Shown piece by piece: positions 1 through 64,000 of a stretch of 64,000 nucleotides of DNA. Below the pieces are notes generated by a model. That model did not search any database and was not told where the DNA came from. It saw nothing but the letters and a program-made list of their open reading frames with translations. How positions within the stretch are numbered: position 1 is the stretch's first letter; each line of letters begins with the position of its first letter. This stretch comes from Streptomyces fulvoviolaceus. GTDB taxonomy: Bacteria; Actinomycetota; Actinomycetes; Streptomycetales; Streptomycetaceae. The stretch lies in contig NZ_JOEY01000015.1 in the NCBI RefSeq assembly GCF_000718165.1, forward strand, positions 186,001-250,000, in the 5' to 3' direction. Both the position numbers and the translations under genes were made by a program.

Positions 1-469
1 GCTGGCAGGCCGGCTGCGCGAGGAGGGCCACCTCGTCGAGGTGCTCGACGGCGACGAGATCCGCGAGTTCATCTCGGCGGGCCTCGGCTTCAGCCGCGAG
101 GACCGGCACACGAACGTGCAGCGCATCGGCTTCCTCGCCGAGCTGCTCGCCCGCAACGGCGTCAAGGCGCTCGTCCCGGTGATCGCGCCGTACGCGGACA
201 GCCGCGAGGCCGTGCGCAAGCGGCACCAGGAGAGCGGCGCCGCGTACATCGAGGTGCACGTGGCGACCCCGGTCGAGGTGTGCTCCGTACGCGATGTGAA
301 GGGCCTGTACGCCAAGCAGGCGGCGGGCGAGCTGTCCGGGCTCACGGGGGTCGACGACCCCTACGAGGAGCCCGAGTCGCCCGACCTGCGGATCGAGTCG
401 CAGGACCAGACCGTCCAGGAGTCCGCAGCCACGCTCCACGCGCTGCTCACCGAGAGGGGACTGGCATGA
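1..469 (+). CDS. cysC: Adenylyl-sulfate kinase CysC (5' end outside window)
   Basis: Phosphorylates adenosine 5'-phosphosulfate (APS) to PAPS in cytoplasmic sulfate assimilation. The reading frame is open from the first base, so the N-terminus with the Walker A loop lies upstream of the window. The visible part carries family landmarks: LDGDEIREF, the GFSREDRHTNVQRIGFLAE segment that binds APS, VIAPYADSREAVR, and the C-terminal LYAKQAAGELSGLTGVDDPYE. The stop TGA overlaps the ATG of cysD (ATGA at 466-469), so the two are translationally coupled. Identification is firm; only the length cannot be judged. Confidence 0.95.
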   Translation, partial: LAGRLREEGHLVEVLDGDEIREFISAGLGFSREDRHTNVQRIGFLAELLARNGVKALVPVIAPYADSREAVRKRHQESGAAYIEVHVATPVEVCSVRDVKGLYAKQAAGELSGLTGVDDPYEEPESPDLRIESQDQTVQESAATLHALLTERGLA

Positions 470-1343
470 CGACGACCGTTGCCAAGCCGGCGGAGGGTAC
501 GGGCGTCCCGTACACCCTGTCCCACCTGGACGCGCTGGAGTCCGAGGCCGTCCACATCTTCCGCGAGGTGGCGGGTGAGTTCGAGCGGCCGGTGATCCTG
601 TTCTCCGGCGGCAAGGACTCGATCGTCATGCTGCATCTGGCGCTGAAGGCCTTCGCCCCCGCGGCGATCCCCTTCACGCTGCTGCACGTGGACACGGGCC
701 ACAACTTCCCCGAGGTCCTGGAGTACCGCGACCGTGCGGTGGCCACACATGGGCTGCGGCTCCATGTGGCCTCCGTACAGGACTACATCGACCGCGGTGT
801 GCTGAAGGAGCGTCCGGACGGGACCCGCAACCCGCTCCAGACCCTTCCGCTCACCGAGAAGATCCAGGCCGAGAAGTTCGACGCGGTCTTCGGTGGCGGT
901 CGGCGTGACGAGGAGAAGGCCCGGGCCAAGGAGCGGGTGTTCTCCCTGCGCGACGAGTTCTCGCAGTGGGACCCGCGCCGCCAGCGGCCCGAGCTGTGGA
1001 ACCTCAGCTCGACGTCTGGCAGTACATCGCCCGCGAGGGCATCGAACTGCCGGAGATCTACTTCGCGCACGAGCGCGAGGTGTTCCAGCGGGCGGGGATG
1101 TGGCTGACCGCCGGTGAGTGGGGCGGCCCCAAGGACGGGGAGACCGTCGAGAAGCGCCTCGTGCGCTACCGCACCGTCGGCGACATGTCCTGCACGGGTG
1201 CCGTCGACTCCGACGCGGTGACGCTGGACGACGTGATCGCCGAGATCGCCGCCTCCCGGCTCACCGAGCGGGGCGCGACCCGCGCCGACGACAAGATGTC
1301 CGAGGCCGCGATGGAAGACCGTAAGCGCGAGGGGTACTTCTAA
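466..1343 (+). pseudogene. cysD: Sulfate adenylyltransferase subunit 2 CysD, disrupted by an internal deletion and frameshift
   Basis: CysD is the PP-loop subunit that, with CysN, makes APS from ATP and sulfate. The frame opens at the ATG overlapping cysC and reads well through SGGKDSIVMLHLALKAF (PP-loop), LLHVDTGHNFPEVLEYRD and FGGGRRDEEKARAKERVFS to RPELWNL near 1005. The family continuation (NGR, then GEH and FPLSNWTE) is missing; the next family sequence, LDVWQYIAREGIELPEIYFAHERE, continues in another frame from about 1007 and runs to the normal C-terminus GYF at 1343. The 878-nt span is not a multiple of three. Adding about 61 nt would give a protein of about 312 residues, the usual size. 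Read as it stands, the first frame ends at 1107. Either a real loss-of-function deletion or an assembly error. Confidence 0.9.
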
Positions 1344-1345
1344 GC

Positions 1346-2674
1346 ATGAGCACCATCACGGAACTCTCCGAGACCACGCTCCTGCGGTTCGCCACCGCCG
1401 GTTCCGTCGACGACGGCAAGTCCACGCTCGTGGGCCGGCTGCTGCACGACTCCAAGTCGATCCTCACCGACCAGCTGGAGGCCGTGGAGCGCGCGTCGGC
1501 TTCGCGGGGGCAGGAGGCCCCTGACCTCGCGCTGCTCACCGACGGCCTGCGCGCCGAGCGCGAGCAGGGCATCACCATCGACGTGGCCTACCGCTACTTC
1601 GCCACGCCGAAGCGCCGGTTCATCCTCGCCGACACCCCCGGCCACGTGCAGTACACCCGCAACATGGTGACGGGTGCCTCCACGGCCGAGCTGACGGTGA
1701 TCCTCATCGACGCCCGCAACGGCGTCGTCGAGCAGACCCGCCGGCACGCCGCCCTCGCGGCGCTGCTGCGGGTCCCGCACGTGGTGCTCGCCGTGAACAA
1801 GATGGACCTGGTCGACTACCAGGAGTCCGTGTTCGCCGCGATCGCCGAGGAGTTCACGGCGTACGCGCTGGAGCTCGGCGTCCCGGAGGTCACCGCGATC
1901 CCGATCTCGGCGCTCGCCGGGGACAACGTGGTCGACCCGTCCGCGAACATGGACTGGTACGGCGGCCCGACCGTCCTGGAGCACCTGGAGACGGTTCCGG
2001 TCGCCCACGACCTGAGCCACTGCCACGCCCGCCTCCCCGTGCAGTACGTGATCCGGCCGCAGACCGCCGAGCACCCGGACTACCGGGGCTACGCGGGCCA
2101 GATCGCCGCCGGTTCCTTCCGCGTCGGCGAGTCCGTGACGGTCCTGCCCTCCGGCCACGCGTCGAAGATCGCCGGCATCGACCTGCTCGGCGAGCCGGTC
2201 GACGTCGCCTGGACCACCCAGTCGGTCACCGTCCTGCTCGAGGACGACATCGACATCTCGCGCGGCGACCTGATCGTGCCCAGCAAGGACGCGCCGCCGA
2301 CCACGCAGGACGTCGAGGCGACCGTCTGCCACGTCGCCGACGCGCCGCTGACCGTCGGCCACCGGGTGCTGCTCAAGCACGGCACCCGCACGGTCAAGGC
2401 GATCGTCAAGGACATCCCGTCCCGTCTCACGCTCGACGACCTGTCCCTGCACCCGCACCCGGGACAGCTCGTCGCCAACGACATCGGCCGTGTGAAGATC
2501 CGCACCGCGGAGCCGCTGCCGGTGGACTCGTACGCCGACTCGCGGCGCACGGGCTCGTTCATCCTGATCGACCCGAACGACGGCACCACGCTCACCGCGG
2601 GCATGGTCGGCGAGTCGTTCGCCTCCCCGGAGCCGGTCAAGGACGAGTCCGAGGACGACGGGTGGGACTTCTGA
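1346..2674 (+). CDS. cysN: Sulfate adenylyltransferase subunit 1 CysN (GTPase)
   Basis: GTP-hydrolysing partner of CysD; it drives APS formation energetically. 442 residues, EF-Tu-like. G1 is GSVDDGKST (residues 19-27), G3 is DTPGH (about 95-99), G4 is NKMD (about 150-153), followed by the beta-barrel domains with the family segments HPDYRGYAGQIAAGSF and LADTPGHVQYTRNMVTGAS. No C-terminal CysC fusion, consistent with a separate cysC upstream. The ATG is two bases after the cysD stop. The gene is intact although its obligate partner cysD appears broken, which makes the cysD lesion either very recent or an artefact. Confidence 0.96.
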   Translation: MSTITELSETTLLRFATAGSVDDGKSTLVGRLLHDSKSILTDQLEAVERASASRGQEAPDLALLTDGLRAEREQGITIDVAYRYFATPKRRFILADTPGHVQYTRNMVTGASTAELTVILIDARNGVVEQTRRHAALAALLRVPHVVLAVNKMDLVDYQESVFAAIAEEFTAYALELGVPEVTAIPISALAGDNVVDPSANMDWYGGPTVLEHLETVPVAHDLSHCHARLPVQYVIRPQTAEHPDYRGYAGQIAAGSFRVGESVTVLPSGHASKIAGIDLLGEPVDVAWTTQSVTVLLEDDIDISRGDLIVPSKDAPPTTQDVEATVCHVADAPLTVGHRVLLKHGTRTVKAIVKDIPSRLTLDDLSLHPHPGQLVANDIGRVKIRTAEPLPVDSYADSRRTGSFILIDPNDGTTLTAGMVGESFASPEPVKDESEDDGWDF

Positions 2675-2675
2675 C

Positions 2676-2780
2676 ATGAATGCCACCGACTACTACTCCA
2701 CGTTCGCGAAAGAGGGCGGCCGCATCGGCAGCGGTGACCTCGGCAGTGGGCAGGGCGGAGTGGCGCGATGTGCGTGCTGA
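2676..2780 (+). CDS. Candidate 34-residue ORF between cysN and the sulfonate ABC genes, possible cysteine-sensing leader
   Basis: The ATG lies one base after the cysN stop (TGACATG). The ORF encodes 34 residues ending Arg-Cys-Ala-Cys just before its stop codon, so two Cys codons are the last but two and the last sense codons. A second short ORF (2768-2866, 32 residues, starting Met-Cys) overlaps its end. No homologue recognised. The 230-nt gap otherwise holds no gene before the lipoprotein start at 2905. Cys codons at the end of a small ORF in a sulfur operon suggest an attenuation leader, but this is inference; it could be chance. Confidence 0.2.
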   Translation: MNATDYYSTFAKEGGRIGSGDLGSGQGGVARCAC

Positions 2781-2904
2781 CGTACGCGCACCGCTTGCGC
2801 GCCCCGTCCCCCCACCCGACGTCCCGGACGAGACGAAGACCTGCCGACCTCCCGGCCACGACCTGAGAGACGTGACCGCCGGGCCTCCGAGAGGAACACC
2901 TCCC

Positions 2905-4017
2905 GTGCCTGCCAACCGCTCAACCCTCGTTCGCCGCGGCATAGCCGCAGTGGCCGCACTTCCGCTTCTCACGCTCGCCGCTTGCGGCTACGGGTCCGAG
3001 TCCACGGCCGACAACGCCAAGGAGAAGGTCGCCGCCGGGTCGTCGAAGATCGACGGTCTCGACTCCGTCAAGATCGGCTACTTCGGCAACCTGACCCACG
3101 GCACCGCGCTCGTCGCCCGTCAGCAGGGCCTCTTCCAGAAGCAGCTGGGCGCCACCAAGGCCGCGTACCAGATCTTCAACGCCGGCCCCTCGGAGATCGA
3201 GGCCCTCAACTCGAAGTCCATCGACATCGGTTGGATCGGCCCGTCCCCGGCGATCAACGGCTACACCAAGGCCAACGGCACCAACCTGCGCATCATCGGC
3301 GGTTCGGCCTCCGGCGGCGTGAAGCTCGTCGTCAACCCGAAGAAGATCAAGTCCCTGAAGGACGTCAAGGGCAAGAAGATCGCCACCCCGCAGCTCGGCA
3401 ACACCCAGGACGTGGCGTTCCTCAACTGGATCGCCGACCAGGGCTGGAAGGTCGACGCGGAGACCGGCAAGGGCGATGTGTCGGTGGTCCGCACCGACAA
3501 CAAGATCACCCCGGACGCCTACGCGTCCGGTGCCATCGACGGTGCCTGGGTGCCGGAGCCGACCGCGTCCAAGCTGGTCGCGGAGGGCGGCAAGGTCCTG
3601 CTCGACGAGGCGTCGCTGTGGCCGGACAAGAAGTTCGTGATCACGAACATCATCGTGCGGCAGGACTTCCTCAAGGAGCACCCGAAGGCCGTCGAGGCCG
3701 TGCTGAAGGCCGCGGTCGGGGCCAACAAGTGGATCAACGCCAACCCCGACAAAGCGAAGGCGGCGGCGAACAAGCAGCTCGAGGCCGACTCGGGCAAGGC
3801 TCTCCCGGCCGACGTCCTGGACCCGGCCTGGACGTCGATCCAGTTCACCGACGACCCGCTGGCCGCCACCCTCAACACCGAGGCGGAGCACGCGGTCAAG
3901 GCCGGTCTGCTGGAGAAGCCGAACCTGAAGGGCATCTACGACCTCACGCTCCTCAACAAGGTCCTCAAGGCCGAGGGCGCCAGCACGGTCGACGACGCCG
4001 GTCTCGGCGCCAGCTGA
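2905..4017 (+). CDS. Sulfonate/taurine-type ABC transporter substrate-binding lipoprotein
   Basis: Extracytoplasmic binding protein of a SsuA/TauA/NrtA-type importer, probably for an organosulfur compound given the cys operon upstream. The GTG at 2905 is chosen because it gives a proper lipoprotein signal: Arg-rich start, hydrophobic core, lipobox LTLAAC with Cys27, and a purine-rich GAGAGGAA about 9 nt upstream. An in-frame ATG at 2680 would add an Arg/Pro-rich stretch with no signal character. The mature 343 residues contain family segments VKIGYFGNLTHGTALVARQQGLF, GPSEIEALNSKSIDIGWIGPSPAING and DGAWVPEPTASKLV. The ABC ATPase and permease follow directly. The substrate cannot be told from the sequence; sulfonate fits best, nitrate or taurine less well. 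Confidence 0.9.
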   Translation: MPANRSTLVRRGIAAVAALPLLTLAACGYGSESTADNAKEKVAAGSSKIDGLDSVKIGYFGNLTHGTALVARQQGLFQKQLGATKAAYQIFNAGPSEIEALNSKSIDIGWIGPSPAINGYTKANGTNLRIIGGSASGGVKLVVNPKKIKSLKDVKGKKIATPQLGNTQDVAFLNWIADQGWKVDAETGKGDVSVVRTDNKITPDAYASGAIDGAWVPEPTASKLVAEGGKVLLDEASLWPDKKFVITNIIVRQDFLKEHPKAVEAVLKAAVGANKWINANPDKAKAAANKQLEADSGKALPADVLDPAWTSIQFTDDPLAATLNTEAEHAVKAGLLEKPNLKGIYDLTLLNKVLKAEGASTVDDAGLGAS

Positions 4018-4051
4018 TAACCGCCCGATGAGTTCCCAGGAGGTGACGACC

Positions 4052-4831
4052 ATGGCAACGACCCTCGCCAAGGCCGAAGAGTCGGTGGAGTACGCCGCTC
4101 GCCTTGAGCATGTCTCGAAGTCCTTCGCAGGACCGGGCGGGCAGCAGCTCGTCCTGGACGACATCAGCATCGATGTCGCGCCCGGCGAGTTCGTCACCCT
4201 CCTGGGGGCCTCGGGCTGCGGCAAGTCCACACTGCTGAACCTGGTGGCGGGACTGGACAAGCCGACCGTCGGCTCCATCGCGACGGACGGCCGCCCGTCC
4301 CTGATGTTCCAGGAGCACGCCCTCTTCCCGTGGCTGACCGCGGGCAAGAACATCGAACTCGCCCTCAAGCTCAGGGGAGTTCCGAAGAACGAACGGCGCG
4401 ACAGGACCGAGGAACTGCTCGAACTCGTCCGCCTGAAGGGCGCGTACGGCAAGCGCGTCCACGAGCTGTCGGGCGGTATGCGCCAGCGCGCGGCGCTGGC
4501 CCGGGCGCTCGCCCAGGAGAGCAACCTGCTGCTGATGGACGAGCCGTTCTCGGCCCTCGACGCCATCACGCGGGACGTGCTGCACGACGAGCTGACGCGG
4601 ATCTGGACGGAGACGGGCGTGTCCGTCCTCTTCGTCACGCACAACGTGCGCGAGGCGGTACGGCTCGCCCAGCGCGTCATCCTGCTGTCCTCCCGACCGG
4701 GGCGGATCGCGCGCGAGTGGACGGTCGACATCCCGCAGCCGCGTCGCATCGAGGACGCGCCCGTGGCCGAACTGTCCCTTGAGATCACCGATGTACTGCG
4801 TGGGGAGATCCGCCGTCATGGCCAGCACTGA
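4052..4831 (+). CDS. ABC transporter ATP-binding protein (SsuB/TauB type)
   Basis: Energises the importer formed with the lipoprotein at 2905 and the permease at 4818. 259 residues. Walker A GASGCGKST (residues 52-60), Q-loop in FQEHALFPW, signature LSGGMRQR, Walker B LLLMDEPFSALD, H-loop VTHN. The start at 4052 is preferred over the in-frame ATG at 4028 because CAGGAGG lies 8 nt upstream of it. The end overlaps the permease start by 14 nt, so the two are translationally coupled. SLMFQEHALFPWLTA followed by a MRQRAALARAL segment is typical of the nitrate/sulfonate/taurine ATPase family. Confidence 0.93.
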   Translation: MATTLAKAEESVEYAARLEHVSKSFAGPGGQQLVLDDISIDVAPGEFVTLLGASGCGKSTLLNLVAGLDKPTVGSIATDGRPSLMFQEHALFPWLTAGKNIELALKLRGVPKNERRDRTEELLELVRLKGAYGKRVHELSGGMRQRAALARALAQESNLLLMDEPFSALDAITRDVLHDELTRIWTETGVSVLFVTHNVREAVRLAQRVILLSSRPGRIAREWTVDIPQPRRIEDAPVAELSLEITDVLRGEIRRHGQH

Positions 4832-5696
4832 GACGACGCCGGCTCAGGACTCCGGAAGCGTCGAGGCGGGCCTCGACGCACTGGAGACCACGGCCACCGG
4901 CCGTACGCCCTTCAGTCAGACCTTCAAGAACAAGATCCTGCCGCCCATCACCGCCGTCGCCGTGGTGCTGGTGGCCTGGGCCCTCCTCTACCCGGTCGTC
5001 GACAACCCGTCGAAGCTCCCCTCCCCCTCCGACGTCTGGGGCGAGGTCGAGGACCAGTGGCTCAAGGGGACCCTGCTCGAATACATCTGGGGCAGCGTCT
5101 CCCGCGGTCTGCTCGGCTTCCTGCTCGCCCTGGCCATCGGTACGCCGCTGGGCCTGGTGGTGGCGCGGGTGAAGTTCGTGCGCGCGGCGATCGGCCCGAT
5201 CCTGTCCGGTCTGCAGTCGCTGCCCTCGGTCGCCTGGGTCGCGCCCGCGGTGATCTGGCTGGGCCTGAACAACTCGGTGATGTTCACGGTGATCCTGCTG
5301 GGCGCCGTTCCCTCGATCGCCAACGGCCTGGTGTCGGGCGTCGACCAGGTGCCCCCGCTGTTCCTGCGCGCGGGCCGCACCCTGGGTGCGACGGGACTGC
5401 GCGGCACCTGGCACATCGTGATGCCGGCGGCGCTGCCCGGCTATGTGGCCGGTCTGAAGCAGGGCTGGGCGTTCTCCTGGCGTTCGCTGATGGCCGCCGA
5501 GATCATCGCCCAGTCGCCGGACATGGGTATGGGTCTGGGCCAGCTGCTGGAGGTGGGCCGTACGAACAGCAGCATGGCTACGGTCTTCCTCGCCATCCTC
5601 CTCATCCTGTTCGTCGGCATCGCCATCGACCTGCTGATCTTCAGTCCGCTGGAGCGGTGGGTGCTGCGCAGCCGAGGCCTGTTGGTGAAGAGCTGA
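4818..5696 (+). CDS. ABC transporter permease (SsuC/TauC type)
   Basis: Inner-membrane channel subunit of the organosulfur importer. The ATG at 4818 gives a 292-residue protein with a polar N-terminus of about 40 residues, then about six membrane segments (for example ITAVAVVLVAWALLY, LLGFLLALAIGTPLGLVVA, SVMFTVILLGAVPSIANGL and the last FLAILLILFVGIAIDLLIF). The EAA loop that docks on the ATPase is GRTLGATGLRGTWHIVMPAALPG. The longer frame from 4779 lies wholly inside the ATPase gene and adds nothing typical. Last transporter gene; the chelatase starts 5 nt after its stop. Confidence 0.92.
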   Translation: MASTETTPAQDSGSVEAGLDALETTATGRTPFSQTFKNKILPPITAVAVVLVAWALLYPVVDNPSKLPSPSDVWGEVEDQWLKGTLLEYIWGSVSRGLLGFLLALAIGTPLGLVVARVKFVRAAIGPILSGLQSLPSVAWVAPAVIWLGLNNSVMFTVILLGAVPSIANGLVSGVDQVPPLFLRAGRTLGATGLRGTWHIVMPAALPGYVAGLKQGWAFSWRSLMAAEIIAQSPDMGMGLGQLLEVGRTNSSMATVFLAILLILFVGIAIDLLIFSPLERWVLRSRGLLVKS

Positions 5697-5701
5697 GTCA
5701 C

Positions 5702-6451
5702 ATGTACCGGAAGCCGGTCCGCCCCGTCCTCGTCGTCATCGCCCACGGCAGCCGCGATCCGCGGCATGCCGCGACGGTGCACGCCCTGGTGCGCCGGGTG
5801 CGCGCGATGCGCCCCGGCGTACGGGTGGAGACCGGCTTCCTGGACTTCAACATCCCCTCGGTCCAAGGGGTGTTGGAGTCACTGGCGGCGGAGGGCGTCC
5901 GGGACGTCGTAGCGCTCCCCCTCCTGCTGACCCGCGCGTTCCACGCGAAGGCGGACATCCCGGCGGTCCTCAGGGACGCGCCGCCGCAGCTCCGCATCCG
6001 CCAGGCGGAGGTGCTGGGCCCGTCCCCGCTCCTCCTGTCGGCCCTCGAACGCCGTTTGTACGAGGCGGGGTTGACGCCCGCCGACAAGTCCTCGACCGGG
6101 GTCGTACTGGCCTCGGCGGGGTCCACCGACCCGGAGGCGATCGCAGTGATCGCAGAAATCGCGCGGGAGTGGCGGCACACCGGTTGGTGCGCCGTGCGAC
6201 CTGCGTTCGCCTCCGCTGCTCTCCCCCGCACCGAGGACGCGGTACGGGAACTCCGGGCGCTGGGCTGCACGAAGGTCGCGGTCGCGCCGTATGTCCTGGC
6301 CCCCGGCTTCCTGCCCGACCGCATCGCGCGGGGCGCGGCGGAGGCGGATGTGCTGGCCGAGGTGCTGGGGCCTGCGCCGGAGGTGGCGCGGGTGTTGCTG
6401 GAGCGGTACGACGCGGCGCGGATGCCCGCGCTGGCCGCTGTCGGCGCCTAG
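5702..6451 (+). CDS. Sirohydrochlorin chelatase family protein (CbiX-like)
   Basis: CbiX/SirB-type ferrochelatase or cobaltochelatase; in a sulfate operon the likely product is siroheme for sulfite reductase. 249 residues in two repeated half-domains. The first half has the N-terminal VIAHGSRDPRH motif and the second conserved metal-binding His in LLLTRAFHAKADIP. The second half begins near LASAGSTDPEAI and ends with a PAPEVARVLLERYDAAR helix. Starts 5 nt after the permease and is probably the last gene of the operon. Its last 93 bases have a diverged copy 220 bp further on. Confidence 0.88.
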   Translation: MYRKPVRPVLVVIAHGSRDPRHAATVHALVRRVRAMRPGVRVETGFLDFNIPSVQGVLESLAAEGVRDVVALPLLLTRAFHAKADIPAVLRDAPPQLRIRQAEVLGPSPLLLSALERRLYEAGLTPADKSSTGVVLASAGSTDPEAIAVIAEIAREWRHTGWCAVRPAFASAALPRTEDAVRELRALGCTKVAVAPYVLAPGFLPDRIARGAAEADVLAEVLGPAPEVARVLLERYDAARMPALAAVGA

Positions 6452-6577
6452 GGCCTGTCCGGCGGATCAGGCCGGCGTCGCAGGGTCTGGTCGTGCAGCT
6501 GCAAGGCGCCGGACCCCGCTCGGCTTGCCCGAGACGCGCCGCTTTTTTCAGTCGGCCTGATCCGCCGGGCAGGCCCT
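6450..6577. repeat. Long imperfect palindrome with 25-bp arms
   Basis: The arms at 6450-6474 and 6553-6577 are reverse complements at 24 of 25 positions; the single difference still allows a G-U pair in RNA. About 78 bases separate them and contain further short inverted pieces and a run of six T. The left arm begins at the cbiX stop codon. Arms of this kind with a GGCCTGTCCGGCGGATCA core are recalled as common extragenic palindromes in Streptomyces; that is memory, not a search result. Could act as a transcription terminator for the sulfur operon or be a mobile-repeat remnant. Confidence 0.8.
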
Positions 6578-6683
6578 GGCGGCAGAGCTCGTCGCCCAAC
6601 CGCGTCCGCGCGTACCGTACGGCCCTGCCGCTCCGGGTCCGGCTGAGCAGTCCCGCGTAGTACGCCACCGTGAGGTGCTGGGC
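6578..6683 (-). pseudogene. C-terminal fragment of an ArsR-type winged-helix regulator
   Basis: The minus strand reads QHLTVAYYAGLLSRTRSGR followed by AVRYARTRLGDELCR. This matches the end of the winged-helix domain of ArsR-family regulators (recognition helix, then the hairpin with GRxVxYxRTxLGxAL). There is no N-terminal part: the match begins abruptly at about 6683, inside the copied cbiX tail. The frame runs on into the palindrome with no proper end. A decayed fragment, not a working gene. The family call rests on a short match of about 35 residues. Confidence 0.5.
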
Positions 6684-6764
6684 CCGGCGCCGGAGGTGGT
6701 ACGGGTGTTGCTGCAGCGGTACGACGCGGCGCGGGTGCCGATTCCGGCGGCCGTCGGGGCCTGA
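6672..6764 (+). pseudogene. Duplicated 3' end of the CbiX-type chelatase gene
   Basis: From GAGGTGCTGGG at 6672 to the TGA at 6762-6764 the DNA repeats the last 93 bases of the gene ending at 6451. Translated, it gives EVLGPAPEVVRVLLQRYDAA and then RVPIPAAVGA, against EVLGPAPEVARVLLERYDAARMPALAAVGA in the intact gene. Both copies end at the equivalent stop codon. No start or upstream chelatase sequence accompanies it. It is a gene-tail duplication, or the end of a lost paralogue, now separated from the intact copy by the palindrome and the ArsR fragment. Confidence 0.85.
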
Positions 6765-6878
6765 ACCAGATACCACTTTTACGGGTCCGACCTGGTCAGA
6801 TTCCGAAAAAACTCCTCCCCTGCGCACCGGTATCTGCTGGGATGGTTCCCTCGAAGTACGAGCGGGGGGGCTCAGCAC

Positions 6879-9089
6879 GTGGCGGGTCGTGATTTCGGGC
6901 ATCATTTGGGGCTGCCCAGGGCGCTCTCCGGGCTGCCGCTCAGCCCACTGGTTCCCGGCTACGGCGCGCTCGTCGCCGCCCAGCACTCGGCAGGATTACG
7001 GCACGTCGGCGAGGCCCTGGCACCCGCGGGCGTCGGACTGGCCGTGCTCGACGGCCTGTACGTGCCGTCAGGTGCACGCGGCCGCCGGCGGGTGGACGAG
7101 GCGCTGCTGAACGATCTCTCCCGGGCCGCGACTCCTTCGGGCACCGTCGCCGGACTGCTGGCCGACGCCTGCCGGCGCGATCCGCAGGCGCCGCGCAGGA
7201 TCGTGCTGTACCAGCTGATCGGCCTGCTTCAGGACCGCCCTGCGGCCGAACGGCCCAGCGCCGCCGCCGAGTTGGGGGTGCAGCCCGCGGAGGCGGCCGG
7301 GCTGGTGGCGGCCGCGCGGTTACGGCCCGCCCTGGACCGGCGGCAGCGCGATGCCGCCGAGTCCCTCGCCGACGCCTGGAAGCGGCACCGGCTGCACCGG
7401 GTGCGCGCCCTGCTGGAGCAGTTACCCAAGAGCGGCCGCGATCAGGACCTTGAGACGCTGCGGGCCACCCTCGCCGCGCGACTGGCCGTCGTCGACGCGG
7501 CCCTGAAAGCGGCGCGGGAGGCCGACGGACGGCGGGACGCGAAGGCCGCGAGCGAGGAGTATCTGCGCGCCCTGCACGAGGCCGCCGACGACCGGCCGGC
7601 CCTGCGCGGCCTGGTCCGCGTCCACGGACCCCGGGGCGGCCGTCCCGCCCTCCTGCACGCCGAACTCGCCTGGGAGCAGGTCGAGTTGAGCTGGCAGGAC
7701 AGCGGCGTCGAGGAAGACCACGACTGGCGGCTGCTGTGTCTTTTCCGCGACGCGAAGGGCGCGGCGAGGGTCCGCGAGGTGGCCTTGGACTCCACAGGCC
7801 TCACGGCCCGGGACACGGCCGTCGCTCTCGGCAGCACCGTCCGCTATGCCGCCCTCCCCGTGCGCGACGGGCGCGCGACCGGTCCGCCGCTGGTCTCGCA
7901 CCGGGTCCTGGTCGCCCCCGACGTCACCGGACTGACCCTGGCCGATGGCCCTCGGCGCGTTGCGGGCTCCTGGCAACAGCCGCCGGGCGCCGCCGACGTG
8001 ACCGTCGAGTGCACCGGCCCCGAAGGCACCACCGGTCAACTCCGGCCCCGCACCGGCGGGTTCACCGCCACCGACCTGCCCGTCGGGAGCCACGCCTTCC
8101 GCGTCGTCTGCCACTACCGCGCCCCGGGCGGCGCCCTCGTCCTCTCCCCCGGAGTCCGCGCCACCCGCACCGTCCATCCCTGGCCGGAACCGGTGCGCAC
8201 CCTCACCGCCCGCGCCGACGGCGAGGCGTTACGGGTCGACTGGACCGGCGCGCAGGGCGCCGAGGTCCGGCTGGTGCGGTGGCCCGGTGAGGCACCGGCT
8301 CCCGGCACCGAGCTGCGCACGGACGAGCTGCCGCCCCGGCTCGATGAAGGCGGGGCGCTGCTGCGGCCCCCCGCAGGGTCCCTCCGGCTCGCGTCCGTCG
8401 CCGTGCTCGGCGAGCGCGCCCTGGCGGGTCCCGCGGTCGACGTCGAGACACTGAGCCCGGTGACCGGGCTCGCCGCCCGCCGCCTCCCGGACGGACAGGC
8501 CGAGATCACCCTCGACTGGCCCGACGGCGCCGGCCATCTCTCGGTCACCTGGGAGCTCCTGGACCTCTCAGAAGGGGGGTCCACGGGCGGCGAACGGACC
8601 GTCACCGCGCACGCCTTCCGGCGCGGCGGACTGCGGTTGCCCGTCGGTCCGCGCGGTGTCCGCATCCGGGCCGCCGGCGCTCCCCGGTCGCCGGACGCGG
8701 TCGTCATACCCGCCACGACCGCCGACGTGGTGCTGCCGCCGGACGCCGCCATCGACTACCGACTCGTCCGCCCGCCAAGGAAGTTCTTCGGACGGGGCGG
8801 TGGCCCCACGGTGTTGCGGGTCACCCTCTCCGCACCGGGCGGCCACCCGTCCGTCCCCGAGTTCGTGTGTGTCGCCCGCAGCGGCACGCTCCGCCCCCGC
8901 AGCGCCACCGACGGCACCACCGTGCTGCGGATACCCGGCACGGACCTGACGCGCCACGGCATGGTCGAGCAGGAGCTGCCGGCCGCGCCCTGCCCGGCCC
9001 CGTACACCCTGCGCGGCTTCCTGCTGGGAGAGCACGCGGCCGCCGTCCGCCTCGAAGAACCGTCCCCCGCGACCCTGGTGGTGCGCTGA
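6879..9089 (+). CDS. Large protein with helical N-terminus and Fn3-like C-terminal repeats, first gene of the GTPase/TerY-P operon
   Basis: 736 residues, no named family recognised. Residues about 1-250 look alpha-helical and Ala/Arg-rich. From about 330 there are beta-rich repeats resembling fibronectin type III domains, for example EPVRTLTARADGEALRVDWT and SPVTGLAARRLPDGQAEITLDWPD. No signal peptide or membrane segment, so probably cytoplasmic; an adaptor or sensor role is a guess. Starts at GTG 6879 after a G-rich stretch (GGGGGGG) and ends 3 nt before the next gene. It contains four in-frame TTA codons (codons 40, 148, 182 and 451), extraordinary for Streptomyces, so its translation, and possibly the coupled operon, should depend on the bldA tRNA. 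Confidence 0.75.
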   Translation: MAGRDFGHHLGLPRALSGLPLSPLVPGYGALVAAQHSAGLRHVGEALAPAGVGLAVLDGLYVPSGARGRRRVDEALLNDLSRAATPSGTVAGLLADACRRDPQAPRRIVLYQLIGLLQDRPAAERPSAAAELGVQPAEAAGLVAAARLRPALDRRQRDAAESLADAWKRHRLHRVRALLEQLPKSGRDQDLETLRATLAARLAVVDAALKAAREADGRRDAKAASEEYLRALHEAADDRPALRGLVRVHGPRGGRPALLHAELAWEQVELSWQDSGVEEDHDWRLLCLFRDAKGAARVREVALDSTGLTARDTAVALGSTVRYAALPVRDGRATGPPLVSHRVLVAPDVTGLTLADGPRRVAGSWQQPPGAADVTVECTGPEGTTGQLRPRTGGFTATDLPVGSHAFRVVCHYRAPGGALVLSPGVRATRTVHPWPEPVRTLTARADGEALRVDWTGAQGAEVRLVRWPGEAPAPGTELRTDELPPRLDEGGALLRPPAGSLRLASVAVLGERALAGPAVDVETLSPVTGLAARRLPDGQAEITLDWPDGAGHLSVTWELLDLSEGGSTGGERTVTAHAFRRGGLRLPVGPRGVRIRAAGAPRSPDAVVIPATTADVVLPPDAAIDYRLVRPPRKFFGRGGGPTVLRVTLSAPGGHPSVPEFVCVARSGTLRPRSATDGTTVLRIPGTDLTRHGMVEQELPAAPCPAPYTLRGFLLGEHAAAVRLEEPSPATLVVR

Positions 9090-9092
9090 GCC

Positions 9093-10340
9093 ATGACGAC
9101 CGTCATCTGCCCCTACTGCTTCGACCGCGCACCCGCGGCCAAGCTGCCCTACCGCTGCCTGATGACTCCGAGCGGCGTACGCGGCGGCACGCCCTGCGGT
9201 CCTGAACGCGACGACATCTGGGCCGGGTTCATGGGCCCGAGCGTGCCCCCGGCGGCGCGGATGCGCGGCCCTGTCTTCACTCCGGCGCGAGGGGTCGCCG
9301 CACTGGCGGCCGGGATGCGGGGCGGCAGCAGCGTGCCCTGTCCGGGGTGCGGAGTGTCCACGCCGGTGCGGGTGTGCCGGTCCTGCCACAGCGACCTGCC
9401 GAGCGACTACTGCGACCAGGACAGCCGCATCATCGCGCTGGTCGGGGCGAAGGCCTCCGGCAAGAGCACCTATGTCTCCGTGCTGGTCAACGAGTTGAAC
9501 CAGCGGGTCGGACAGGCCTACCACGCCGTGCTGGCCGCGATGGGGCAGAGCACCCAGCAGCGGGACAAGGAGATGGCCGAGGACCTGTACGACCGGCTGC
9601 GGCTGCCGGACGCCACCCGCCCGGCCGCCCTCGGCTTCAACGACCCGCTGCTGTACCGGCTGAGCATGCCGCGCCGGGGGCGGCTGGGCTCCGGCACCCG
9701 GCACACCACACTGGTGTTCTTCGACGCGGCCGGCGAGGACCTCGCGGGTGCCGAGGCGATGGACCGCTACACCCGGTATCTCAGCGCCGCCGACGGCATA
9801 GTCCTGCTGGTCGATCCGCTCCAACTGGGCTCGGTTCGCGACCGGTTGCCCGTGCACGACGGTCCTCCGCTGCCCGTGGTGGAGACTCCGCCGCGGCAGA
9901 TCGCCGCCGACCTCGCGGCCCAGCTGCGCGCGCACGGCAAGGGCGGGTCCCGCGGACGGGTCAGCACGCCGATCGCGGTGGCCGTCACCAAGTCGGACAT
10001 GCTCAAGCCGCTGCTCGACCCGCACTCGCCGCTGCTCGCCAACGCCCGGCACGCCGAGGGGGCGTTCGACGAGGACGACCGGCTCGCCGTGCACGAGGAG
10101 ATCCGGTCCCTGATGGCGGAGTGGGACTCGGGCGCGCTGGTACGGCAACTGGAGCTGGACTTCGCGGAGTTGTCGCTGTTCGGGCTGTCGGCGCTCGGTG
10201 CGCCGCCGCCCGCCGACGCACCGGCGGACGTACCGAAGTCGGGGCCACGTCCGGTCCGGGTGGAGGATCCGCTGCTGTGGCTGCTGGCCCGGCGCGGTCT
10301 GCTGCCGGTCCGTGACGCGGGGAAGGGACGAGCCAAGTGA
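9093..10340 (+). CDS. Zinc-ribbon P-loop GTPase of the TRAFAC/double-GTPase type
   Basis: 415 residues. The N-terminal zinc-binding cysteines are CPYC (residues 6-9), then CPGC and CRSC before residue 105. The GTPase core follows: Walker A GAKASGKST (about 117-125), G3-like FFDAAGED, and G4-like AVTKSD. Family knowledge: such GTPases are encoded with GTPase-associated protein 1 and a second GTPase in predicted NTP-dependent conflict systems (described computationally by Aravind and colleagues). Here it sits between the Fn3-like protein and the GAP1-type protein, and its stop overlaps the next GTG by 4 nt. No membrane segment. The specific job is unknown. Confidence 0.85.
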   Translation: MTTVICPYCFDRAPAAKLPYRCLMTPSGVRGGTPCGPERDDIWAGFMGPSVPPAARMRGPVFTPARGVAALAAGMRGGSSVPCPGCGVSTPVRVCRSCHSDLPSDYCDQDSRIIALVGAKASGKSTYVSVLVNELNQRVGQAYHAVLAAMGQSTQQRDKEMAEDLYDRLRLPDATRPAALGFNDPLLYRLSMPRRGRLGSGTRHTTLVFFDAAGEDLAGAEAMDRYTRYLSAADGIVLLVDPLQLGSVRDRLPVHDGPPLPVVETPPRQIAADLAAQLRAHGKGGSRGRVSTPIAVAVTKSDMLKPLLDPHSPLLANARHAEGAFDEDDRLAVHEEIRSLMAEWDSGALVRQLELDFAELSLFGLSALGAPPPADAPADVPKSGPRPVRVEDPLLWLLARRGLLPVRDAGKGRAK

Positions 10341-12949
10341 CCCTGGCCCAGCTGCACTACACGTCGGCGCCGCCGGGGCCCGACGGTTCCGGCTTCCGGT
10401 TCACGGCGGTCAGCGCGGGCGTGTCGCAGGGGCTGCTGCGGGAGGCCGAGCAGCTCATCGGGTACGAGCCGCCGCGCGACTTCCCGGCCCGCCCCGACAC
10501 CGAACAGCTCAGGTCGTTTCCCAAGGCCCTGAGCTTCAGCGAACTGTCCGACGGCGGGCGCCTGTTGAGCCGTTCCGTCTACACGGGGGCGGACTACAGC
10601 GGCCGTTGGGGCAACTTCCACGCGCACGCCCTGCACCTGCCGCCCGGTGCACGGCTGCCGGACGGGGCGCTGCCCATCACGGCCTGGGAGTCGCCCCGTT
10701 GGGCCGGCTCCACTCCGCCCGGTGGCCACCCCGAGCCGATCGACCGCTTCGAATCGTCGGGGCTGATCCACCGGGACTCCCTCGTCGCGTTCGCCGTGTC
10801 CCGGACCGACCGGCTCGCCGCGTTCTTCGCCGACCTGCGGGTGCTCGCCGAGGACCCGGACGCCGGGCAGATCGTGCTCGTCGAGAACGACAGCGCCGAC
10901 GTGGCCCGGTGGATCACCCTCGCCTGCGCGGTGCTGCCCCGGGAGCGGGCCCACCGGCTGACGTTCACCACGTACACGCGCCGGCCGCAGCAGGCCCGCC
11001 AGCAGATCATCGGCGCTCTGCCGTCCTCGGAGTCCGTCACCCACGACCACCGCTACCGGGTCCACGACTGCACCGGCCGGGCGCCGTCCGCACCGGTCAC
11101 GGACGCGTGGGCCGACCTGTGCGCACGGATCTGGTGCGCGGGCCGGCCCGAACTGTTCCAGGACGCGCACCTGGAGGTCGGGCCGCTGGCGGTGACCGCA
11201 CTGGTCGCCGGGATCGAGCTGGACGCGGACGGCCGTACGGCGGCGGCACGATGGGCGGCCGAGCAGGCAGGTGCGCTTCCCCACGCGACGTTGGCGGAGC
11301 TGGTGGGCGCGTTGTGCGCGGACGGCAAGGGTGCCGCCGTAGCGGATTCCGGAGCCGACGGCGAACAGGCGGCACTGGCAGCGCTGTTGGCCCGGATCGA
11401 GGGACAGCTGCCGACATCCGTGACCGCGGCGCTCGCCGCGCGCGTGCTGGCCTCGGCCGTCCTGAGCCGGGGCCCGGTCCCGGCGTTGCGGGCCGGATCG
11501 CTCACCCCCGAAACCCGGGCCGGCCTGGCCCGGGACCTGGCGCCCGCCATCCGGTCGGGCATCGACGACGTCCACGAGCCGGCCGTCGGACGCCCCCTCG
11601 CCCTGCTGCGCATCGCCGACCTGCTCGACGTCGACTGCCAGGACCTCCTCCCGGAACTGGCGGGCCGCCTCGCCCGGGCCCTGGTCACCGAGCCACCGAC
11701 CGACTCCGCGGACCGGTCGGCCGCGGACAGCGTGGCGCATCCCGCGGGGTACGGCCCGGGCGACGCCACAAGCCGCGCCGCAGCCTCGGGCCGTACTCCG
11801 ACGGGTGTCTGGAACTCGCCGTCGGCCGACGCCCCGGCCCCCCCCGCCGCCCCCGCCGCCTGTCCACCCGCCCTGCTCGACGCCGTGCACGAGCACCCCT
11901 CCCTGCGTATCGCGCTCTTCGCGTCCCTCGACGCGCTCGCCGCCGCCGACCCGCAGACCGTCGCGCGGATGCTGGGCGGGGCGGGGCTGCCCGTGGAACT
12001 GCAGCCCGGCAACCCCCATCTGCGGATGTGCGTTCTGGCGGGCGCCGCGCGTGGGTCCGGGAGCCGGCTCGCGCGGTTCCATGAGCTCCTGCGGGCCGCC
12101 GGAGTGTCACCGCACGCCGACACCACGCTGTTGCGCACCGCCCTGCGCCTGGTGTGGAGCGGCGAGCTCCCGACCGGGGAAGAGGCGAGCCGGCTGCTGA
12201 ACGAGCTGGGGTCCGACATCCATCGCTCGGCCGGTACCCGGGATCTGCTGATCGACGCCGCCCTCACCGCACCGCCGGAGGACCGGGACGTACCCGCCCT
12301 GGCCGTGGAGCTGCTCACCGCCTTCTCGGCCGAGCTGCGGCCCGGGCAGCGCGCGGCCCTGCTCCTGCTGGAGTACGTGCGGCTGCTGGGCACGGAGGGC
12401 GAGGGCGACAACTGGGTCACCCGGGTCCTGCAACTGCGGGACAGCGCGACCGAGCCCGTGCCGGACACCGTGACCGACCGGGTGTTCGGCATGCTCGCGT
12501 GGCGGCTCGTCAAGGGGCCGACCCCCGAGAGCGAGCTGTACGCCTTGGTCCGGTCGGCTGAGCCCCGGCTGTTCGCGGCGTACGAGCGGGCCGGACGCCT
12601 GGACCGTGTGGGCGACCGGCTGCGGACCGTGCCGTCGTACGCCGCCCAGTGCTTCAGTGCCTGGAGCGCCTTCCCCGGGACCCATCCGGCCTGGGACGAG
12701 GCGCGCAACGCCCTGCTGACCAAGGTGCTGCGGCCGATCGTGCGGGCGCTGCCCGCCGAGGACGTCGTCGCCGTGGAGCAGGCCCTCGGCAGCGCGGGCC
12801 GGGGCAGGCTCGACGCGTTCCGCACCTGGAACCGGCCCGGCACGCTCGGCCGGCTCGCGGGACGCCTCTCGGGCCGCGGCCGCCGCGGTGAACAGCCCTC
12901 CGCCTGGCACGCGGACGTGGAGCCGCCGTCCGACGGGGGCCGCCGATGA
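10337..12949 (+). CDS. GTPase-associated protein 1-related protein
   Basis: 870 residues, cytoplasmic. The N-terminal domain (about 1-130), with LAQLHYTSAPPGPDGSGF, GYEPPRDFPARPDTEQL and GNFHAHALHLP, is the hallmark of GTPase-associated protein 1. The middle has helical repeats and the C-terminal half is helix-rich up to a basic tail. A Pro/Ala linker occurs near residue 500. The family is predicted to act with the paired GTPases as effector or adaptor; no biochemical role is established to my knowledge. Starts with GTG overlapping the upstream TGA; the end overlaps a short ORF at 12946 by ATGA. Confidence 0.85.
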   Translation: MTLAQLHYTSAPPGPDGSGFRFTAVSAGVSQGLLREAEQLIGYEPPRDFPARPDTEQLRSFPKALSFSELSDGGRLLSRSVYTGADYSGRWGNFHAHALHLPPGARLPDGALPITAWESPRWAGSTPPGGHPEPIDRFESSGLIHRDSLVAFAVSRTDRLAAFFADLRVLAEDPDAGQIVLVENDSADVARWITLACAVLPRERAHRLTFTTYTRRPQQARQQIIGALPSSESVTHDHRYRVHDCTGRAPSAPVTDAWADLCARIWCAGRPELFQDAHLEVGPLAVTALVAGIELDADGRTAAARWAAEQAGALPHATLAELVGALCADGKGAAVADSGADGEQAALAALLARIEGQLPTSVTAALAARVLASAVLSRGPVPALRAGSLTPETRAGLARDLAPAIRSGIDDVHEPAVGRPLALLRIADLLDVDCQDLLPELAGRLARALVTEPPTDSADRSAADSVAHPAGYGPGDATSRAAASGRTPTGVWNSPSADAPAPPAAPAACPPALLDAVHEHPSLRIALFASLDALAAADPQTVARMLGGAGLPVELQPGNPHLRMCVLAGAARGSGSRLARFHELLRAAGVSPHADTTLLRTALRLVWSGELPTGEEASRLLNELGSDIHRSAGTRDLLIDAALTAPPEDRDVPALAVELLTAFSAELRPGQRAALLLLEYVRLLGTEGEGDNWVTRVLQLRDSATEPVPDTVTDRVFGMLAWRLVKGPTPESELYALVRSAEPRLFAAYERAGRLDRVGDRLRTVPSYAAQCFSAWSAFPGTHPAWDEARNALLTKVLRPIVRALPAEDVVAVEQALGSAGRGRLDAFRTWNRPGTLGRLAGRLSGRGRRGEQPSAWHADVEPPSDGGRR

Positions 12950-13041
12950 GCCGTACGACACCGTCGGCGGCCCGGTCCGCCGGCCACGCGGCACACGCCG
13001 GGTCCGGGTCCGGGCCTTCGGCCGAAGGAGATAGCCGATGA
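12946..13041 (+). CDS. Short coupled ORF (31 residues) bridging two operon genes
   Basis: The ATG overlaps the stop of the GAP1-type gene (ATGA) and its own TGA overlaps the ATG of the next gene. The 31 residues are Ser/Ala/Gly-rich with no recognisable domain. The region also contains the ribosome binding site GAAGGAG of the next gene, so it may serve mainly to carry ribosomes across the gap. Whether the peptide is made or matters is unknown. Confidence 0.3.
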   Translation: MSRTTPSAARSAGHAAHAGSGSGPSAEGDSR

Positions 13042-14678
13042 CCGTCTACATTCCCCTCATGGCGCTGCTCGGCTGGACCGCGCTGATAGCCGTCGGACTG
13101 TGCCTGGGCAACGTGCTCTGGAAGTTCCTCGGCATCGGCGTGGGCGCCGTGTGGCGGGGTCTCGGACCGTGGCAGACGGGCACGCCGGATCAGCGCGTAC
13201 CGGTTGTCGGGGCGGACGAGCCCGCTCATCTCGGCTACTGGTGGCGGCAGATGTGGGTGGACACCGTGTCGGCCGCCGGGTACGGCATACGCGTGATCTG
13301 GACGGCATTCGCCGACCCGTGGATGGGCCGGTACGCCGACAACCTGTTCCACGGACGGAATCCGAACGGCCTGCGCGCCACCTCGCCCGGCAGCCGGCTC
13401 TGGCTGGCCGTGTTCGTGGCACCCGGCACCGCCGTGGGCGCGCTGCTCGGCGCCACGCTCGCCACCGTTCTCCTCGGCACGGTGCTGGCGGTGTTCGCCC
13501 TGCTGCTCGGCATGGTGTGGCTGGGCTGCGCGGCGCCCGTGCCAGTGGTGCGGGGCGTGGAGCGCGGCTGGATGCTGGCCCGCGGAGTCCGGGTCAAGTG
13601 CCCCTACCCCGGCTGCTATCTGCCGGTGCCCCTGCCCATGTACCGGTGCCCGAAGTGCCGGGCGGAACACCGCGCACTGCGCCCCGGACGGTACGGCGTG
13701 CTGTGGCACGCGTGCGCGTGCGGGCACCGGCTGCCGACGACGCGGATCGCGGGCCGGACGAAGCTGACGGCGTCGTGCCCGCACTGCACGCAGTACCTGC
13801 CGAAGTCGGTCGGCACCACCCGGGTCGTGCACGCGCCGCTCATCGGCGGCACCTCCTCCGGCAAGACGATGCTGATGGCGGCCATGGTGGAGGGCCTGCA
13901 CAGCTGTGCGCGGCGCGGCGAGCTGACGGTCGAGTACGCCTCGGACGACGACCGGCGCACGGCCAACGACCTCAACCAGGACCTGAAGAGCACCGGTTGG
14001 GCGCACGCGACGACCAGCACCCAGCCACGCGCCCTGATGCTGGCGGTGGCCTGCGGACGGCGCCGCAGACTGCTGTACCTGTACGACCCGATGGGCGAGA
14101 CGGTGAGCGACGCCTCACGCGTGCGTGCCCAGCAGTATCTGGCGCACACGCACGGCGTGATCCTGGTCGCGGACGTACTGGCCGACCCGAAGGTACGCGG
14201 CCGGCTCGGCAAGGAGGACACCCGGCGGGCCCAGGACGCACGCCCCTCGCAGCAGGGGCCCTGGGACACCTACCAGCGGCTGACCGGCGAGCTGGCGGCG
14301 CTGACCGGACGGCGCTCGAAGCTGTCCGTGGCGACGGTCGTCACCAAGCGGGACGTCCTGGACCAGCTGGTGTCCCTCCCCGTGCCCGGCGCGCAGATCG
14401 ACGCCTGGCTGGAGGAGATCGGTCTGGGCGGCCTGGTACGCGCCCTCGGGCACGACTTCCGTTCGGCGCGCTACTGGGCCGTGAGCGCCCACGCGGCCAC
14501 CGGCACCGGCCCGCTGGAGAGCGAGCAGCGCCGAGCCGCCGAGCCGGTGCTGTGGCTGCTCGCGGCCTCCGGGCTGAGGACCGACGCGCTCACCGGGCCC
14601 GGCGGCGCGAGCGGCAAGGAGCGCAGGATCAGGCTGCGCGGCAACGGCGACCGTGAGAGGAAGTACAGCCCCGCATGA
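13038..14678 (+). CDS. Membrane-anchored zinc-ribbon GTPase (double-GTPase type 2)
   Basis: 546 residues. An N-terminal membrane segment (about 4-33, MALLGWTALIAVGLCLGNVLW) and a second hydrophobic pair (about 115-165) anchor it in the membrane. A multi-Cys zinc ribbon follows (CPYPGCYLPVP, CPKC, CACGH, CPHC; about 190-255). Then comes the GTPase domain with Walker A GGTSSGKT (about 270-277), a G3-like LYLYDPMGE and a G4-like VVTKRD. Good Shine-Dalgarno GAAGGAG before the ATG. Together with the 9093 gene it forms the pair of GTPases typical of these systems. Ends in ATGA overlap with the tiny membrane protein at 14675. Confidence 0.85.
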   Translation: MTVYIPLMALLGWTALIAVGLCLGNVLWKFLGIGVGAVWRGLGPWQTGTPDQRVPVVGADEPAHLGYWWRQMWVDTVSAAGYGIRVIWTAFADPWMGRYADNLFHGRNPNGLRATSPGSRLWLAVFVAPGTAVGALLGATLATVLLGTVLAVFALLLGMVWLGCAAPVPVVRGVERGWMLARGVRVKCPYPGCYLPVPLPMYRCPKCRAEHRALRPGRYGVLWHACACGHRLPTTRIAGRTKLTASCPHCTQYLPKSVGTTRVVHAPLIGGTSSGKTMLMAAMVEGLHSCARRGELTVEYASDDDRRTANDLNQDLKSTGWAHATTSTQPRALMLAVACGRRRRLLYLYDPMGETVSDASRVRAQQYLAHTHGVILVADVLADPKVRGRLGKEDTRRAQDARPSQQGPWDTYQRLTGELAALTGRRSKLSVATVVTKRDVLDQLVSLPVPGAQIDAWLEEIGLGGLVRALGHDFRSARYWAVSAHAATGTGPLESEQRRAAEPVLWLLAASGLRTDALTGPGGASGKERRIRLRGNGDRERKYSPA

Positions 14679-14794
14679 CCCAGGTGACCCCACCCATCGG
14701 ACACGGACGGCGGCTGACGGCCGGCCTGTTCATCACCGCTCTCGTGCTGACACCGGCCGCCCTGGCACTGCTCGTGCGGTGGCTGCTGCCGTGA
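14675..14794 (+). CDS. 39-residue single-pass membrane peptide
   Basis: The ATG overlaps the preceding stop (ATGA) and the stop overlaps a GTG (GTGA). After a short polar start with Arg-Arg, residues about 16-36 (GLFITALVLTPAALALLV) form one membrane segment, ending RWLLP. Its position between the membrane GTPase and the vWA gene, with coupling on both sides, argues that it is a real small protein, perhaps a membrane partner of the GTPase. It is below usual gene-calling size. A minute downstream frame (14791-14847, 18 residues, GTG start) links it to the vWA start in the same coupled way. Confidence 0.55.
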   Translation: MTQVTPPIGHGRRLTAGLFITALVLTPAALALLVRWLLP

Positions 14795-14843
14795 GACCCA
14801 CAACGACCGAAGACCCCGACCCGACTCCCGGAAAGGACACGGA

Positions 14844-15530
14844 GTGAGCGACATTCCCGGCGGGCCCATGGCGAACCGGCCGGTCCACTTCATCTGGCTG
14901 CTCGACTGCTCGTACTCGATGCAGGGAGAGAAGATCGCCCGGCTCAACTACGCGATCAGAGAGGCCATTCCGGAGATGCGTGCGGTGGCGCACGACAACC
15001 CGGTGGCCCAGCTGCTGGTGCGGACCATCACCTTCTCCAGCACGGCCCAGTGGCACCACCAGACACCCGTCCCGGTCGACGACTTCACCTGGCAGGACGT
15101 CGAGGTGGACGGTATGACCAATCTCGGCGAGGCCCTCACGCTCGTCTCGCGGGAGCTGCAGAGCCCGCCGATGCCGCAGCGCGCGTTGAAGCCCGTGCTG
15201 GCGCTGGTGTCGGACGGCGGGCCCACGGACGACTGGAAGGCCGGTCTCAAGGCGATCGACGCGACGCCGTGGGGCCGTAAGGCGGTACGCGTGGCCATCG
15301 CGATCGGCCACGACGCGGACCGCGGCGTTCTCCAGGAGTTCATCGGCAACCCGGAGATGCCTCCGTTGGACGCCAACAGCCCCAAGCAGCTTGCGGCGGC
15401 GATCCGTTGGGCGTCGACGGCGGCGGTGAAGGCGGCGTCACAGCCGATGGCGGGCTCGGCGGACAACCTGACGAAGCAGCCGTACGCACCGCCGGTCCTG
15501 GATGACGACGACGATGACGACGTGTGGTGA
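14844..15530 (+). CDS. TerY-like von Willebrand factor A domain protein
   Basis: 228 residues; metal-ion-dependent adhesion-site protein of the TerY-P triad. MIDAS residues are visible: DCSYS (21-25, the DxSxS motif), the Thr in DGMTNLGEAL, and the Asp in LVSDGGPTDDW. It ends in a run of seven Asp before Val-Trp, an acidic tail of unknown use. Family knowledge: TerY-type vWA proteins are regularly encoded with a PP2C phosphatase and a kinase with a zinc ribbon, exactly the next two genes. GTG start after GGAAAGGA. Cytoplasmic. Confidence 0.9.
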   Translation: MSDIPGGPMANRPVHFIWLLDCSYSMQGEKIARLNYAIREAIPEMRAVAHDNPVAQLLVRTITFSSTAQWHHQTPVPVDDFTWQDVEVDGMTNLGEALTLVSRELQSPPMPQRALKPVLALVSDGGPTDDWKAGLKAIDATPWGRKAVRVAIAIGHDADRGVLQEFIGNPEMPPLDANSPKQLAAAIRWASTAAVKAASQPMAGSADNLTKQPYAPPVLDDDDDDDVW

Positions 15531-16450
15531 CGCTCGGGGTGCGGCGCTGGGACACGCTGGCCGACAGCGTCCAGGGCGTCGGCAAGCGATGCAACCAGGA
15601 CTGGTACGCCTGTGAGGGCACCGGCTCCGGCGAGGATCCGCTGGTGCTGGCGGTGGCGGACGGGCACGGCTCGGCCAGGCACTCCCGCAGCGAGCTGGGC
15701 GCGCGGTTCGCCGTGGACCGGTTCCTGGTCCGGGCCGCCGAGTTCGGCCGGGCGGCCCGCGACTGCCACGAACCGGGGCGCCTGACACGGCTGATGACGT
15801 ATGCCCGGGACGACTTCCCCCGCGCGCTGGTGCACGACTGGCGGGAGGAGGTCCTGGGGCACTGGTCCCGGCACCGCCCGGTCGCCGACGACGGGGCGCG
15901 GGAGCCCGAGCCGGACGAGAAGCTGCTGCTGTACGGCACGACCCTGATCGGCGCGGTGCTCACGCCCTGGCTGTTCGTGGCCTGGCAGATCGGCGACGGC
16001 GATCTCGCGGTCGTCGAGCACGACGGCACGCTGACCCGGCCGCTCGCGCCCGAGGAGGAGGACCTGGGCGACGAGACGGAGTCGCTGTGCGGGCCGGAGG
16101 CCTGGGCCGCGGTGCGGATGCACTGGGCGCCGGTGTTCGAGGAGGCGCGCGCGCCTCGGCTGGTGGTGCTGTCGACGGACGGGCTGTCGAAGAGCTTCGC
16201 GTCGGCCGACGGTTACCGGGAGTTCGTCGCCGGACTGGACGACCGGCTGGCGGCGCAGGGCAGTTCGGGAGTGCGGGAGGTGCTGCCCCAGTGGCTGCGG
16301 CAGGCCTCGCAGTACTCCGGGGACGACACGACCCTGACGGCCGCGCTGCGCCACAGGCACGGGGACGTCGCACCCGAGGACGTCGCACGGGACGCCCCGC
16401 CGCACCCGGCGGCGCTGCCCTTGGAAACGGAACAGAAGACGGAGACGTAG
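15524..16450 (+). CDS. PP2C-family serine/threonine phosphatase of the TerY-P triad
   Basis: 308 residues, or 307 if it starts at the next GTG, 15527. Metal-binding PP2C motifs: KRCNQDWYA, VADGHGSARHS (DGxG), VAWQIGDGD, LSTDGLSKSF and GDDTTLTAAL near the C-terminus. It should remove phosphate placed by the kinase encoded next, on the vWA protein, the GTPases or the kinase itself; the substrate is inferred from gene order only. Its start overlaps the vWA stop. No membrane segment. Confidence 0.9.
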   Translation: MVTLGVRRWDTLADSVQGVGKRCNQDWYACEGTGSGEDPLVLAVADGHGSARHSRSELGARFAVDRFLVRAAEFGRAARDCHEPGRLTRLMTYARDDFPRALVHDWREEVLGHWSRHRPVADDGAREPEPDEKLLLYGTTLIGAVLTPWLFVAWQIGDGDLAVVEHDGTLTRPLAPEEEDLGDETESLCGPEAWAAVRMHWAPVFEEARAPRLVVLSTDGLSKSFASADGYREFVAGLDDRLAAQGSSGVREVLPQWLRQASQYSGDDTTLTAALRHRHGDVAPEDVARDAPPHPAALPLETEQKTET

Positions 16451-16453
16451 CGG

Positions 16454-17791
16454 ATGAGCGGCATGCTCGACAGCGGGACGCGGATGGCCGTGGAGAACGG
16501 CGACGAGATCGAGATCATCGACATGCTCGGCGCCGGCGGCCAGGGCGAGGTGTACCGGGTCCGGACACCGGGCGGGGACAAGGCCCTCAAGTGGTACTAC
16601 CCCACGTCGGCGACACCCGACCAGGAGACGATCGTACGGGAGCTGGTGACCCGGGACTTCGACGACGACCGGTTCCTGTGGCCGGAGGCGTACGTGAACG
16701 CGCACCGCGGCTCGTTCGGGTATCTGATGGGGCTCAGGCCGGAGCGCTACAAAGGCCTTCCCGACCTCTTCCGGCGCCAACTGCGCACCAGCACGGGTGC
16801 GTTGCTCACGGCCTGCCTGTACACGGTGGAGGCCTACCAGGCGCTGCACTCGCGCGGCATCGCCTACCGGGACATCTCCTGGGGCAACATCTTCTTCGAC
16901 CCGAGCACCGGTGACGTCCTGGTCTGCGACAACGACAACGCGGTGGTGGAGGGCGACGCCAGCGGCATCTCGGGGACCATGAAGTTCATGGCCCCGGAAC
17001 TGGTGCGCGCCGACCCGGGGGCGCGCCCCGGAACCCAGTCCGACCTGCACTCGCTCGCCGTGCTGCTGTTCATGCTGCTGATGAACCATCACCCCTTCGA
17101 GGGCCGACGGGAGTTGGGCATCCACTGCCTGGACGAGGCGGCGGAGCGCAAGCTGTACGGCAAGAACCCGCTGTTCGTCTTCGATCCGACGGACGACTCC
17201 AACGCGCCCGACCCGATGGAGCACTTGACGGTGCTGGCGACGTGGGACGCTGCCGCCGACAAGCTCCAGGAGCTGTTCCGGCGCAGCTTCACCGTGGGTC
17301 TGCACGAACCGGCGCGCCGGGTGCGCGAGTCCGAGTGGCGGGACGCGCTGCGGGCGGTGCTCGACTCGGTGGTGGAGTGTGCCTCCTGCGGGCGGCAGAA
17401 CATGACGGAGCCAGGTGAGAACCCGCCGCCGCGCGCCTGTTGGGGGTGCCGGGCACAACTGGTGCTGCCGCCCCGTCTGACGGTGACGACACCGCCGCCG
17501 CGCACCGAACACCACATCCGGCTGCGCCGGGCGGCCCGGGTGCAGGCGCACCATCTGCTGCCGGAGCCGACGCGGCACGACTGCTCGGACGCGAGCCTGG
17601 TCGCGGAGCTGGTCGAACATCCCTCGAAACCGGGCCGGTTCGGCATCGCGAACCGCTCCGGGGAGACCTGGCGGGGCACCCGCTCCGACGGCACCCCGCA
17701 GCAGATCGGCCCCGGTCAGACGGTGCCGCTGCGTTCCGGTCTGGAGCTGGATCTCGGGAGCGGGGTGCGGGCGGCGGTGCGGGCCAAGTGA
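16454..17791 (+). CDS. Protein kinase-like protein with C-terminal zinc ribbon (TerY-P kinase)
   Basis: 445 residues. Kinase landmarks: glycine loop GAGGQGEVY (26-34), Lys in ALKWYY, catalytic loop YRDISWGNIFF (the HRD motif reads YRD), CDNDNA in place of DFG, and MAPEL. After the kinase lobe (about 1-300) comes a zinc ribbon with CASCGRQN and CWGC, then a beta-rich C-terminal domain with NRSGETWRG and GLELDLGSG that may be FHA-like. The YRD and DND variants fit an atypical but probably active kinase, since Lys and both Asp are retained. Last gene of the operon; a strong hairpin follows within 3 nt of its stop. Confidence 0.88.
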   Translation: MSGMLDSGTRMAVENGDEIEIIDMLGAGGQGEVYRVRTPGGDKALKWYYPTSATPDQETIVRELVTRDFDDDRFLWPEAYVNAHRGSFGYLMGLRPERYKGLPDLFRRQLRTSTGALLTACLYTVEAYQALHSRGIAYRDISWGNIFFDPSTGDVLVCDNDNAVVEGDASGISGTMKFMAPELVRADPGARPGTQSDLHSLAVLLFMLLMNHHPFEGRRELGIHCLDEAAERKLYGKNPLFVFDPTDDSNAPDPMEHLTVLATWDAAADKLQELFRRSFTVGLHEPARRVRESEWRDALRAVLDSVVECASCGRQNMTEPGENPPPRACWGCRAQLVLPPRLTVTTPPPRTEHHIRLRRAARVQAHHLLPEPTRHDCSDASLVAELVEHPSKPGRFGIANRSGETWRGTRSDGTPQQIGPGQTVPLRSGLELDLGSGVRAAVRAK

Positions 17792-17793
17792 CC

Positions 17794-17826
17794 GTGAAGG
17801 GCACCCCACCGGGTGGGGGCCCTTCA
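17794..17826. terminator. Strong bidirectional hairpin terminator
   Basis: GTGAAGGGC at 17794-17802 pairs with GCCCTTCAC at 17818-17826, and the inner ACCCCACC and GGGTGGGG extend the stem. It begins 3 nt after the kinase stop and ends 25 nt before the stop of the convergent gene at 17851, so it can end transcription from both sides. No long T run is present. Confidence 0.85.
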
Positions 17827-17850
17827 CGTCGTACGGTCCGGCGAGGTGCG

Positions 17851-18171
17851 TCACATGCCGAGGATGCGGCCGATCTCCTGGGCCAGCGCGAGCCCGCCGC
17901 TGCCCGTCGCGACGCCGACGCCGATGGTCTCCAGGGCGGAGCGGATACGGCCCCGGTCGGGGCTCTGCCCGCCCTGCCCGGCACGGGCCAGCTCGCCCTG
18001 GACGATCTCGGCCTGCGGGACGAGCGCGGGGCTCTCGCGGCGCAGCCGGTCGACGAGTTCGCCCGCGAGGCGCAGGACGACCGCCGCGTCCGTCCCGTTG
18101 TTGATCTCGATACGGCCGTCGGGGCCGATGTTGCTGGGGCCGTTGACGTTGTTGATGTTGTACGTGGTCAT
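17851..18171 (-). CDS. Small protein with N-terminal NINNVNGPSNIG motif
   Basis: 106 residues, cytoplasmic, no named family. Residues 4-17 are YNINNVNGPSNIGP, identical to a segment near the C-terminus of the neighbouring 497-residue protein. A helical stretch follows (VVLRLAGELVDRLRR; ALVPQAEIVQGELARAG) and a Gly-rich C-terminal helix RIRSALETIGVGVATGSGGL. The layout, a short Asn-rich sequence joined to a helical module, resembles prion-like signalling pairs in which adjacent genes share one motif; this is inference. The ATG at 18171 is preferred, as it is the only start before the motif. Convergent with the kinase operon. Confidence 0.75.
   Translation of the reverse strand: MTTYNINNVNGPSNIGPDGRIEINNGTDAAVVLRLAGELVDRLRRESPALVPQAEIVQGELARAGQGGQSPDRGRIRSALETIGVGVATGSGGLALAQEIGRILGM
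18121..18162 (-). repeat. 42-bp exact direct repeat, copy 1 (encodes YNINNVNGPSNIGP)
   Basis: All 42 bases are identical to 18324-18365. It lies at the 5' end of the 106-residue gene and in the same reading phase as in the other copy. Identity at every third position shows either a recent duplication or gene conversion. Confidence 0.95.
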
Positions 18172-18208
18172 GTGCCGACTCCTGGTCCGGGCCCGGTGCA
18201 GAGCTTGA

Positions 18209-18250
18209 TGGTCAGGGCTTGATGGTCAGGGCTTGTTGGTCAGGGCTTGT
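18209..18250. repeat. Three tandem 14-bp repeats spanning a stop codon
   Basis: TGGTCAGGGCTTGA at 18209 is followed by TGGTCAGGGCTTGT at 18223 and again at 18237, with partial units on either side. The stop codon of the 497-residue gene (TCA at 18240-18242, minus strand) lies inside the third unit, and the last residues Asn-Lys-Pro come from the repeat. Slippage here could change the C-terminus because 14 is not a multiple of three. Confidence 0.9.
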
Positions 18251-19733
18251 TGGGAGGTGCCCCGCCGCCCGGCCCCGAAGGACCGCTCCCCTGGGGCGCG
18301 TTCGGATTGCCGATCTGGCCGCCGGGGCCGATGTTGCTGGGGCCGTTGACGTTGTTGATGTTGTAGGTCTGCGTGTTGATGTTCTGCTGGGCCTTGTCGA
18401 ACGAGCTGGTGTCGACGTTGTGGTCCTTCAGGAAGCGCTCGGTCGCGACGAGCACCCCCTGCTGGAGCCGGTTCAGGAAGTCCGCCGCGTCGGTGCGCTC
18501 GTTGTAGCCCGCCTGCTCCCAGTCGCCGATTCGCTCGCGCAGACTGTCGGGGGCGCCGTAGTCGTAGATCACATGCTGGTCGGTGATGTCCCGGCGCACC
18601 TTCTTCAGGAACTTCGCCGAACGGCGCCGCGTCCGGCCCCGCCCGCGGATGCGCCCCACGGCGCCCCTCAGCTCCGGCAAGGTGTGCGAAGTGGCATGCC
18701 CGACGAGGCTCCACCAGCGGTCGAAGGAGGCCACCGGCAGCCGGTCCAGCCGGTAGAAGCGGGCGCCGAGCGGAGGTATCGCGTAGACGGCGACCTCCCA
18801 GGTCAGACTGGGCCGGTTGAGGATCGCCCGCAGGTACATGGAGACGATGAGCCGGCCGCCCTCGCCGACCCGCTCCAGGCACAGATGGGTCCGCATGGCC
18901 GCGCCGGGGCTCTGCAGGCCCGCCTGGACGAGCTGCTTGGGGATCTGGGCCTGCGGCCGTCGGGTGCGGTCGGGCACCAGTTCCTGAAGCATGTAGGCGT
19001 GGCTGCCGAGGACGTAGAGCCGGTTCCTGGCGCGCAGGCCGTCCAGGCCGGAGATGCTCTCCATCTCGCGGGCCACATAGGTGTGGAGGTCGATGGCGTC
19101 GAAGGAGAGGATCGGGAGCTTGCCGCCGCCCGGCGCCTCGGCGGGCTTGCTGACGTCGATGGGCTGCCAGACGGTTTCCCTGAGTTCGTGGCCACTGCCG
19201 ACGAACGGGTTGTCGAGGGCGGCCGCGTCGGCGTACGGCAGGACGTTGGCGCGCTTGAGTTCGTGCAGCCAGGCCTCGGCCTCGGGTTCCACGGGTGGCG
19301 CGAGCTTCTCGGCCCGGTCCGGGTCGCGGAACACCTGCTGCGCCGCCGCGCGGGCCTGGGACTCCGCGTGGTGCACCAGCCACCACGCGGCCGCGAGGGC
19401 ACCGAGCAGGCCGTAGAACCCGATCTGGGCGACTGGCCCACGACCGCCGATCAGTCCCCCCAGGGCGACCAGCAGGGCGGTCACCAACAAGGCGCCGAGT
19501 GCGGCCAGTTGGCGGTCGAGCGCGGCGCGGCGGCGTACGGCCACGCGCGCGTGCCGGGCGAGGGCCACGAAGTTGACGCCGAGGGTCAGCCCCATCGCGT
19601 TCAGCCGGTCGCCGGTGAGGTCGCGGTCGACCTCCTGGGCAAAGTCGTCGTCGAGATGGACCGACGCGCACAGTCGCCGGGTCACTCCGTCCTTGCGGTA
19701 CTGCGGCAACGAAGGTAACGCTCTTCCCACCAC
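18240..19733 (-). CDS. Membrane protein with C-terminal NINNVNGPSNIG motif
   Basis: 497 residues. Two adjacent membrane segments lie at about 75-122 (LGALLVTALLVALGGLIGG and GFYGLLGALAAAWWLVHH). The central 330 residues are soluble and of unknown fold. The C-terminus has the shared motif YNINNVNGPSNIGP (about 457-470) and then a Gly/Pro/Asn tail ending NKP. Start at GTG 19733 after GGGGG and AGGT; codon 6 is then TTA (19716-19718), implying bldA control. A later in-frame GTG at 19685 would avoid the TTA. The gene converges on the GTPase/TerY-P operon and probably belongs with it. Function unknown. Confidence 0.75.
   Translation of the reverse strand: MVGRALPSLPQYRKDGVTRRLCASVHLDDDFAQEVDRDLTGDRLNAMGLTLGVNFVALARHARVAVRRRAALDRQLAALGALLVTALLVALGGLIGGRGPVAQIGFYGLLGALAAAWWLVHHAESQARAAAQQVFRDPDRAEKLAPPVEPEAEAWLHELKRANVLPYADAAALDNPFVGSGHELRETVWQPIDVSKPAEAPGGGKLPILSFDAIDLHTYVAREMESISGLDGLRARNRLYVLGSHAYMLQELVPDRTRRPQAQIPKQLVQAGLQSPGAAMRTHLCLERVGEGGRLIVSMYLRAILNRPSLTWEVAVYAIPPLGARFYRLDRLPVASFDRWWSLVGHATSHTLPELRGAVGRIRGRGRTRRRSAKFLKKVRRDITDQHVIYDYGAPDSLRERIGDWEQAGYNERTDAADFLNRLQQGVLVATERFLKDHNVDTSSFDKAQQNINTQTYNINNVNGPSNIGPGGQIGNPNAPQGSGPSGPGGGAPPNKP
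18324..18365 (-). repeat. 42-bp exact direct repeat, copy 2 (encodes YNINNVNGPSNIGP)
   Basis: Identical to 18121-18162. It lies near the 3' end of the 497-residue gene, so the same peptide closes one protein and opens the next one. Confidence 0.95.
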
Positions 19734-19869
19734 TGTGACCTGCCCCCCTTGCGTCTATGCGGGCCTCACCTTAGGGACAACCGGTGCTATTTGTCCCGGA
19801 GTTGAGGCGAGTCCACCCGAGAGGGTGCAGCCGCCTTGACACGGGGTGATGTTCAGGAGGCGCAAAGGC

Positions 19870-20466
19870 TCAGTGGGTCGCTTGGGCCCGCTGTCGCGGA
19901 TCCCGTCCGCTCGACGCCAGCGCCCGCTCGAACACGGGCGCGTCGTCCGGCACCGGTACCGGGTCCGCGAAGCCGTCGTACTGGCGGTAGAGGTCGCCGT
20001 GGGTGACGACCATGTCGAGGACGAGCCGGGCGGCGCCCTCCGAGACGTGGAACTCCTGGCCGGTGGCCACGGCGACGTCCCAGCCGTGGACCGCCGTCTC
20101 CTTGATGATCATCGCGGCGAGTTCGGCGGCGGGCATCTTCGCCATACCCAGGTCCACCTCGCCCTCCCACACCGCGGGATCGGCCCAGGCCGCGACGGCA
20201 CGGTCGAGCTGGGCGGCGTACGCCTCGGCCCAGTCCGGGTCGGCGGTGAAGTCGCGCGCGGTCAGTTCCTCGGGGAGCTGCTTACGCAGGGCGCGGTGCT
20301 CCATGCCGTGCGAGGTGTAGAGGACCCAGTGGTTGACCAGGGCCCGGACGTCCCAGTCGGGGCAGTGGGTCGGGTCGGTCAGCTGTGCCGCCGTGACGCC
20401 GCGTGCGACACGGGCCGCCTCGGCGGCACATTCGGTCATGTACGGGTACAGGTCGTCCTTCTTCAT
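19870..20466 (-). CDS. TIGR03086/maleylpyruvate-isomerase-type (DinB-like) protein
   Basis: 198 residues. Belongs to the mycothiol-dependent or metal-binding DinB-like group: N-terminal helix with CPDWDVRALVNHWV, a central HGWDVAVATGQ metal-binding segment, and LVLDMVVTHGDLYRQ near the C-terminus. Such proteins use mycothiol or bind a metal; the substrate is not known. The ATG at 20466 is preferred over the frame start at 20508, because the extra 14 residues would run into the start region of the adjacent gene's 3' end. The ketopantoate-reductase-like gene ends 25 nt upstream and is co-directional. Confidence 0.8.
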   Translation of the reverse strand: MKKDDLYPYMTECAAEAARVARGVTAAQLTDPTHCPDWDVRALVNHWVLYTSHGMEHRALRKQLPEELTARDFTADPDWAEAYAAQLDRAVAAWADPAVWEGEVDLGMAKMPAAELAAMIIKETAVHGWDVAVATGQEFHVSEGAARLVLDMVVTHGDLYRQYDGFADPVPVPDDAPVFERALASSGRDPRQRAQATH

Positions 20467-20491
20467 GCACCCCACGCTAGGAAGGGCCTGT

Positions 20492-21517
20492 TCAGGACTC
20501 TTGAACAAACGCGACAGCCTCGTCGGCGAGCCGGACCAGCTCCCCGACCGGCATCGCCCCGGCCGCCCGTCCCTCCCGCGCGAAGGTGTTGGCGAGCCGC
20601 TGCAGCAGGGCGTTCAGCGGGGTCGGTACGCCGTGCAGGCGCCCGAGCAGCACGATCTCGCCGTTGAGGTAGTCGGCCTCGATGGTGCCGGTGCCCCGGG
20701 TGAGGGACTGCCAGGAGGAGCCGCCGCCGCGCGGGGCGCCGTCGAGCGGTACGAGGTCGACCTTGCGGCCCCGCATGGCCCGCTGTTCCTCGTCGCTCGC
20801 GTACGGGATCCCGGCGGCGTCGAGCACGGCCGCGCCCTCGGCCCGCACCCGGCCGAACAGCACGATGGCCTCCTCGCTGTCGACGGGACCGGTGACGGCT
20901 TCGACGGCGTTGGCGAGGTTGGCCAGCAGCTTGGCGTACTGCCAGCGCGTCACGTCCGGCACGACCGGCGCCTCCAAGAACCTCGACTTCTCCAGGTCGG
21001 CGGCGACCAGGCGGATGGTCTCGTCCGTGCCGTGCGGGTACCCGCCCAGGTGGAGCATGCCGGTGAGCGGGGCCGCCCCGGCGGAGACGACGCCCGGTTC
21101 GACGAAGGTCGACGGCAGCCAGACGCAGACGCCGTACACCCGGCGGAAGCGGCGCAGGGCGATCCGCTGGCCCTCCACACCGTTCTGCGCGCACAGCAGC
21201 GGCAGCCGCTCGGCCGCCGTGCCGCCGCCCGCGACGGGCGCCGGGCCCCAGGCGTCCAAGGCGCCTTCGGTGTCCTGTGTCTTGACCGCGAGGACGAGCA
21301 CGTCGTCGGCCCGCAGTTCGCCGAGCGGACCCGGCCCGTCCACGACCGGCAGCCGGTACGTGAACTCCCCGTCCGGCACTTTCAGCCGCAGCCCGCCGTC
21401 CCGCAGCGCCGCGTGGTGCGCGCCCCGCGCGACCAGAACGACCTCGTGTCCCGAGCCCGCGAGCCGTCCGCCGATCGCTCCGCCGACCGCCCCTGCCCCG
21501 ATGATGATGTAGCGCAT
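20492..21517 (-). CDS. Ketopantoate reductase family protein (ApbA/PanE-like)
   Basis: 341 residues, cytoplasmic NADPH-dependent oxidoreductase. The N-terminal Rossmann motif is YIIIGAGAVGGAIGGRLAG (3-21), followed by VLAVKTQDTEGAL and the catalytic-helix region with AKLLANLANAVEA. PanE reduces 2-dehydropantoate in pantothenate synthesis, but many such paralogues in Streptomyces act on other substrates, so the role is not certain. ATG at 21517, divergent from the aldo/keto reductase with 38 bp between starts. Confidence 0.85.
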   Translation of the reverse strand: MRYIIIGAGAVGGAIGGRLAGSGHEVVLVARGAHHAALRDGGLRLKVPDGEFTYRLPVVDGPGPLGELRADDVLVLAVKTQDTEGALDAWGPAPVAGGGTAAERLPLLCAQNGVEGQRIALRRFRRVYGVCVWLPSTFVEPGVVSAGAAPLTGMLHLGGYPHGTDETIRLVAADLEKSRFLEAPVVPDVTRWQYAKLLANLANAVEAVTGPVDSEEAIVLFGRVRAEGAAVLDAAGIPYASDEEQRAMRGRKVDLVPLDGAPRGGGSSWQSLTRGTGTIEADYLNGEIVLLGRLHGVPTPLNALLQRLANTFAREGRAAGAMPVGELVRLADEAVAFVQES

Positions 21518-21555
21518 GGGACGAGCCTCGCACAGGTGTGTGTAACCTCCATTAA

Positions 21556-22395
21556 ATGATCAGGGAAACCTTTGCCCTGGGCGGACAGCTGCCGGTCCGG
21601 CGCCTCGGCTACGGCACCGCCCAGCTGACCGGCCCCGGCTACTGGGGTCCCCGCAGCGACGCCCGGGACGCGGTGGCGGTGCTGCGGCGGGCGGTCGAGC
21701 TTGGGGTCACGCTGATCGACACGGCGGACAACTACGGCCCGTCGATCGCCGAGGAACTGGTGGCCGAGGCGCTGCACCCGTACCCGGAGGGGCTGGTGAT
21801 CGCCACCAAGGGCGGGGTCGTACGCACCAGTGACAGCGCCTGGCACGTGGACGGGCGGCCGGAGCGGCTGCGGGCGATGTGCGAGGCGAGCCTACGGCGG
21901 CTGCGGCTGGACACCGTCGACCTGTACCAGCTGCACCGGCTCGACCCCGAGGTCCCGTTGGCCGAACAGCTGGGCGCGCTCGACGAGTTGCGGGCCGAGG
22001 GCAAGATCCGGCACATCGGACTGGACACGGTCACCGACGAACAGCTGTCGGCAGCCCTGGAGTTGACGTCCGTGGCGTCGGTCCAGAACCGGTACAACCT
22101 GCTCGACCGTTCCTCGGAGCCGCTGCTGAAGCTGTGCGAGGCGCACGGCATCGCCTTCCTGCCGTGGTTCCCGCTGGGCAACGGTTCGTTGACCTCGGAC
22201 CCGGTGTGCGCGGAGATCGCCGCGGCGCACGGCACGACTCCGGGGCAGATCGCACTGGCCTGGCTGCTGCACCGCTCCCCTGTGCTGTGCCCGACGCCCG
22301 GCACCGGGTCCCTCGTGCACCTGGAGGAGAACCTGGCCGCCGGCGCCGTACGACTGGCTCCGGAGGACAAGTCCCGGCTGGATTCCCTGGGTTGA
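21556..22395 (+). CDS. Aldo/keto reductase
   Basis: 279 residues, NADPH-dependent cytoplasmic oxidoreductase with a TIM-barrel fold. Family residues: GYGTAQLTGPGYWG, LIDTADNYGPSIAEELVAEAL (catalytic Asp and Tyr), VIATKGG (catalytic Lys), DLYQLHRLDP (His), and the cofactor segment GTTPGQIALAWLLHRSP. Substrate unknown. The start ATG follows an A/T-rich stretch with no clear Shine-Dalgarno site. A transglutaminase-like gene follows after 34 nt. Confidence 0.92.
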   Translation: MIRETFALGGQLPVRRLGYGTAQLTGPGYWGPRSDARDAVAVLRRAVELGVTLIDTADNYGPSIAEELVAEALHPYPEGLVIATKGGVVRTSDSAWHVDGRPERLRAMCEASLRRLRLDTVDLYQLHRLDPEVPLAEQLGALDELRAEGKIRHIGLDTVTDEQLSAALELTSVASVQNRYNLLDRSSEPLLKLCEAHGIAFLPWFPLGNGSLTSDPVCAEIAAAHGTTPGQIALAWLLHRSPVLCPTPGTGSLVHLEENLAAGAVRLAPEDKSRLDSLG

Positions 22396-22429
22396 CCCTG
22401 CCCCTGGGGCAAGGCCGAGGGTCCCCGGC

Positions 22430-23284
22430 ATGGACTTCTACCTGAAGCAGACGGCGTACAGCGATCCGGGGAGCCTGGACATCGGCGGGTTGCCGCGGGA
22501 TCCGGGGGAACTCGCGGGGGTCGTACGGGATCTGATCATTCATCGGGGCGAGGGTGAGCGCCTCGGCCACACCATTCCCGAGCAGCGGTTGCACGAGGAC
22601 GCCGAGTCGCGGTACGTGACCGAGATGCTCCGCATCCTGCGGGAGCTCCGGGACGCGCCGCTGACCGAACCGCGGGCGCCCGAGGAACGGTTCGTGGGCA
22701 CGTGCCGGGACTTCTCGCTCCTGCACTGTTCCCTGCTGCGGGCCACGGGTACTCCGGCACGGATCCGCTGCGGCTTCGGCACCTACTTCCTCGACGGCTG
22801 GTACGAGGATCACTGGGTCACCGAGTACCGCTTGCCGGACGGGAGTTGGCGGCTGGTCGACCCGCAGGTCCTGCACCCGTCGTACACCCTGGACTTCGAC
22901 CCGCTGGACGTGCCGCGGGACCGGTTCGTCGTGGCCTGGGACGTCTGGCGGGCCTGCCGTGCAGGTCGGGTCGATCCCCTGAGGTGCGGCTTCAGCCCGA
23001 TCGACCGCCTCAAGGGCCTGTGGTTCGTCCGGGCCAATGTGGGGCACGACCTTGCCGCCCTCCACGGCGTCGAGGTCCTCCCCTGGGACGGCTGGGGTCC
23101 GGAGATCCTCGACGACGCGTCCCTGACCGACGACGACCTGGTGCTGATCGACGCGGTCGCCGCGGCCGGATCCGAGGACGAACTGCGACGGCTGTACGGG
23201 GACCCGCGCCTGACCGTGCCGGACGTGATCACCTCGTACACCACCTACCGCGGCGTGCGGCAGGTCACCCTGCGTCGAGGGTGA
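22430..23284 (+). CDS. Transglutaminase-like domain protein
   Basis: 284 residues, cytoplasmic. The papain-like triad of the transglutaminase core is visible: Cys in GTCRDFSLLHCSLLRATGTP, His in WYEDHWVTEYRL, Asp in WRLVDPQV. These folds act as proteases or amide-bond enzymes; no substrate can be assigned. Probably cotranscribed with the aldo/keto reductase (34-nt gap). Its 3' end overlaps the convergent gene at 23265 by 20 nt. Confidence 0.85.
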   Translation: MDFYLKQTAYSDPGSLDIGGLPRDPGELAGVVRDLIIHRGEGERLGHTIPEQRLHEDAESRYVTEMLRILRELRDAPLTEPRAPEERFVGTCRDFSLLHCSLLRATGTPARIRCGFGTYFLDGWYEDHWVTEYRLPDGSWRLVDPQVLHPSYTLDFDPLDVPRDRFVVAWDVWRACRAGRVDPLRCGFSPIDRLKGLWFVRANVGHDLAALHGVEVLPWDGWGPEILDDASLTDDDLVLIDAVAAAGSEDELRRLYGDPRLTVPDVITSYTTYRGVRQVTLRRG

Positions 23285-23639
23285 ACGGTGTCGCCTGGTG
23301 GAAGTACAGCAGCCACCCGTCCTCGGTGCACCGCCACAGCGAACTGCGGTGCGCCCGGCTGCCGTTGTTCTCCGTGTCGAAGGTGAGGTGGACGAGGTCG
23401 GGGGCGAGCTGCACTCCCTGAATCCGGGACGCCACGATCGGCTTCGCCCCCGGATCCGTGGTCCTCGCCAGCGCGGCGATGATCGCCGCCCGGTCCCAGT
23501 GCCGCCCCGACGCGCCGAACTCGTGGAACTCGGGGTGCAGCAGCGCCCCGACGAGCTCGGGAGAGCTGCGCACCTCGGGGGCGAGGAGCCTCAACTCGCT
23601 CTCGATGGCCGCTTCGACGGCAGGACTCCGGTCAGCCAC
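23265..23639 (-). CDS. NTF2-like/DUF4440-type protein
   Basis: 124 residues. The pattern of N-terminal helices (VEAAIESELRLLAPEV), FHEFGASGRHWDRAAIIAAL, then a beta-sheet ending SSLWRCTEDGWLLYFHQATPF is the cone-shaped NTF2 fold of DUF4440 proteins. Small-molecule binding or isomerase roles occur in the family; none can be chosen. Starts 8 nt inside the 3' end of the DUF1697 gene, so it is coupled to it. Confidence 0.8.
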   Translation of the reverse strand: MADRSPAVEAAIESELRLLAPEVRSSPELVGALLHPEFHEFGASGRHWDRAAIIAALARTTDPGAKPIVASRIQGVQLAPDLVHLTFDTENNGSRAHRSSLWRCTEDGWLLYFHQATPFTLDAG

Positions 23640-24180
23640 CGGTCATCCCCACGAGCTTGACGACCGTGTTCCAGTTGCGGCTGGTGGCGATGACGCCCTT
23701 GTTCACACGGGGCTTGGAGAGGTGTTCGGCGAGCTTGGAGCGGCCGAGGCCGTTCGGGGCGTAGAGGTAGAGGGCGCGGTCGCCGAGGCGGAACTCCTCG
23801 GGGAGGTAGGTGTCGCGGTCGATCTCCGCGAAGCGGTCGGCGTCGACGGGGGCGGAGAAGTAGGTGACGTGGAGCTGCTTGGCCTCGAGCTCGGCGGCCG
23901 GGAAGGGGCAGTCCTCGGCGATCGCCTTCAGATAGGCGTGGTCGCGCACGATCACGTCGACCGCGAAGCCGAACCGCTTCTCGATCGCGCCCGCGAGCTC
24001 GGCGGCCAGGGACTCCTCGTCCCCGTGGTCGGCGGTGAAGACGGCCTGGCCGCTCTGCAGGTAGGTGCGTACGTCGTCGTGACCGAGGCCTTCCATCAGC
24101 GTGCGCAGGTCGGCCATGGGGACCTTCCTGCTGCCGCCGACATTGATTCCGCGCAGCAGCGCCGCATACGTCGTCGTCAT
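23632..24180 (-). CDS. DUF1697 family protein
   Basis: 182 residues. The N-terminal signature YAALLRGINVGGSRKVPMADL (5-25) and the later LEGLGHDDVRTYLQSGQAVF-like segment are diagnostic of DUF1697; the C-terminal KGVIATSRNWNTVVKL also fits. Function unknown; the family is small, cytoplasmic and widespread. ATG at 24180. Divergent from the MMPL gene. Confidence 0.9.
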   Translation of the reverse strand: MTTTYAALLRGINVGGSRKVPMADLRTLMEGLGHDDVRTYLQSGQAVFTADHGDEESLAAELAGAIEKRFGFAVDVIVRDHAYLKAIAEDCPFPAAELEAKQLHVTYFSAPVDADRFAEIDRDTYLPEEFRLGDRALYLYAPNGLGRSKLAEHLSKPRVNKGVIATSRNWNTVVKLVGMTGG

Positions 24181-24345
24181 TCGCTCACCTTAAGGCGGGT
24201 GCACCCTGATCGCCGCCCCGCAGAGCCGCCGTTAGATGTAAGGGCCACGCTCCTCCCCAGTGGGGAGGCCCCGGCATCCGAGGGGAGGACTCCCGGGCAC
24301 CGCACTTCACCGGGGAGCACGACGAGAAGGCTTTATCCGGCCCAT

Positions 24346-24383
24346 ACCTTCGAAACGAAAGGTGGCGGCAGGGGGCTGCCACC
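24346..24383 (+). promoter_or_regulatory. Inverted repeats upstream of the MMPL gene
   Basis: ACCTT-N8-AAGGT (24346-24363) is an operator-like inverted repeat 43 nt upstream of the MMPL start. Next to it GGTGGCGGC (24361) pairs with GCTGCCACC (ending 24383) with one mismatch, forming a hairpin just before the AAGGGGG ribosome site. A further hairpin, CCTCCCC-AG-TGGGGAGG, lies about 100 nt further upstream. No regulator gene is adjacent; a TetR-type operator is a guess. Confidence 0.35.
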
Positions 24384-24406
24384 GCTCACAAGGGGGCAAG
24401 CCCGTC

Positions 24407-26656
24407 ATGGGGAACCGAGATACACGAGTGCGGGGCCTGGCCGCCCGGGCCGGCGGCTGGAGCGCACGCCATCGATGGGCTGCCGTCGGCATCTGGGTGC
24501 TGTTCGTCGTCCTGGCGATGGGGCTCGGCTCGGCGGCGGGCCGGGTCGACGTCAAGGACAGCGACCAGCTGAAGGGCGAGACACACACCTCCGCCAGGAT
24601 CGTCGAGGACGCCGGGATCAACGAGCCGGCCAGTGAGTCGGTCCTGATCCAGGCGAAGGACGACGGCCTCAAGGCCACGGACGCCGAGTTCAGGGCCGCG
24701 GTCACCGCGGTCGTCCAGGCGGTCGAGGGCACGGGCAAGGTCACGGACGTGACCTCGCCGTACGACACGGACACGGTCTCGAAGGACGGCCGCAGCGCGC
24801 TCGTGCAGTTCGACATGCGCGGCGAGTCGGACACCGCGGGCGAGCGGGTCGAGCCGGTGCTGAAGGCCGTCGAGGGGGTTCAGAAGGAGCACGAGTCGCT
24901 GCGGATCGAGGAGATCGGCGGCGCGAGCATGATGAAGACGTTCGACGACGCGTTCGGCGACGACTTCGAGAAGGCCGAGTACTCCGCGGTGCCGGTGGCC
25001 TTCGGCATTCTGCTCATCGCCTTCGGTGCCCTGGTCGCGGCGCTGCTGCCGGTGCTGCTGGCCGTCACCTCGATCATGGCCACGATCGGCCTGATGGGCA
25101 TTGTCAGCCACGTCATGCCGATGAGCGACACCGCCAACTCGGTGATGCTGCTGGTCGGTCTGGCCGTCGGCGTCGACTACTGCCTGTTCTATCTGCGCCG
25201 TGAGCGCGAGGAGCGCGAGGCCGGCCGGGACGCGCAGACGGCCCTCAGGGTCGCCGCCGCCACCAGCGGCCGCGCGATCATCGTCTCCGGGGTCACGGTG
25301 TGCGTGGCGATGGCGGGCATGCTGTTCACCGGTCTCGCCGAGTTCGAGGCGATGGGACTTGCCTCGCTGATGGTCGTGGCGGTCGCCATGGTCGGTTCGG
25401 TGACCGTGCTGCCCGCGCTGCTCTCGCTGCTGGGCGAGCGGGTGGAGAAGGGCCGCATACCGTTCCTGCGCCGCCGCAAGCGGAAGGGCAACGGCGAGAG
25501 CCGGTTCTGGACGGCCGTCCTCAAGGGCGTGCTCGCCAGGCCCGTCATCTCGGTCGTCGTGGCGGCCGGTGCCCTGCTGGCGATAGCGGCCCCCGCGGTC
25601 GGCATGAAGACGCAGAACCTCACGCTGGACCAGGAGTTCGGCGACTCGCTGCCGATCGTGCAGACGTACAACCGGGTCAACGACGCCTTCCCGGGCGGCT
25701 CCGAGCCTGCCGAGGTCGTCGTGAAGGCCGACGACATCAACGCTCCCGAGGTGACGTCCGCGCTCGCCGACTTCCGCGAGGAGGCGATCAGTTCGGGTGC
25801 CTCGCGCGGCCCGGTCGAGATCAAGCTGCACGACGCGCAGAACATCGCCTTCGTGTACGTCCCGCTGGTCGGCGGCTCCGATCTGGACAAGGCGGGTGCG
25901 AGCCTGGACAAGCTGCGCGACGAGGTGCGGCCCGCCACGCTCGGCAAGGTGGACGGCGTCGAGGCGCCGATCACCGGGCAGGTGGCCGGTTCGAAGGACT
26001 TCAACGACCAGCTGGCCGGAGCCGTCATCCCGGTCTTCGCGTTCGTCGTGGTCTTCGCCTTCGTGCTGATGCTGCTGTCGTTCCGCTCGCTGACGATCGC
26101 GATCACCTCGATCGTGCTGAACCTGCTGTCGGTGGGGGCGGCCTACGGCATCCTCGTCGCCGTCTTCCAGCACGGCTGGGGCGCCTCGCTGGTGGGCGCG
26201 GAGGGCGTCGGCGCCATCATCACCTGGCTGCCGCTGTTCCTCTTCGTCATCCTGTTCGGCCTGTCGATGGACTACCACGTGTTCGTGGTCTCGCGGATCC
26301 GCGAGGCGCGGCTGCGCGGCCGTACGACGAACGACGCCATCCAGCACGGTGTCGTCACCACCGCCGGTGTCGTGACCAGTGCCGCCGTCATCATGGTCGC
26401 CGTGTTCGCGATCTTCGGGACGCTGTCCATGCAGTCCATGAAGCAGATGGGCGTGGGCCTCGCCGCCGCGGTGCTCATCGACGCGACGATCATCCGGGGC
26501 GTGCTGCTCCCGGCGGTGATGGCGCTGCTCGGCGAGCGCAACTGGTACCTGCCGAAGTGGCTGAACCGGCTGCCCGACCTGACGCACGACGAGGCGGCGG
26601 ACGCCGTGGTGGCGCCCCAGGCCCGGGACGACGAGGGTGAGCCGCTGAGGGTCTGA
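24407..26656 (+). CDS. MMPL family membrane transporter
   Basis: 749 residues; RND-superfamily exporter of lipids or other hydrophobic compounds. Start at ATG 24407, 10 nt after AAGGGGG; the longer frame from 24260 adds a non-membrane Arg-rich tail. Layout: TM1 at WAAVGIWVLFVVLAMGLGS, a large extracytoplasmic loop, TM2-6 (for example FGILLIAFGALVAALLPVLL and NSVMLLVGLAVGVDYCLFYL), a second half after about residue 380 with another loop and TM7-12. The conserved GLAVGVDYCLFYLRREREE and FGLSMDYHVFVVSRIRE (Asp-Tyr) motifs are present in both halves. No signal or lipid gene cluster nearby, so the substrate is unknown. Confidence 0.93.
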   Translation: MGNRDTRVRGLAARAGGWSARHRWAAVGIWVLFVVLAMGLGSAAGRVDVKDSDQLKGETHTSARIVEDAGINEPASESVLIQAKDDGLKATDAEFRAAVTAVVQAVEGTGKVTDVTSPYDTDTVSKDGRSALVQFDMRGESDTAGERVEPVLKAVEGVQKEHESLRIEEIGGASMMKTFDDAFGDDFEKAEYSAVPVAFGILLIAFGALVAALLPVLLAVTSIMATIGLMGIVSHVMPMSDTANSVMLLVGLAVGVDYCLFYLRREREEREAGRDAQTALRVAAATSGRAIIVSGVTVCVAMAGMLFTGLAEFEAMGLASLMVVAVAMVGSVTVLPALLSLLGERVEKGRIPFLRRRKRKGNGESRFWTAVLKGVLARPVISVVVAAGALLAIAAPAVGMKTQNLTLDQEFGDSLPIVQTYNRVNDAFPGGSEPAEVVVKADDINAPEVTSALADFREEAISSGASRGPVEIKLHDAQNIAFVYVPLVGGSDLDKAGASLDKLRDEVRPATLGKVDGVEAPITGQVAGSKDFNDQLAGAVIPVFAFVVVFAFVLMLLSFRSLTIAITSIVLNLLSVGAAYGILVAVFQHGWGASLVGAEGVGAIITWLPLFLFVILFGLSMDYHVFVVSRIREARLRGRTTNDAIQHGVVTTAGVVTSAAVIMVAVFAIFGTLSMQSMKQMGVGLAAAVLIDATIIRGVLLPAVMALLGERNWYLPKWLNRLPDLTHDEAADAVVAPQARDDEGEPLRV

Positions 26657-26671
26657 TTCCTCCTGTTGACA

Positions 26672-26710
26672 GAGGGCCCGTTGGTATCCCGGGGGAACCA
26701 ACGGGCCCTC
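26672..26710. terminator. Strong hairpin terminator after the MMPL gene
   Basis: GAGGGCCCGTTGGT at 26672-26685 pairs perfectly with ACCAACGGGCCCTC at 26697-26710, an 11-nt loop between. It begins 15 nt after the MMPL stop and precedes the next gene. Confidence 0.92.
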
Positions 26711-26757
26711 GTGCGTGCTCTCTTGGGGCGACAGCTCTTGTGCGACGGGGGGAACGC

Positions 26758-27720
26758 ATGGACAGGCGGGGTCTGCTGAAGGGTGTGCTCGCGGGGGCGG
26801 TGGCAGGGCCGGCCGCCGGACTGGTGACCGCCGCTCCGGCGAGCGCGGCGCCCGCGCAGTTCAACGTGCTCGTCGGGGACGTGAACTCGGGCAAGATCTA
26901 TCTCTTCGACCGCAACAAGCCGTTCACCGACGCCAACATCAAGTGGTCGCTGAATCCTGCCGGTTCGGGCCATCCGATGGAGCACCGCTTCCGCGACACG
27001 AGCGGCGACGGCCAGATCCTGCTGGCCGCGACCGGCACCCCGACCAGCGGCACCGCGAGCATCTACCGGCGCCGCGACAAGAGGAAGCTGTGGTCGGCTA
27101 ACGTCCCGAACTATCCGCACGCCATCGAGCGCGCCCGTGGCACCGGAGTGGTCGTCGTCGCCGGCCGCAGCCACGGCAGCGGAGGCGGCACGGCGACGGG
27201 CGGCAGCCTGCACGTGTTCCGGCCGACCGACAGCCACAGCGGCTCGCTGGTGAGGGCGGGGAGCCCGATCCCGTTCCACCAGGCCCACGGACTGCTGTGG
27301 GACCCGCAGTTGGAGCGGATGTGGGTGACCGGCGGCAAGCGACTGACGGCGTACCGGATCGTGACGACGGCCTCGTCGGCCAAGCTGGTCGAGGACACGG
27401 CCCGCCGCCTGGACGAGTTCACCCGCGCCCACGACCTCCAGCCGGACTATCGGAACCCCGGCCGTCTGCTCGTCACCGACACCTACGGCGTCTACGCCGT
27501 CGACACCTCGACCATGCGTAAGAGCGCCCCGCTGCACACCCGCCGGCTCGTGAAGTCGTACGTCCACCACTCGTCCGGCGAGCAGATGTGGACCGGCGCG
27601 GTGGAGGGCGGGAACGCCTTCGGCACCAAGTGGGTCCACTTCAATGTGAGCGGAGTCGCTCGTGCGCGGGCGGGGGCGATCATCTACAAGGCCCGCCTGG
27701 AGACCCCGAACTACCGCTGA
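26758..27720 (+). CDS. Secreted protein with Tat-like signal peptide (DUF6528-type, propeller-like)
   Basis: 320 residues. [22 protein letters not shown] followed by an AASA-type cleavage region (about residue 33) is a signal peptide with a twin-Arg-like start. The rest is beta-rich with repeated units ([69 protein letters not shown]), suggesting a beta-propeller. No catalytic motif recognised. ATG 26758 has GGGGGG before it; an in-frame GTG at 26740 is less likely. The end overlaps the convergent glycosyltransferase by 10 nt. Confidence 0.75.
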
Positions 27721-28928
27721 CGGGAGGCCGGTTCGGCCTCGATCCCGGCCTCGATGAGGTCGGCCGCCCGCTTGGTCCCGCCCTCCGTCGCCATCCCGGC
27801 CTGGATGTCCTTCAGCCGCCGTGCGACCTCGGGATCGTCGACGAGCGCGAGGGCGGCCTCCCGCAGAGCCTGTCCGGTCGCCTCCTGCGTCGGGATGTGC
27901 CAGGCCACACCGAGGCCCTGGAGCATGTCCGCGTTGCCGAACTGGTCCACGGCCTGCGGTACGGCGATCATCGGCGTGGCGGTGGCCAGGCCCTCCTGGC
28001 TGCCGCCCGCGCCCGCGTGCGTGACGAACAGGTCGGCCTGCTTGAGGACCGCCAACTGCGGTACCCAGGACCGCACTTCGACGTTCGCGGGTACGTCGCC
28101 CAGCTCGGCCGGGTCCACGTGCTTGCCGATCTGGAGCACCAGGTGCCAGCCCGGCAGATCACCGAAGGCCTTGACGCACTCCCGGTAGAAGCCGGGCAGC
28201 TTGGTGAAGGAGGACCCGAGGGACACCAGGACCACCTTCTCGGCACCGGCCGGCCGCTGCCAGTCACCCTGGGCGGTGCGGTCGCCCTGGCAGGCGCCGA
28301 CGAAGGTGTACACGGTCTCGTCGACCCGGTCCGCGTTGGGCTGCAGCGCCTTCGGGATCAGGACGAGGGAACGGTCGGGACGGCCCGCGAAGGGGTCCGG
28401 ATGCAGGGCGACCCCGTTCTCCTCCAGCCAGGACTGGAAACGGGCGTAGTAGGCCTGCCCCCGCTCGGTCTTCTTCGGCTCGGCCCACATCGGCTCGGCG
28501 ACCTCCTCCTCGTAACCCTCCCAGGCGACGAGGTTCGGCGAGAGCGAGATCGCGGGCACGCCCCAGCGGCGGGCGAGGACGCGGGCCGGGTAGGCGGTGA
28601 TGTCGTGCAGCACGAGGTCCGGCTCGTCGCCCTCGTACGCCTCGATCAGCTGCGGCAAGGCCTGGATCGCGTCGGCCAGGAACGGCTCCACGTTGTCGAG
28701 CAGGGTGGTACCCCAGGCCTCCGGGTCGTCGTCGGGCCCGGGCAGCGTGGAGTTCCAGAGCTTCGGCTCGGCGCCGGTCTCGGCGACCTTCTCGGCGAAG
28801 AGGGGTGGGATCGCGTACGTCACCCGGTGCCCGCGTGCCACGAGCTCGCGGATCACTTCGAGGCTGGGGTTCACATGGCCGTGGGCGGCGATGGAGAACA
28901 TGGCGATGTGGGCGGGGGTGGTGGTCAT
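27711..28928 (-). CDS. mgt: Macrolide glycosyltransferase (Mgt/OleD type)
   Basis: 405 residues; transfers glucose from UDP-glucose to the 2'-OH of macrolides and inactivates them. From memory it is very close to OleD of S. antibioticus over the full length: [20 protein letters not shown] at the N-terminus (acceptor domain, catalytic His in AHGHVNP), [40 protein letters not shown], and the donor-binding signature [19 protein letters not shown] with [22 protein letters not shown]. It lies 48 nt downstream of the erm gene in the same direction, as in the S. lividans lrm-mgt operon. GT1 family, cytoplasmic, no signal. Confidence 0.93.
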
Positions 28929-28976
28929 GTCCTCGACGGTAAGCGAGACGCAACGTCTCGTGCAATTCTATTTCGG

Positions 28977-29756
28977 TCATCGCCCCAGCACCTCGAACAG
29001 CCGCAGCCAGCACTCCGGCGCCACCTCCCCGACGAGTACGCCCCGATCGAGACGTGCGGCTCGGTACGCCGCGTCAACTCGGCGCCTGGGGTGGGCCCGG
29101 CACAGCGACGCATGCAGCGAGCCGCCCACCCCCGAGAAGCCCAGCTCGACGAGATGCCGCCAGCTCGCGTGCCGGGCGGCATCGAGCAACGGGGTACGGC
29201 GGCGCTCGATGCGGATGATCCCGGCGTCGACGCGCGGCACGGGCCGGAAGCTGCGCCGGCCGACCCTGCCCACCAGGCGCCATTCGTGGCGGGGCCAGCT
29301 CAGGACCGTCAGCAGGGTCCAACTCCCGTAGTCCCCGGTGCGTTTGCGGGCGTACTCGAGCTGGGTGAGGAGTGTCGCGTCGGTGAGACCGGGCGCGCGC
29401 AGGCACCAGTCGACGATGTCCGCGGTGCGCGAGAAGGGCACGTTGCCGACGACGGAGAAGGGGGTGCGTGGGGGGTGTACGGCGAGGAAGTCCCCTTCGA
29501 TCACCTGCACTTGGGGAGTGCCGGAGAACCGGGTCCGGAGTGCGGGGACGAGCCGTGGGTCGATCTCATAGGCGAGCAACCGGCTGCAGCGCGGGGCGAG
29601 CACTTCGGTCAACGCGCCCTTGCCCGCGCCGACTTCGAGCAGCAGCGGGGTCTTTCCGGGGCGCGGTACGGCGAGCCGGGCGAGCTGTGCGGCGGCTGCG
29701 CGGTCGGCGAGGAAGTTCTGCGAGAGCGCGCGGGAAACACGCGTGGGGCGGGCCAT
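28977..29756 (-). CDS. lrm: 23S rRNA adenine-N6 methyltransferase (Erm(O)/LrmA type)
   Basis: 259 residues; methylates A2058 of 23S rRNA and so blocks macrolide binding. KsgA/Erm fold: SRALSQNFLADRAAAAQL at the N-terminus, SAM-binding LLLEVGAGKGALTEVLA (about 36-52), acidic YEIDPRLVPALRTRF, IEGDFLAV, and catalytic GNVPFSRTADIV (NxPF). No C-terminal extension beyond the usual WLRLFEVLGR. Pairing with an OleD/Mgt-type transferase makes it the counterpart of lrm of S. lividans, which monomethylates; the degree of methylation here is inferred. Control by a 200-nt leader is likely. The start ATG is 29756. Confidence 0.9.
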   Translation of the reverse strand: MARPTRVSRALSQNFLADRAAAAQLARLAVPRPGKTPLLLEVGAGKGALTEVLAPRCSRLLAYEIDPRLVPALRTRFSGTPQVQVIEGDFLAVHPPRTPFSVVGNVPFSRTADIVDWCLRAPGLTDATLLTQLEYARKRTGDYGSWTLLTVLSWPRHEWRLVGRVGRRSFRPVPRVDAGIIRIERRRTPLLDAARHASWRHLVELGFSGVGGSLHASLCRAHPRRRVDAAYRAARLDRGVLVGEVAPECWLRLFEVLGR

Positions 29757-29771
29757 GGCCTGCGGTCCTTG

Positions 29772-29814
29772 TCTTCCGGAGGGAGAAGGGCATGCGAAAG
29801 CCCTGGCCGGAAGA
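29772..29814 (-). promoter_or_regulatory. Attenuator-like hairpin before the erm start
   Basis: On the transcribed strand TCTTCCGG and CCGGAAGA form a perfect 8-bp outer stem around an inner AGGGC/GCCCT stem. It ends 16 nt before the erm ATG, next to the weak AAGGA ribosome site. Another stem, CCCCGG with CCGGGG, lies further upstream in the leader near the end of the leader ORF. Such stems could hide or free the erm start. Confidence 0.5.
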
Positions 29815-29850
29815 CATGCGGGGAGAGGAAGAGAACGGATCCGCGCGGAA

Positions 29851-29964
29851 TCAGCGGGCGTGGCTCCCCGGGCCGGTCAGGGCTCCGGGGTCGCGGCGCT
29901 TCCGGGTGGAATGCGCAAGGCCCCGGCCGTGACCGGAGAAGAAGATCGCGTTGTTCGCTGCCAC
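29851..29964 (-). CDS. Candidate erm leader peptide (37 residues)
   Basis: Starts at GTG 29964, which falls where transcription should begin from the promoter at 29972-30001, so it may be translated from a leaderless mRNA. The first residues are MAANNAIFFSGHGRG; the Ile-Phe-Phe at positions 7-9 recalls the IFVI segment at which ErmC leader peptides stall with erythromycin. The tail is basic (STRKRRDPG) and ends at the TGA 29853-29851, about 95 nt before erm. A GTG three codons upstream (29973) is in the -10 box and unlikely. No experimental support. Confidence 0.4.
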   Translation of the reverse strand: MAANNAIFFSGHGRGLAHSTRKRRDPGALTGPGSHAR

Positions 29965-29971
29965 GGACGGC

Positions 29972-30010
29972 ACGTTAGGCGGGCCGGCGCCGGGCGGGCA
30001 ACGGGTTTTT
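29972..30010 (-). promoter_or_regulatory. erm-mgt promoter with A-tract upstream of -35 (WblC/WhiB7-like)
   Basis: Minus strand: -10 TAACGT (29977-29972), 18-bp spacer, -35 TTGCCC (30001-29996), and AAAAA (30010-30006) four bases further upstream. Family knowledge: WhiB7 and its Streptomyces counterpart WblC act at promoters with an A/T-rich run a few bases upstream of -35 and often control erm genes. It lies in the 264-nt gap before the sugar-binding gene. Confidence 0.55.
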
Positions 30011-30020
30011 GTGCGGGTAC

Positions 30021-31307
30021 TCAGCGCTGGTAGCGGGCGAGCACCAGATTGCCGTCGTCCTCCAACCGTTTCCGCAGCTCACCGAGGCCGATCGCCCCGC
30101 TGTAGTACTCCTGGAAGGCCGGGGTCGCCACCTTGTCCTTCCATTCCGGGTAGCCCCGTACGGACTGGGCGGGAGCCGAGGTGAGGTGGGTGGCGAGGGC
30201 GGTACCGGTGGCCCAGCCGTCCTTGACGGTCCGCAGGGCCGGGGCCTTCAGAGCCTCCGTGCCGGTGGGCAGCATCCAGTCGCCGAGGGCCAGCCGGACC
30301 ATGTTCTGCGGCTGGAGCAGGAAGTCGATGAACTCGGCGGCCTCCTTCTTGTGCGGGCTGTCCTCGGCGACGGACAGGGTCTGCGGGCTGACGCCCTGGG
30401 TGAGTCCGTCGGCGCCGGCCGGGGCGGGCAGTACCTGCCACTGGAACCCCTTCGGCGCCTGCTGCACGATCTGCTGACGGTAGGAGAAGCCGAGCGGGAC
30501 CATCGCGTACTTGCCGCCGAAGAAGCCGGGCAGGGTGTCGGAGCCACCGCTGCCGAGGGTGGTGGGCGAGGCGCTGTGGTCGGTGTTGGCCTGGTCGTGG
30601 ATCGTCCGGGGCACTGTCTCGTCGGCTTCCTCGAACCGGACGGTGACCTTGCCGTCGGCGCCCCGGTGGAAGAGCTGACCGCCCGCCGACAGGGAGAGGT
30701 TGAGGGTGGCGGAGACGGGTTCCTTGAGCGGCCAGGCGACGCCGTACTTGCCGTCGCCGCTGAGCTGTTCGGTGATTTTCCTGAACTCCTCCCAGCTCCA
30801 AGGGTGTTCAGGAGTGGGGATCCGTACGCCGGATTCCTTCAGCCACTTCGCGTTGGCGATGAGGACGCGTGGCTCCTGGAGGAAGGGCACCCCGTAGATC
30901 CCGTCCCCGAAGGTCGCCGTCTCCCAACTCCGCTCGGGGATGTCCGACTTCAGCCGCTCGGGCAGCAGGTCGGTCAGGTCGGCGAGGTAGCCGCCGTAGG
31001 CGAAGTCCGCGAGGTCGTCGGAGGCGTCGTGGATGATGTCGGGCGCCTCACCGCCCTCGAAGGAGGTGAGCAGCTGGTCGTGGATGCTGTCCCAACTCCC
31101 TTGTACGTACTCGACCTTGACGTCGGGATGACGCGCGTTCCACTCCCTCACGAGTTCCTTGTTGGCCTCGACGGACTCCTCCTGCCAGGCGAGGGACTGG
31201 AAGCGGAGGGTGATACGGCCGTCCGCGGAGCTGCCGCCGCCGCTTGTGCACCCTGCGAGCAGCAGCATGAGGACGACGATCCATCGCGTACGCCGTTGTG
31301 TGCGCAT
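30021..31307 (-). CDS. Sugar ABC transporter substrate-binding lipoprotein
   Basis: 428 residues, exported and lipid-anchored: WIVVLMLLLAGCTSGGGSS gives a lipobox LAGC with Cys19-20. Extracellular solute-binding family 1: LRFQSLAWQEESVEANKELV, VEYVQGSWDSIHDQLLTSFEGGEAPDIIHD, WSWEEFRKITEQL and YAMVPLGFSYRQQIV. The start ATG 31307 is chosen because it overlaps the upstream permease stop (TGATG) and gives the signal; the longer frame to 32150 lies in the permeases. Substrate probably an oligosaccharide, not assignable. Last gene of the operon. Confidence 0.92.
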   Translation of the reverse strand: MRTQRRTRWIVVLMLLLAGCTSGGGSSADGRITLRFQSLAWQEESVEANKELVREWNARHPDVKVEYVQGSWDSIHDQLLTSFEGGEAPDIIHDASDDLADFAYGGYLADLTDLLPERLKSDIPERSWETATFGDGIYGVPFLQEPRVLIANAKWLKESGVRIPTPEHPWSWEEFRKITEQLSGDGKYGVAWPLKEPVSATLNLSLSAGGQLFHRGADGKVTVRFEEADETVPRTIHDQANTDHSASPTTLGSGGSDTLPGFFGGKYAMVPLGFSYRQQIVQQAPKGFQWQVLPAPAGADGLTQGVSPQTLSVAEDSPHKKEAAEFIDFLLQPQNMVRLALGDWMLPTGTEALKAPALRTVKDGWATGTALATHLTSAPAQSVRGYPEWKDKVATPAFQEYYSGAIGLGELRKRLEDDGNLVLARYQR

Positions 31308-32140
31308 CAGCTCTTCACCGCCCCGGTGAGCATGCCGCCCGTGATCCGCCGTTGGATGATCGCGAAGACGACCAGTGAGGGAAGGGTGGCGAGGAAGGCG
31401 GCCGCGGCCAGCGGGCCGAGGTCGGCGACGCCCTCCGCGCCGATGAAGTGGGTGAGGACGACCGGCAGGGTCTGTTTCTCGGGGGTCTTCAGCAACACCA
31501 ACGCGAAGAAGAACTCGTTCCACGCGGTGATGAACGCGAACAGCCCCGTCGCCACGATCCCCGGCGCGAGCAGTGGGGCCGTCACCGAGACGAGTGTCCT
31601 GACGCGCCCCGCTCCGTCGACGGCCGCCGCCTCCTCCAACTCGGCGGGCACGGCACGGACATATCCCACGAGCATCCACAGCGCGAACGGCAGCGCCCAC
31701 ACGACGTACACCATCACCAGCCCCGCAAGGGAGTTGATCAGGCCGAGGTTCTTCAGCACCAGGAACAGCGGGATGATCACCAGCACGAGCGGAAACGCCT
31801 GGCTGACCACCACCCAGCCCGTCGCGGCCTTCGCGAGCCGGGTGCGGTGGCGGGCCATGACGTACGCCAGCGGGGTCGCGATCAGCACGGCGATCAGCGC
31901 GGCGCCGAGCGCGGCGAGCAGGGAGTTGCCCGCGGCGCGTAGCAGCGGCTGCTCGTCGAAGGCCTGCCGGAAGTTGTCGAGGGTGGGGTCGTCGGGGATC
32001 CAGCTGGGGTGCAGACGGCCCAGTTCGCGGGGGGACTTGAAGGCGGTGGAGATCAGCCAGAGGAAGGGGAAGGCGAGGAAGACGAGATACGCGAGCAGGG
32101 CGACGTACTGGCCGACGCGGCCCGTGGTGCTGGTCCTCAC
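31307..32140 (-). CDS. Carbohydrate ABC transporter permease (MalG type)
   Basis: 277 residues with six membrane segments starting YVALLAYLVFLAFPFLWLIS, and the periplasmic loop STAFKSPRELGRL. The EAA loop is AELEEAAAVDGAGRVRTLVSV with the usual Gly. Ends ITGGMLTGAVKS. Start GTG 32140 overlaps the preceding permease stop by 4 nt. Partner of the 32137-33072 permease. Confidence 0.93.
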   Translation of the reverse strand: MRTSTTGRVGQYVALLAYLVFLAFPFLWLISTAFKSPRELGRLHPSWIPDDPTLDNFRQAFDEQPLLRAAGNSLLAALGAALIAVLIATPLAYVMARHRTRLAKAATGWVVVSQAFPLVLVIIPLFLVLKNLGLINSLAGLVMVYVVWALPFALWMLVGYVRAVPAELEEAAAVDGAGRVRTLVSVTAPLLAPGIVATGLFAFITAWNEFFFALVLLKTPEKQTLPVVLTHFIGAEGVADLGPLAAAAFLATLPSLVVFAIIQRRITGGMLTGAVKS

Positions 32141-33072
32141 GCGTCGTCACCTCCCCTGAGCCGGCCCACCAGGAAGAGGGCGAGGAGTACGGAGATCACC
32201 GCGACCATGACGCAGCCCATGGCCGCCGCGTAGCCGAACTGGCCGTAGCGGAAGGCCTCTTCGTAGGCGAAGAGCATGGGGAGGCGGGTGCGGCCGCCGG
32301 GTCCGCCGCTGGTCAGGACGTACACCAGGGCGAACGAGTTGAAGTTCCAGATGAAGTTGAGCGCGGTGATCGAGAGCGCGACCGGCCTGAGCGCGGGCCA
32401 GGTGACCGTCCGGAAGCGGCGCCAGGCGCCGGCGCCGTCGATCGCGGCCGCCTCGTGGAGTTCGTGCGGGGTGTTCTGCAGGCCGGCGAGCAGGGCGACC
32501 GTCGTCTGGGGCATCCCGGCCCAGACACCCACGACGATCACTGCGGGGAGGGCAGTGGACAAGCCACTGAGCCAGTCGCGGCCGTCGCCGAGGCCGAGGT
32601 CGCGCAGGGTCTCGTTGAGGACGCCCGCGTCCGGGTTGTAGACGAGCCGCCACATGACACCGACGACGACCTCGGGCATCGCCCACGGGATGATCGCGAG
32701 GGCCCGGGCCAGCCAGCGCAGGCGCAGGTCCTGGTTGAGGAGAAGGGCGAGGCCGAGCGCAAGCAGGAACTGTGGGACGGTCACCCCGACCGCCCAGACC
32801 AGGCCGATCCGGAACGACTCCCAGAACAGCGTGTCGTGCAGCAGATCCTGGAAGTTGAGCCCGCCGATCCACTCCGTGGGCTCGGTCCGCCCCGACTGGG
32901 AGTCGGTGAAGGCCAGCAGGATCCCGTAGAGCAACGGGCCCACGCTCAGCACCAGGATCGGGATCAGCGCGGGCAGCACCAGGAACCAGGCCCCGTGGTA
33001 GGGAGGCCGGCGGCCCCCGTCGGCGCGTGGCGCGCCCTGCGCCGACCGCTTCGTCGCGGTCACCAATGTCAC
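32137..33072 (-). CDS. Carbohydrate ABC transporter permease (MalF type)
   Basis: 311 residues, six membrane segments beginning WFLVLPALIPILVLSVGPLLYG after a basic cytoplasmic tail. EAA loop HELHEAAAIDGAGAWRRFRTVTWP. GTG 33072 has AAGGGAG 8 nt upstream. First gene of a three-gene operon that lacks an ATPase; such Streptomyces importers usually share the MsiK ATPase encoded elsewhere. No sugar regulator or hydrolase lies beside it. The 191-nt gap to the divergent gene at 33264 shows nothing further that I can support. Confidence 0.92.
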   Translation of the reverse strand: MTLVTATKRSAQGAPRADGGRRPPYHGAWFLVLPALIPILVLSVGPLLYGILLAFTDSQSGRTEPTEWIGGLNFQDLLHDTLFWESFRIGLVWAVGVTVPQFLLALGLALLLNQDLRLRWLARALAIIPWAMPEVVVGVMWRLVYNPDAGVLNETLRDLGLGDGRDWLSGLSTALPAVIVVGVWAGMPQTTVALLAGLQNTPHELHEAAAIDGAGAWRRFRTVTWPALRPVALSITALNFIWNFNSFALVYVLTSGGPGGRTRLPMLFAYEEAFRYGQFGYAAAMGCVMVAVISVLLALFLVGRLRGGDDA

Positions 33073-33263
33073 GTGATCGGCTCCCTTGCCGCGCGGCTCG
33101 TGACGGCGGGGCCGGCCGGGCCCCGGGCCCGACGGGCCTCCGTCATGGTCGTGAAGGGGGTATGCGCCGTCAAGGCGCCGCGTACACGGTCCGACCTGTG
33201 CGAATGCGAGACTGGCCGGTGGATGGCGGGATCACGACGCTGTTCACACAGGCATAAACGGAC

Positions 33264-34160
33264 ATGCGGGGACACACGGGACCGGGAGGCCGGAGGGTGG
33301 ACGAGGCACGGGCGCGCGACGTACTGGCCGCGGCGGGAGTACTGCCCGGCCGGGCCCAGGACGCCCGGCTGCTCGCCCTGGGCGAGAACGCGGTGTTCGC
33401 CGCCGGTGACCTGGTCGTCAAGGTGGGCCGCGACGCCGAACTCCTCGACCGGGCGCGCCGCGAGCTGGACATCGCGGTGTGGCTGGCCGAGGCGGACGTG
33501 CCCGCGGTGCGGGTGGCGTCGCCGGAGGCGCTCCTGGTCGAGGGGCACCCGGTGACGGTGTGGCACCGGCTGCCCGAGCCTGCACGGCCCGCCGAACCGC
33601 GGGATTTGGCCGAACTGTTGCGGGTCGTCCACGGGTTGCCTGCGCCCGCTTTCCCGTTGCCGCCGCGTGAGCTTCTCGGGGGTGTGGAGCGCTGGCTGCG
33701 GCTTGCAGGGGATGCGATCGATCCGGCCGATGCGGCGTATCTGCGGTCACGGCGGGATGGGTTCTCCTCGGCCGCGGCCGCGCTGACCCCGCATCTGCCG
33801 CGCGGGCCCATCCACGGGGATGCGTTGCCGCGGAACGTCCATGTCGGGCCGGACGGGCCTGTGCTGGTTGATCTGGAGACGTTCTCGGCGGACCTGCGTG
33901 AGCATGATCTGGTGGTCATGGCTCTGTCCCGGGACCGGTATGGGCTGCCTTCCGAGGCGTACAACTCCTTTGTCGAGGCGTACGGGTGGGATGTGCGGGA
34001 GTGGGCGGGGTGTTCGGTGCTGCGGGGTGCGCGGGAGACGGCCAGCTGTGCGTGGGTGGCTCAGCATGCGCCGAGTAATCCGAAGGCGTTGGCGGAGTTC
34101 GAGCGGCGGGTGGCGTCTTTGCGGGACGGGGACGAGTCCGTGCGTTGGTATTCGTTCTGA
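33264..34160 (+). CDS. Aminoglycoside phosphotransferase family protein
   Basis: 298 residues, kinase-like fold for small molecules. Family motifs: VVKVGRDAELLDRARRELDI (Lys and Glu of the N-lobe), PIHGDALPRNVHVG (catalytic loop HGDxxxxN), VLVDLETFSADLREHDLVVMAL (metal-binding Asp). The catalytic Asp and Asn are intact, so it is probably active; the substrate is not necessarily an antibiotic. Starts at ATG 33264, or at GTG 33297, before which GGGAGG lies; the choice is uncertain. Convergent with the LysR gene. Confidence 0.85.
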   Translation: MRGHTGPGGRRVDEARARDVLAAAGVLPGRAQDARLLALGENAVFAAGDLVVKVGRDAELLDRARRELDIAVWLAEADVPAVRVASPEALLVEGHPVTVWHRLPEPARPAEPRDLAELLRVVHGLPAPAFPLPPRELLGGVERWLRLAGDAIDPADAAYLRSRRDGFSSAAAALTPHLPRGPIHGDALPRNVHVGPDGPVLVDLETFSADLREHDLVVMALSRDRYGLPSEAYNSFVEAYGWDVREWAGCSVLRGARETASCAWVAQHAPSNPKALAEFERRVASLRDGDESVRWYSF

Positions 34161-34194
34161 GCGCCTAATGTCCGGGGGCTGTCGTTTGGCAGGC

Positions 34195-34250
34195 GGCTGC
34201 GGGTCCTATGTGGCTGGTCGCGCAGTTCCCCGCGCCCCTTTGGGGCGCGT
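34195..34250. repeat. Streptomyces-type intergenic repeat with hairpin, also the 3' end of the LysR gene
   Basis: The stretch GGCTGGTCGCGCAGTTCCCC followed by GCGCCCC-TTT-GGGGCGC is a sequence I remember as widespread between Streptomyces genes. CGCGCCCC (34231-34238) and GGGGCGCG (34242-34249) form a perfect 8-bp stem with a TTT loop, a probable terminator between convergent genes. It codes the last residues of the LysR protein. Confidence 0.7.
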
Positions 34251-35153
34251 CTCCTCGCCCTCCTGGATTGTGCGCGCGGCTTGGCGCAGTTCCCGCAGGA
34301 CCGTGCGGAACGCCGTTCGCGCCGTGCGCTCGGGGCGATAAAGGGCGTCGATGTGGCGTCTCGCCTGGACCCCGCTGAGGGGTCTCAGGGTCAGTGCCGG
34401 GTGTCGGCGCATCGTCCAGCGCGGCATCAAGGCCAGGCCCCCGCCCGCCGCCACCACCTCGGCGACCACCGCGAACTCGTTGATGCGGTGGGCGAGATGG
34501 AGGCGTCGGCCCGCTGCCGCGGCGATCGCGTCGATCGTCGCCATGACCGGGAAGCCGTCGTGCACGGTGATCCAGGGCTCGTCGGCCACGTCGCGCGGGG
34601 TCACCCGGCGCTTGGCGGCGAGCGGGTGGTCCACCGGCATGGCCACGTCCAGCGGCTCACGCAGGAGCGTCGTCACGGTCACCGTGTCCGGCCAGGTCGG
34701 GGCGTGGTCGAGGCGGTGGGCGAGCACCAGGTCGTACTCCCGGGTCAGCCGGGGGAAGTCGTCCTGGGCCACGTCCTCGTCGGCCAGCGCCAGCACCGGA
34801 TGTCCGGGCCCCGCCAGCGCCCGCAGCAGCAACGGGAAGAACGCCGCACCCGCGCTGTGGAACGCCGCCACCGACACGTCGCCGTCCGGCCGGGCCACGA
34901 ACTCCTCGACGGTGTGCCGGGCGCGGGCCAGTGCCGTCTCCACCTCGACGGCCGCTCCCGCCAGTGCCTGCCCGGCGTCCGTGAGCACCAGTCGCCGCCC
35001 GTCGCGCTCGGTCAGCGGCACGGGGATCGAGCGCTGCAACAGCCGTAGCTGCTGCGAGATCGCCGACGGTGTCACCAGCAGCGCCTCGGCGACCGCGGTG
35101 ACGCTGCCCAGTTCGCCCAGCTCCCGCAGGATCCGCAATTGCCGTTCGTCCAC
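34206..35153 (-). CDS. LysR family transcriptional regulator
   Basis: 315 residues. N-terminal winged helix (about 3-60): LRILRELGELGSVTAVAEAL, then LLVTPSAISQQLRLLQRSI and LTDAGQAL. Effector-binding domain from about 90. The start GTG 35153 is used because LysR N-termini begin at this point; the frame continues upstream to 35258 without homology. The C-terminal tail after REL is coded by a repeat element with a hairpin (34231-34249), giving an unusual RPKGARGTARPAT end. It probably controls the divergent EamA gene, 94 bp away. Confidence 0.9.
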   Translation of the reverse strand: MDERQLRILRELGELGSVTAVAEALLVTPSAISQQLRLLQRSIPVPLTERDGRRLVLTDAGQALAGAAVEVETALARARHTVEEFVARPDGDVSVAAFHSAGAAFFPLLLRALAGPGHPVLALADEDVAQDDFPRLTREYDLVLAHRLDHAPTWPDTVTVTTLLREPLDVAMPVDHPLAAKRRVTPRDVADEPWITVHDGFPVMATIDAIAAAAGRRLHLAHRINEFAVVAEVVAAGGGLALMPRWTMRRHPALTLRPLSGVQARRHIDALYRPERTARTAFRTVLRELRQAARTIQEGEETRPKGARGTARPAT

Positions 35154-35185
35154 ACCCTCAGTGTAGAGAGACTTTGTAGGGAAGC

Positions 35186-35199
35186 TAAAAGATCGTTTA
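35186..35199. promoter_or_regulatory. Operator-like palindrome TAAA-N6-TTTA between LysR and EamA genes
   Basis: An A/T-rich interrupted palindrome within the 94-bp divergent gap, unusual in this GC-rich DNA, with the T/A ends typical of LysR sites. It lies 33 bp upstream of the LysR start and 49 bp upstream of the transporter start. Likely the binding site for autoregulation and activation; not proven. Confidence 0.45.
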
Positions 35200-35247
35200 A
35201 GAAAGTGGTTCTGGGCTTCAGTGGCCTCGTCGGTGCAGGGTGGGCGG

Positions 35248-36216
35248 GTGTCCGACACCCGCCGTACCGACGCGGTACTCCTCCTGGTCGCGCTCGTCTG
35301 GGGTTCCAGTTATCTGTCCGCCCAGACCGCCACCGCGGCCCTCCCTGTCCTGCTGGTCCTGCTCGCCCGCTACGCCCTGTCCTCGCTGGCCTGTCTCGGC
35401 CTCCTCGCCGCCCGCAGGTCGCCCCGCCGGTGGACCCGCGACGAGCTCCGGGTCGGGGTGCCCCTGGGGGTCACGCAGGCCGCCGTCCTGGTCGTGGAGA
35501 CGTACGGCGTGGCCCACACCAGCGCCGCCAACGCGGGCCTGATCATCAGCCTGACCATCGTGCTCACCCCCCTCCTCGACCGCGCCGGCCACCCGGGCGG
35601 ACTGCCTCCCGTCTTCTACGCCGCCGCCGGGGTGTGTGTCCTGGCCGTCGGACTCCTCATGTCCGGCAACGGCTTCCACGCGCCCCGCCTCGGCGACCTG
35701 CTGATGCTCGGCGCCGCGGTCGTCCGCGCCGGGCACGTGGCCCTGGTCGGCCGGCTCACCGTGGGCCGGGCGATACGGCCGCTGCACCTGACCACGGTGC
35801 AGACCCTCGTCGGCACGGCCCTGTTCCTGGCCCCGGCCGCGCACGAACTGCCGACCCTGGTCCGCGCCGACGCCGCCACCTGGACGCAGCTCGTCTATCT
35901 CGCGCTGTTCTGCAGCGTGTTCGCCTTCCTCGCCCAGACCTGGGCGGTGCAGCGCACCTCGGCCAGCCGGGCCAGCCTGCTGCTGGGCACCGAGCCGATC
36001 TGGGCCGCGGCGGTGGGGATCACTCTGGCCGGCGAACACTTCACGACGCTGACCGGTCTCGGGGCCGTCATGATGATCACCGGTACTTACTGGGGGCAGT
36101 CCGTGGAGCGCGCACACCGCTCATCTGCCCTGCCCCGCAGTGAAGTTCACCCCACCGGCAACGAAGGGGACACCCGATGCCCGACGACAGCGCCAACGGC
36201 GCCTACGACCGTCTGA
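35248..36216 (+). CDS. EamA/DMT-type transporter
   Basis: 322 residues with ten predicted membrane segments in two EamA halves: VLLLVALVWGSSYLSAQTAT at the start, TYGVAHTSAANAGLIISLTIVLTP, and in the second half FAFLAQTWAVQRTSASRASLLLGTEPIWAAAVG. Exporter of metabolites or amino acids; substrate unknown. GTG 35248 is preferred over GTG 35221, since it is preceded by AGGGTGGGCGG. The last 13 codons overlap the start of the next gene by 40 nt in another frame. Probably activated by the divergent LysR protein. Confidence 0.88.
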   Translation: MSDTRRTDAVLLLVALVWGSSYLSAQTATAALPVLLVLLARYALSSLACLGLLAARRSPRRWTRDELRVGVPLGVTQAAVLVVETYGVAHTSAANAGLIISLTIVLTPLLDRAGHPGGLPPVFYAAAGVCVLAVGLLMSGNGFHAPRLGDLLMLGAAVVRAGHVALVGRLTVGRAIRPLHLTTVQTLVGTALFLAPAAHELPTLVRADAATWTQLVYLALFCSVFAFLAQTWAVQRTSASRASLLLGTEPIWAAAVGITLAGEHFTTLTGLGAVMMITGTYWGQSVERAHRSSALPRSEVHPTGNEGDTRCPTTAPTAPTTV

Positions 36217-36719
36217 TCTCCCTGCTCGACACCTCCTCCGTCGACTACAAGCTCATCGATCACGCTCCCGAGGGCACCACCGACGCCGTCTGCGCACTGC
36301 GCGGGCACCCCGCCTCCGAGGCGGCGAAGTGCATCGTGCTGCGGGTCAAGGTCGACCAGCGCACCACCCGACACGTCCTCGCGGTCGTACCCGGGGACCG
36401 GCGGGTGGACCTGGATGCCGTACGGACGCTGTTCGCGGCGCTCCCCCAACTCTCGGCTTCGCTCGAGCCGGGGACCCCCACCGTCGGGTTCAGCGACGCG
36501 GAGACGGCCGAGCGGCTGGCCCGCGCGATTCCCGGCACCGTGCTTCCGTTCAGCTTCGACCCGGAGCTGGAGGTCGTCGCCGACCCGAACGTCGTGGCGC
36601 AGCCCCGGCTGTACTTCAACGCCGCCCGCCTGGACCGCTCGCTGTTCATCTCGGGTGCGGACTATGCGCGGGTCGCACAGCCCCGGGTGGAGCCGATCGC
36701 GGGCCCGGTACCGGCCTGA
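36177..36719 (+). CDS. YbaK/prolyl-tRNA editing-domain protein
   Basis: 180 residues; deacylates mischarged tRNA in trans. Family landmarks: YKLIDHAPEGTTDAVCALRGHP, SEAAKCIVLRVK with the catalytic-site Lys, AVVPGDRRVDLDAV, and the Phe/Tyr-rich region RLYFNAARLDRSLFISGADYAR at the end. The exact tRNA (Cys-, Pro- or another type) is unknown. ATG 36177 has AAGGGG upstream; it overlaps the transporter gene, so the two are coupled. Confidence 0.85.
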   Translation: MPDDSANGAYDRLISLLDTSSVDYKLIDHAPEGTTDAVCALRGHPASEAAKCIVLRVKVDQRTTRHVLAVVPGDRRVDLDAVRTLFAALPQLSASLEPGTPTVGFSDAETAERLARAIPGTVLPFSFDPELEVVADPNVVAQPRLYFNAARLDRSLFISGADYARVAQPRVEPIAGPVPA

Positions 36720-36735
36720 GGGTGACGAGGCGGGG

Positions 36736-37458
36736 TCACACCGTCTCGTCGGCCGGCTCGCGCAGCGGCCACGTGCCGTCCACCACCGCGCTCGCGTCGC
36801 CCTTGCGGCGCAGGAAGCTCTGGAAGTCGGCCGCCCACTCCGCATACCACTCGATCTGGCGGCGGTGCAGCTCCGCCGGGCCGAGGCCCGCGACCTTGGG
36901 ATGGCGATCGGCGATCGCGCAGGCCAGCCGGGCCGCGGCGAGGGCGTCGGCCGCGGCGTCGTGGGCGGCGTCGAGCGAGACGCCGTACTCCGTGCAGACC
37001 GCTTCGAGGTTGCGCTTGCCGCGGCGGTAGCGGTCGACCTGGCGGTCGATGGTGTACGGGTCGATGACCGGGGCGGGGTCGATGCCGCCCAGTCGCTCAC
37101 GCAGGGACGGCAGTCCGTGCCGGCGCAGTTCGGCGGAGAGCAGGCTCAGGTCGAAGGCCGCGTTGTAGGCGACGACCGGCACGCCCGTCTTCCAGTAGGT
37201 CGCGAGGACGTCGGCGATCGCGTCGGCGACCTGGTCGGCCGGTCGGCCCTCGGCGGCCGCTCGCTCATTGCTGATGCCGTGCACCGCCACCGCGTCCGCC
37301 GGGATCTCCACACCCGGGTCGGCGAGCCACTCCCGGCGCCCTATCGGCTGCCCGGCCCTGACCTCGATCACGGCCCCTGTGACGATGCGCGCCTCGCGCG
37401 GATCGGTGCCGGTCGTCTCCAGGTCGAAGCCGATCAGCAGCTCCCGGTGCCAGCCCAT
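36736..37458 (-). CDS. DnaQ-like 3'-5' exonuclease
   Basis: 240 residues, DEDDh family. Exo I FDLETTGTD (about 11-19), Exo II VVAYNAAFDLSLL, Exo III HDAAADALAAARLA with the catalytic His; the catalytic Asp/Glu residues are all present. Probably an RNA or DNA end trimmer or the proofreading kind, not part of the polymerase itself. ATG 37458 has AAGGGGGACC upstream; the frame continues to 37524 without homology. The gap 37459-37587 contains no feature that I can support. Confidence 0.9.
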   Translation of the reverse strand: MGWHRELLIGFDLETTGTDPREARIVTGAVIEVRAGQPIGRREWLADPGVEIPADAVAVHGISNERAAAEGRPADQVADAIADVLATYWKTGVPVVAYNAAFDLSLLSAELRRHGLPSLRERLGGIDPAPVIDPYTIDRQVDRYRRGKRNLEAVCTEYGVSLDAAHDAAADALAAARLACAIADRHPKVAGLGPAELHRRQIEWYAEWAADFQSFLRRKGDASAVVDGTWPLREPADETV

Positions 37459-37587
37459 GGGCGGTCCCCCTTCTTGGTGGTGCTTTCCCCCAGTGGTCTC
37501 CACCCTCCCATGCGCCACTGACAATCAGGGGACCGCGTTCCGCTTACCCCGTTCCGCGGTCTCCCGCCGAAGCGCACGTGAGGAAAT

Positions 37588-38826
37588 TCAGGACACCGGC
37601 CGCGAATCCGACCAATTCACCTCGAACTCTTCGCGGTAGGTCGGGAAGAGCCCGCTCTCGTCGATCTCGTCCGACTTGAGCACCCGGCCTCCGTTGCGCA
37701 GCACCAGCACCGGCGCCTCCATGCCCCGCGAGCGCCGCAGATAGGACTGCACGACGGCTATGCCGTCCGAGCCGTCCCCGTCGACGAGGTACGCCGTGAA
37801 GCGGGGCGTCTCGTCGTAGACCTGGATCTCGAACGCCCCGGGGTCGCGCAGCTTGGAGCGGACGCGGCGCATGTGCAGGATGTTCATCTCGACGGCACGG
37901 CTCAGTTCCCCGCGCTTGATGCCGAGTTCACGCTCGCGCCGCTTGACCGCGCTGGACGCGGGGTTCAGGAACAGCAGCCGCACCCGGCAGCCGGACTCGG
38001 CGAGGCGCACCAGACGACGGCCGGAGAAGTTCTGCACGAGCAGGTTGAGGCCGATGCCGATCGCGTCGAGCCGGCGGGCGCCGCCGAAGATGTCCTCGGC
38101 CGGGAACTGCCGCATGAGCCGCACCCGGTCGGAGTGCACGGCGACCACGTCCGCGTACCGGTCGCCGACGAGGTCCTCGACGGCGTCGACGGGCAGCCGG
38201 CGGGCGGAGGGGACGTCGCCGCCCGTGCCGAGTATCTCCAGCAGCTTCGCGGAGGCGCGCTCGGCCTGGCCCAGAACGGCTTCGGACAGGGCACGGTTGC
38301 GGGAGACGACGTTCCGGGTGACTTCCAGCTCGTCCAGGGCGAGTTCGACGTCCCGGCGCTCGTCGAAGTAGGGCTCGAAGCACGGCCAGTGCTGCACCAT
38401 CAGCTCGCGCAGCTGCGGCAGGGTGAGGAAGCTGAGGACGTTGTCGTCGGCCGGGTCGAGCAAGTAGCCCTTGCGGCGGCTGACTTCGCGGACGGCGACC
38501 GCGCGCTGCACCCACTCCTGGCCGGCCGGGCCGGCGGCGGCGACCACCCAGTCGTCGCCGTGGACGGGTTCGTAGATGGGGCGCAGGACAGCGGCCACGA
38601 CCGCCCGCAGCCGCTGTTCGACGAGGTTCAGCCAGATGTAGGCCCGGCCGGCCCGCTGGGCGCGCGTACGTACTTCGCGCCAGGCGTCGGCGTCCCAGTC
38701 CAGCTCCGGCCCGATCGCACCCGCGTCCATCGGCCGTGCCAGGGACACCGTGCCGGGCGGGACGTCTGCGGAGTTCCCCTCGTGACCCTCGTCACCAGGG
38801 GGCAACTCCAGCCCTCCCGACCCCAC
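37588..38826 (-). CDS. SAV2148 family HEPN-domain protein
   Basis: 412 residues, cytoplasmic. The long conserved sequence, with VSLARPMDAGAIGPELDWDA, YIWLNLVEQRLRAVVAAVLRPIYEP and DDNVLSFLTLPQLRELMVQ, is the Streptomyces-wide SAV2148 type annotated as carrying a HEPN domain. HEPN proteins are often RNases, but I could not point to the catalytic Arg/His motif. The start is probably GTG 38826 (VGSGGLELPPGDEG); TTG 38868 and GTG 38856 are possible. A conserved gene of this kind suggests a housekeeping or developmental job. Confidence 0.7.
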   Translation of the reverse strand: MGSGGLELPPGDEGHEGNSADVPPGTVSLARPMDAGAIGPELDWDADAWREVRTRAQRAGRAYIWLNLVEQRLRAVVAAVLRPIYEPVHGDDWVVAAAGPAGQEWVQRAVAVREVSRRKGYLLDPADDNVLSFLTLPQLRELMVQHWPCFEPYFDERRDVELALDELEVTRNVVSRNRALSEAVLGQAERASAKLLEILGTGGDVPSARRLPVDAVEDLVGDRYADVVAVHSDRVRLMRQFPAEDIFGGARRLDAIGIGLNLLVQNFSGRRLVRLAESGCRVRLLFLNPASSAVKRRERELGIKRGELSRAVEMNILHMRRVRSKLRDPGAFEIQVYDETPRFTAYLVDGDGSDGIAVVQSYLRRSRGMEAPVLVLRNGGRVLKSDEIDESGLFPTYREEFEVNWSDSRPVS

Positions 38827-38929
38827 CCGCGCACCGCCTTCCGCTCCCCCGAGCACTCCCCTTGCCAACGATCAAGGAAGGGTACTCCGGGAGTGGTCGG
38901 CGGTGCAGCCGGATGGACAGGGTCATTTC

Positions 38930-40273
38930 TCAACTACGCGGCTGCCAGTGCCCGTTCTGCCACACAAGGTCGTCGGGAGTGAGCGGATTCATAGCCGTGA
39001 CGTCCCTCGGAGCGATGGAGAACCCCTGCCAGTGGATCGGCATGGGCTGCTGGTCCTCGTCCCGGGCGATGTGGTGAAAGCCCACGTTCATCCAGACGAT
39101 CGGGTGTGTGAGGGTCTCACCGTTGACCCACTTGTCGACGGAGGCGCCTGCTCCGGCACCGCAGCTGCCCGGGTTGTTGCTGGCGAACTTCTCGCACTTG
39201 TTGTACTGCGTGAAGTAGACGTCGTGCTTGGTGAAACTGCGGCCCGGGTACTTGGTGGTGGCTCCGGGGACGATCTCGTACGACCGCGGGTGCCAGTCCT
39301 TGTTCTTGCCGGTCGCGCTGACCACACGCCACCAGCGGTAGGCCTTGGCGTTGCCCGCGAGTTCCTTGGTGACCTTGGTACGGGTGGTCTTGGTGGTCGG
39401 GGCCTGGTCACCGCTTCCGGGCGCGGTGACCGCCGAGTCGTACTGCTCGATCTGGTTCCTGGAGGAGCCGTCGAGGCCGAAGTCGAGCCGCCAGAAGACG
39501 TTGTGGCTGTGGCTGGTGGCCTTGGACCGGAGGCCCTTGCCGATGGGCCAGCCGCGCCCGTCACCGGCGTCGTAGTCGTCGTAGGAGAGGCTGCCGGTCG
39601 CGCCGACGTTCATGTTGACCGTGCCGTCGTCCTGGAAGCGCCACTCGGTCATGTACTCGTACCAGCCGACCTGGTTGACCGTGTAGACGAGGAGGTCCTT
39701 GCCCTGGGCCTGGTAGACCTTGCTCGCGGTGTCGCCCTGCATGCGGTAGGCGTGGCCGCGGGAACGGGTGGTGGTGCACAGGCCCTTGACGGTCGGGCGC
39801 TCCGGGTCCCCGTCCGGGATCTTGACGCTCTTGATGGTGCCGCCGGGGCACTCGCCCGGTGCCAGCTCCATCAGATCCTGGGCGAAGTTCTGGCCCGTCA
39901 GGTCGTCGAACTCGTTCTGCCCGTCGTCGTACGGGACATGTATCTGGCCCAGCCTGGCGCTGTTGAGGACCTTGATCGGCGCGGCCTCGCCCTTGGGCTG
40001 GTAGGTGACGTCCTCCAGGACGAGCCCGGCCATGCTGTCGTAGCGCCAGCACATCCGCCAGGTCGTGCCGCTCGCGAGCTTCTGCTCGATGCGGTAGGCG
40101 GCGCTGCAGTCGGCGGCCGCCACCGCTGCGGCCTTCGGCTGGGCCACGGCCGGTCCCGCGCCCGCGGTCGCGCCGGCGGTCAGCGCGACCAGGGACAGGC
40201 CGACGGCCACCCCCTTGCGGGCACGACTCATTCTCCGCGGCCGGAGGCCGCTGATTGAACACTGCACGCGCAT
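38930..40273 (-). CDS. Copper amine oxidase catalytic-domain protein (secreted)
   Basis: 447 residues. Signal peptide of about 65 residues, including ARKGVAVGLSLVALTAGATAG and an AVA cleavage site. The remainder is the catalytic domain of a copper amine oxidase: GLVLEDVTYQ, HVPYDDGQNEFDD with the catalytic-base Asp, GWYEYMTEW in which the Tyr should become topaquinone, SHSHNVFWRLDF (two copper His) and VGFHHIARDEDQQPMPIHWQGF (third His). The near-universal Asn before the Tyr is Trp here. ATG 40273 follows AAGGGAG; an inner ATG at 40231 is possible. The N-terminal domains are coded separately, 55 nt upstream. Confidence 0.88.
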   Translation of the reverse strand: MRVQCSISGLRPRRMSRARKGVAVGLSLVALTAGATAGAGPAVAQPKAAAVAAADCSAAYRIEQKLASGTTWRMCWRYDSMAGLVLEDVTYQPKGEAAPIKVLNSARLGQIHVPYDDGQNEFDDLTGQNFAQDLMELAPGECPGGTIKSVKIPDGDPERPTVKGLCTTTRSRGHAYRMQGDTASKVYQAQGKDLLVYTVNQVGWYEYMTEWRFQDDGTVNMNVGATGSLSYDDYDAGDGRGWPIGKGLRSKATSHSHNVFWRLDFGLDGSSRNQIEQYDSAVTAPGSGDQAPTTKTTRTKVTKELAGNAKAYRWWRVVSATGKNKDWHPRSYEIVPGATTKYPGRSFTKHDVYFTQYNKCEKFASNNPGSCGAGAGASVDKWVNGETLTHPIVWMNVGFHHIARDEDQQPMPIHWQGFSIAPRDVTAMNPLTPDDLVWQNGHWQPRS

Positions 40274-40328
40274 GAAGAAATGACTCCCTTGCAGGAGAAG
40301 CAAGTTGGAAAAGTGGACGGAGGTCGGC

Positions 40329-41144
40329 TCAGCCGTGGTCGAGGTCGGCGACCTTGCGGGCACTCAGGTCGATCACCAGGGACCTGGCGTCGATCCACGG
40401 CCCGTTCTTGACCTTCACGAACAGCCGCACGCAGCGGTGCTCACCGCACTTGTCGAGTACGGCGGGCTGGGCGCCCGCACTGGCCCGGTAGACCCCGCCG
40501 CTCAGCGTCAGCTGGTCCGGGGAGGTGAGCTCCTTGCCGGTGGCGTCCTTGTAGTCCGCCTTGAGGTCCGCGCCCAGGGGATCGGCGATCAGGAGCTGGG
40601 CGGCCTCGATGTTCTCGGCACGGCTCAGCGGCGGCTGGACGCCGTGCTGGGTGGCGGTCTCGACGACCTTGCCGGCGTCGAGGTCGACGGTCTTGGTGAC
40701 GAGGCTGTCGTCCCGGTAGTCGTAGAACGTCACGTCGGCACGCCGGGGCGCGTTCGGGTCGTCGACCTCGTCGGCGTCCGGCTCCGCGAGGTCGACGGTG
40801 AGGCGCTGCGGACCGCGGTCGCCCTCGACGTCCTCGGTCGCGTTGAACAACTGCCGGTTCACCGCGATCTGTTCGACCCGCTTCATCTCGTCGTCGGTCA
40901 GCGGGTCGCGGCCCTCGCCCTTGTCGCCCTCGGCGGGGGCCTCCTCGACCACACCGGGCGCGACGGCCGAGTCCTGTCCCTGTCCTGCCTGCTGCGCGGC
41001 CTGACTGCCCGTCCCGCCGTTTCCCGCCTCACCGGCTCCCGCGGTGCCGGGCAGGGTGATTCCGATCATCACGGCGGTCCCGGCCACCGCGATGGCCGCA
41101 CCGGCCACCACCTTGCCGAGATGGCGGTGCACTATGTTGCGCAC
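40329..41144 (-). CDS. Secreted copper amine oxidase N-terminal-domain protein (tyramine oxidase subunit B type)
   Basis: 271 residues. Signal: MRNIVHRHLGKVVAGAAIAVAG with a hydrophobic core and TAGA cleavage region near 36, then a Gly/Gln/Ala-rich linker. The folded part has CuAO N2/N3-like sequence: LTVDLAEPDADEV, VTFYDYRDDSLVTKTVDLDAGKV, GVQPPLSRAENIEAAQLL. It has no catalytic-domain residues. Coupled by position to the catalytic gene downstream, so the enzyme appears to be split into two exported polypeptides. The ATG is 41144. Confidence 0.8.
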   Translation of the reverse strand: MRNIVHRHLGKVVAGAAIAVAGTAVMIGITLPGTAGAGEAGNGGTGSQAAQQAGQGQDSAVAPGVVEEAPAEGDKGEGRDPLTDDEMKRVEQIAVNRQLFNATEDVEGDRGPQRLTVDLAEPDADEVDDPNAPRRADVTFYDYRDDSLVTKTVDLDAGKVVETATQHGVQPPLSRAENIEAAQLLIADPLGADLKADYKDATGKELTSPDQLTLSGGVYRASAGAQPAVLDKCGEHRCVRLFVKVKNGPWIDARSLVIDLSARKVADLDHG

Positions 41145-41340
41145 ATCTTCCCCCTACTCCCCCAACATCACCGGGAGTACGTCTTTGCCCCACTGGTTCG
41201 GCATTTCGCGACAGCGTTGATCGCGGATGCACTGGTCGATCGGTAAGAGGGACGTAAGTCATAGGTGGTTCCCTCACTTTCGGGGAGACTCAGGACCAAG
41301 GCGCCCACGGCGGCGCGGGACACCTGAAAGAGTCGTATCC

Positions 41341-43458
41341 ATGCAGGTCTGGCCTGGAGAGGCGTATCCACTCGGTGCCACGTACGACGGCGCCGGCACC
41401 AATTTCGCGGTCTTCACCGAGGCCGCGGACCGAGTAGAGCTGTGTCTGCTGCACGACGACGGCTCGGAGACGGCGGTGGAACTGCGGGAGAGCGACGCGT
41501 TCGTACGGCACGCCTACCTGCCCGGCGTCATGCCTGGGCAGCGGTACGGCTTCCGCGTGCACGGCCCGTACACCCCCGAGCGCGGCATGCGCTGCAACTC
41601 CGCGAAGCTGCTGCTCGACCCGTACGCGCGCGCGATCAGCGGCTCGATCCGCTGGGGCGAGGAGGTGTACGGCTACCACTTCGACTCCCCGGACAAGCGC
41701 AACGACCTGGACTCGGCCCCGCACATGATGTCGTCGGTCGTGGTCAACCCCTACTTCGACTGGGGCGACGACCGGCGGCCGCGCACCGAGTACCACCACA
41801 CGGTGATCTACGAGGCCCATGTGAAGGGCCTCACCATGCGGCATCCGGGCCTGCCCGAGGAACTGCGCGGCACCTACGCCGCCCTCGCGCACCCGGCGAT
41901 CATCGAGCACCTCACCGAGCTGGGCGTCACGGCACTGGAGTTGATGCCGGTCCACCAGTTCGTGAACGACCACCGCCTGGTGGACATGGGCCTCAACAAC
42001 TACTGGGGCTACAACACCATCGGTTTCTTCGCCCCGCACAACGCGTACGCCTCCTGGGGCGACCGCGGCCAGCAGGTCCTGGAGTTCAAGTCGGCGGTGC
42101 GGGCGCTGCACGAGGCCGGTATCGAGGTCATCCTGGACGTGGTCTACAACCACACCGCCGAGGGCAACCATCTGGGCCCGACCCTGTCCTTCAAGGGCCT
42201 CGACAATCCGCAGTACTACCGCCTGACGGACGACCCCCGTTACTACATGGACACCACGGGCACCGGGAACTCGCTGCTCATGCGGTCCCCGCACGTCCTG
42301 CAGCTGATCATGGACTCGCTGCGGTACTGGGTCACCGAGATGCACGTCGACGGGTTCCGCTTCGACCTCGCGGCCACCCTGGCCCGGCAGTTCCACGAGG
42401 TGGACCGGCTGTCGTCGTTCTTCGACCTGGTGCAGCAGGATCCGGTGGTCTCCCAGGTGAAGCTGATCGCCGAACCGTGGGACGTGGGCGAGGGCGGCTA
42501 CCAGGTGGGCAACTTCCCGCCCCTGTGGACCGAGTGGAACGGCATGTACCGCGACACCGTCCGCGACCTGTGGCGGGCCGAACCCCGCGCGCTGGCCGAG
42601 TTCGCGTCCCGGCTGACCGGCTCGTCCGACCTCTACCAGGACGACGGGCGGCGCCCGTTGGCGTCCATCAACTTCGTGACCTGCCACGACGGGTTCACAC
42701 TGCACGACATGGTCTCGTACAACGAGAAGCACAACGACGCCAACGGCGAGGACAACCGGGACGGCGAGAGCCACAACCGGTCCTGGAACTGCGGTGTGGA
42801 GGGCGAGACCGATGACCCGGCCGTGCTGGAGCTGCGCGCCCGGCAGATGCGGAACCTCATCGCCACGCTGATGCTCTCCCAGGGCGTGCCGATGATCAGC
42901 CACGGCGACGAGGTCGCCCGCACTCAGCGCGGCAACAACAACGCGTACTGCCAGGACAGCGACCTCGCCTGGGTGCAGTGGCCCGACGGCGAGGGGCTCG
43001 GCAGCGAGATGCTGGACTTCACGCGCGCGATGGTGTGGCTGCGCAAGGACCATCCGGTCTTCCGCAGGCGGCGCTTCTTCCACGGGCGGCCCGTGGAGGG
43101 CACTCACGACGAGCTGTCGGACATCGCATGGTTCACCCCCGAGGGCGGGGAGATGACCCAGCGGGACTGGGACCGCGCGCCGGCGTCGGCGCTGTCGGTG
43201 TTCCTCAACGGCAACGCGATCTCCGAGCCCGGCTCGCGCGGGGAGCGGATCGCCGACGACTCGTTCCTGCTGATGTTCAACGCCTCGCCCAGATCGCTGG
43301 AGTTCGTGGTGCCGGTCAACCACGGACGGCAGTGGCAGGTGGTGGTCGACACCGCTCGCTCCGACGGGGTCCCGCCGGGCACGGGCGTCAAGGTGCAGGC
43401 CGGGGACCGGCTGACCCTGGTGGACCGCAGCCTGGTGGTGTTGCAGCGCCCCGTCTAG
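41341..43458 (+). CDS. glgX: Glycogen debranching enzyme GlgX/TreX
   Basis: 705 residues, cytoplasmic GH13 isoamylase-type enzyme. N-terminal CBM48 (about 1-150), then the catalytic barrel: VDGFRFDLAATL (nucleophile Asp), LIAEPWDVGEGGYQVGNFPP (acid/base Glu), FVTCHDGFTLHDMVSYNEKHN (third Asp). It hydrolyses alpha-1,6 branches of glycogen, supplying linear chains for treY and treZ, which follow in this region. ATG 41341 (MQVWPGEAYPLGATYDG) is preferred over the longer frame from 41227. The 196-bp gap upstream of it (41145-41340) has no other gene. The 3' end overlaps the MFS gene by 4 nt. Confidence 0.94.
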   Translation: MQVWPGEAYPLGATYDGAGTNFAVFTEAADRVELCLLHDDGSETAVELRESDAFVRHAYLPGVMPGQRYGFRVHGPYTPERGMRCNSAKLLLDPYARAISGSIRWGEEVYGYHFDSPDKRNDLDSAPHMMSSVVVNPYFDWGDDRRPRTEYHHTVIYEAHVKGLTMRHPGLPEELRGTYAALAHPAIIEHLTELGVTALELMPVHQFVNDHRLVDMGLNNYWGYNTIGFFAPHNAYASWGDRGQQVLEFKSAVRALHEAGIEVILDVVYNHTAEGNHLGPTLSFKGLDNPQYYRLTDDPRYYMDTTGTGNSLLMRSPHVLQLIMDSLRYWVTEMHVDGFRFDLAATLARQFHEVDRLSSFFDLVQQDPVVSQVKLIAEPWDVGEGGYQVGNFPPLWTEWNGMYRDTVRDLWRAEPRALAEFASRLTGSSDLYQDDGRRPLASINFVTCHDGFTLHDMVSYNEKHNDANGEDNRDGESHNRSWNCGVEGETDDPAVLELRARQMRNLIATLMLSQGVPMISHGDEVARTQRGNNNAYCQDSDLAWVQWPDGEGLGSEMLDFTRAMVWLRKDHPVFRRRRFFHGRPVEGTHDELSDIAWFTPEGGEMTQRDWDRAPASALSVFLNGNAISEPGSRGERIADDSFLLMFNASPRSLEFVVPVNHGRQWQVVVDTARSDGVPPGTGVKVQAGDRLTLVDRSLVVLQRPV

Positions 43459-44858
43459 GAGGGCGAGTTCGTGTGCCTTTCGCCGGGCACGCGCGCGTGG
43501 AGAAGGTTTTCGGTGCGTCCGGTGTACGGGGCCGGGCGCACCGTCAGCGCGATCACGCAGGCGAGTGCGGCCGCCGCGCTCGCCGTCCCGAAGGCCGCGA
43601 CAGGACCGTACGACTCGGCCAGGCGGCCGGTGACGGCGACCGCGAGGGCCTGGCCGCCGACGAGCGCGCTCGTCGCGAAGGCCATGGCCTCGGCGAGCCG
43701 GGTGGGCGGCACCGCACGTTCGGTCAGCCCGAAGACGGTGATGAGGTGCGGGGCGTAGGCGACGCCGAGGACGGTGACGACCGCGTACAGGGCGGGGAGG
43801 CTGTCCGTCCACAGCAGGGGCAGGGAGAGGCCGAAGGCGGCCGCGGTGGCTGCCTTCCAGCGTGACGGCAGTCCGATGCCGACGGGTACGGCGGCCATGG
43901 ACAGGCCTGCCGCCGCGCTCATCACTCCCATCGCCGCGTACACGAGTCCGGCCTGGTCCGGCTGTCCGAGCCGCTCCGTGAGCGCGGTGATGCCGGCCTG
44001 GCAGGCGCCGAACATGGCTCCTTGGAGTGCCAGGGCGGCACGGAGGGCGTGGACGGCGCGGGGCGTCGGGACGGGACCGGAGCGTCGTGGCGCGGACGTC
44101 GGGACGCGACCGGAGCGTCGCGCCGCAGACGTCAGGACGCGACCGGAGCGTCGCGCCGCAGACGTCAGGACGCGACCGGAGCGTCGCGCCGCAGACGTCA
44201 GGACGCGACCGGTTCGTCGTGGCGTCGGCGTAGCGACGGAACGGGGGCGTGTCTCCGTTGCCGTCGGGTGCAGTGCGAAGCCGCTGCCGCACAGGGCCAC
44301 CAGGATCGCGGCCGCGCCCAGGGCGTACGCCGGATGGGCGAGGACCGCGGCGAGCCCGACCAGGGCCGGACCGAGGACGAAGGAGATCTCGTCCAGCGTG
44401 CTCTCGAAGGAGAGCGCGGTGGCCACCGTCGCGTCGGAAGCCTTCGCACGGCGGGCCAGAGCCACCAGGCGCGTGCGGCCCAGAGGGCCGATCAGCGGCA
44501 CGCTCGCGCCTGCCGTCGCCCCGAGGAGGGCCAGGACCACCGTGGGCAGCCCGGCGAGCGCGCCGGCCACGAGCGCGGCGATCGCGACGGCGTTGACGAG
44601 GGAGAACACGAGGACGACGGTCCGCTGGCCGTGCCGGTCGGCGAGCCGGCCCACCAGGGGCCCGCAGGCCACCTGCCCGATCGCGAGCGCACCGCCGGTC
44701 AGCCCCGCGGCGGTGAGGGAGCCGCTCGTCCGGGCGACGAGGAGCAGACTGCCGAACTGGATGGTGGCGGTCGGCAGCCGCCCGAGGAAGGACACCACCG
44801 GCAGCAGCGGTCCGGTCAGGCCGATGACCTCTCGGTACGTGCGCCCCGTGGTTCCCAT
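43455..44858 (-). CDS. MFS transporter with tandem-repeat central loop
   Basis: 467 residues, 12 membrane segments in two halves. N-half: PLLPVVSFLGRLPTATIQFG, the loop motif PLVGRLADRHGQRTV, and TM6 ending near residue 208. The cytoplasmic loop between halves is a basic tandem repeat of an 11-residue unit (consensus RRSGRVLTSAA). C-half begins AVHALRAALALQGAMFGACQAG. Substrate unknown; drug efflux is possible. Start ATG 44858, 81 bp from the divergent treY start. A strange insertion into a trehalose gene set. Confidence 0.9.
   Translation of the reverse strand: MGTTGRTYREVIGLTGPLLPVVSFLGRLPTATIQFGSLLLVARTSGSLTAAGLTGGALAIGQVACGPLVGRLADRHGQRTVVLVFSLVNAVAIAALVAGALAGLPTVVLALLGATAGASVPLIGPLGRTRLVALARRAKASDATVATALSFESTLDEISFVLGPALVGLAAVLAHPAYALGAAAILVALCGSGFALHPTATETRPRSVATPTPRRTGRVLTSAARRSGRVLTSAARRSGRVLTSAARRSGRVPTSAPRRSGPVPTPRAVHALRAALALQGAMFGACQAGITALTERLGQPDQAGLVYAAMGVMSAAAGLSMAAVPVGIGLPSRWKAATAAAFGLSLPLLWTDSLPALYAVVTVLGVAYAPHLITVFGLTERAVPPTRLAEAMAFATSALVGGQALAVAVTGRLAESYGPVAAFGTASAAAALACVIALTVRPAPYTGRTENLLHARVPGERHTNSPS
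44065..44229. repeat. Five tandem 33-bp repeats in the MFS gene
   Basis: Units begin at 44065, 44098, 44131, 44164 and 44197. The three middle units are nearly identical; the outer two differ. In frame on the minus strand each codes for 11 residues of the basic loop, so copy-number change keeps the reading frame. Not a CRISPR array: there are no spacers. Confidence 0.93.
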
Positions 44859-44939
44859 CGCACGAAGCTAGCCACGCGCGCGGGCGCATGTGCAGGGGAC
44901 GATGACACGAATGACGGCAGGGCGGGTACGTAGGTTTGC

Positions 44940-47303
44940 ATGACACCTGAGCGATCTGACCCGGCGGTGCCGACGGCCACGTACCGGCTGCAGCTGCAGC
45001 CCGAGTTCCCGTTCGGGGCCGCGGCGGCAGCCGTGCCGTATCTGGCCTCGCTCGGCGTCTCGCACCTGCACCTGTCCCCCGTCCTGGAAGCCGTCCCGGG
45101 CTCGGCGCACGGATACGACGTCGTCGACCACGCGCGCGTGCGGGAGGAGCTGGGCGGCGAGGACGGGTTGCGGGCGCTGGCGCGGACCGCGCGTGAGCAC
45201 GGGCTCGGCCTGGTGGTGGACATCGTGCCGAACCACATGGCGATGGCCCCGCGCCACAACCACGCCCTGTGGGAGGTGCTGCGCGAGGGCCCCAAGTCGC
45301 CGTACGCGCGCTGGTTCGACATCGACTGGGAGGCGCAGGGCGGGCAGGTGCTGCTGCCGGTGCTCGGACACCCGCTGGGCGCGGAGCTCGGCAACCTGAC
45401 GGTCGACGGCGACGTGCTGCGCTACTACGACCATGTGTTCCCGCTCCGCGAGGGCACCGAGGAGCTGCCGCTGCCGCAGCTGCTGGACGCGCAGTGGTAC
45501 CGGCCGGCGTGGTGGCGACTGGCCCGTACGGAGCTCAACTACCGGCGTTTCTTCAGCATCTCGGAGCTCATCGGGGTGCGGGTCGAGGACCCGGAGGTGT
45601 TCGAGGCCACGCACGCCAAGATCTTCCAGCTGCTGCACGAGGGTGTGGTCGAGGGGCTGCGCGTCGACCATCCCGACGGCCTCGCCGACCCCGACACCTA
45701 CCTCCGACAGCTGCACGAGGCGACCGGCGGCCGCTGGACGGTCGTGGAAAAGATTCTGGCGGACGGGGAGCACCTGCCCGCCTCCTGGCCCGTGGCGGGG
45801 ACCACCGGCTACGACGCCCTGCGTCAGATGGACGGGCTGTTCACGGATCCGGCGGGGTTCGGGGAACTCCTGGGCCAGTACCGGCGGTTCGCGGCCCCGC
45901 AGACGGACCGGGGCGGGGAGTGGGCCGCGACGGTGCGGCGGGCGGCGTACAAGGTGCTCACGCACGAGCTGGCCGCCGAGATGGACCGGCTGACCCGGGT
46001 GGCGAGCCGGGTGTGCGCCACGTCGCCGGAGCCGGCGGTGCGGGACCGCGCGCCCTGGGCGCTGCGCACGGCGCTGCAGGAGCTCCTGGTCCGTCTGGAG
46101 GTCTACCGCCCGTACGCGTCCGGGGACGCCGCCGCCGTGGTCACGGAGGAGGCCGCGGCCGAGGCCCGGCTCGCCTTCGTCGTCGCCGAGGAGGCCGGCG
46201 CGGTCGACGTCGTACGGGATCTGGTACTGGGGCGGGTCGGTGACGGTCCGGAGCACGGGGAGTTCCAGGCACGGTTCGCGCAGACCGCGTCGGCATTGCG
46301 GGCCAAGTCCGTGGAGGACACGGCGTTCTACCGCTATGTGCCACTGCTGTCGGCGACGGAGGTGGGCGGGAACCCGGGGAGTCCGGCCGTGTCCCCCGAG
46401 GGCTTCCACGCGTACTGCGCGCGCGTGCAGCGCGACTGGCCGGTGACCGGGACCGTCGCGTCGACGCACGACACCAAGCGCAGTGCCGACGTGCGGGCGG
46501 CGCTGGCCGTGCTCACCGAGTGCCCGCAGCGCTGGGCGGACGTCCTGGCCGAGGTGACGCGCACCGGCGAGGGGGTGCCCGACGCGCAGCTGGCGTGGGC
46601 GGCCTGGCAGACGGTGTTCGGGCTCGGTCCCGCGGCCGCCGAGCGTGTTCAGGGGGCCCTGTCGAAGCATGTGCGGGAGGCCGGCCTGTACACGAGCTGG
46701 ACGGAGCAGGAGCCGGCGTACGAGGAGGCGGTGGCCGCGTTCGTCGGGGCCGGGCCGTGCGGGGTGCCGGGCGAGCACGTGGCCGCCTTCCGGAGCCGGC
46801 TGGAGCCCCACATCCGGGCGAACGTCCTGGGCACCGCTCTGGTCCAGCTGACGATGCCCGGGGTGCCGGACGTCTACCAGGGCACGGAGGGCGAATACCG
46901 GGCGCTCGTGGACCCGGACAACCGGCGGCCCGTGCGGTTCCCGCCGGAGGATCCCGGAGGCGCCGGAGACAAAGCCGCATTGACGGCGGCCGTACTGCGG
47001 CTTCGCCGGCGACGGCCGGCCGTCTTCGGGGACGCGGCGACGTACGCGCCACTGACCGCGGCGGGACCTGCGGCGGCCCACTGCACGGCGTTCGTGCGCT
47101 CGGGCGAGGTGCTCACCGCCGTGACCCGGCTTTCGCTGCGGCTGGCGGAGGCGGGCGGCTGGCGTGACACGCTGCTGCCGCTGCCGCCGGGGGTGTGGGC
47201 CGATGTGCTCGCTCCGGAACGGGAGTTCACGGGGCACGCGCGCGTGGAAGAGCTTTTCGAGCGGCTGCCGGTGGCGCTGCTGGAGCTGCGTCCGGGCCGG
47301 TGA
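44940..47303 (+). CDS. treY: Malto-oligosyltrehalose synthase TreY
   Basis: 787 residues, cytoplasmic GH13. Converts the reducing-end alpha-1,4 bond of a maltooligosaccharide into alpha,alpha-1,1. N-terminus ATYRLQLQPEFPFGAAAAAV, then YLASLGVSHLHLSPV, LVVDIVPNHMA, the nucleophile region EGLRVDHPDGLADP, TVVEKILADGEHLP (acid/base Glu) and STHDTKRSADVRAAL (third Asp). ATG 44940. Products pass to TreZ (51672). The downstream 420-nt gap to 47724 has no gene (see separate entry). Confidence 0.94.
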   Translation: MTPERSDPAVPTATYRLQLQPEFPFGAAAAAVPYLASLGVSHLHLSPVLEAVPGSAHGYDVVDHARVREELGGEDGLRALARTAREHGLGLVVDIVPNHMAMAPRHNHALWEVLREGPKSPYARWFDIDWEAQGGQVLLPVLGHPLGAELGNLTVDGDVLRYYDHVFPLREGTEELPLPQLLDAQWYRPAWWRLARTELNYRRFFSISELIGVRVEDPEVFEATHAKIFQLLHEGVVEGLRVDHPDGLADPDTYLRQLHEATGGRWTVVEKILADGEHLPASWPVAGTTGYDALRQMDGLFTDPAGFGELLGQYRRFAAPQTDRGGEWAATVRRAAYKVLTHELAAEMDRLTRVASRVCATSPEPAVRDRAPWALRTALQELLVRLEVYRPYASGDAAAVVTEEAAAEARLAFVVAEEAGAVDVVRDLVLGRVGDGPEHGEFQARFAQTASALRAKSVEDTAFYRYVPLLSATEVGGNPGSPAVSPEGFHAYCARVQRDWPVTGTVASTHDTKRSADVRAALAVLTECPQRWADVLAEVTRTGEGVPDAQLAWAAWQTVFGLGPAAAERVQGALSKHVREAGLYTSWTEQEPAYEEAVAAFVGAGPCGVPGEHVAAFRSRLEPHIRANVLGTALVQLTMPGVPDVYQGTEGEYRALVDPDNRRPVRFPPEDPGGAGDKAALTAAVLRLRRRRPAVFGDAATYAPLTAAGPAAAHCTAFVRSGEVLTAVTRLSLRLAEAGGWRDTLLPLPPGVWADVLAPEREFTGHARVEELFERLPVALLELRPGR

Positions 47304-47606
47304 GGTCCTGCGAGGGGACCATGCTGCGATCAACTCACCACCGGCGCGCACGCCTTCGCCGCGCGCCGTGGCATCGTCCTCGCGACCGGCTCACGCCCGC
47401 GTACACTCCCGGGGCCCGTGCCGGACGCCCGGCGCGTGGTGACGAGCGGCGGCGCACTCTTCGCGGCCGGGCCGGAGACGGCCGTACGCGGGCCTGGCCC
47501 GCGTGTCGGTCTCGGAACACCGGGCGCGGCCCGCATCGGCGGGGGGCGCCGGAGCCCGCTACCCCGATCGGGAGGGCGCGAACAACCCAGCTGGCACGTA
47601 TCTCTC

Positions 47607-47621
47607 TACCGGCTGCCGGTA
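47607..47621. promoter_or_regulatory. Perfect 15-bp palindrome, operator candidate
   Basis: TACCGGC-T-GCCGGTA, 42 bp before the -35 box candidate of the carboxypeptidase gene. No regulator gene is adjacent, so the protein that binds is unknown. Confidence 0.35.
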
Positions 47622-47662
47622 AATGCATCTGGGCGCCCCCTGGAGCCTCCCCCATGACGTCC

Positions 47663-47693
47663 TTGACACCTCAACCAGACCGTGGGGTAGTGA
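47663..47693 (+). promoter_or_regulatory. Promoter candidate of the M14 carboxypeptidase gene
   Basis: TTGACA at 47663-47668 and TAGTGA at 47688-47693, with a 19-bp spacer, somewhat long. It lies about 30 bp before the GTG start at 47724 with GTAGGGGG as ribosome site between. Confidence 0.4.
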
Positions 47694-47723
47694 GGATTGC
47701 GAAGCCGGGCGGATGCGTAGGGG

Positions 47724-48974
47724 GTGAGTCTGCTGGCGGACCTGTGCTACCCCACAGTGACCGAACTGACCTCCTCTGTCCGGGCGTTGGCCGCCGGCCG
47801 GCCGGGCGTCTGCAGACTGCGGCAGGTGGGTGTCTCCCGCGCGGGCAGACCCCTGCACCTGCTGTCGGTGGGACATGCACGACGCGCCGTGCTGGTCGTC
47901 GCGGGCGCCCACGCCAACGAGCCGACCGGCAGCCTCACACTCCTGTCGGTCGCCGAACGTGTTCTGGACGAGCGGGAGTTGCGGTCCGACACGTCCTGGC
48001 ACTTCCTGCTGTGCGCGGACCCCGACGGGGCAAGTCTCCATGTCACCCCGTCGCCGCGCAGCCTGTTCGACTACCACCTCGGCTTCTTCCGGCCCGCGGG
48101 TGAGGAGCAGCCGGAGTGGGCGCCGTCCGTGCTCCCGCCCGACCGGCTGCCGCCCGAGACGCGCGCCCTGACCGGCGTCATCGACGAACTGCGCCCCTAC
48201 CTCCAGGTCACCCTGCACGGCACCGATCTGGGCGGCAGCTGGGTGCAGTTGACGAAGGACGTCCCGGGTCTCGCCGAGCCGTTCGCCAAGTCCGCGGCGG
48301 AGCTGCACATTCCGGTGGAGACCGGCGCCTCGGACGCGGCGGGCTGGCCCGCCTCCGGCCCCGGGGTGCATGTGATGCCGGCACCCGGCGCGGGCGCGGC
48401 GTACCCGAGCATGCCGGACGACGCACGGCACAGCACCTGGCACCACGTCCACCGGTACGGCGGTCTGACCGCGATCGTCGAGGTGCCGATGTGGGCGAGC
48501 GACCTGGTGGACGATCCGGCACCGCATCCGGCACCGGCCGCGGCGATGCGCCGGCTGGCGGGCCGGCTGCTGCGGGACGCCCGGGAGGTGGATCGGGTGC
48601 TCGCCGACGCGAAGCCGCGTCTGGAGGGCATCGACGGGCCGCTGCTGCGGGCCGCCACGTGGGGCCTGGAGCTGGTGCCGGGGCTGGCCGCGGACTGGAT
48701 CCACACGCCGCCCGCCGACCACACGAGGGCCTACATCGGCAGCGTGGACGCATTCGCCCGCCGACTGCCGTTGCGGGCGGCGGCCATGCTGCTGCGGGTC
48801 CTGCGGGAGACCGACGACCGCGCGGCTCCGCGTCTCGAACGCCTCGTCTCGACCTGGAGCCACGCCTTCGCGGAACGCTTCCGGGCGCGCTGGGTGCCCT
48901 TGGAGCACCAGGTCGAGCACCAGTCCCGCACGGTCGTCGCGGCGGTGCTGCACGCGCGCGACTACGCGGCCTGA
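47724..48974 (+). CDS. M14 family zinc carboxypeptidase-like protein
   Basis: 416 residues, no signal peptide, so cytoplasmic. Zinc-binding and catalytic residues: GAHANEPTG (HxxE), TLHGTDLGGSW (second His) and AIVEVPMW (catalytic Glu). Begins MSLLADLCYPTVTELTSSV and has an alpha-helical C-terminal extension with VEHQSRTVVAAVLHARDYAA. GTG start with GTAGGGGG before it. A paralogue of the same design lies convergent at 49457-50803. Substrate unknown; peptidoglycan or small peptides are possible. Confidence 0.88.
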   Translation: MSLLADLCYPTVTELTSSVRALAAGRPGVCRLRQVGVSRAGRPLHLLSVGHARRAVLVVAGAHANEPTGSLTLLSVAERVLDERELRSDTSWHFLLCADPDGASLHVTPSPRSLFDYHLGFFRPAGEEQPEWAPSVLPPDRLPPETRALTGVIDELRPYLQVTLHGTDLGGSWVQLTKDVPGLAEPFAKSAAELHIPVETGASDAAGWPASGPGVHVMPAPGAGAAYPSMPDDARHSTWHHVHRYGGLTAIVEVPMWASDLVDDPAPHPAPAAAMRRLAGRLLRDAREVDRVLADAKPRLEGIDGPLLRAATWGLELVPGLAADWIHTPPADHTRAYIGSVDAFARRLPLRAAAMLLRVLRETDDRAAPRLERLVSTWSHAFAERFRARWVPLEHQVEHQSRTVVAAVLHARDYAA

Positions 48975-48975
48975 A

Positions 48976-48992
48976 GGGCTCCTTCGGAGCTC
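48976..48992. terminator. Short hairpin after the carboxypeptidase gene
   Basis: GGGCTCC and GGAGCTC pair at six of seven positions around TTC, two nt after the stop. Weak terminator candidate. Confidence 0.35.
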
Positions 48993-49034
48993 GCCGCCAC
49001 GCGCGCGTGCAGCACCCGCCCTACAGCACGGGCA

Positions 49035-49460
49035 TCAGCTGTCCAGCGCGAAGACCGACCCGGTCCGCGCCCCCATCACGCACCCGTTGGAGAAGGTCTG
49101 CGTGTAGTCGACGGGCCGGCCGTGCCACTCCCCGCGCGCGTGGGCGGTGACGGGTGCGTAGATCATCGTGCAGTAGACGTCCTTGGGCGCGATCGCCTCG
49201 ATGTCGCCGTCGGCCGCCTCGAGTTCCGCGCAGGCCTCGGCCGCCTGTGCGTGTCCCTGGGGCGGGTCGCACAGCAGCAGGGTGCCGCGGGTGTCGCTGG
49301 AGCGGGCGTCGCCCTTGGTGACGGTGACGAAGAGCCAGTTGCCGCCGGTGGACTCCTGGGCCGTCGCCGGGACCGCGCCGGCGAGGAGGAGGGCGGCCGC
49401 CGTCAGCGCACCGCCGCGCGCTGCTCGCCGTACCGCTTTCGCTGTGATGGTGTACGTCAT
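49035..49460 (-). CDS. Subtilisin inhibitor-like protein (SSI family)
   Basis: 141 residues, secreted. Signal peptide with ALTAAALLLAGAVPATAQ, cleaved about residue 36. The SSI domain has four cysteines: LLLCDPPQGHAQAAEACAEL, then DVYCTMIYAPVTAHARGEWHG and the YTQTFSNGCVM end. By alignment from memory with S. albogriseolus SSI (CPM-VYDP) the reactive site is Met-Ile in YCTM-IYAP, so subtilisin-like proteases are the probable target. ATG 49460 overlaps the stop of the M14 gene upstream (ATGA), which means it is translated together with it. A GTG frame start at 49496 lies inside that gene. Confidence 0.9.
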   Translation of the reverse strand: MTYTITAKAVRRAARGGALTAAALLLAGAVPATAQESTGGNWLFVTVTKGDARSSDTRGTLLLCDPPQGHAQAAEACAELEAADGDIEAIAPKDVYCTMIYAPVTAHARGEWHGRPVDYTQTFSNGCVMGARTGSVFALDS

Positions 49461-50803
49461 TCCTGGTGCATCGGCACGGCGGCCTCGGAACCCCACCCCG
49501 GCTCACCCGAACGGGAGCACGCGGGCGCGTGCCGCGAGGCGAGTTCGAACGCGGCGAGCACCACCCGCGACTGGTACTCGACCTGGCGGGCGACGGGTAT
49601 CCAGCGCGCCCCGCAGCCGTCGCGGTAGTCGGCGCACCACGCGTCGACGAGCCGGTCCAGCTCCGGCAGCGCACCGGCCGGATCGCCGCCGGCGTGTGTC
49701 ACGAGCTGGTGCAGCAGTCCCGCCGTGCGCAGGGCCAGCCGTCGTCCGGCGATCCGCAGGGCGGCCAGGTGGGCGGTGCTCAGGGGCGGCAGCGGACGCA
49801 CGCCGTCGGCGATGTCCGGGTCCCAGGTGTCGGCGAGGCCGGGGCCGACCAGTAAATAGTCCTCGACCGGGGCGAGCAGCCGGGCCGCGTCCGGGGCGCC
49901 CGAGACGTGCGGGCGGATCCGCGCGAGGATCCCCTCCAGGAGCAGCGAGTCGCGGCGCAGGGCGTGGCTGACGGTGCGCAGGACGGCGGCCGCGTCGGCG
50001 GGCGAGCTGCCGTCCTCCACGGCGGCCACGCCCCACATGGGCGCCTCTACGACGGCGGTCACCGTGCCGTGCCGGTGCGGGTGGAACCAGGTGGACTCGA
50101 CGGCGGCCTCGGTGATGGCCGCGGCCAGGTCGCCGGGCCGCGGCGGCGGTATCCGGTAGACGGCGGGCCCGAGGCTCGGCCAGTACAGGGTGTCGTAGGG
50201 GCCGAGTTCGCGCGGTATGCCGAGACGGGCCGCGGAGTGCGCGACGCGCTGCGCGAGGCCGGGCAGGTCGTGGGTCAGCTCGACGAAGCCGCCGCCGACG
50301 TCGACGCCGTGCAGGGAACACTGCAGGAAGGGCCGCAGTTCGTCCTGGAGGTCGAGCAGGGCGCGGGTCTCCGGCAGTGCGGCGCCGGCCGCGCCGTCGG
50401 GCAGCCATTCGGGCTGCTCCTGGAAGCCCGGCCGGAAGAAGTTCCGGAAGTAGCGGCCGAGGGCGTACGGGCCCTGCAGCCAGCCCTCGTTGCGGCGCAG
50501 ACCGTCGGGGTCGAGGCACAGCAGCAGGTTCCAGGTGGCGTCGGCGTCCACGGTGAACCGGGGGTCGGCCAGCGCCCGCTCGGCCAGCCTGAGGACGGTG
50601 GCGCCGCCCACGGGTTCGTTGGCGTGCGGGCCCGCGACGACGAGGGCCTGGCGGCTGCCGTGGCCGACGGAGAGCAGCCACAGGGGTGTGCCCGCGCGGG
50701 AGGTGCCGACCCGGCGCAGCCGGGCGTCCCTGGGGTGGCGGGCGACTAGCGCGGCAGCCCGCTCGCCCAGCTCGTCGACGGTCGGGTAGCGGAGGAGGGG
50801 CAG
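49457..50803 (-). CDS. M14 family zinc carboxypeptidase-like protein, probable CTG start
   Basis: 448 residues. Homologous throughout to the 47724 protein. The frame is open from a stop at 50837-50839 and contains no ATG, GTG or TTG before the first conserved residues. The likeliest start is CTG 50803 (LLPLLRYPTVDEL), 6 nt after TGGAGG; a start at GTG 50611 would cut off the zinc ligand motif GPHANEP. Other metal and active residues: SLHGVDVGGG and AVVEAPMW. A TTA codon at 49855-49853 (codon 317) suggests bldA dependence. Its TGA overlaps the ATG of the protease inhibitor. Cytoplasmic by sequence. Confidence 0.85.
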   Translation of the reverse strand: MPLLRYPTVDELGERAAALVARHPRDARLRRVGTSRAGTPLWLLSVGHGSRQALVVAGPHANEPVGGATVLRLAERALADPRFTVDADATWNLLLCLDPDGLRRNEGWLQGPYALGRYFRNFFRPGFQEQPEWLPDGAAGAALPETRALLDLQDELRPFLQCSLHGVDVGGGFVELTHDLPGLAQRVAHSAARLGIPRELGPYDTLYWPSLGPAVYRIPPPRPGDLAAAITEAAVESTWFHPHRHGTVTAVVEAPMWGVAAVEDGSSPADAAAVLRTVSHALRRDSLLLEGILARIRPHVSGAPDAARLLAPVEDYLLVGPGLADTWDPDIADGVRPLPPLSTAHLAALRIAGRRLALRTAGLLHQLVTHAGGDPAGALPELDRLVDAWCADYRDGCGARWIPVARQVEYQSRVVLAAFELASRHAPACSRSGEPGWGSEAAVPMHQE

Positions 50804-50979
50804 CAGGGCACACCTCCACGATGTGGTGCCGTCGGTTCACCTGATGTGCATGGTGTACGCACAGTCAGTCACGACTTGTCGGGTACGTCAACACCATGAG
50901 AAGCAAAGGGATTTGAACCGATACGCCCGGTGAAGTCCGGGCCAGAGATGAGGTTCGGCTCACTTGGCGAGCCGCCCGC

Positions 50980-51531
50980 TCAGTCGGTGGCGAGCCGGAA
51001 GAACATCCGCCCGAACCCGACCTGGTCGCCCTCGCGGACGACGGCCGCACCGATGACCCGCCGCCCGTTCACCGTCGTGCCGTTGGTGGAGCCGAGGTCG
51101 CGCAGCACCCACATGCCGCCCTGGCGGCTGAGTTCGGCGTGCACGCGGGAGACGGTCTCGTGCGAGAGCCGGAGCCCGCTCGCGGGGTCGCGGCCGATGC
51201 GCAGCGGGTGGCCGTGGCCGGGGTGGGGCAGCAGCAGCTTGGGGAGGCGTTCGGCCTGCCAGGCCCTGCGCAGCCGTACGGTGAAGCCGGAGACGGCCTC
51301 GACGGTGCCGAACACCAGGCGGGAGACGCGGCTCTCCGTGGGCAGGTCGGCGGTGAGTGCGGCGAGTTCGTCCGAGCGGCGGGCGGAGAGCGCCAGCTCC
51401 ATCCGCCTCACGAACGTGTCGTGCGACAGCCTTCCCATGGCGACGCCGTCACGGAGCACCTTCAGCGCCTTGTCGCGCTCCGCGTCGGACAAGCGCGCGG
51501 GGTACGTGTTGAACTCGAAGGACGACGTCAC
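50980..51531 (-). CDS. DUF1707 and FHA domain protein
   Basis: 183 residues. N-terminal DUF1707 helices (about 12-60: RLSDAERDKALKVLRDGVAMGRL, SHDTFVRRMELALSARRSDEL), then a linker, then an FHA domain (about 98-183) with RIGRDPASGLRLSHETVSRVHAEL and LRDLGSTNGTTVNGRRV, the phosphothreonine-binding residues Arg, Ser, His and Asn present. It should read phosphorylated partners of a Ser/Thr kinase. The 176-nt gap towards 50803 has no supported feature. Confidence 0.92.
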   Translation of the reverse strand: MTSSFEFNTYPARLSDAERDKALKVLRDGVAMGRLSHDTFVRRMELALSARRSDELAALTADLPTESRVSRLVFGTVEAVSGFTVRLRRAWQAERLPKLLLPHPGHGHPLRIGRDPASGLRLSHETVSRVHAELSRQGGMWVLRDLGSTNGTTVNGRRVIGAAVVREGDQVGFGRMFFRLATD

Positions 51532-51671
51532 GTTCGTGATTGTCGGGCAGTGAACCCCGGGTGTCCAGAAGACATGAGAACGGCCGCCATGCGCGATTCA
51601 AAAGCGGATTGATCTCGTTTGACGCACCATGGACGGGCTACATCACGGTGAGCAGACGAAGGGGACCGTCC

Positions 51672-53417
51672 GTGCAGTTCGAGGTGTGGGCACCACAGGC
51701 CGACCGGTTGACGCTCCATTGCGAGGGCGCCACGCGCGCGTTGGAGCGCGATCCTGAACGCGCGGGATGGTGGTGGGGGGACGCGGAGGCCGAGGACGGC
51801 ACGCGCTACGGCTTCGCGCTGGACGACGGCCCCGTGCTGCCCGACCCGCGATCGCGCCGGCAGCCGGAGGGCCCGGACGGACTCAGCGCCGTCGTCGACC
51901 ACGAGCGGTACGCGTGGCGTGCCGAGTGGGCGGGCCGGCCGTTGCCGGGCGCGGTCCTGTACGAGCTGCACGTGGGCACGTACACCCGCGAGGGCACCCT
52001 GGACGCGGCCGCCGAGCGGCTCGGGCACCTGGTCGAACTCGGCGTCACACACGTCGAGTTGATGCCGCTGTGCCCCTTCCCGGGGCGGCACGGCTGGGGG
52101 TACGAGGGGGTCTCGCTGTGGGCCGTGCACGAGCCGTACGGCGGTCCCGAGGCGCTGAAGCGCTTTGTCGACCGGGCTCATGAACTGGGTCTGGGCGTGG
52201 TCCTGGACGTGGTGCACAACCATCTGGGCCCGTCGGGCAACTACCTGCCCGCGTTCGGCCCGTACTTCACGGACACGCACCACACGCCCTGGGGGTCCGC
52301 CGTCAACCTGGACGCGCCCGGCTCGGACGAGGTGCGCGCGTTTCTACAGGGCAGTGCGCTGGCGTGGCTTCGGGACTACCGGATCGACGGGCTGCGTCTG
52401 GACGCGGTGCACGCGCTGGCGGACACGCGCGCGTGCCACTTCCTGGAGGAGCTGTCGACGGCCGTCGACGCCCTCGCCACCGAGGTGGGCCGGCCGCTGT
52501 TCCTGATCGCGGAGTCGGACCTCAACGACCCGCGACTCATCACGTCCCGCGCGGGGGGCGGTCTCGGGCTGCACGCGCAGTGGAACGACGACTTCCACCA
52601 CTCCCTGCGCACCCTGCTGACCGGCGAATCCGAGGGCTACTACGCCGACTTCGGGCGCGCTCCCTTCGAGTCGCTCGCCAAGACGCTCACGGGCGGCTAC
52701 TTCCACGACGGCACGTACTCGAGCTTCCGAGGCAGGCATCACGGGCGCCCGCTGGACCGTACGCGCGTGGCGGCGCACCGGCTGCTGGGCTACAGCCAGA
52801 CGCACGACCAGGTCGGCAACCGCGCCCAGGGGGACCGGCTTTCGGCCTCGCTCTCCCCCGGGCTGCTGGCCTGCGCGGCCACACTCACGCTGACGGCGCC
52901 CTTCACGCCGATGCTGTTCATGGGCGAGGAGTGGGCGGCGGGCACGCCGTGGCAGTTCTTCACCGACCACACCGATCCCGAGCTGGCCGATTCCGTACGG
53001 CGGGGCAGGCGGCGGGAGTTCGCGGCGCACGGCTGGGCCGAGGAGGACGTGCCGGACCCGCAGGACCCGGCGACCCGTGACCGTTCCTGCCTCGACTGGT
53101 CCGAGCCCGAGAGCGAGCCCCACGCGCGCGTGCTGGCCTGGTACCGCCGGCTCATCGCCCTGCGGCACGAGCAGGCGGACCTCACCGATCCGGACCTCGC
53201 GGACACCAAGGTGGCGTACGACGGGGAGCAGCGCTGGCTCGCCTTCCGGCGCGGGGACGTCCGGGTGGCCGTGAACCTCGCCAAGTCTCCGGCGGCCATT
53301 CCGCTGGGCCCCCGCGAGGCACGCGTACTGGCCGCCTGGGAGCCCGTGGAGGCGCCGGGCGCGGACGGGGTGCTGCATGTGCCCGGGGAGTCGTGCGTGG
53401 TGCTGCTGCAGGCCTGA
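51672..53417 (+). CDS. treZ: Malto-oligosyltrehalose trehalohydrolase TreZ
   Basis: 581 residues, cytoplasmic GH13. Releases trehalose from maltooligosyltrehalose made by TreY. N-terminal beta domain (VQFEVWAPQADRLTLHCEG), barrel with DGLRLDAVHAL (nucleophile Asp), LIAESDLNDPRL (acid/base Glu) and TPHD-type motif in SQTHDQVGNR. GTG 51672 is preferred over earlier in-frame starts because AAGGGG lies 8 nt before it and the family begins here. Confidence 0.94.
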   Translation: MQFEVWAPQADRLTLHCEGATRALERDPERAGWWWGDAEAEDGTRYGFALDDGPVLPDPRSRRQPEGPDGLSAVVDHERYAWRAEWAGRPLPGAVLYELHVGTYTREGTLDAAAERLGHLVELGVTHVELMPLCPFPGRHGWGYEGVSLWAVHEPYGGPEALKRFVDRAHELGLGVVLDVVHNHLGPSGNYLPAFGPYFTDTHHTPWGSAVNLDAPGSDEVRAFLQGSALAWLRDYRIDGLRLDAVHALADTRACHFLEELSTAVDALATEVGRPLFLIAESDLNDPRLITSRAGGGLGLHAQWNDDFHHSLRTLLTGESEGYYADFGRAPFESLAKTLTGGYFHDGTYSSFRGRHHGRPLDRTRVAAHRLLGYSQTHDQVGNRAQGDRLSASLSPGLLACAATLTLTAPFTPMLFMGEEWAAGTPWQFFTDHTDPELADSVRRGRRREFAAHGWAEEDVPDPQDPATRDRSCLDWSEPESEPHARVLAWYRRLIALRHEQADLTDPDLADTKVAYDGEQRWLAFRRGDVRVAVNLAKSPAAIPLGPREARVLAAWEPVEAPGADGVLHVPGESCVVLLQA

Positions 53418-53437
53418 AGGCGTCGCCGAGCAGCCCA

Positions 53438-54385
53438 CTAGAGGGCGTCGCCGTCGGCCTCGTCCTCCCGTAGCTCCGTCACCCGCTCCAGCAGGATCGC
53501 CTCCCAGGCGCGCCGCAGCCGGGCCCTGAGGAGCGGCAGCGGGGTCTCGGTGCGGCCCTCCAGGCGGGCGGCGAGGTCGATGGCGGTGTCGCAGCGGGCC
53601 AGCCAGAGGCCGCGCAGACAGGGGCGGGCGCTGTAGCCGGCGAGGGTGGCGGCGCGGACGGCGGCGGGCGAGCCGACGGCGCGTGCGAGGCCGGCGATGT
53701 CCTCGGCCGGGTCGCCGACGACCGCGTCGGTCCAGTCGAGGACACCGCGCACCCGGCCGTCGGCGCTGACCACGAGGTGGTCGCCGATGAGGCCGTGGTG
53801 GACGAGGACCGCGGTGCCGGGCTGGGCGGCGAGCTGGCCCGCGGCCGCCGAGGTGAGCTGGTGGAGGCGGAGGGGGTCGAACTCGTCGGCCGCGCCGAGG
53901 AGTTCGACGGCACGTCCGGCCTCCCGGCGCAGGGCCTCCAGGGAGCGCGGGGCGGTGCGCGGGACGCCGAGCGTCTCGGCCTGCCGTACCGGCACCTCGC
54001 GCAGGCCCGTGAGCAGCCCGGCCAGGTCGGCCTCGCCTACGGCGGAGACGTCGTGGTCCTCGGCCGAACCGCCGGCCACCTTGGTGTCGAGCGTGTAGAT
54101 CAGCCCGGGCGCCCACTCGCCGTGCGCCACGCTGGTCGGCACCGCTACGGGGACGTGCGGGCGTACGAGGTCTCGCAGGCGCAGTTCGCGGCGCCGGCGG
54201 GCGGCGGCCTCGCGGTCGGGGGCGAGGCGCAGCACGTGGCGGGTGCCGACCCACCAGGTGGAGTGCTCGGCACTCTCGACGACCGGCCGGACCTCGGGGC
54301 CGGCCGCGGAGTCACCCGCATCCTTGAGCAGGGAACGGACCAGTCGGCGGACGGTGTCCGCGGTGGGTGTCGGTGCCTGGGTCAT
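53438..54385 (-). CDS. Phosphotransferase (APH) family protein with altered catalytic loop
   Basis: 315 residues, kinase-like fold. N-lobe HVLRLAPDREAAARRRRELRL, C-lobe with VLVHHGLIGDHLVVSADG and VLDWTDAVVGDPAEDIAGLA. The usual HGDxxxxN reads HHGLIGDH: the catalytic Asp position holds Gly and the Asn is His, although the metal-binding Asp (LDW) is kept. It may be an inactive or differently acting kinase. 20 nt separate it from the convergent treZ. Starts ATG 54385. Confidence 0.8.
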   Translation of the reverse strand: MTQAPTPTADTVRRLVRSLLKDAGDSAAGPEVRPVVESAEHSTWWVGTRHVLRLAPDREAAARRRRELRLRDLVRPHVPVAVPTSVAHGEWAPGLIYTLDTKVAGGSAEDHDVSAVGEADLAGLLTGLREVPVRQAETLGVPRTAPRSLEALRREAGRAVELLGAADEFDPLRLHQLTSAAAGQLAAQPGTAVLVHHGLIGDHLVVSADGRVRGVLDWTDAVVGDPAEDIAGLARAVGSPAAVRAATLAGYSARPCLRGLWLARCDTAIDLAARLEGRTETPLPLLRARLRRAWEAILLERVTELREDEADGDAL

Positions 54386-54436
54386 GGTCGCGCCGCTGTC
54401 GCTCGGGGACGTGGGGACGGGCTCCTTGATTCTGCG

Positions 54437-55564
54437 TCAGTCCACTATGACCAGCTCGCGGGTGGTGTCGTTGAGGCGACGGCCGCCGTCCTCGGTGACC
54501 GTGACGATGTCCTCGATGCGCACCCCGAAGCGGCCGGGCAGATAGATGCCGGGTTCCACGGAGAAGCACATGCCGGGCACGAGGGGCTGCTGCTCGCCCT
54601 CGATCATGTACGGCGGCTCGTGCGTGGTGACTCCGATGCCGTGGCCGGTGCGATGGATGAAGTACGCGCCGTACCCGGCGTCGGCGATGACCGCGCGGGC
54701 GGCCCGGTCGACCTCCTGGCAGGCCACGCCGGGCCGTACCGCCTCGAAGCCCGCCTCCTGGGCCTCGCGCACGAGGTCGTGCACCCTGCGTTCCTCGTCG
54801 GTGGGTTCGCCTACGTGGACCGTGCGGGAGGTGTCGGAGCCGTAGCCCTCCTTGAGACCGCCGAAGTCGAGGACGACCATGTCGCCGCGCTCCATGACAC
54901 GGTCGCCGACCTCATGGTGCGGGTTGGCGCCGTTCGGGCCGGAGGCGACGATCGTGAAGTCGACCTGGGAGTGCCCGAACCGCCGCAGCAGGTCGGCCAG
55001 ATCGGCGGCGACCTCGGACTCCCGGCGGCCGCCGAAGGGAACCTTCCGGATCTCCTCGAACGTTGCGTCCGCGGCCGCACCCGCGGCCGCCAACAGCTCC
55101 AGTTCCGCCGCGTCCTTGACGGCACGGAGCATCGGCAGGGCCTCGGTGAGCGAGGCGTAGGAGGTGCCGGGCAGCGCCTTCTGCAGGCCCAGCAGGTGCA
55201 TGGCCCAGGCGTTGTCGCTGATGCCGAAGCGTCCGGTGGAGTCGAGAAGGGCGGCGGTGGCGGCGTAGGGGTCCTTGCCGTCGGTCCAGTCACGCAGGCT
55301 CAGCACCGAAGCACCGGCCGCCTTCGCGGCGTCCGGGGCCTCCAGCGTGGGGACGACGAGGACGGGGTCCTGGCCGGGGGCGAGGACGAGCAGGGTGAGC
55401 CGTTCGGTGGTCGCGGTGGGCGCGTAGCCCGTGAGCCACACCATGTCCGGTCCCGGGGCCACCAGGAGTCCGGCAAGACCGGACTCGGCGGCCGCCCGCG
55501 CCGCACGCTCCATGCGGGCCCCGTAGTCGTCGGCTGTGAAGGGCGCGGGCGCGGTGCCGGTCAT
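54437..55564 (-). CDS. Xaa-Pro peptidase family protein (M24)
   Basis: 375 residues, cytoplasmic. Aminopeptidase P/prolidase fold with an N-terminal creatinase-type domain (about 1-150) and the pita-bread domain. Five metal ligands are visible: VVLDFGG and GSDTSRT (Asp, Asp), FIHRTGHGIG (His), FSVEPGIYL (Glu), GVRIEDI (Glu). Cleaves X-Pro bonds in small peptides. ATG 55564; 51 nt separate it from the kinase-like gene downstream in the same direction, so they may be an operon. Confidence 0.93.
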   Translation of the reverse strand: MTGTAPAPFTADDYGARMERAARAAAESGLAGLLVAPGPDMVWLTGYAPTATTERLTLLVLAPGQDPVLVVPTLEAPDAAKAAGASVLSLRDWTDGKDPYAATAALLDSTGRFGISDNAWAMHLLGLQKALPGTSYASLTEALPMLRAVKDAAELELLAAAGAAADATFEEIRKVPFGGRRESEVAADLADLLRRFGHSQVDFTIVASGPNGANPHHEVGDRVMERGDMVVLDFGGLKEGYGSDTSRTVHVGEPTDEERRVHDLVREAQEAGFEAVRPGVACQEVDRAARAVIADAGYGAYFIHRTGHGIGVTTHEPPYMIEGEQQPLVPGMCFSVEPGIYLPGRFGVRIEDIVTVTEDGGRRLNDTTRELVIVD

Positions 55565-55681
55565 CCGGGGCCTCCCTGGGCGGGTGAAGGTCTACGGGCA
55601 GCATCCTGCCCGTACGGCGAGGGCCGCGCGAGCCGGTCGGCACGCCTTTCGGGCGGACCTGACGAAGCCGTCGGCGGATCG

Positions 55682-56305
55682 TCAGCTGTCCAGCGCCATA
55701 CGGACGCCGAGGAGCAGCAGCACGCCTCCGGAGACCTGCTCCAGGCGCCGGCGTACGCCCACGCGGGACAGGACGGCCTTCATCCGGCCGACGAACCACA
55801 CGTACAGGCCGTAGTAGCCGACCTCGTAGACCGCCCAGAACGCGGCGAGTCCCACCATGGCCGGCAGGTGCGGCGCGCCCTCGGGCACGAACTGCGGCAG
55901 GAAGGACATGGCGAAGACGGCCGCCTTGGGGTTGGCGAGGTTGAGCAGCAGCCCGCCGCGGTAGGCGGCCCAGCCGGTCACCCCGGCGCCCCGCGGATCG
56001 CGGTCCTCCGCCTCGCCCTTCATGCGGCGGGCCTGCCGCAGCGCCTGGATGCCGAAGCCGACGAGGACGACGGCGCCGACGATCCGCATCACGTCGTAGG
56101 CGATCTCGGAGGCCGTCAGCAGCGCGGTCAGGCCGAACGCGGCGACGACGCCCCAGAGGAAAACGCCGGTCTCGTTGCCGAGGACGGTCAGGAAGCCGGT
56201 GCGTCGGCTGTGCAGGGACCGCTTGATGATCAGCACGGTGCTCGGCCCGGGTGAGGCGGCGATGAGTGTGCAGGCGCCCAGGAAGGCGATCAGCGTGGTC
56301 AGCAT
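55682..56305 (-). CDS. LysE/RhtB family amino-acid exporter
   Basis: 207 residues, six membrane segments. N-terminus LIAFLGACTLIAASPGPSTVLIIKRSL carries the family PGP motif; GLLLNLANPKAAVFAMSFLPQFVP is the second signature. Exports amino acids or similar compounds. ATG 56305 is preferred because the extra 29 residues upstream in the frame do not fit the family. Confidence 0.92.
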   Translation of the reverse strand: MLTTLIAFLGACTLIAASPGPSTVLIIKRSLHSRRTGFLTVLGNETGVFLWGVVAAFGLTALLTASEIAYDVMRIVGAVVLVGFGIQALRQARRMKGEAEDRDPRGAGVTGWAAYRGGLLLNLANPKAAVFAMSFLPQFVPEGAPHLPAMVGLAAFWAVYEVGYYGLYVWFVGRMKAVLSRVGVRRRLEQVSGGVLLLLGVRMALDS

Positions 56306-56374
56306 GGGCTCATCGTGGCCCGAACGGCCGGAGCCCGGCCAGCACTTTTCCCCACCTCGATTAATGGGAACAGC

Positions 56375-56403
56375 TTGAGTAACCGTTAACACTAATGCTT
56401 AGA
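56375..56403 (+). promoter_or_regulatory. Promoter candidate of the phosphoesterase gene
   Basis: TTGAGT (56375-56380), 17-bp spacer, CTTAGA (56398-56403), within an unusually A/T-rich divergent gap that also contains AACCGTTAAC. Confidence 0.45.
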
Positions 56404-56446
56404 TCGTCATACGCCATTAACCGACATCCACGGAAGAGGTACGGCC

Positions 56447-57202
56447 GTGCTCGTACTCGCCCACATCAGCGATCTGCATCTCGACGGGAGCGCACGGGCC
56501 ACGGAGCGGGCCGAGCGGGTGCGCGACCGGCTGTGGGGGCTGCCGGGGCGGGTGGACGCGCTGCTGGTGACCGGGGACATCGCGGACCACGGCACGGAGA
56601 CGGAGTACGAGGAGGCCGCCCGCATCCTGGGACTGCACGACGGCGGCGCGCCGTTCCCCGTACTCACCTGCCCGGGCAACCACGACAGCCGCGCCCCGTA
56701 CCGCAAGGCCCTGCTGGGCCACCCGGCGGCCGACGGGCCGGTCAACAGCGTCCAGGTCTTCGACGACGGAGCCGTGCTGATGTGCGACTCCAGCATCCCC
56801 GGGAGCGACGACGGAGCCCTGGACGAGGAGACGTACGACTGGATCGAGGCGACACTCGACGAGTTGGACGGGAGCCTTCCGACTCTGCTGGCCTTTCATC
56901 ACCCGCCGGTGGCACTGCACCATCCCCTGCCCGATTCCTACCGGTTGGACCGGCCCGACCGGCTGGCCGCCCTGCTGGGACGTCGGCCGGAGATCGCCGG
57001 GCTGATCACCGGTCACGCGCACACGCCCGCCGCGACGGCGTTCGCCGGGCGCCCGTTGGTCGTCGGGCCGGGGGTTACGTGGACGCTGCGGTTGCCGTGG
57101 GAGGGCGAGCAGGTCGCCGACCGGGACGCGCCCGTCGGGCTGGCCTTTCACGTCCTGGACGACGAGGGGCGGCTCACCAGTCACTTCCGGGTGGTCATGT
57201 GA
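56447..57202 (+). CDS. Metallophosphoesterase (class III phosphodiesterase-like)
   Basis: 251 residues. The full set of metal-binding motifs is present: ISDLHLDG, VTGDIADHG, CPGNHDSRAPY, LLAFHHPPV and GHAHTPA. The CpdA-like group hydrolyses cyclic nucleotides or other phosphodiesters. GTG 56447 with GGAAGAGG upstream. Its 3' end overlaps the convergent PDZ gene by 8 nt. Confidence 0.92.
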   Translation: MLVLAHISDLHLDGSARATERAERVRDRLWGLPGRVDALLVTGDIADHGTETEYEEAARILGLHDGGAPFPVLTCPGNHDSRAPYRKALLGHPAADGPVNSVQVFDDGAVLMCDSSIPGSDDGALDEETYDWIEATLDELDGSLPTLLAFHHPPVALHHPLPDSYRLDRPDRLAALLGRRPEIAGLITGHAHTPAATAFAGRPLVVGPGVTWTLRLPWEGEQVADRDAPVGLAFHVLDDEGRLTSHFRVVM

Positions 57203-57827
57203 CGACGCCCGGGACGACCGTCAACTGCTGGTAGCCGCCGCTCTGGTGACGGACCGTCACCTTGATCTCCTTGCCGGGGCGGGCGTCGGCCACGGCTCGC
57301 GCGAGGTCGTCCGCCGAGTCGACACGGGTCCGGCCGAACATGAGCAGTACGTCGCCCCGGACCAGGCCCGCCGTGTATCCCGGGCCGGGGACATGGACGC
57401 CGACGACCATCGCCCCCGACTTCTCGGCGTCCACGGCCTCCAGGCCGAGGGTCGCGGCGGCGGGCGCGGGTGACGAGGATGCCGGCGCCTCCTCCGAGGG
57501 ACTCGGGCGCGCAGAGGCGGACGAGGTCGCCGGGTGCGGTCCGGGCGCCTGCTGTGGTCCGGGCGACTGCTGCGGTCCGGGCGCCTGCTGCCCTGCCTGT
57601 CGTTGCAGATCGGCCAGTTTGCTCATGCCGATCACCGTGGCGCCCACCGTCCCGAGTCCGACCCCCGACAGCACCAGGACGGTTCCGGCGAACAGGCCGA
57701 ACAACAGGGTGGTCAGCCGTCGGCCACGCCGCCGCGCGGCATGGGGGCGCCGGGCGGGGCCCGACTTCTTGCCGCCGCCGGACTCCTGACCGGGCATCGG
57801 CTTGGGACGCAACGCAGTCTGTTCCAT
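57195..57827 (-). CDS. Membrane-anchored PDZ-domain protein
   Basis: 210 residues. Basic N-terminus, one membrane segment (about 38-66, LTTLLFGLFAGTVLVLSGVGLG), then a Pro/Gln/Ser-rich linker with a repeated GPQQxPGP unit, and a C-terminal PDZ domain (about 128-208; VVGVHVPGPGYTAGLVRGDVLL, DLARAVADARPGKEIKVTV). No protease domain, so an adaptor or scaffold facing outside. Confidence 0.88.
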   Translation of the reverse strand: MEQTALRPKPMPGQESGGGKKSGPARRPHAARRRGRRLTTLLFGLFAGTVLVLSGVGLGTVGATVIGMSKLADLQRQAGQQAPGPQQSPGPQQAPGPHPATSSASARPSPSEEAPASSSPAPAAATLGLEAVDAEKSGAMVVGVHVPGPGYTAGLVRGDVLLMFGRTRVDSADDLARAVADARPGKEIKVTVRHQSGGYQQLTVVPGVVT

Positions 57828-57917
57828 GGATCGCCTCCGGCTCGATCACCACCAGCTGGTGCTCTACCCGGTGCGTCGGCGCGCGACGAGCCACGAACGA
57901 GTGAGACTGACTGGTGG

Positions 57918-58793
57918 TCAAGAGCGGGAAGCGGCAGGAACCAGCAGGTCGACGACCCGTGCCGCCGCTCCCCGCGGCGCACCCCCGTGGACCAGTTCCG
58001 TCCGGTGCACGACCCGCGGTTCCGTGACGGGTACGGCGACCGCGCCCGGCACTCCGGTGGCCGCCGGGCGGGGCAGCAGGGTCAGGCCGTGTCCCGCGGC
58101 GGCCAGTGCGGTCAGGACCCGCACGTCGGTGCCCTCGTAGCGCAGGGAGGGACGGAAGCCGCGGCCGCCGTTCGCGGCGCGGAGCTGGGTCAGCGGCAGA
58201 GCCGTGTCCGGGGCGTCCAGCCAGCGGGCGTCGGCGAGGTCGCCGAGGCGCAGTCCGGCACGCCGGGCCAGCGGATGCGTGTCGGGCAGCAGGACGCACA
58301 CGGATTCCTCCCCCACCCCGTGCGTGGTCAGCGGCGCGATGTCGGTCAGCCGCAGCGGGTCGCTCGGCGCGGCCAGGCCGTCGACCAGGCCCAGGTCCGC
58401 CGTGCCGGTGGCGACGGCCGCGGGGATCTCGTCGCGGGCCGCCACCCGCAGGGTCACGCCCGCGGCCGGGAGCGCGGCGAGGACACGGGGCCCGAGCGCC
58501 GTCGGTGCGGCCGCGAGCGTCAGCCCGTGCTCGGGCGCGGCCGCCATCCGTACGACGTCCGCGCGGGCCGCGTCCAGGCGCAGCAGCAGCGGTCCCGCGT
58601 GTTCGAGGAGCCGCTCGCCGGCCGCCGTGGGCGCGACGGGACGGCGGGTCAACAGCGGTGCGCCCAGGTCCTGTTCGAGCGCCGCGATGTGCTGGGACAC
58701 CGCGGACTGGGTGTAGCCCAGCTCGCGCGCGGCCTCGGAGAAGGAGGCTAGGCGGGCGACGGTGACGTAGGTGCGGAGAAGGTGCGGGTCCAT
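57918..58793 (-). CDS. LysR family transcriptional regulator
   Basis: 291 residues. Winged helix (about 1-60): LLRTYVTVARLASFSEAARELG, YTQSAVSQHIAALEQDLG. Effector domain follows. Lies back-to-back with the amidotransferase-like gene (92 bp between starts), which it may control through ATCAGC-N3-GCTTAT at 58814-58828. Confidence 0.92.
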   Translation of the reverse strand: MDPHLLRTYVTVARLASFSEAARELGYTQSAVSQHIAALEQDLGAPLLTRRPVAPTAAGERLLEHAGPLLLRLDAARADVVRMAAAPEHGLTLAAAPTALGPRVLAALPAAGVTLRVAARDEIPAAVATGTADLGLVDGLAAPSDPLRLTDIAPLTTHGVGEESVCVLLPDTHPLARRAGLRLGDLADARWLDAPDTALPLTQLRAANGGRGFRPSLRYEGTDVRVLTALAAAGHGLTLLPRPAATGVPGAVAVPVTEPRVVHRTELVHGGAPRGAAARVVDLLVPAASRS

Positions 58794-58813
58794 GCCCGCC
58801 AGGATCCCACCTC

Positions 58814-58828
58814 ATCAGCAGCGCTTAT
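58814..58828. promoter_or_regulatory. LysR-type operator candidate
   Basis: ATCAGC-AGC-GCTTAT, an inverted repeat matching at five of six positions, in the divergent gap 20 bp from the LysR start. Confidence 0.4.
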
Positions 58829-58885
58829 CGAGGGTGCAGAAATCATCGTTGGACGCGATCCGGCAGCCGCGCCCAGGATGAGGCC

Positions 58886-59620
58886 ATGACGAACACCGCA
58901 GCCCGGACCGCCCGTATCGCCCTGGTCGGCGACCGCTCCCCCAACGTCGTCTCGCACACCCGTATCCCCGTCCTGTTCGACGCCCTCGCCGAACGCGACC
59001 GGCTCGTCCTGGACGCCTACTGGATCCCGTCCGAGGAGGCCGGGGACGAGGACGCCGTCCGCGGGTTCGACGCGGTGTGGGTGGTGCCGGGCAGTCCGTA
59101 CCGCAGCGAGGCCGGCGCGCTCGCCGCGATCCGCACCGCGCGCGTGGAGGGCATTCCGTTCCTCGGCACGTGCGGCGGGTTCCAGCACGCGCTGCTCGAG
59201 TACGCCCGTGACGTCTGCGGGCTGACGCGGGTGGCGCACGCCGAAAACGACCCCGCCGCCGACGACCTGCTCATCGAACCGCTGGCCTGTTCACTCGTCG
59301 GCCACGAGGCCGTGGTGAGCATCGAGCCGGGCTCGCTCGCCGAGTCGGTGATCGGCTCGGAGCGCACGGTGGAGCGGTACTTCTGCGCGTACGGCCCCAC
59401 GCGACACCTCGACACCCTGCGCGCGCACGGCATGCGCTTCTCCGGCCACGACGAGGACGGCCATGTCCGGATCGCCGAACTCCCGGGCCATCCCTTCTTC
59501 CTGGCCTCGCTGTTCCAGCCGGAGCTGTCCGGCGACGGCTCGCGCCCGCACCCGATCGTGCGGGCGCTGGCGCGAGCCGCGGTGGCCCACGCGGCGCAGG
59601 CTCAGGGGCAGCCCGTGTGA
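58886..59620 (+). CDS. CTP synthase C-terminal-domain-related protein (glutamine amidotransferase fold)
   Basis: 244 residues. The glutaminase domain of CTP synthase without the synthetase. It has VVPGSPYRSEAGALAAIR and the nucleophile loop FLGTCGGFQHALLEYAR with Cys. The triad His, normally in FHPE, is replaced: the sequence reads SLFQPELSG. So the standard Cys-His-Glu triad is not complete and ordinary glutamine hydrolysis is doubtful. ATG 58886. Possibly controlled by the divergent LysR protein. Confidence 0.82.
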   Translation: MTNTAARTARIALVGDRSPNVVSHTRIPVLFDALAERDRLVLDAYWIPSEEAGDEDAVRGFDAVWVVPGSPYRSEAGALAAIRTARVEGIPFLGTCGGFQHALLEYARDVCGLTRVAHAENDPAADDLLIEPLACSLVGHEAVVSIEPGSLAESVIGSERTVERYFCAYGPTRHLDTLRAHGMRFSGHDEDGHVRIAELPGHPFFLASLFQPELSGDGSRPHPIVRALARAAVAHAAQAQGQPV

Positions 59621-59642
59621 GGCGCCCCCGCGCCGGAGCACG

Positions 59643-61517
59643 TCAGCCCGTGTGCCCCTCTCCATGGCCGCCGTGTCCGGCGCCGTGGTCGAACTTCAGC
59701 GCCTCCGGAGGCATGACGACGAAGGGCCGCATCATGCCCATGTCCTCGTGCTCGAGGAAGTGGCAGTGGTACATGAACCGGCCGTACGCCCCGTCGAACC
59801 TGCCCATGATGCGCAGTATCTGGCCGCCCGGAACCCGGTAGACGTCCTTGTAGCCGAGTTCGTTGGGCGCCAGCGGGATCGTGGTCGTCGGGTCGTACGT
59901 GATCGGTGTCCGGGTGCCGCCCACCGCCGCATCGAAGCCCGTCACCACGTACGGGTCACGCCCCAGCGCCTGGAAGTCGGCGAGGTGGATGTGCATCGGG
60001 TGCGGGATCGGCGCGAGGTTGAGGAAGCTCCACTGTTCGTGGCTGCCCTCGGCGATGGTGAAGCCGAGACCGTCGTTGAACGTCCGTGCCGTGCGCCGGT
60101 ACGTCTTGGTGGTGCCGTCCGGGCCGGTGATCTGGATGACGCCGTCGGCGGGGAACTGGATGCCGCTCGGGTCCTCGACCTCGGTCATCTCCCAGATCTC
60201 CGGGTGTCCCCCGGCCCCCACGGTGGCGGGCGGGGTGAGCACGATCAGCCGATGGCCGTGCCCCACGTCATGCGTGAGCCGGCGGAAGGAACCGGAGAGC
60301 ACCTCGGGCAGTTCGAAGGCGTCGGCCTCGCAGGCCTCGCGGACGCGGAACTCCAGGACCGCCGGGTAGCGCACGTCACCCGCCGGATCGGGCACGCCCG
60401 GCGGCTGGTTGCGGCCCTTGTTGACCAGCCGGAGCTTGCGGCCCGCGAAGCCCCGGAAGTCGACGAGCAGGTCGAAGCGCTCGGCCGGGGCGGCGGTCAG
60501 CGTGGGCAGCGCGGCGTCGAAGTCGACCGGCACCGGGCGCGGCAACAGCCCGCCGTCGCTGCCGATCTGATGGACGACGCCCGGGACCGGGTTGTCGTCC
60601 TCGTCGACGAGGACGAGGTCGTAGATGCGCGCGTTCGACGCGTTGACCAGTCGGAAGCGGTACCAGCCGTCCTCCACGTCGGCGTACGGCCAGATGCGGC
60701 CGTTGACCGTGGTGTACGGGCCGGTGAACGGCAGCGTCACCGGCTTGCCCGTCTCCGGGTGCGCCGGGTTCACGACGATCGTCTTGTGCAGCAGCCGGCC
60801 GTTGAGGCGGCCGTCCTCGTCGGTGTCGAGGTTGCGGTCGGCGAGCAGCAGCGGTATCTCCCGCTCCCCGCAGGGGAGATGGAGGGCGTCCTCCTCGTCG
60901 TCACGGACGAGGTAGGTGCCGTACAGGCCCGTCATCACGTTCCACCGGGTGATGTTCATGGCGTGGTCGTGGTACCACCACTGCACCGCCTGGTGGTCGT
61001 TCGGGTACTCGGAGAGCTGGGCGTCGCCGAATCCGACGGCGTTGTCGGCCCAGCCGTCGTTGCCGCCGCCCGTCTGGGCGCCGTGCAGGTGGGTCACCGA
61101 CCAGGCGGGCAGGGCGGCCACGTCCTTGTTGGGCTCGACGTCCTCCCGGCCGGGCTCGGTGGTGGCGGGCGGGGTGCCCTGCGGGCGGACCGGCACCTCG
61201 ACGGAGGTGACCGGGTATTCGCTGCCCTTCGGGATGCGGTTGGTCCAGGCGACGCGGACGCGCTGTCCGCGCCGCACCTCGATGGTCGGGCCCGGCACCT
61301 GTCCGTCGTATCCCCACATCAGGGTCGGCGGCAGTTGCGGGTGCAGTCGCACCCAGGTCGGGCGCAGGGCGATCTCCGTCTCGCGCAGCACATCGCCGGA
61401 GGCGGGCCGCAGGACGGGCGGGACGGGTAACCGTGCGGCATACGGCGTCAGTTCGGCCGGAGCCGCTGCGGACTCCTTCGCGTCGCTCTCGGCGACCCTC
61501 TCGATGATCTCGGTCAA
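59643..61517 (-). CDS. Multicopper oxidase related to phenoxazinone synthase (PhsA-like)
   Basis: 624 residues. Close to phenoxazinone synthase of S. antibioticus by memory: [60 protein letters not shown]. Copper sites: [45 protein letters not shown] and [14 protein letters not shown]. Such enzymes couple aminophenols to phenoxazinones, as in actinomycin; no actinomycin genes are seen here. The start is TTG 61517 (MTEIIERV, matching PhsA's MTDIIERL), 8 nt after GGGGGTG. Codon 30 is TTA, implying bldA control. Has no signal. His/Gly-rich tail. Confidence 0.92.
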
Positions 61518-61628
61518 GGTTCGAACACCCCCGTGTTCTGTTGCTTGTTCCCTTGTCCCGTCAGACTCCTGACATCCCACCAAAGTTCCCTGAATGCCTC
61601 ATTCCGGACGAGAAGGTTCGGAAACGGC

Positions 61629-63854
<2,226 letters not shown>

Positions 63855-63955
63855 TCAGTGGTGAATCCGGGAGTTCTGGCGGGGCCTTGTGGCGTTCATC
63901 TCTACGCGCGCAGACTTACGACCGTTCACGTGTCCCCTGCCTCACCGGAGCCCCG

Positions 63956-64000
63956 ATGAACCACCACAGACTCTTCTCCCGCCGCACCGCGCTCGCCTCG
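63956..64000 (+). CDS. Start of a secreted protein, truncated by the window end
   Basis: ATG 63956 opens a frame with MNHHRLFSRRTALAS, a twin-Arg (SRRTAL) signal start, running off the window. CCGGAG just upstream is a weak ribosome site. The gap 63786-63955 before it holds the divergent promoters but no other gene that I can see. Confidence 0.5.
   Translation, partial: MNHHRLFSRRTALAS

Follow-up and report, generated by a model that had tools for sequence, protein, structure and literature searches.

Gene content of the operon

Between positions 6879 and 17791 of the window (the whole 64,000-nucleotide stretch of Streptomyces fulvoviolaceus DNA that was analysed), seven large genes lie on the forward strand, overlapping or nearly so and with high third-position GC (ORF and codon GC analysis). 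The first encodes an Fn3-like protein of 736 aa (P0001, 6879–9089), followed by GTPase a (P0002, 9093–10340), a DO-GTPase2 whose N-terminus carries two Cys-pair (zinc ribbon) clusters, and by GAP1 (P0003, 10337–12949), which has N2, M and C domains. GTPase b (P0004, 13038–14678) is a second DO-GTPase2 with zinc ribbons, and it also carries N-terminal transmembrane (TM) segments. The last three genes encode a stand-alone, TerY-like vWA protein with intact MIDAS residues and an acidic C-terminal tail ending in VW (P0005, 14844–15530), a PP2C phosphatase with its metal-binding Asp intact (P0006, 15524–16450), and a Ser/Thr kinase with a C-terminal zinc ribbon and a further C-terminal region (P0007, 16454–17791). 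With the kinase as the query, each of the six other large genes was found in 51 to 57 of 57 related loci (clade A), and their order is the same across the relatives whose rows are listed, so the operon is not a chance arrangement.

The domain assignments come from Pfam matches and from invariant residues, the latter called on alignments of 8 to 10 sequences. DO-GTPase2 (PF19993) matches P0002 at 6e-10 and P0004 at 2e-13, and in both proteins the P-loop, DxxGE (Walker B Glu), TKxD and N-terminal Cys pairs are invariant. Hydropathy places the N-terminal segments of GTPase b within residues 5–33 and 123–174. P0003 matches GAP1-N2 (1e-44), GAP1-M (6e-23) and GAP1-C (2e-127), all over the cut-off (PF20013, PF20014, PF20052). 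PP2C_2 (PF13672) is found in P0006 at 6e-31, with NQD24-26, DG46-47, D219 and DD267-268 invariant. Pkinase (PF00069) is found in P0007 at 9e-17, and the kinase is predicted to be active from its invariant residues (K46, RD139-140, N145, D159, APE180-182); its zinc-ribbon cysteines (C309/C312/C329/C332) are also invariant. The vWA score of P0005 is just below the Pfam threshold (22.0 vs a cut-off of 23.8 bits); D21, S23, S25, T92 and D124 are invariant, and the tail ends in [VIL]W in 80/80. The parts and coupling given in an earlier, sequence-only reading of the locus are borne out, including two zinc-ribbon GTPases with one in the membrane. Its Fn3-like label is a weak one: P0001 has no Pfam match, a profile of 9 relatives matches FN3con weakly (0.0018), and Pfam fn3 matches one of the 9, at 0.17.

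The same reading counted ten ORFs, a number that is reached only by including very short ones, of which just one has been shown to be conserved. This 39-aa gene (14675–14794, forward strand) has an ATGA overlap with GTPase b and encodes a small single-TM protein with the motif VTPxxxRGRR..LF; a single-TM gene of about 40 aa is present in 54 of the 57 clade A loci. The other very short ORFs include one of 31 aa (12946–13041) and one of 18 aa (14791–14847). In three relatives (L039, L048 and L061) a 4-nt overlap between the GAP1 and GTPase b genes leaves the 31-aa ORF no room.

A convergent gene pair downstream

Directly downstream of the operon are two convergent genes on the reverse strand, p106 (17851–18171) and p497 (18240–19733), which we count as part of the unit. 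The interval given by the sequence-only reading takes in the seven large genes but stops before this pair, which it missed along with the single-TM gene. The 106-aa product of p106 has the N-terminal motif TYNINNVNGPSNIG and a four-helix domain predicted by a structure model. With E values up to 1 allowed, it has no match in Pfam, DUF5955 (PF19380) included, a family that 6 of the 33 members of the wider p106 alignment do match at that level (best 9e-7). The p497 product is modelled as a helical hairpin (membrane), an alpha/beta domain and a disordered C-terminal tail with p106's motif; sequence searches of Pfam and the PDB gave no match to it, and a fold search gave no match informative about what it does.

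Among the 57 related loci, p106 is found in 53 and p497 in 52, with both accompanying the operon in 52, and p497 is always on the opposite strand to the operon it adjoins (53/53 counting the window). Since the pair is on the other strand, the operon structure itself gives no co-regulation of p106 and p497. Across 150 genomes of the genus, 15 have both the kinase and a p497 ortholog, 3 the kinase only, 1 p497 only and 131 neither (Fisher p 8e-17, uncorrected for relatedness). When none of four flank genes was present, 27 of 30 loci still had both p106 and p497, a test that covers mainly the downstream flank because cbiX is often outside the sequence examined. In addition, p497 is found convergent to GAP1 at loci without the kinase (L062, L215).

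These last three results argue against the pair being a separate module that sits beside the operon by shared synteny, with the unit being exactly the theme-3 system of Kaur et al. 2020. We consider that very unlikely, but several observations favour it: the accessible text of that paper (PMC7159879) says nothing of the pair, the loci are related by descent, and each part can be found alone. L125, L143 and L147, the three complete operons without the pair, have all seven large genes but neither p106 nor p497 within 10 kb downstream, and L119 has p497 as a fragment only, so the pair is not obligatory. Conversely, the 20 kb of L218 (same genus) contain a pair of the window's motif class but neither a GAP1 nor a kinase match, the one window-class pair without GAP1. 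The high-scoring p497-like genes L216, L217 and L219–L221 also lack GAP1 and kinase, so the operon is not needed for the pair to occur. Of 23 clade B triads, 1 has the pair.

Distribution and relics

The operon is accessory. Of the 150 genomes surveyed in the genus, the window's own among them, 46 have GAP1-C and 18 have the kinase, a distribution far from the presence in all Streptomyces which the sequence-only reading had said would count against its proposal. The locus adjoins cbiX in several species, and other species have empty sites and relics at the same place. In some operon-less genomes, relics of p106 or p497 lie at the cbiX site, which supports the linkage of the pair to the operon.

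The relics bear on a toxin-and-keeper arrangement, in which p106 would normally block p497 via the shared motif and the operon would release p497. The p106-like ORFs that persist without an intact p497 at the cbiX site (L242, L253) would suit an antidote that outlasts its toxin, but the leftover p106 of L242 has a degraded motif and L240 retains p497 remnants as well. We judge this arrangement improbable.

Patchiness and relics also weigh against a membrane stress or developmental regulator, whereby the triad and GTPases would tune an envelope or hyphal process that includes p106 and p497 and has no part in conflict. The position next to cbiX fits such a regulator, as does the conservation of the vWA protein (87% median identity to the window) and kinase (76%), which is unlike an arms race, and a DO-GTPase is tied to PSP envelope-stress operons elsewhere (accessible part of PMC11237479). 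However, the Fn3-like protein (50%) and GAP1 (52%) are the least conserved parts of the unit, and the DO-GTPase/GAP1 class has been predicted to be a conflict system (accessible text of PMC7159879). A stress or developmental role is therefore possible, at odds that we put well below even.

A motif shared by p106 and p497

The p106 N-terminus and p497 C-terminus have in common a G/N-rich motif of about 20 residues, and the two copies co-vary. Across 53 pairs, the own-pair score is 65.9 vs 46.0 for crossed pairs (0/20,000 permutations), and the partial Mantel r for motif distances given p497 body distance is 0.67 (0/5,000 permutations). The co-variation is unchanged after thinning to 39 loci. 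When the genome that contains the window was scanned with a DNA pattern encoding the G-P-x-N-[IF]-G core, only p106, p497 and one unrelated enzyme-like ORF matched. Structure models show the motif regions as disordered and the p497 fold as confident.

Comparison with verified amyloid motifs gave different results for the two sides. The p106-side motif has a modest sequence likeness to one Congo-red-positive BASS3 peptide: in 29 of 53 cases its score exceeds those of 95% of shuffles. For the p497-side motif the figure is 4/53, vs 5/53 for a published negative peptide, so among these 53 pairs it shows no resemblance to the BASS3 peptide above that negative. The sigma peptide resembles neither side.

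The motifs could instead be an ordinary docking element (e.g., beta-hairpin addition) keeping p106 attached to p497 in a regulated membrane complex, with no amyloid or templated spread. Co-variation demands specific pairing only, and the p497 side is little like the verified amyloid motifs tried, both of which suit docking. Against it are the G/N-rich disordered ends, their location at opposite termini of the products of adjacent genes, and the different motif classes found at the same positions in paralogues; such a pattern of matched ends is how amyloid signalling pairs were recognised. On balance, docking seems to us a reasonable but rather unlikely explanation.

The paralogues in question are p497-like genes elsewhere in Actinomycetes; of 20 such loci tested, 12 show a match to the start of the neighbour that involves other motifs. 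Two such loci with other motif classes (L233, L234) are in the same genome as the window.

Proposed mechanism

Our preferred reading, in which our confidence is somewhat short of even, is that p106 and the membrane protein p497 assemble through their motifs under the control of the GTPase/kinase module, with the output at the membrane. The unit would be an accessory, membrane-associated switch that has two tiers and brings its own output. Sensing or scaffolding would fall to the Fn3-like protein and GAP1, and the DO-GTPase pair (one membrane-bound) would set a GTP-dependent state. The membrane sensor switched by GTP that the sequence-only reading suggested is a hypothesis. The kinase/PP2C/vWA triad would set a second, phosphorylation-dependent threshold, and the convergent pair, which the module would control, would be the output. 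When the switch fires, the p106 N-terminal and p497 C-terminal motifs would bind each other and co-assemble as amyloid by homotypic cross-beta templating, as NLR/BELL and NWD2/HET-S motif pairs are thought to do. The p497 protein would then work at the membrane, most likely killing or arresting the infected or damaged cell, i.e., the outcome may be membrane damage or defence.

A broader and more tentative proposal is that Actinomycetes harbour a large and so far undescribed family of amyloid signalling pairs that work without NLRs. The p106/p497 pair would be one branch of it, here placed under a GTPase plus kinase/phosphatase switch as a bacterial counterpart of a phosphorylation-gated necrosome. 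Members of such a family would comprise a membrane protein with a C-terminal motif and a small partner with a matching N-terminal motif, in many motif classes. A 2021 review asks whether bacterial signalling amyloids exist in NLR-independent pathways (accessible part of PMC7889193), and our literature search, which covered PMC7889193, PMC8086366, PMC12261475 and PMC9815663, otherwise search listings, and few subscription papers, found none in print. The p497/p106 family would allow a direct test of NLR-independent amyloids, through its peptide pairs, its naturally mismatched pairs and its paralogue classes. Even without assembly of the motifs, the genes required for a functional test of the operon are defined by this locus, and any reconstitution would have the 39-aa TM gene as an added component.

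Comparison with known systems

The sequence-only reading held that the parts are known from computational work, and their combination is described by Kaur et al. 2020 (PMC7159879, accessible text) as the third theme of GAP1-N2, which makes up about 10% of GAP1-N2 neighbourhoods and is found in actinobacteria only. The operon part is therefore not new; its extension by the single-TM gene and the p106/p497 pair is. That text gives theme-3 systems a switch but no named effector, and the words "amyloid" and "RHIM" do not occur in the main text of PMC7159879. The window shares with theme 3 a DO-GTPase pair (one with TM), GAP1-N2/M/C, a putative FNIII-like protein, a zinc-ribbon kinase, PP2C, a stand-alone vWA protein and an actinobacterial host. 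Unlike theme 3, it adds the conserved single-TM gene and the convergent motif pair, and its GTPase b has no C-terminal TM segment by hydropathy scan. As the pair accompanies the theme-3 switch, it is a concrete candidate for the output.

TerY-P triads, reportedly described by Anantharaman et al. in 2012, resemble the window's adjacent vWA, PP2C and Ser/Thr kinase genes, the kinase having a C-terminal zinc ribbon; unlike them, the window's triad is embedded in a GTPase/GAP1 operon. The view that no experimental role is known was incomplete, as an antiphage result by Gao et al. 2020 is cited for TerY-P-like triads (accessible part of PMC11090510), but the modules tested carry an OB-fold kinase tail (PMC11090510), different from that of the window's kinase. 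For DO-GTPases or GAP1, our search found no experiments in print among the papers covered, few of them from subscription journals. The KKP kinase-kinase-phosphatase prophage module, in which kinase/phosphatase balance is tied to phage defence (accessible part of PMC11341870), also has a kinase and phosphatase; the description in that source mentions no vWA, GTPase or motif pair. PADLOC models matched only the kinase of the triad, to other systems' models (mad6, PD-T4-6, C3a189, MkoA), and none matched the vWA protein or PP2C.

NLR amyloid signalling pairs, or BASS, were reportedly described by Dyrka et al. in 2020. In these systems of filamentous actinobacteria, a membrane protein ends in a motif of about 20 residues that matches one at the N-terminus of the product of the neighbouring gene (accessible parts of PMC7889193, PMC8086366, PMC12261475 and PMC9815663). 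The window is like BASS in that the p497 C-terminal and p106 N-terminal motifs match, the genes are adjacent and the host is a filamentous actinobacterium. Unlike BASS, it lacks an NLR: here the four-helix p106 bears the N-terminal motif, and control would come from the GTPases and kinase.

Operon anatomy and distribution

Seven large genes lie in series on the plus strand at 6879–17791, in an 11.6-Mb genome, and encode in order an Fn3-like protein, GTPase a, GAP1, GTPase b, a vWA protein, a PP2C phosphatase and a kinase; the mechanically called ORFs either overlap slightly or stand 3 to 165 nt apart. A Pfam search of the window's proteins matched DO-GTPase2 (twice), GAP1 (N2, M and C), PP2C and protein kinase; the vWA protein scored slightly below the cut-off, and the Fn3-like protein matched no Pfam family. 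In alignments of 8–10 sequences, the catalytic residues of the kinase, the phosphatase and both GTPases are invariant, as is the vWA metal site. Because of this spacing, these domains and these invariant residues, the coupled operon described in the sequence-only reading stands as a series of seven genes. Its count of ten ORFs does not, since that needs very short frames, one of which is demonstrably conserved. At 14675–14794 (+), with its start overlapping the stop of GTPase b, lies the gene of a 39-aa single-TM protein, whose relatives have VTPxxxRGRR..LF and one hydrophobic helix in common.

Among 150 genomes of the genus, GAP1-C occurs in 46, the window's own included, and in several gene contexts; the kinase occurs in 18. 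Our locus survey by kinase covers 80 loci of 226 relatives, and the relatives are mostly Streptomyces among the matches listed. We distinguish clade A (the window's type; 57 listed loci, kinase identity at least 61%) from clade B (23 listed, 51–57%). In clade A, where contig ends truncate some loci, we counted Fn3 52, GTPase a 51, GAP1 55, GTPase b 54, vWA 57, PP2C 56 and kinase 57 (the query), as well as p106 53 and p497 52, the two genes downstream of the kinase. The 1-TM gene was matched in 54 of the 57 by a profile of 13 relatives, some from genomes also counted in the 57. A reduced Streptomyces griseoviridis locus (L127/L051) keeps Fn3, GAP1, vWA and kinase, with no GTPase, PP2C, p106 or p497 match, and is possibly decaying.

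Clade B (L158–L180) has GAP1 in 20, vWA in 22, PP2C in 21 and the kinase in 23 of 23 listed loci; each GTPase is matched in just one, and the Fn3 gene is convergent. L168 (Actinacidiphila acididurans) is the only one of the 23 with p497 and p106 matches; there the two genes share the operon's strand and stand upstream of GAP1. At L161, the single locus where Pfam was run on the genes beyond Fn3, these include two HSP70 proteins. L161 combines the second and third themes of Kaur et al. 2020 (PMC7159879), which that paper calls non-overlapping, because GAP1-vWA-PP2C-kinase stands there with a convergent Fn3 gene and two HSP70 genes. A second GAP1-C type, also common, frequently occupies the same gene neighbourhoods (e.g., L026, L027, L029, L030, L033, L037, L043, L046, L055, L057 and L058); there the window's proteins found no GTPase or TerY-P match.

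In 80/80 sequences (79 loci of both clades, among the matches listed, plus the window), the C-terminus of the vWA protein consists of an acidic stretch and then a terminal [VIL]W, a free C-terminal signature that would invite a binding partner. Over 45–47 loci among the matches listed, the median identity with the window's proteins is 87% for vWA, 79% for GTPase a, 76% for the kinase, 61% for p497 and GTPase b, 60% for PP2C, 55% for p106, 52% for GAP1 and 50% for Fn3. This spread fits a signalling core that stays constant and an Fn3/GAP1 side that changes faster, the side proposed for sensing by Kaur et al. 2020 (PMC7159879).

A gene pair linked to the operon

The genes p106 (17851–18171, minus strand, 106 aa) and p497 (18240–19733, minus strand) are convergent to the operon, with 3' ends 59 and 448 nt past the kinase stop. 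In 53/53 cases (52 listed clade A loci plus the window), p497 lies on the opposite strand, and its median distance to the kinase is 410 nt. A GC-rich hairpin (17791–17851, arms gtgaagggc/gcccttcac) lies between kinase and p106 and could be their shared terminator; no T-run terminator was found between them in the window.

With p497 orthologs defined by E at most 1e-100 (next match 5e-37), 15 of the 150 genomes carry both kinase and p497, 3 the kinase alone, 1 p497 alone and 131 neither, a statistic uncorrected for phylogeny over loci related by descent. The kinase-only genomes are G081 (a 4.9-kb contig) and G093, both with clade B kinases, and G133, a reduced locus with no GTPase match. The only p497 without a kinase in this set (genome G038, locus L062) is convergent to a GAP1 gene, and L215, from the class survey, is a second such case. 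Thirty listed clade A loci have none of the four flank genes scored (cbiX, ApbA, MDMPI and AKR), and p106 and p497 are both present in 27 of them; cbiX was often unscorable in this test because locus stretches often end inside or near Fn3. Three loci (L125, L143 and L147) have all seven large genes and lack the pair, and in L119 a fragment of p497 is present. L218, of the same genus, has p497 (9461) and p106 (10999) on one strand, with the window's motif class and no GAP1 or kinase match within 20 kb.

We examined 30 loci, drawn from 61 genomes, at cbiX, the gene upstream of the operon in the window. In operon-free genomes, the gene after cbiX may be one that the window has on the far side of p497 (L254, ApbA-type; L241, MDMPI-type); other such sites are empty or hold a short leftover. 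In L242 and L253 the leftover is a p106-like ORF whose motif is degraded or altered, and in L240 both genes of the pair persist as broken pieces. Sites of these kinds are what joint loss of pair and operon would leave. In the window, the 3' end of cbiX is duplicated (6359–6449 and 6672–6762; 91 nt, 85%, start-to-start offset 313 nt), and a 34-nt inverted repeat (arms 6441–6474/6553–6586) lies between the copies. Placed directly upstream of the operon, this structure resembles a scar left by an insertion or a duplication.

Matching motifs

The p106 protein starts with MTTYNINNVNGPSNIGPDGRI, and p497 ends with TYNINNVNGPSNIGPGGQI followed by a Gly/Pro-rich tail. Across 52 loci and the window, the mean score of a p106 motif is 65.9 with the p497 motif of its own locus and 46.0 with those of other loci (0/20,000 permutations reached the own-pair value); in a set thinned to 39 loci (>10% p497-body divergence), these means become 65.8 and 47.0. 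Once p497-body distance is partialled out, a partial Mantel test gives r 0.67 in full and thinned sets (0/5,000 permutations). The match is not general similarity, because the p497 stretch just before the motif scores −2.0 and a shuffled motif 10.8. Similar motifs are carried by many relatives, and the partner from the same locus ranks first, ties included, in 23/53 cases (14/39 after thinning; median rank 2).

In predicted models, both motif regions have pLDDT <50 (p106 residues 1–20, p497 residues 461–497). The p497 model is confident (mean pLDDT 85.6, pTM 0.81) and has a long helical hairpin (55–136) and a central alpha/beta domain with weak START/PR-10-like fold matches; one helix exceeds the plain hydropathy threshold. 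In the p106 model (mean pLDDT 73), the motif is followed by four helices, a predicted fold too common to inform. Several p497 homologues are named "aromatic ring-opening dioxygenase LigA", a name unsupported by any family or model match found here.

p497-like proteins (E 1e-10) occur in 37/296 genomes of the class and 17/114 genera, and at other loci of the genus. By eye, the start of the next gene's product resembles the end of the p497-like protein in 12 of 14 genus loci listed, with other motif classes (e.g., NNGIIATxGAxVxSSAVASG and LNQGLIQQGGTSIIGNQAIG) and partners of 123–144 aa, one of 164 from its longest frame. In 12 of 20 regions chosen by hand from the class survey, the best match to a neighbour scored higher than with any of the 19 neighbour sets from other loci (1 expected; 8 fail); L233 and L234, two more loci in the genome of the window, are among the 12. 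Among pairs of other motif classes, L229 (p497-like at 8113, partner at 10323) is the strongest, with ATFHGGRHSFSxSTFGSGDIHHHTPP common to both almost exactly (z 19.6). DUF5955 is matched by 6/33 members of the small-partner alignment; our literature search found no paper on it.

Comparison with known systems

The operon itself is already known: it fits the third theme of the DO-GTPase/GAP1 systems defined by Kaur et al. 2020 (PMC7159879), who read the class as conflict systems from comparative genomics. Among TerY-P-like modules, those whose kinase tail is an OB-fold are reported to be antiphage systems that work on their own (Gao et al. 2020, cited in PMC11090510). What appears to be new is the 1-TM gene conserved across the loci, the linkage of p106/p497 to the operon and the wider family of motifs.

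Bacterial amyloid signalling (BASS) pairs were identified in association with NLRs, and their recognition pattern in filamentous actinobacteria is an unstructured motif common to a membrane protein and an adjacent gene product (PMC7889193, PMC8086366, PMC12261475). Against a published BASS3 peptide, 29/53 p106 motifs have at most 5% of shuffles as good; for p497 motifs it is 4/53, no better than a published negative peptide (5/53). An amyloid nature is a hypothesis from architecture, because resemblance to this peptide appears modest for p106 and almost absent for p497. Like BASS pairs, p106 and p497 place an unstructured motif on a membrane protein and on the adjacent gene's product, and the trigger role of the NLR would here be taken over by the GTPase/GAP1 core and the kinase/phosphatase/vWA triad.
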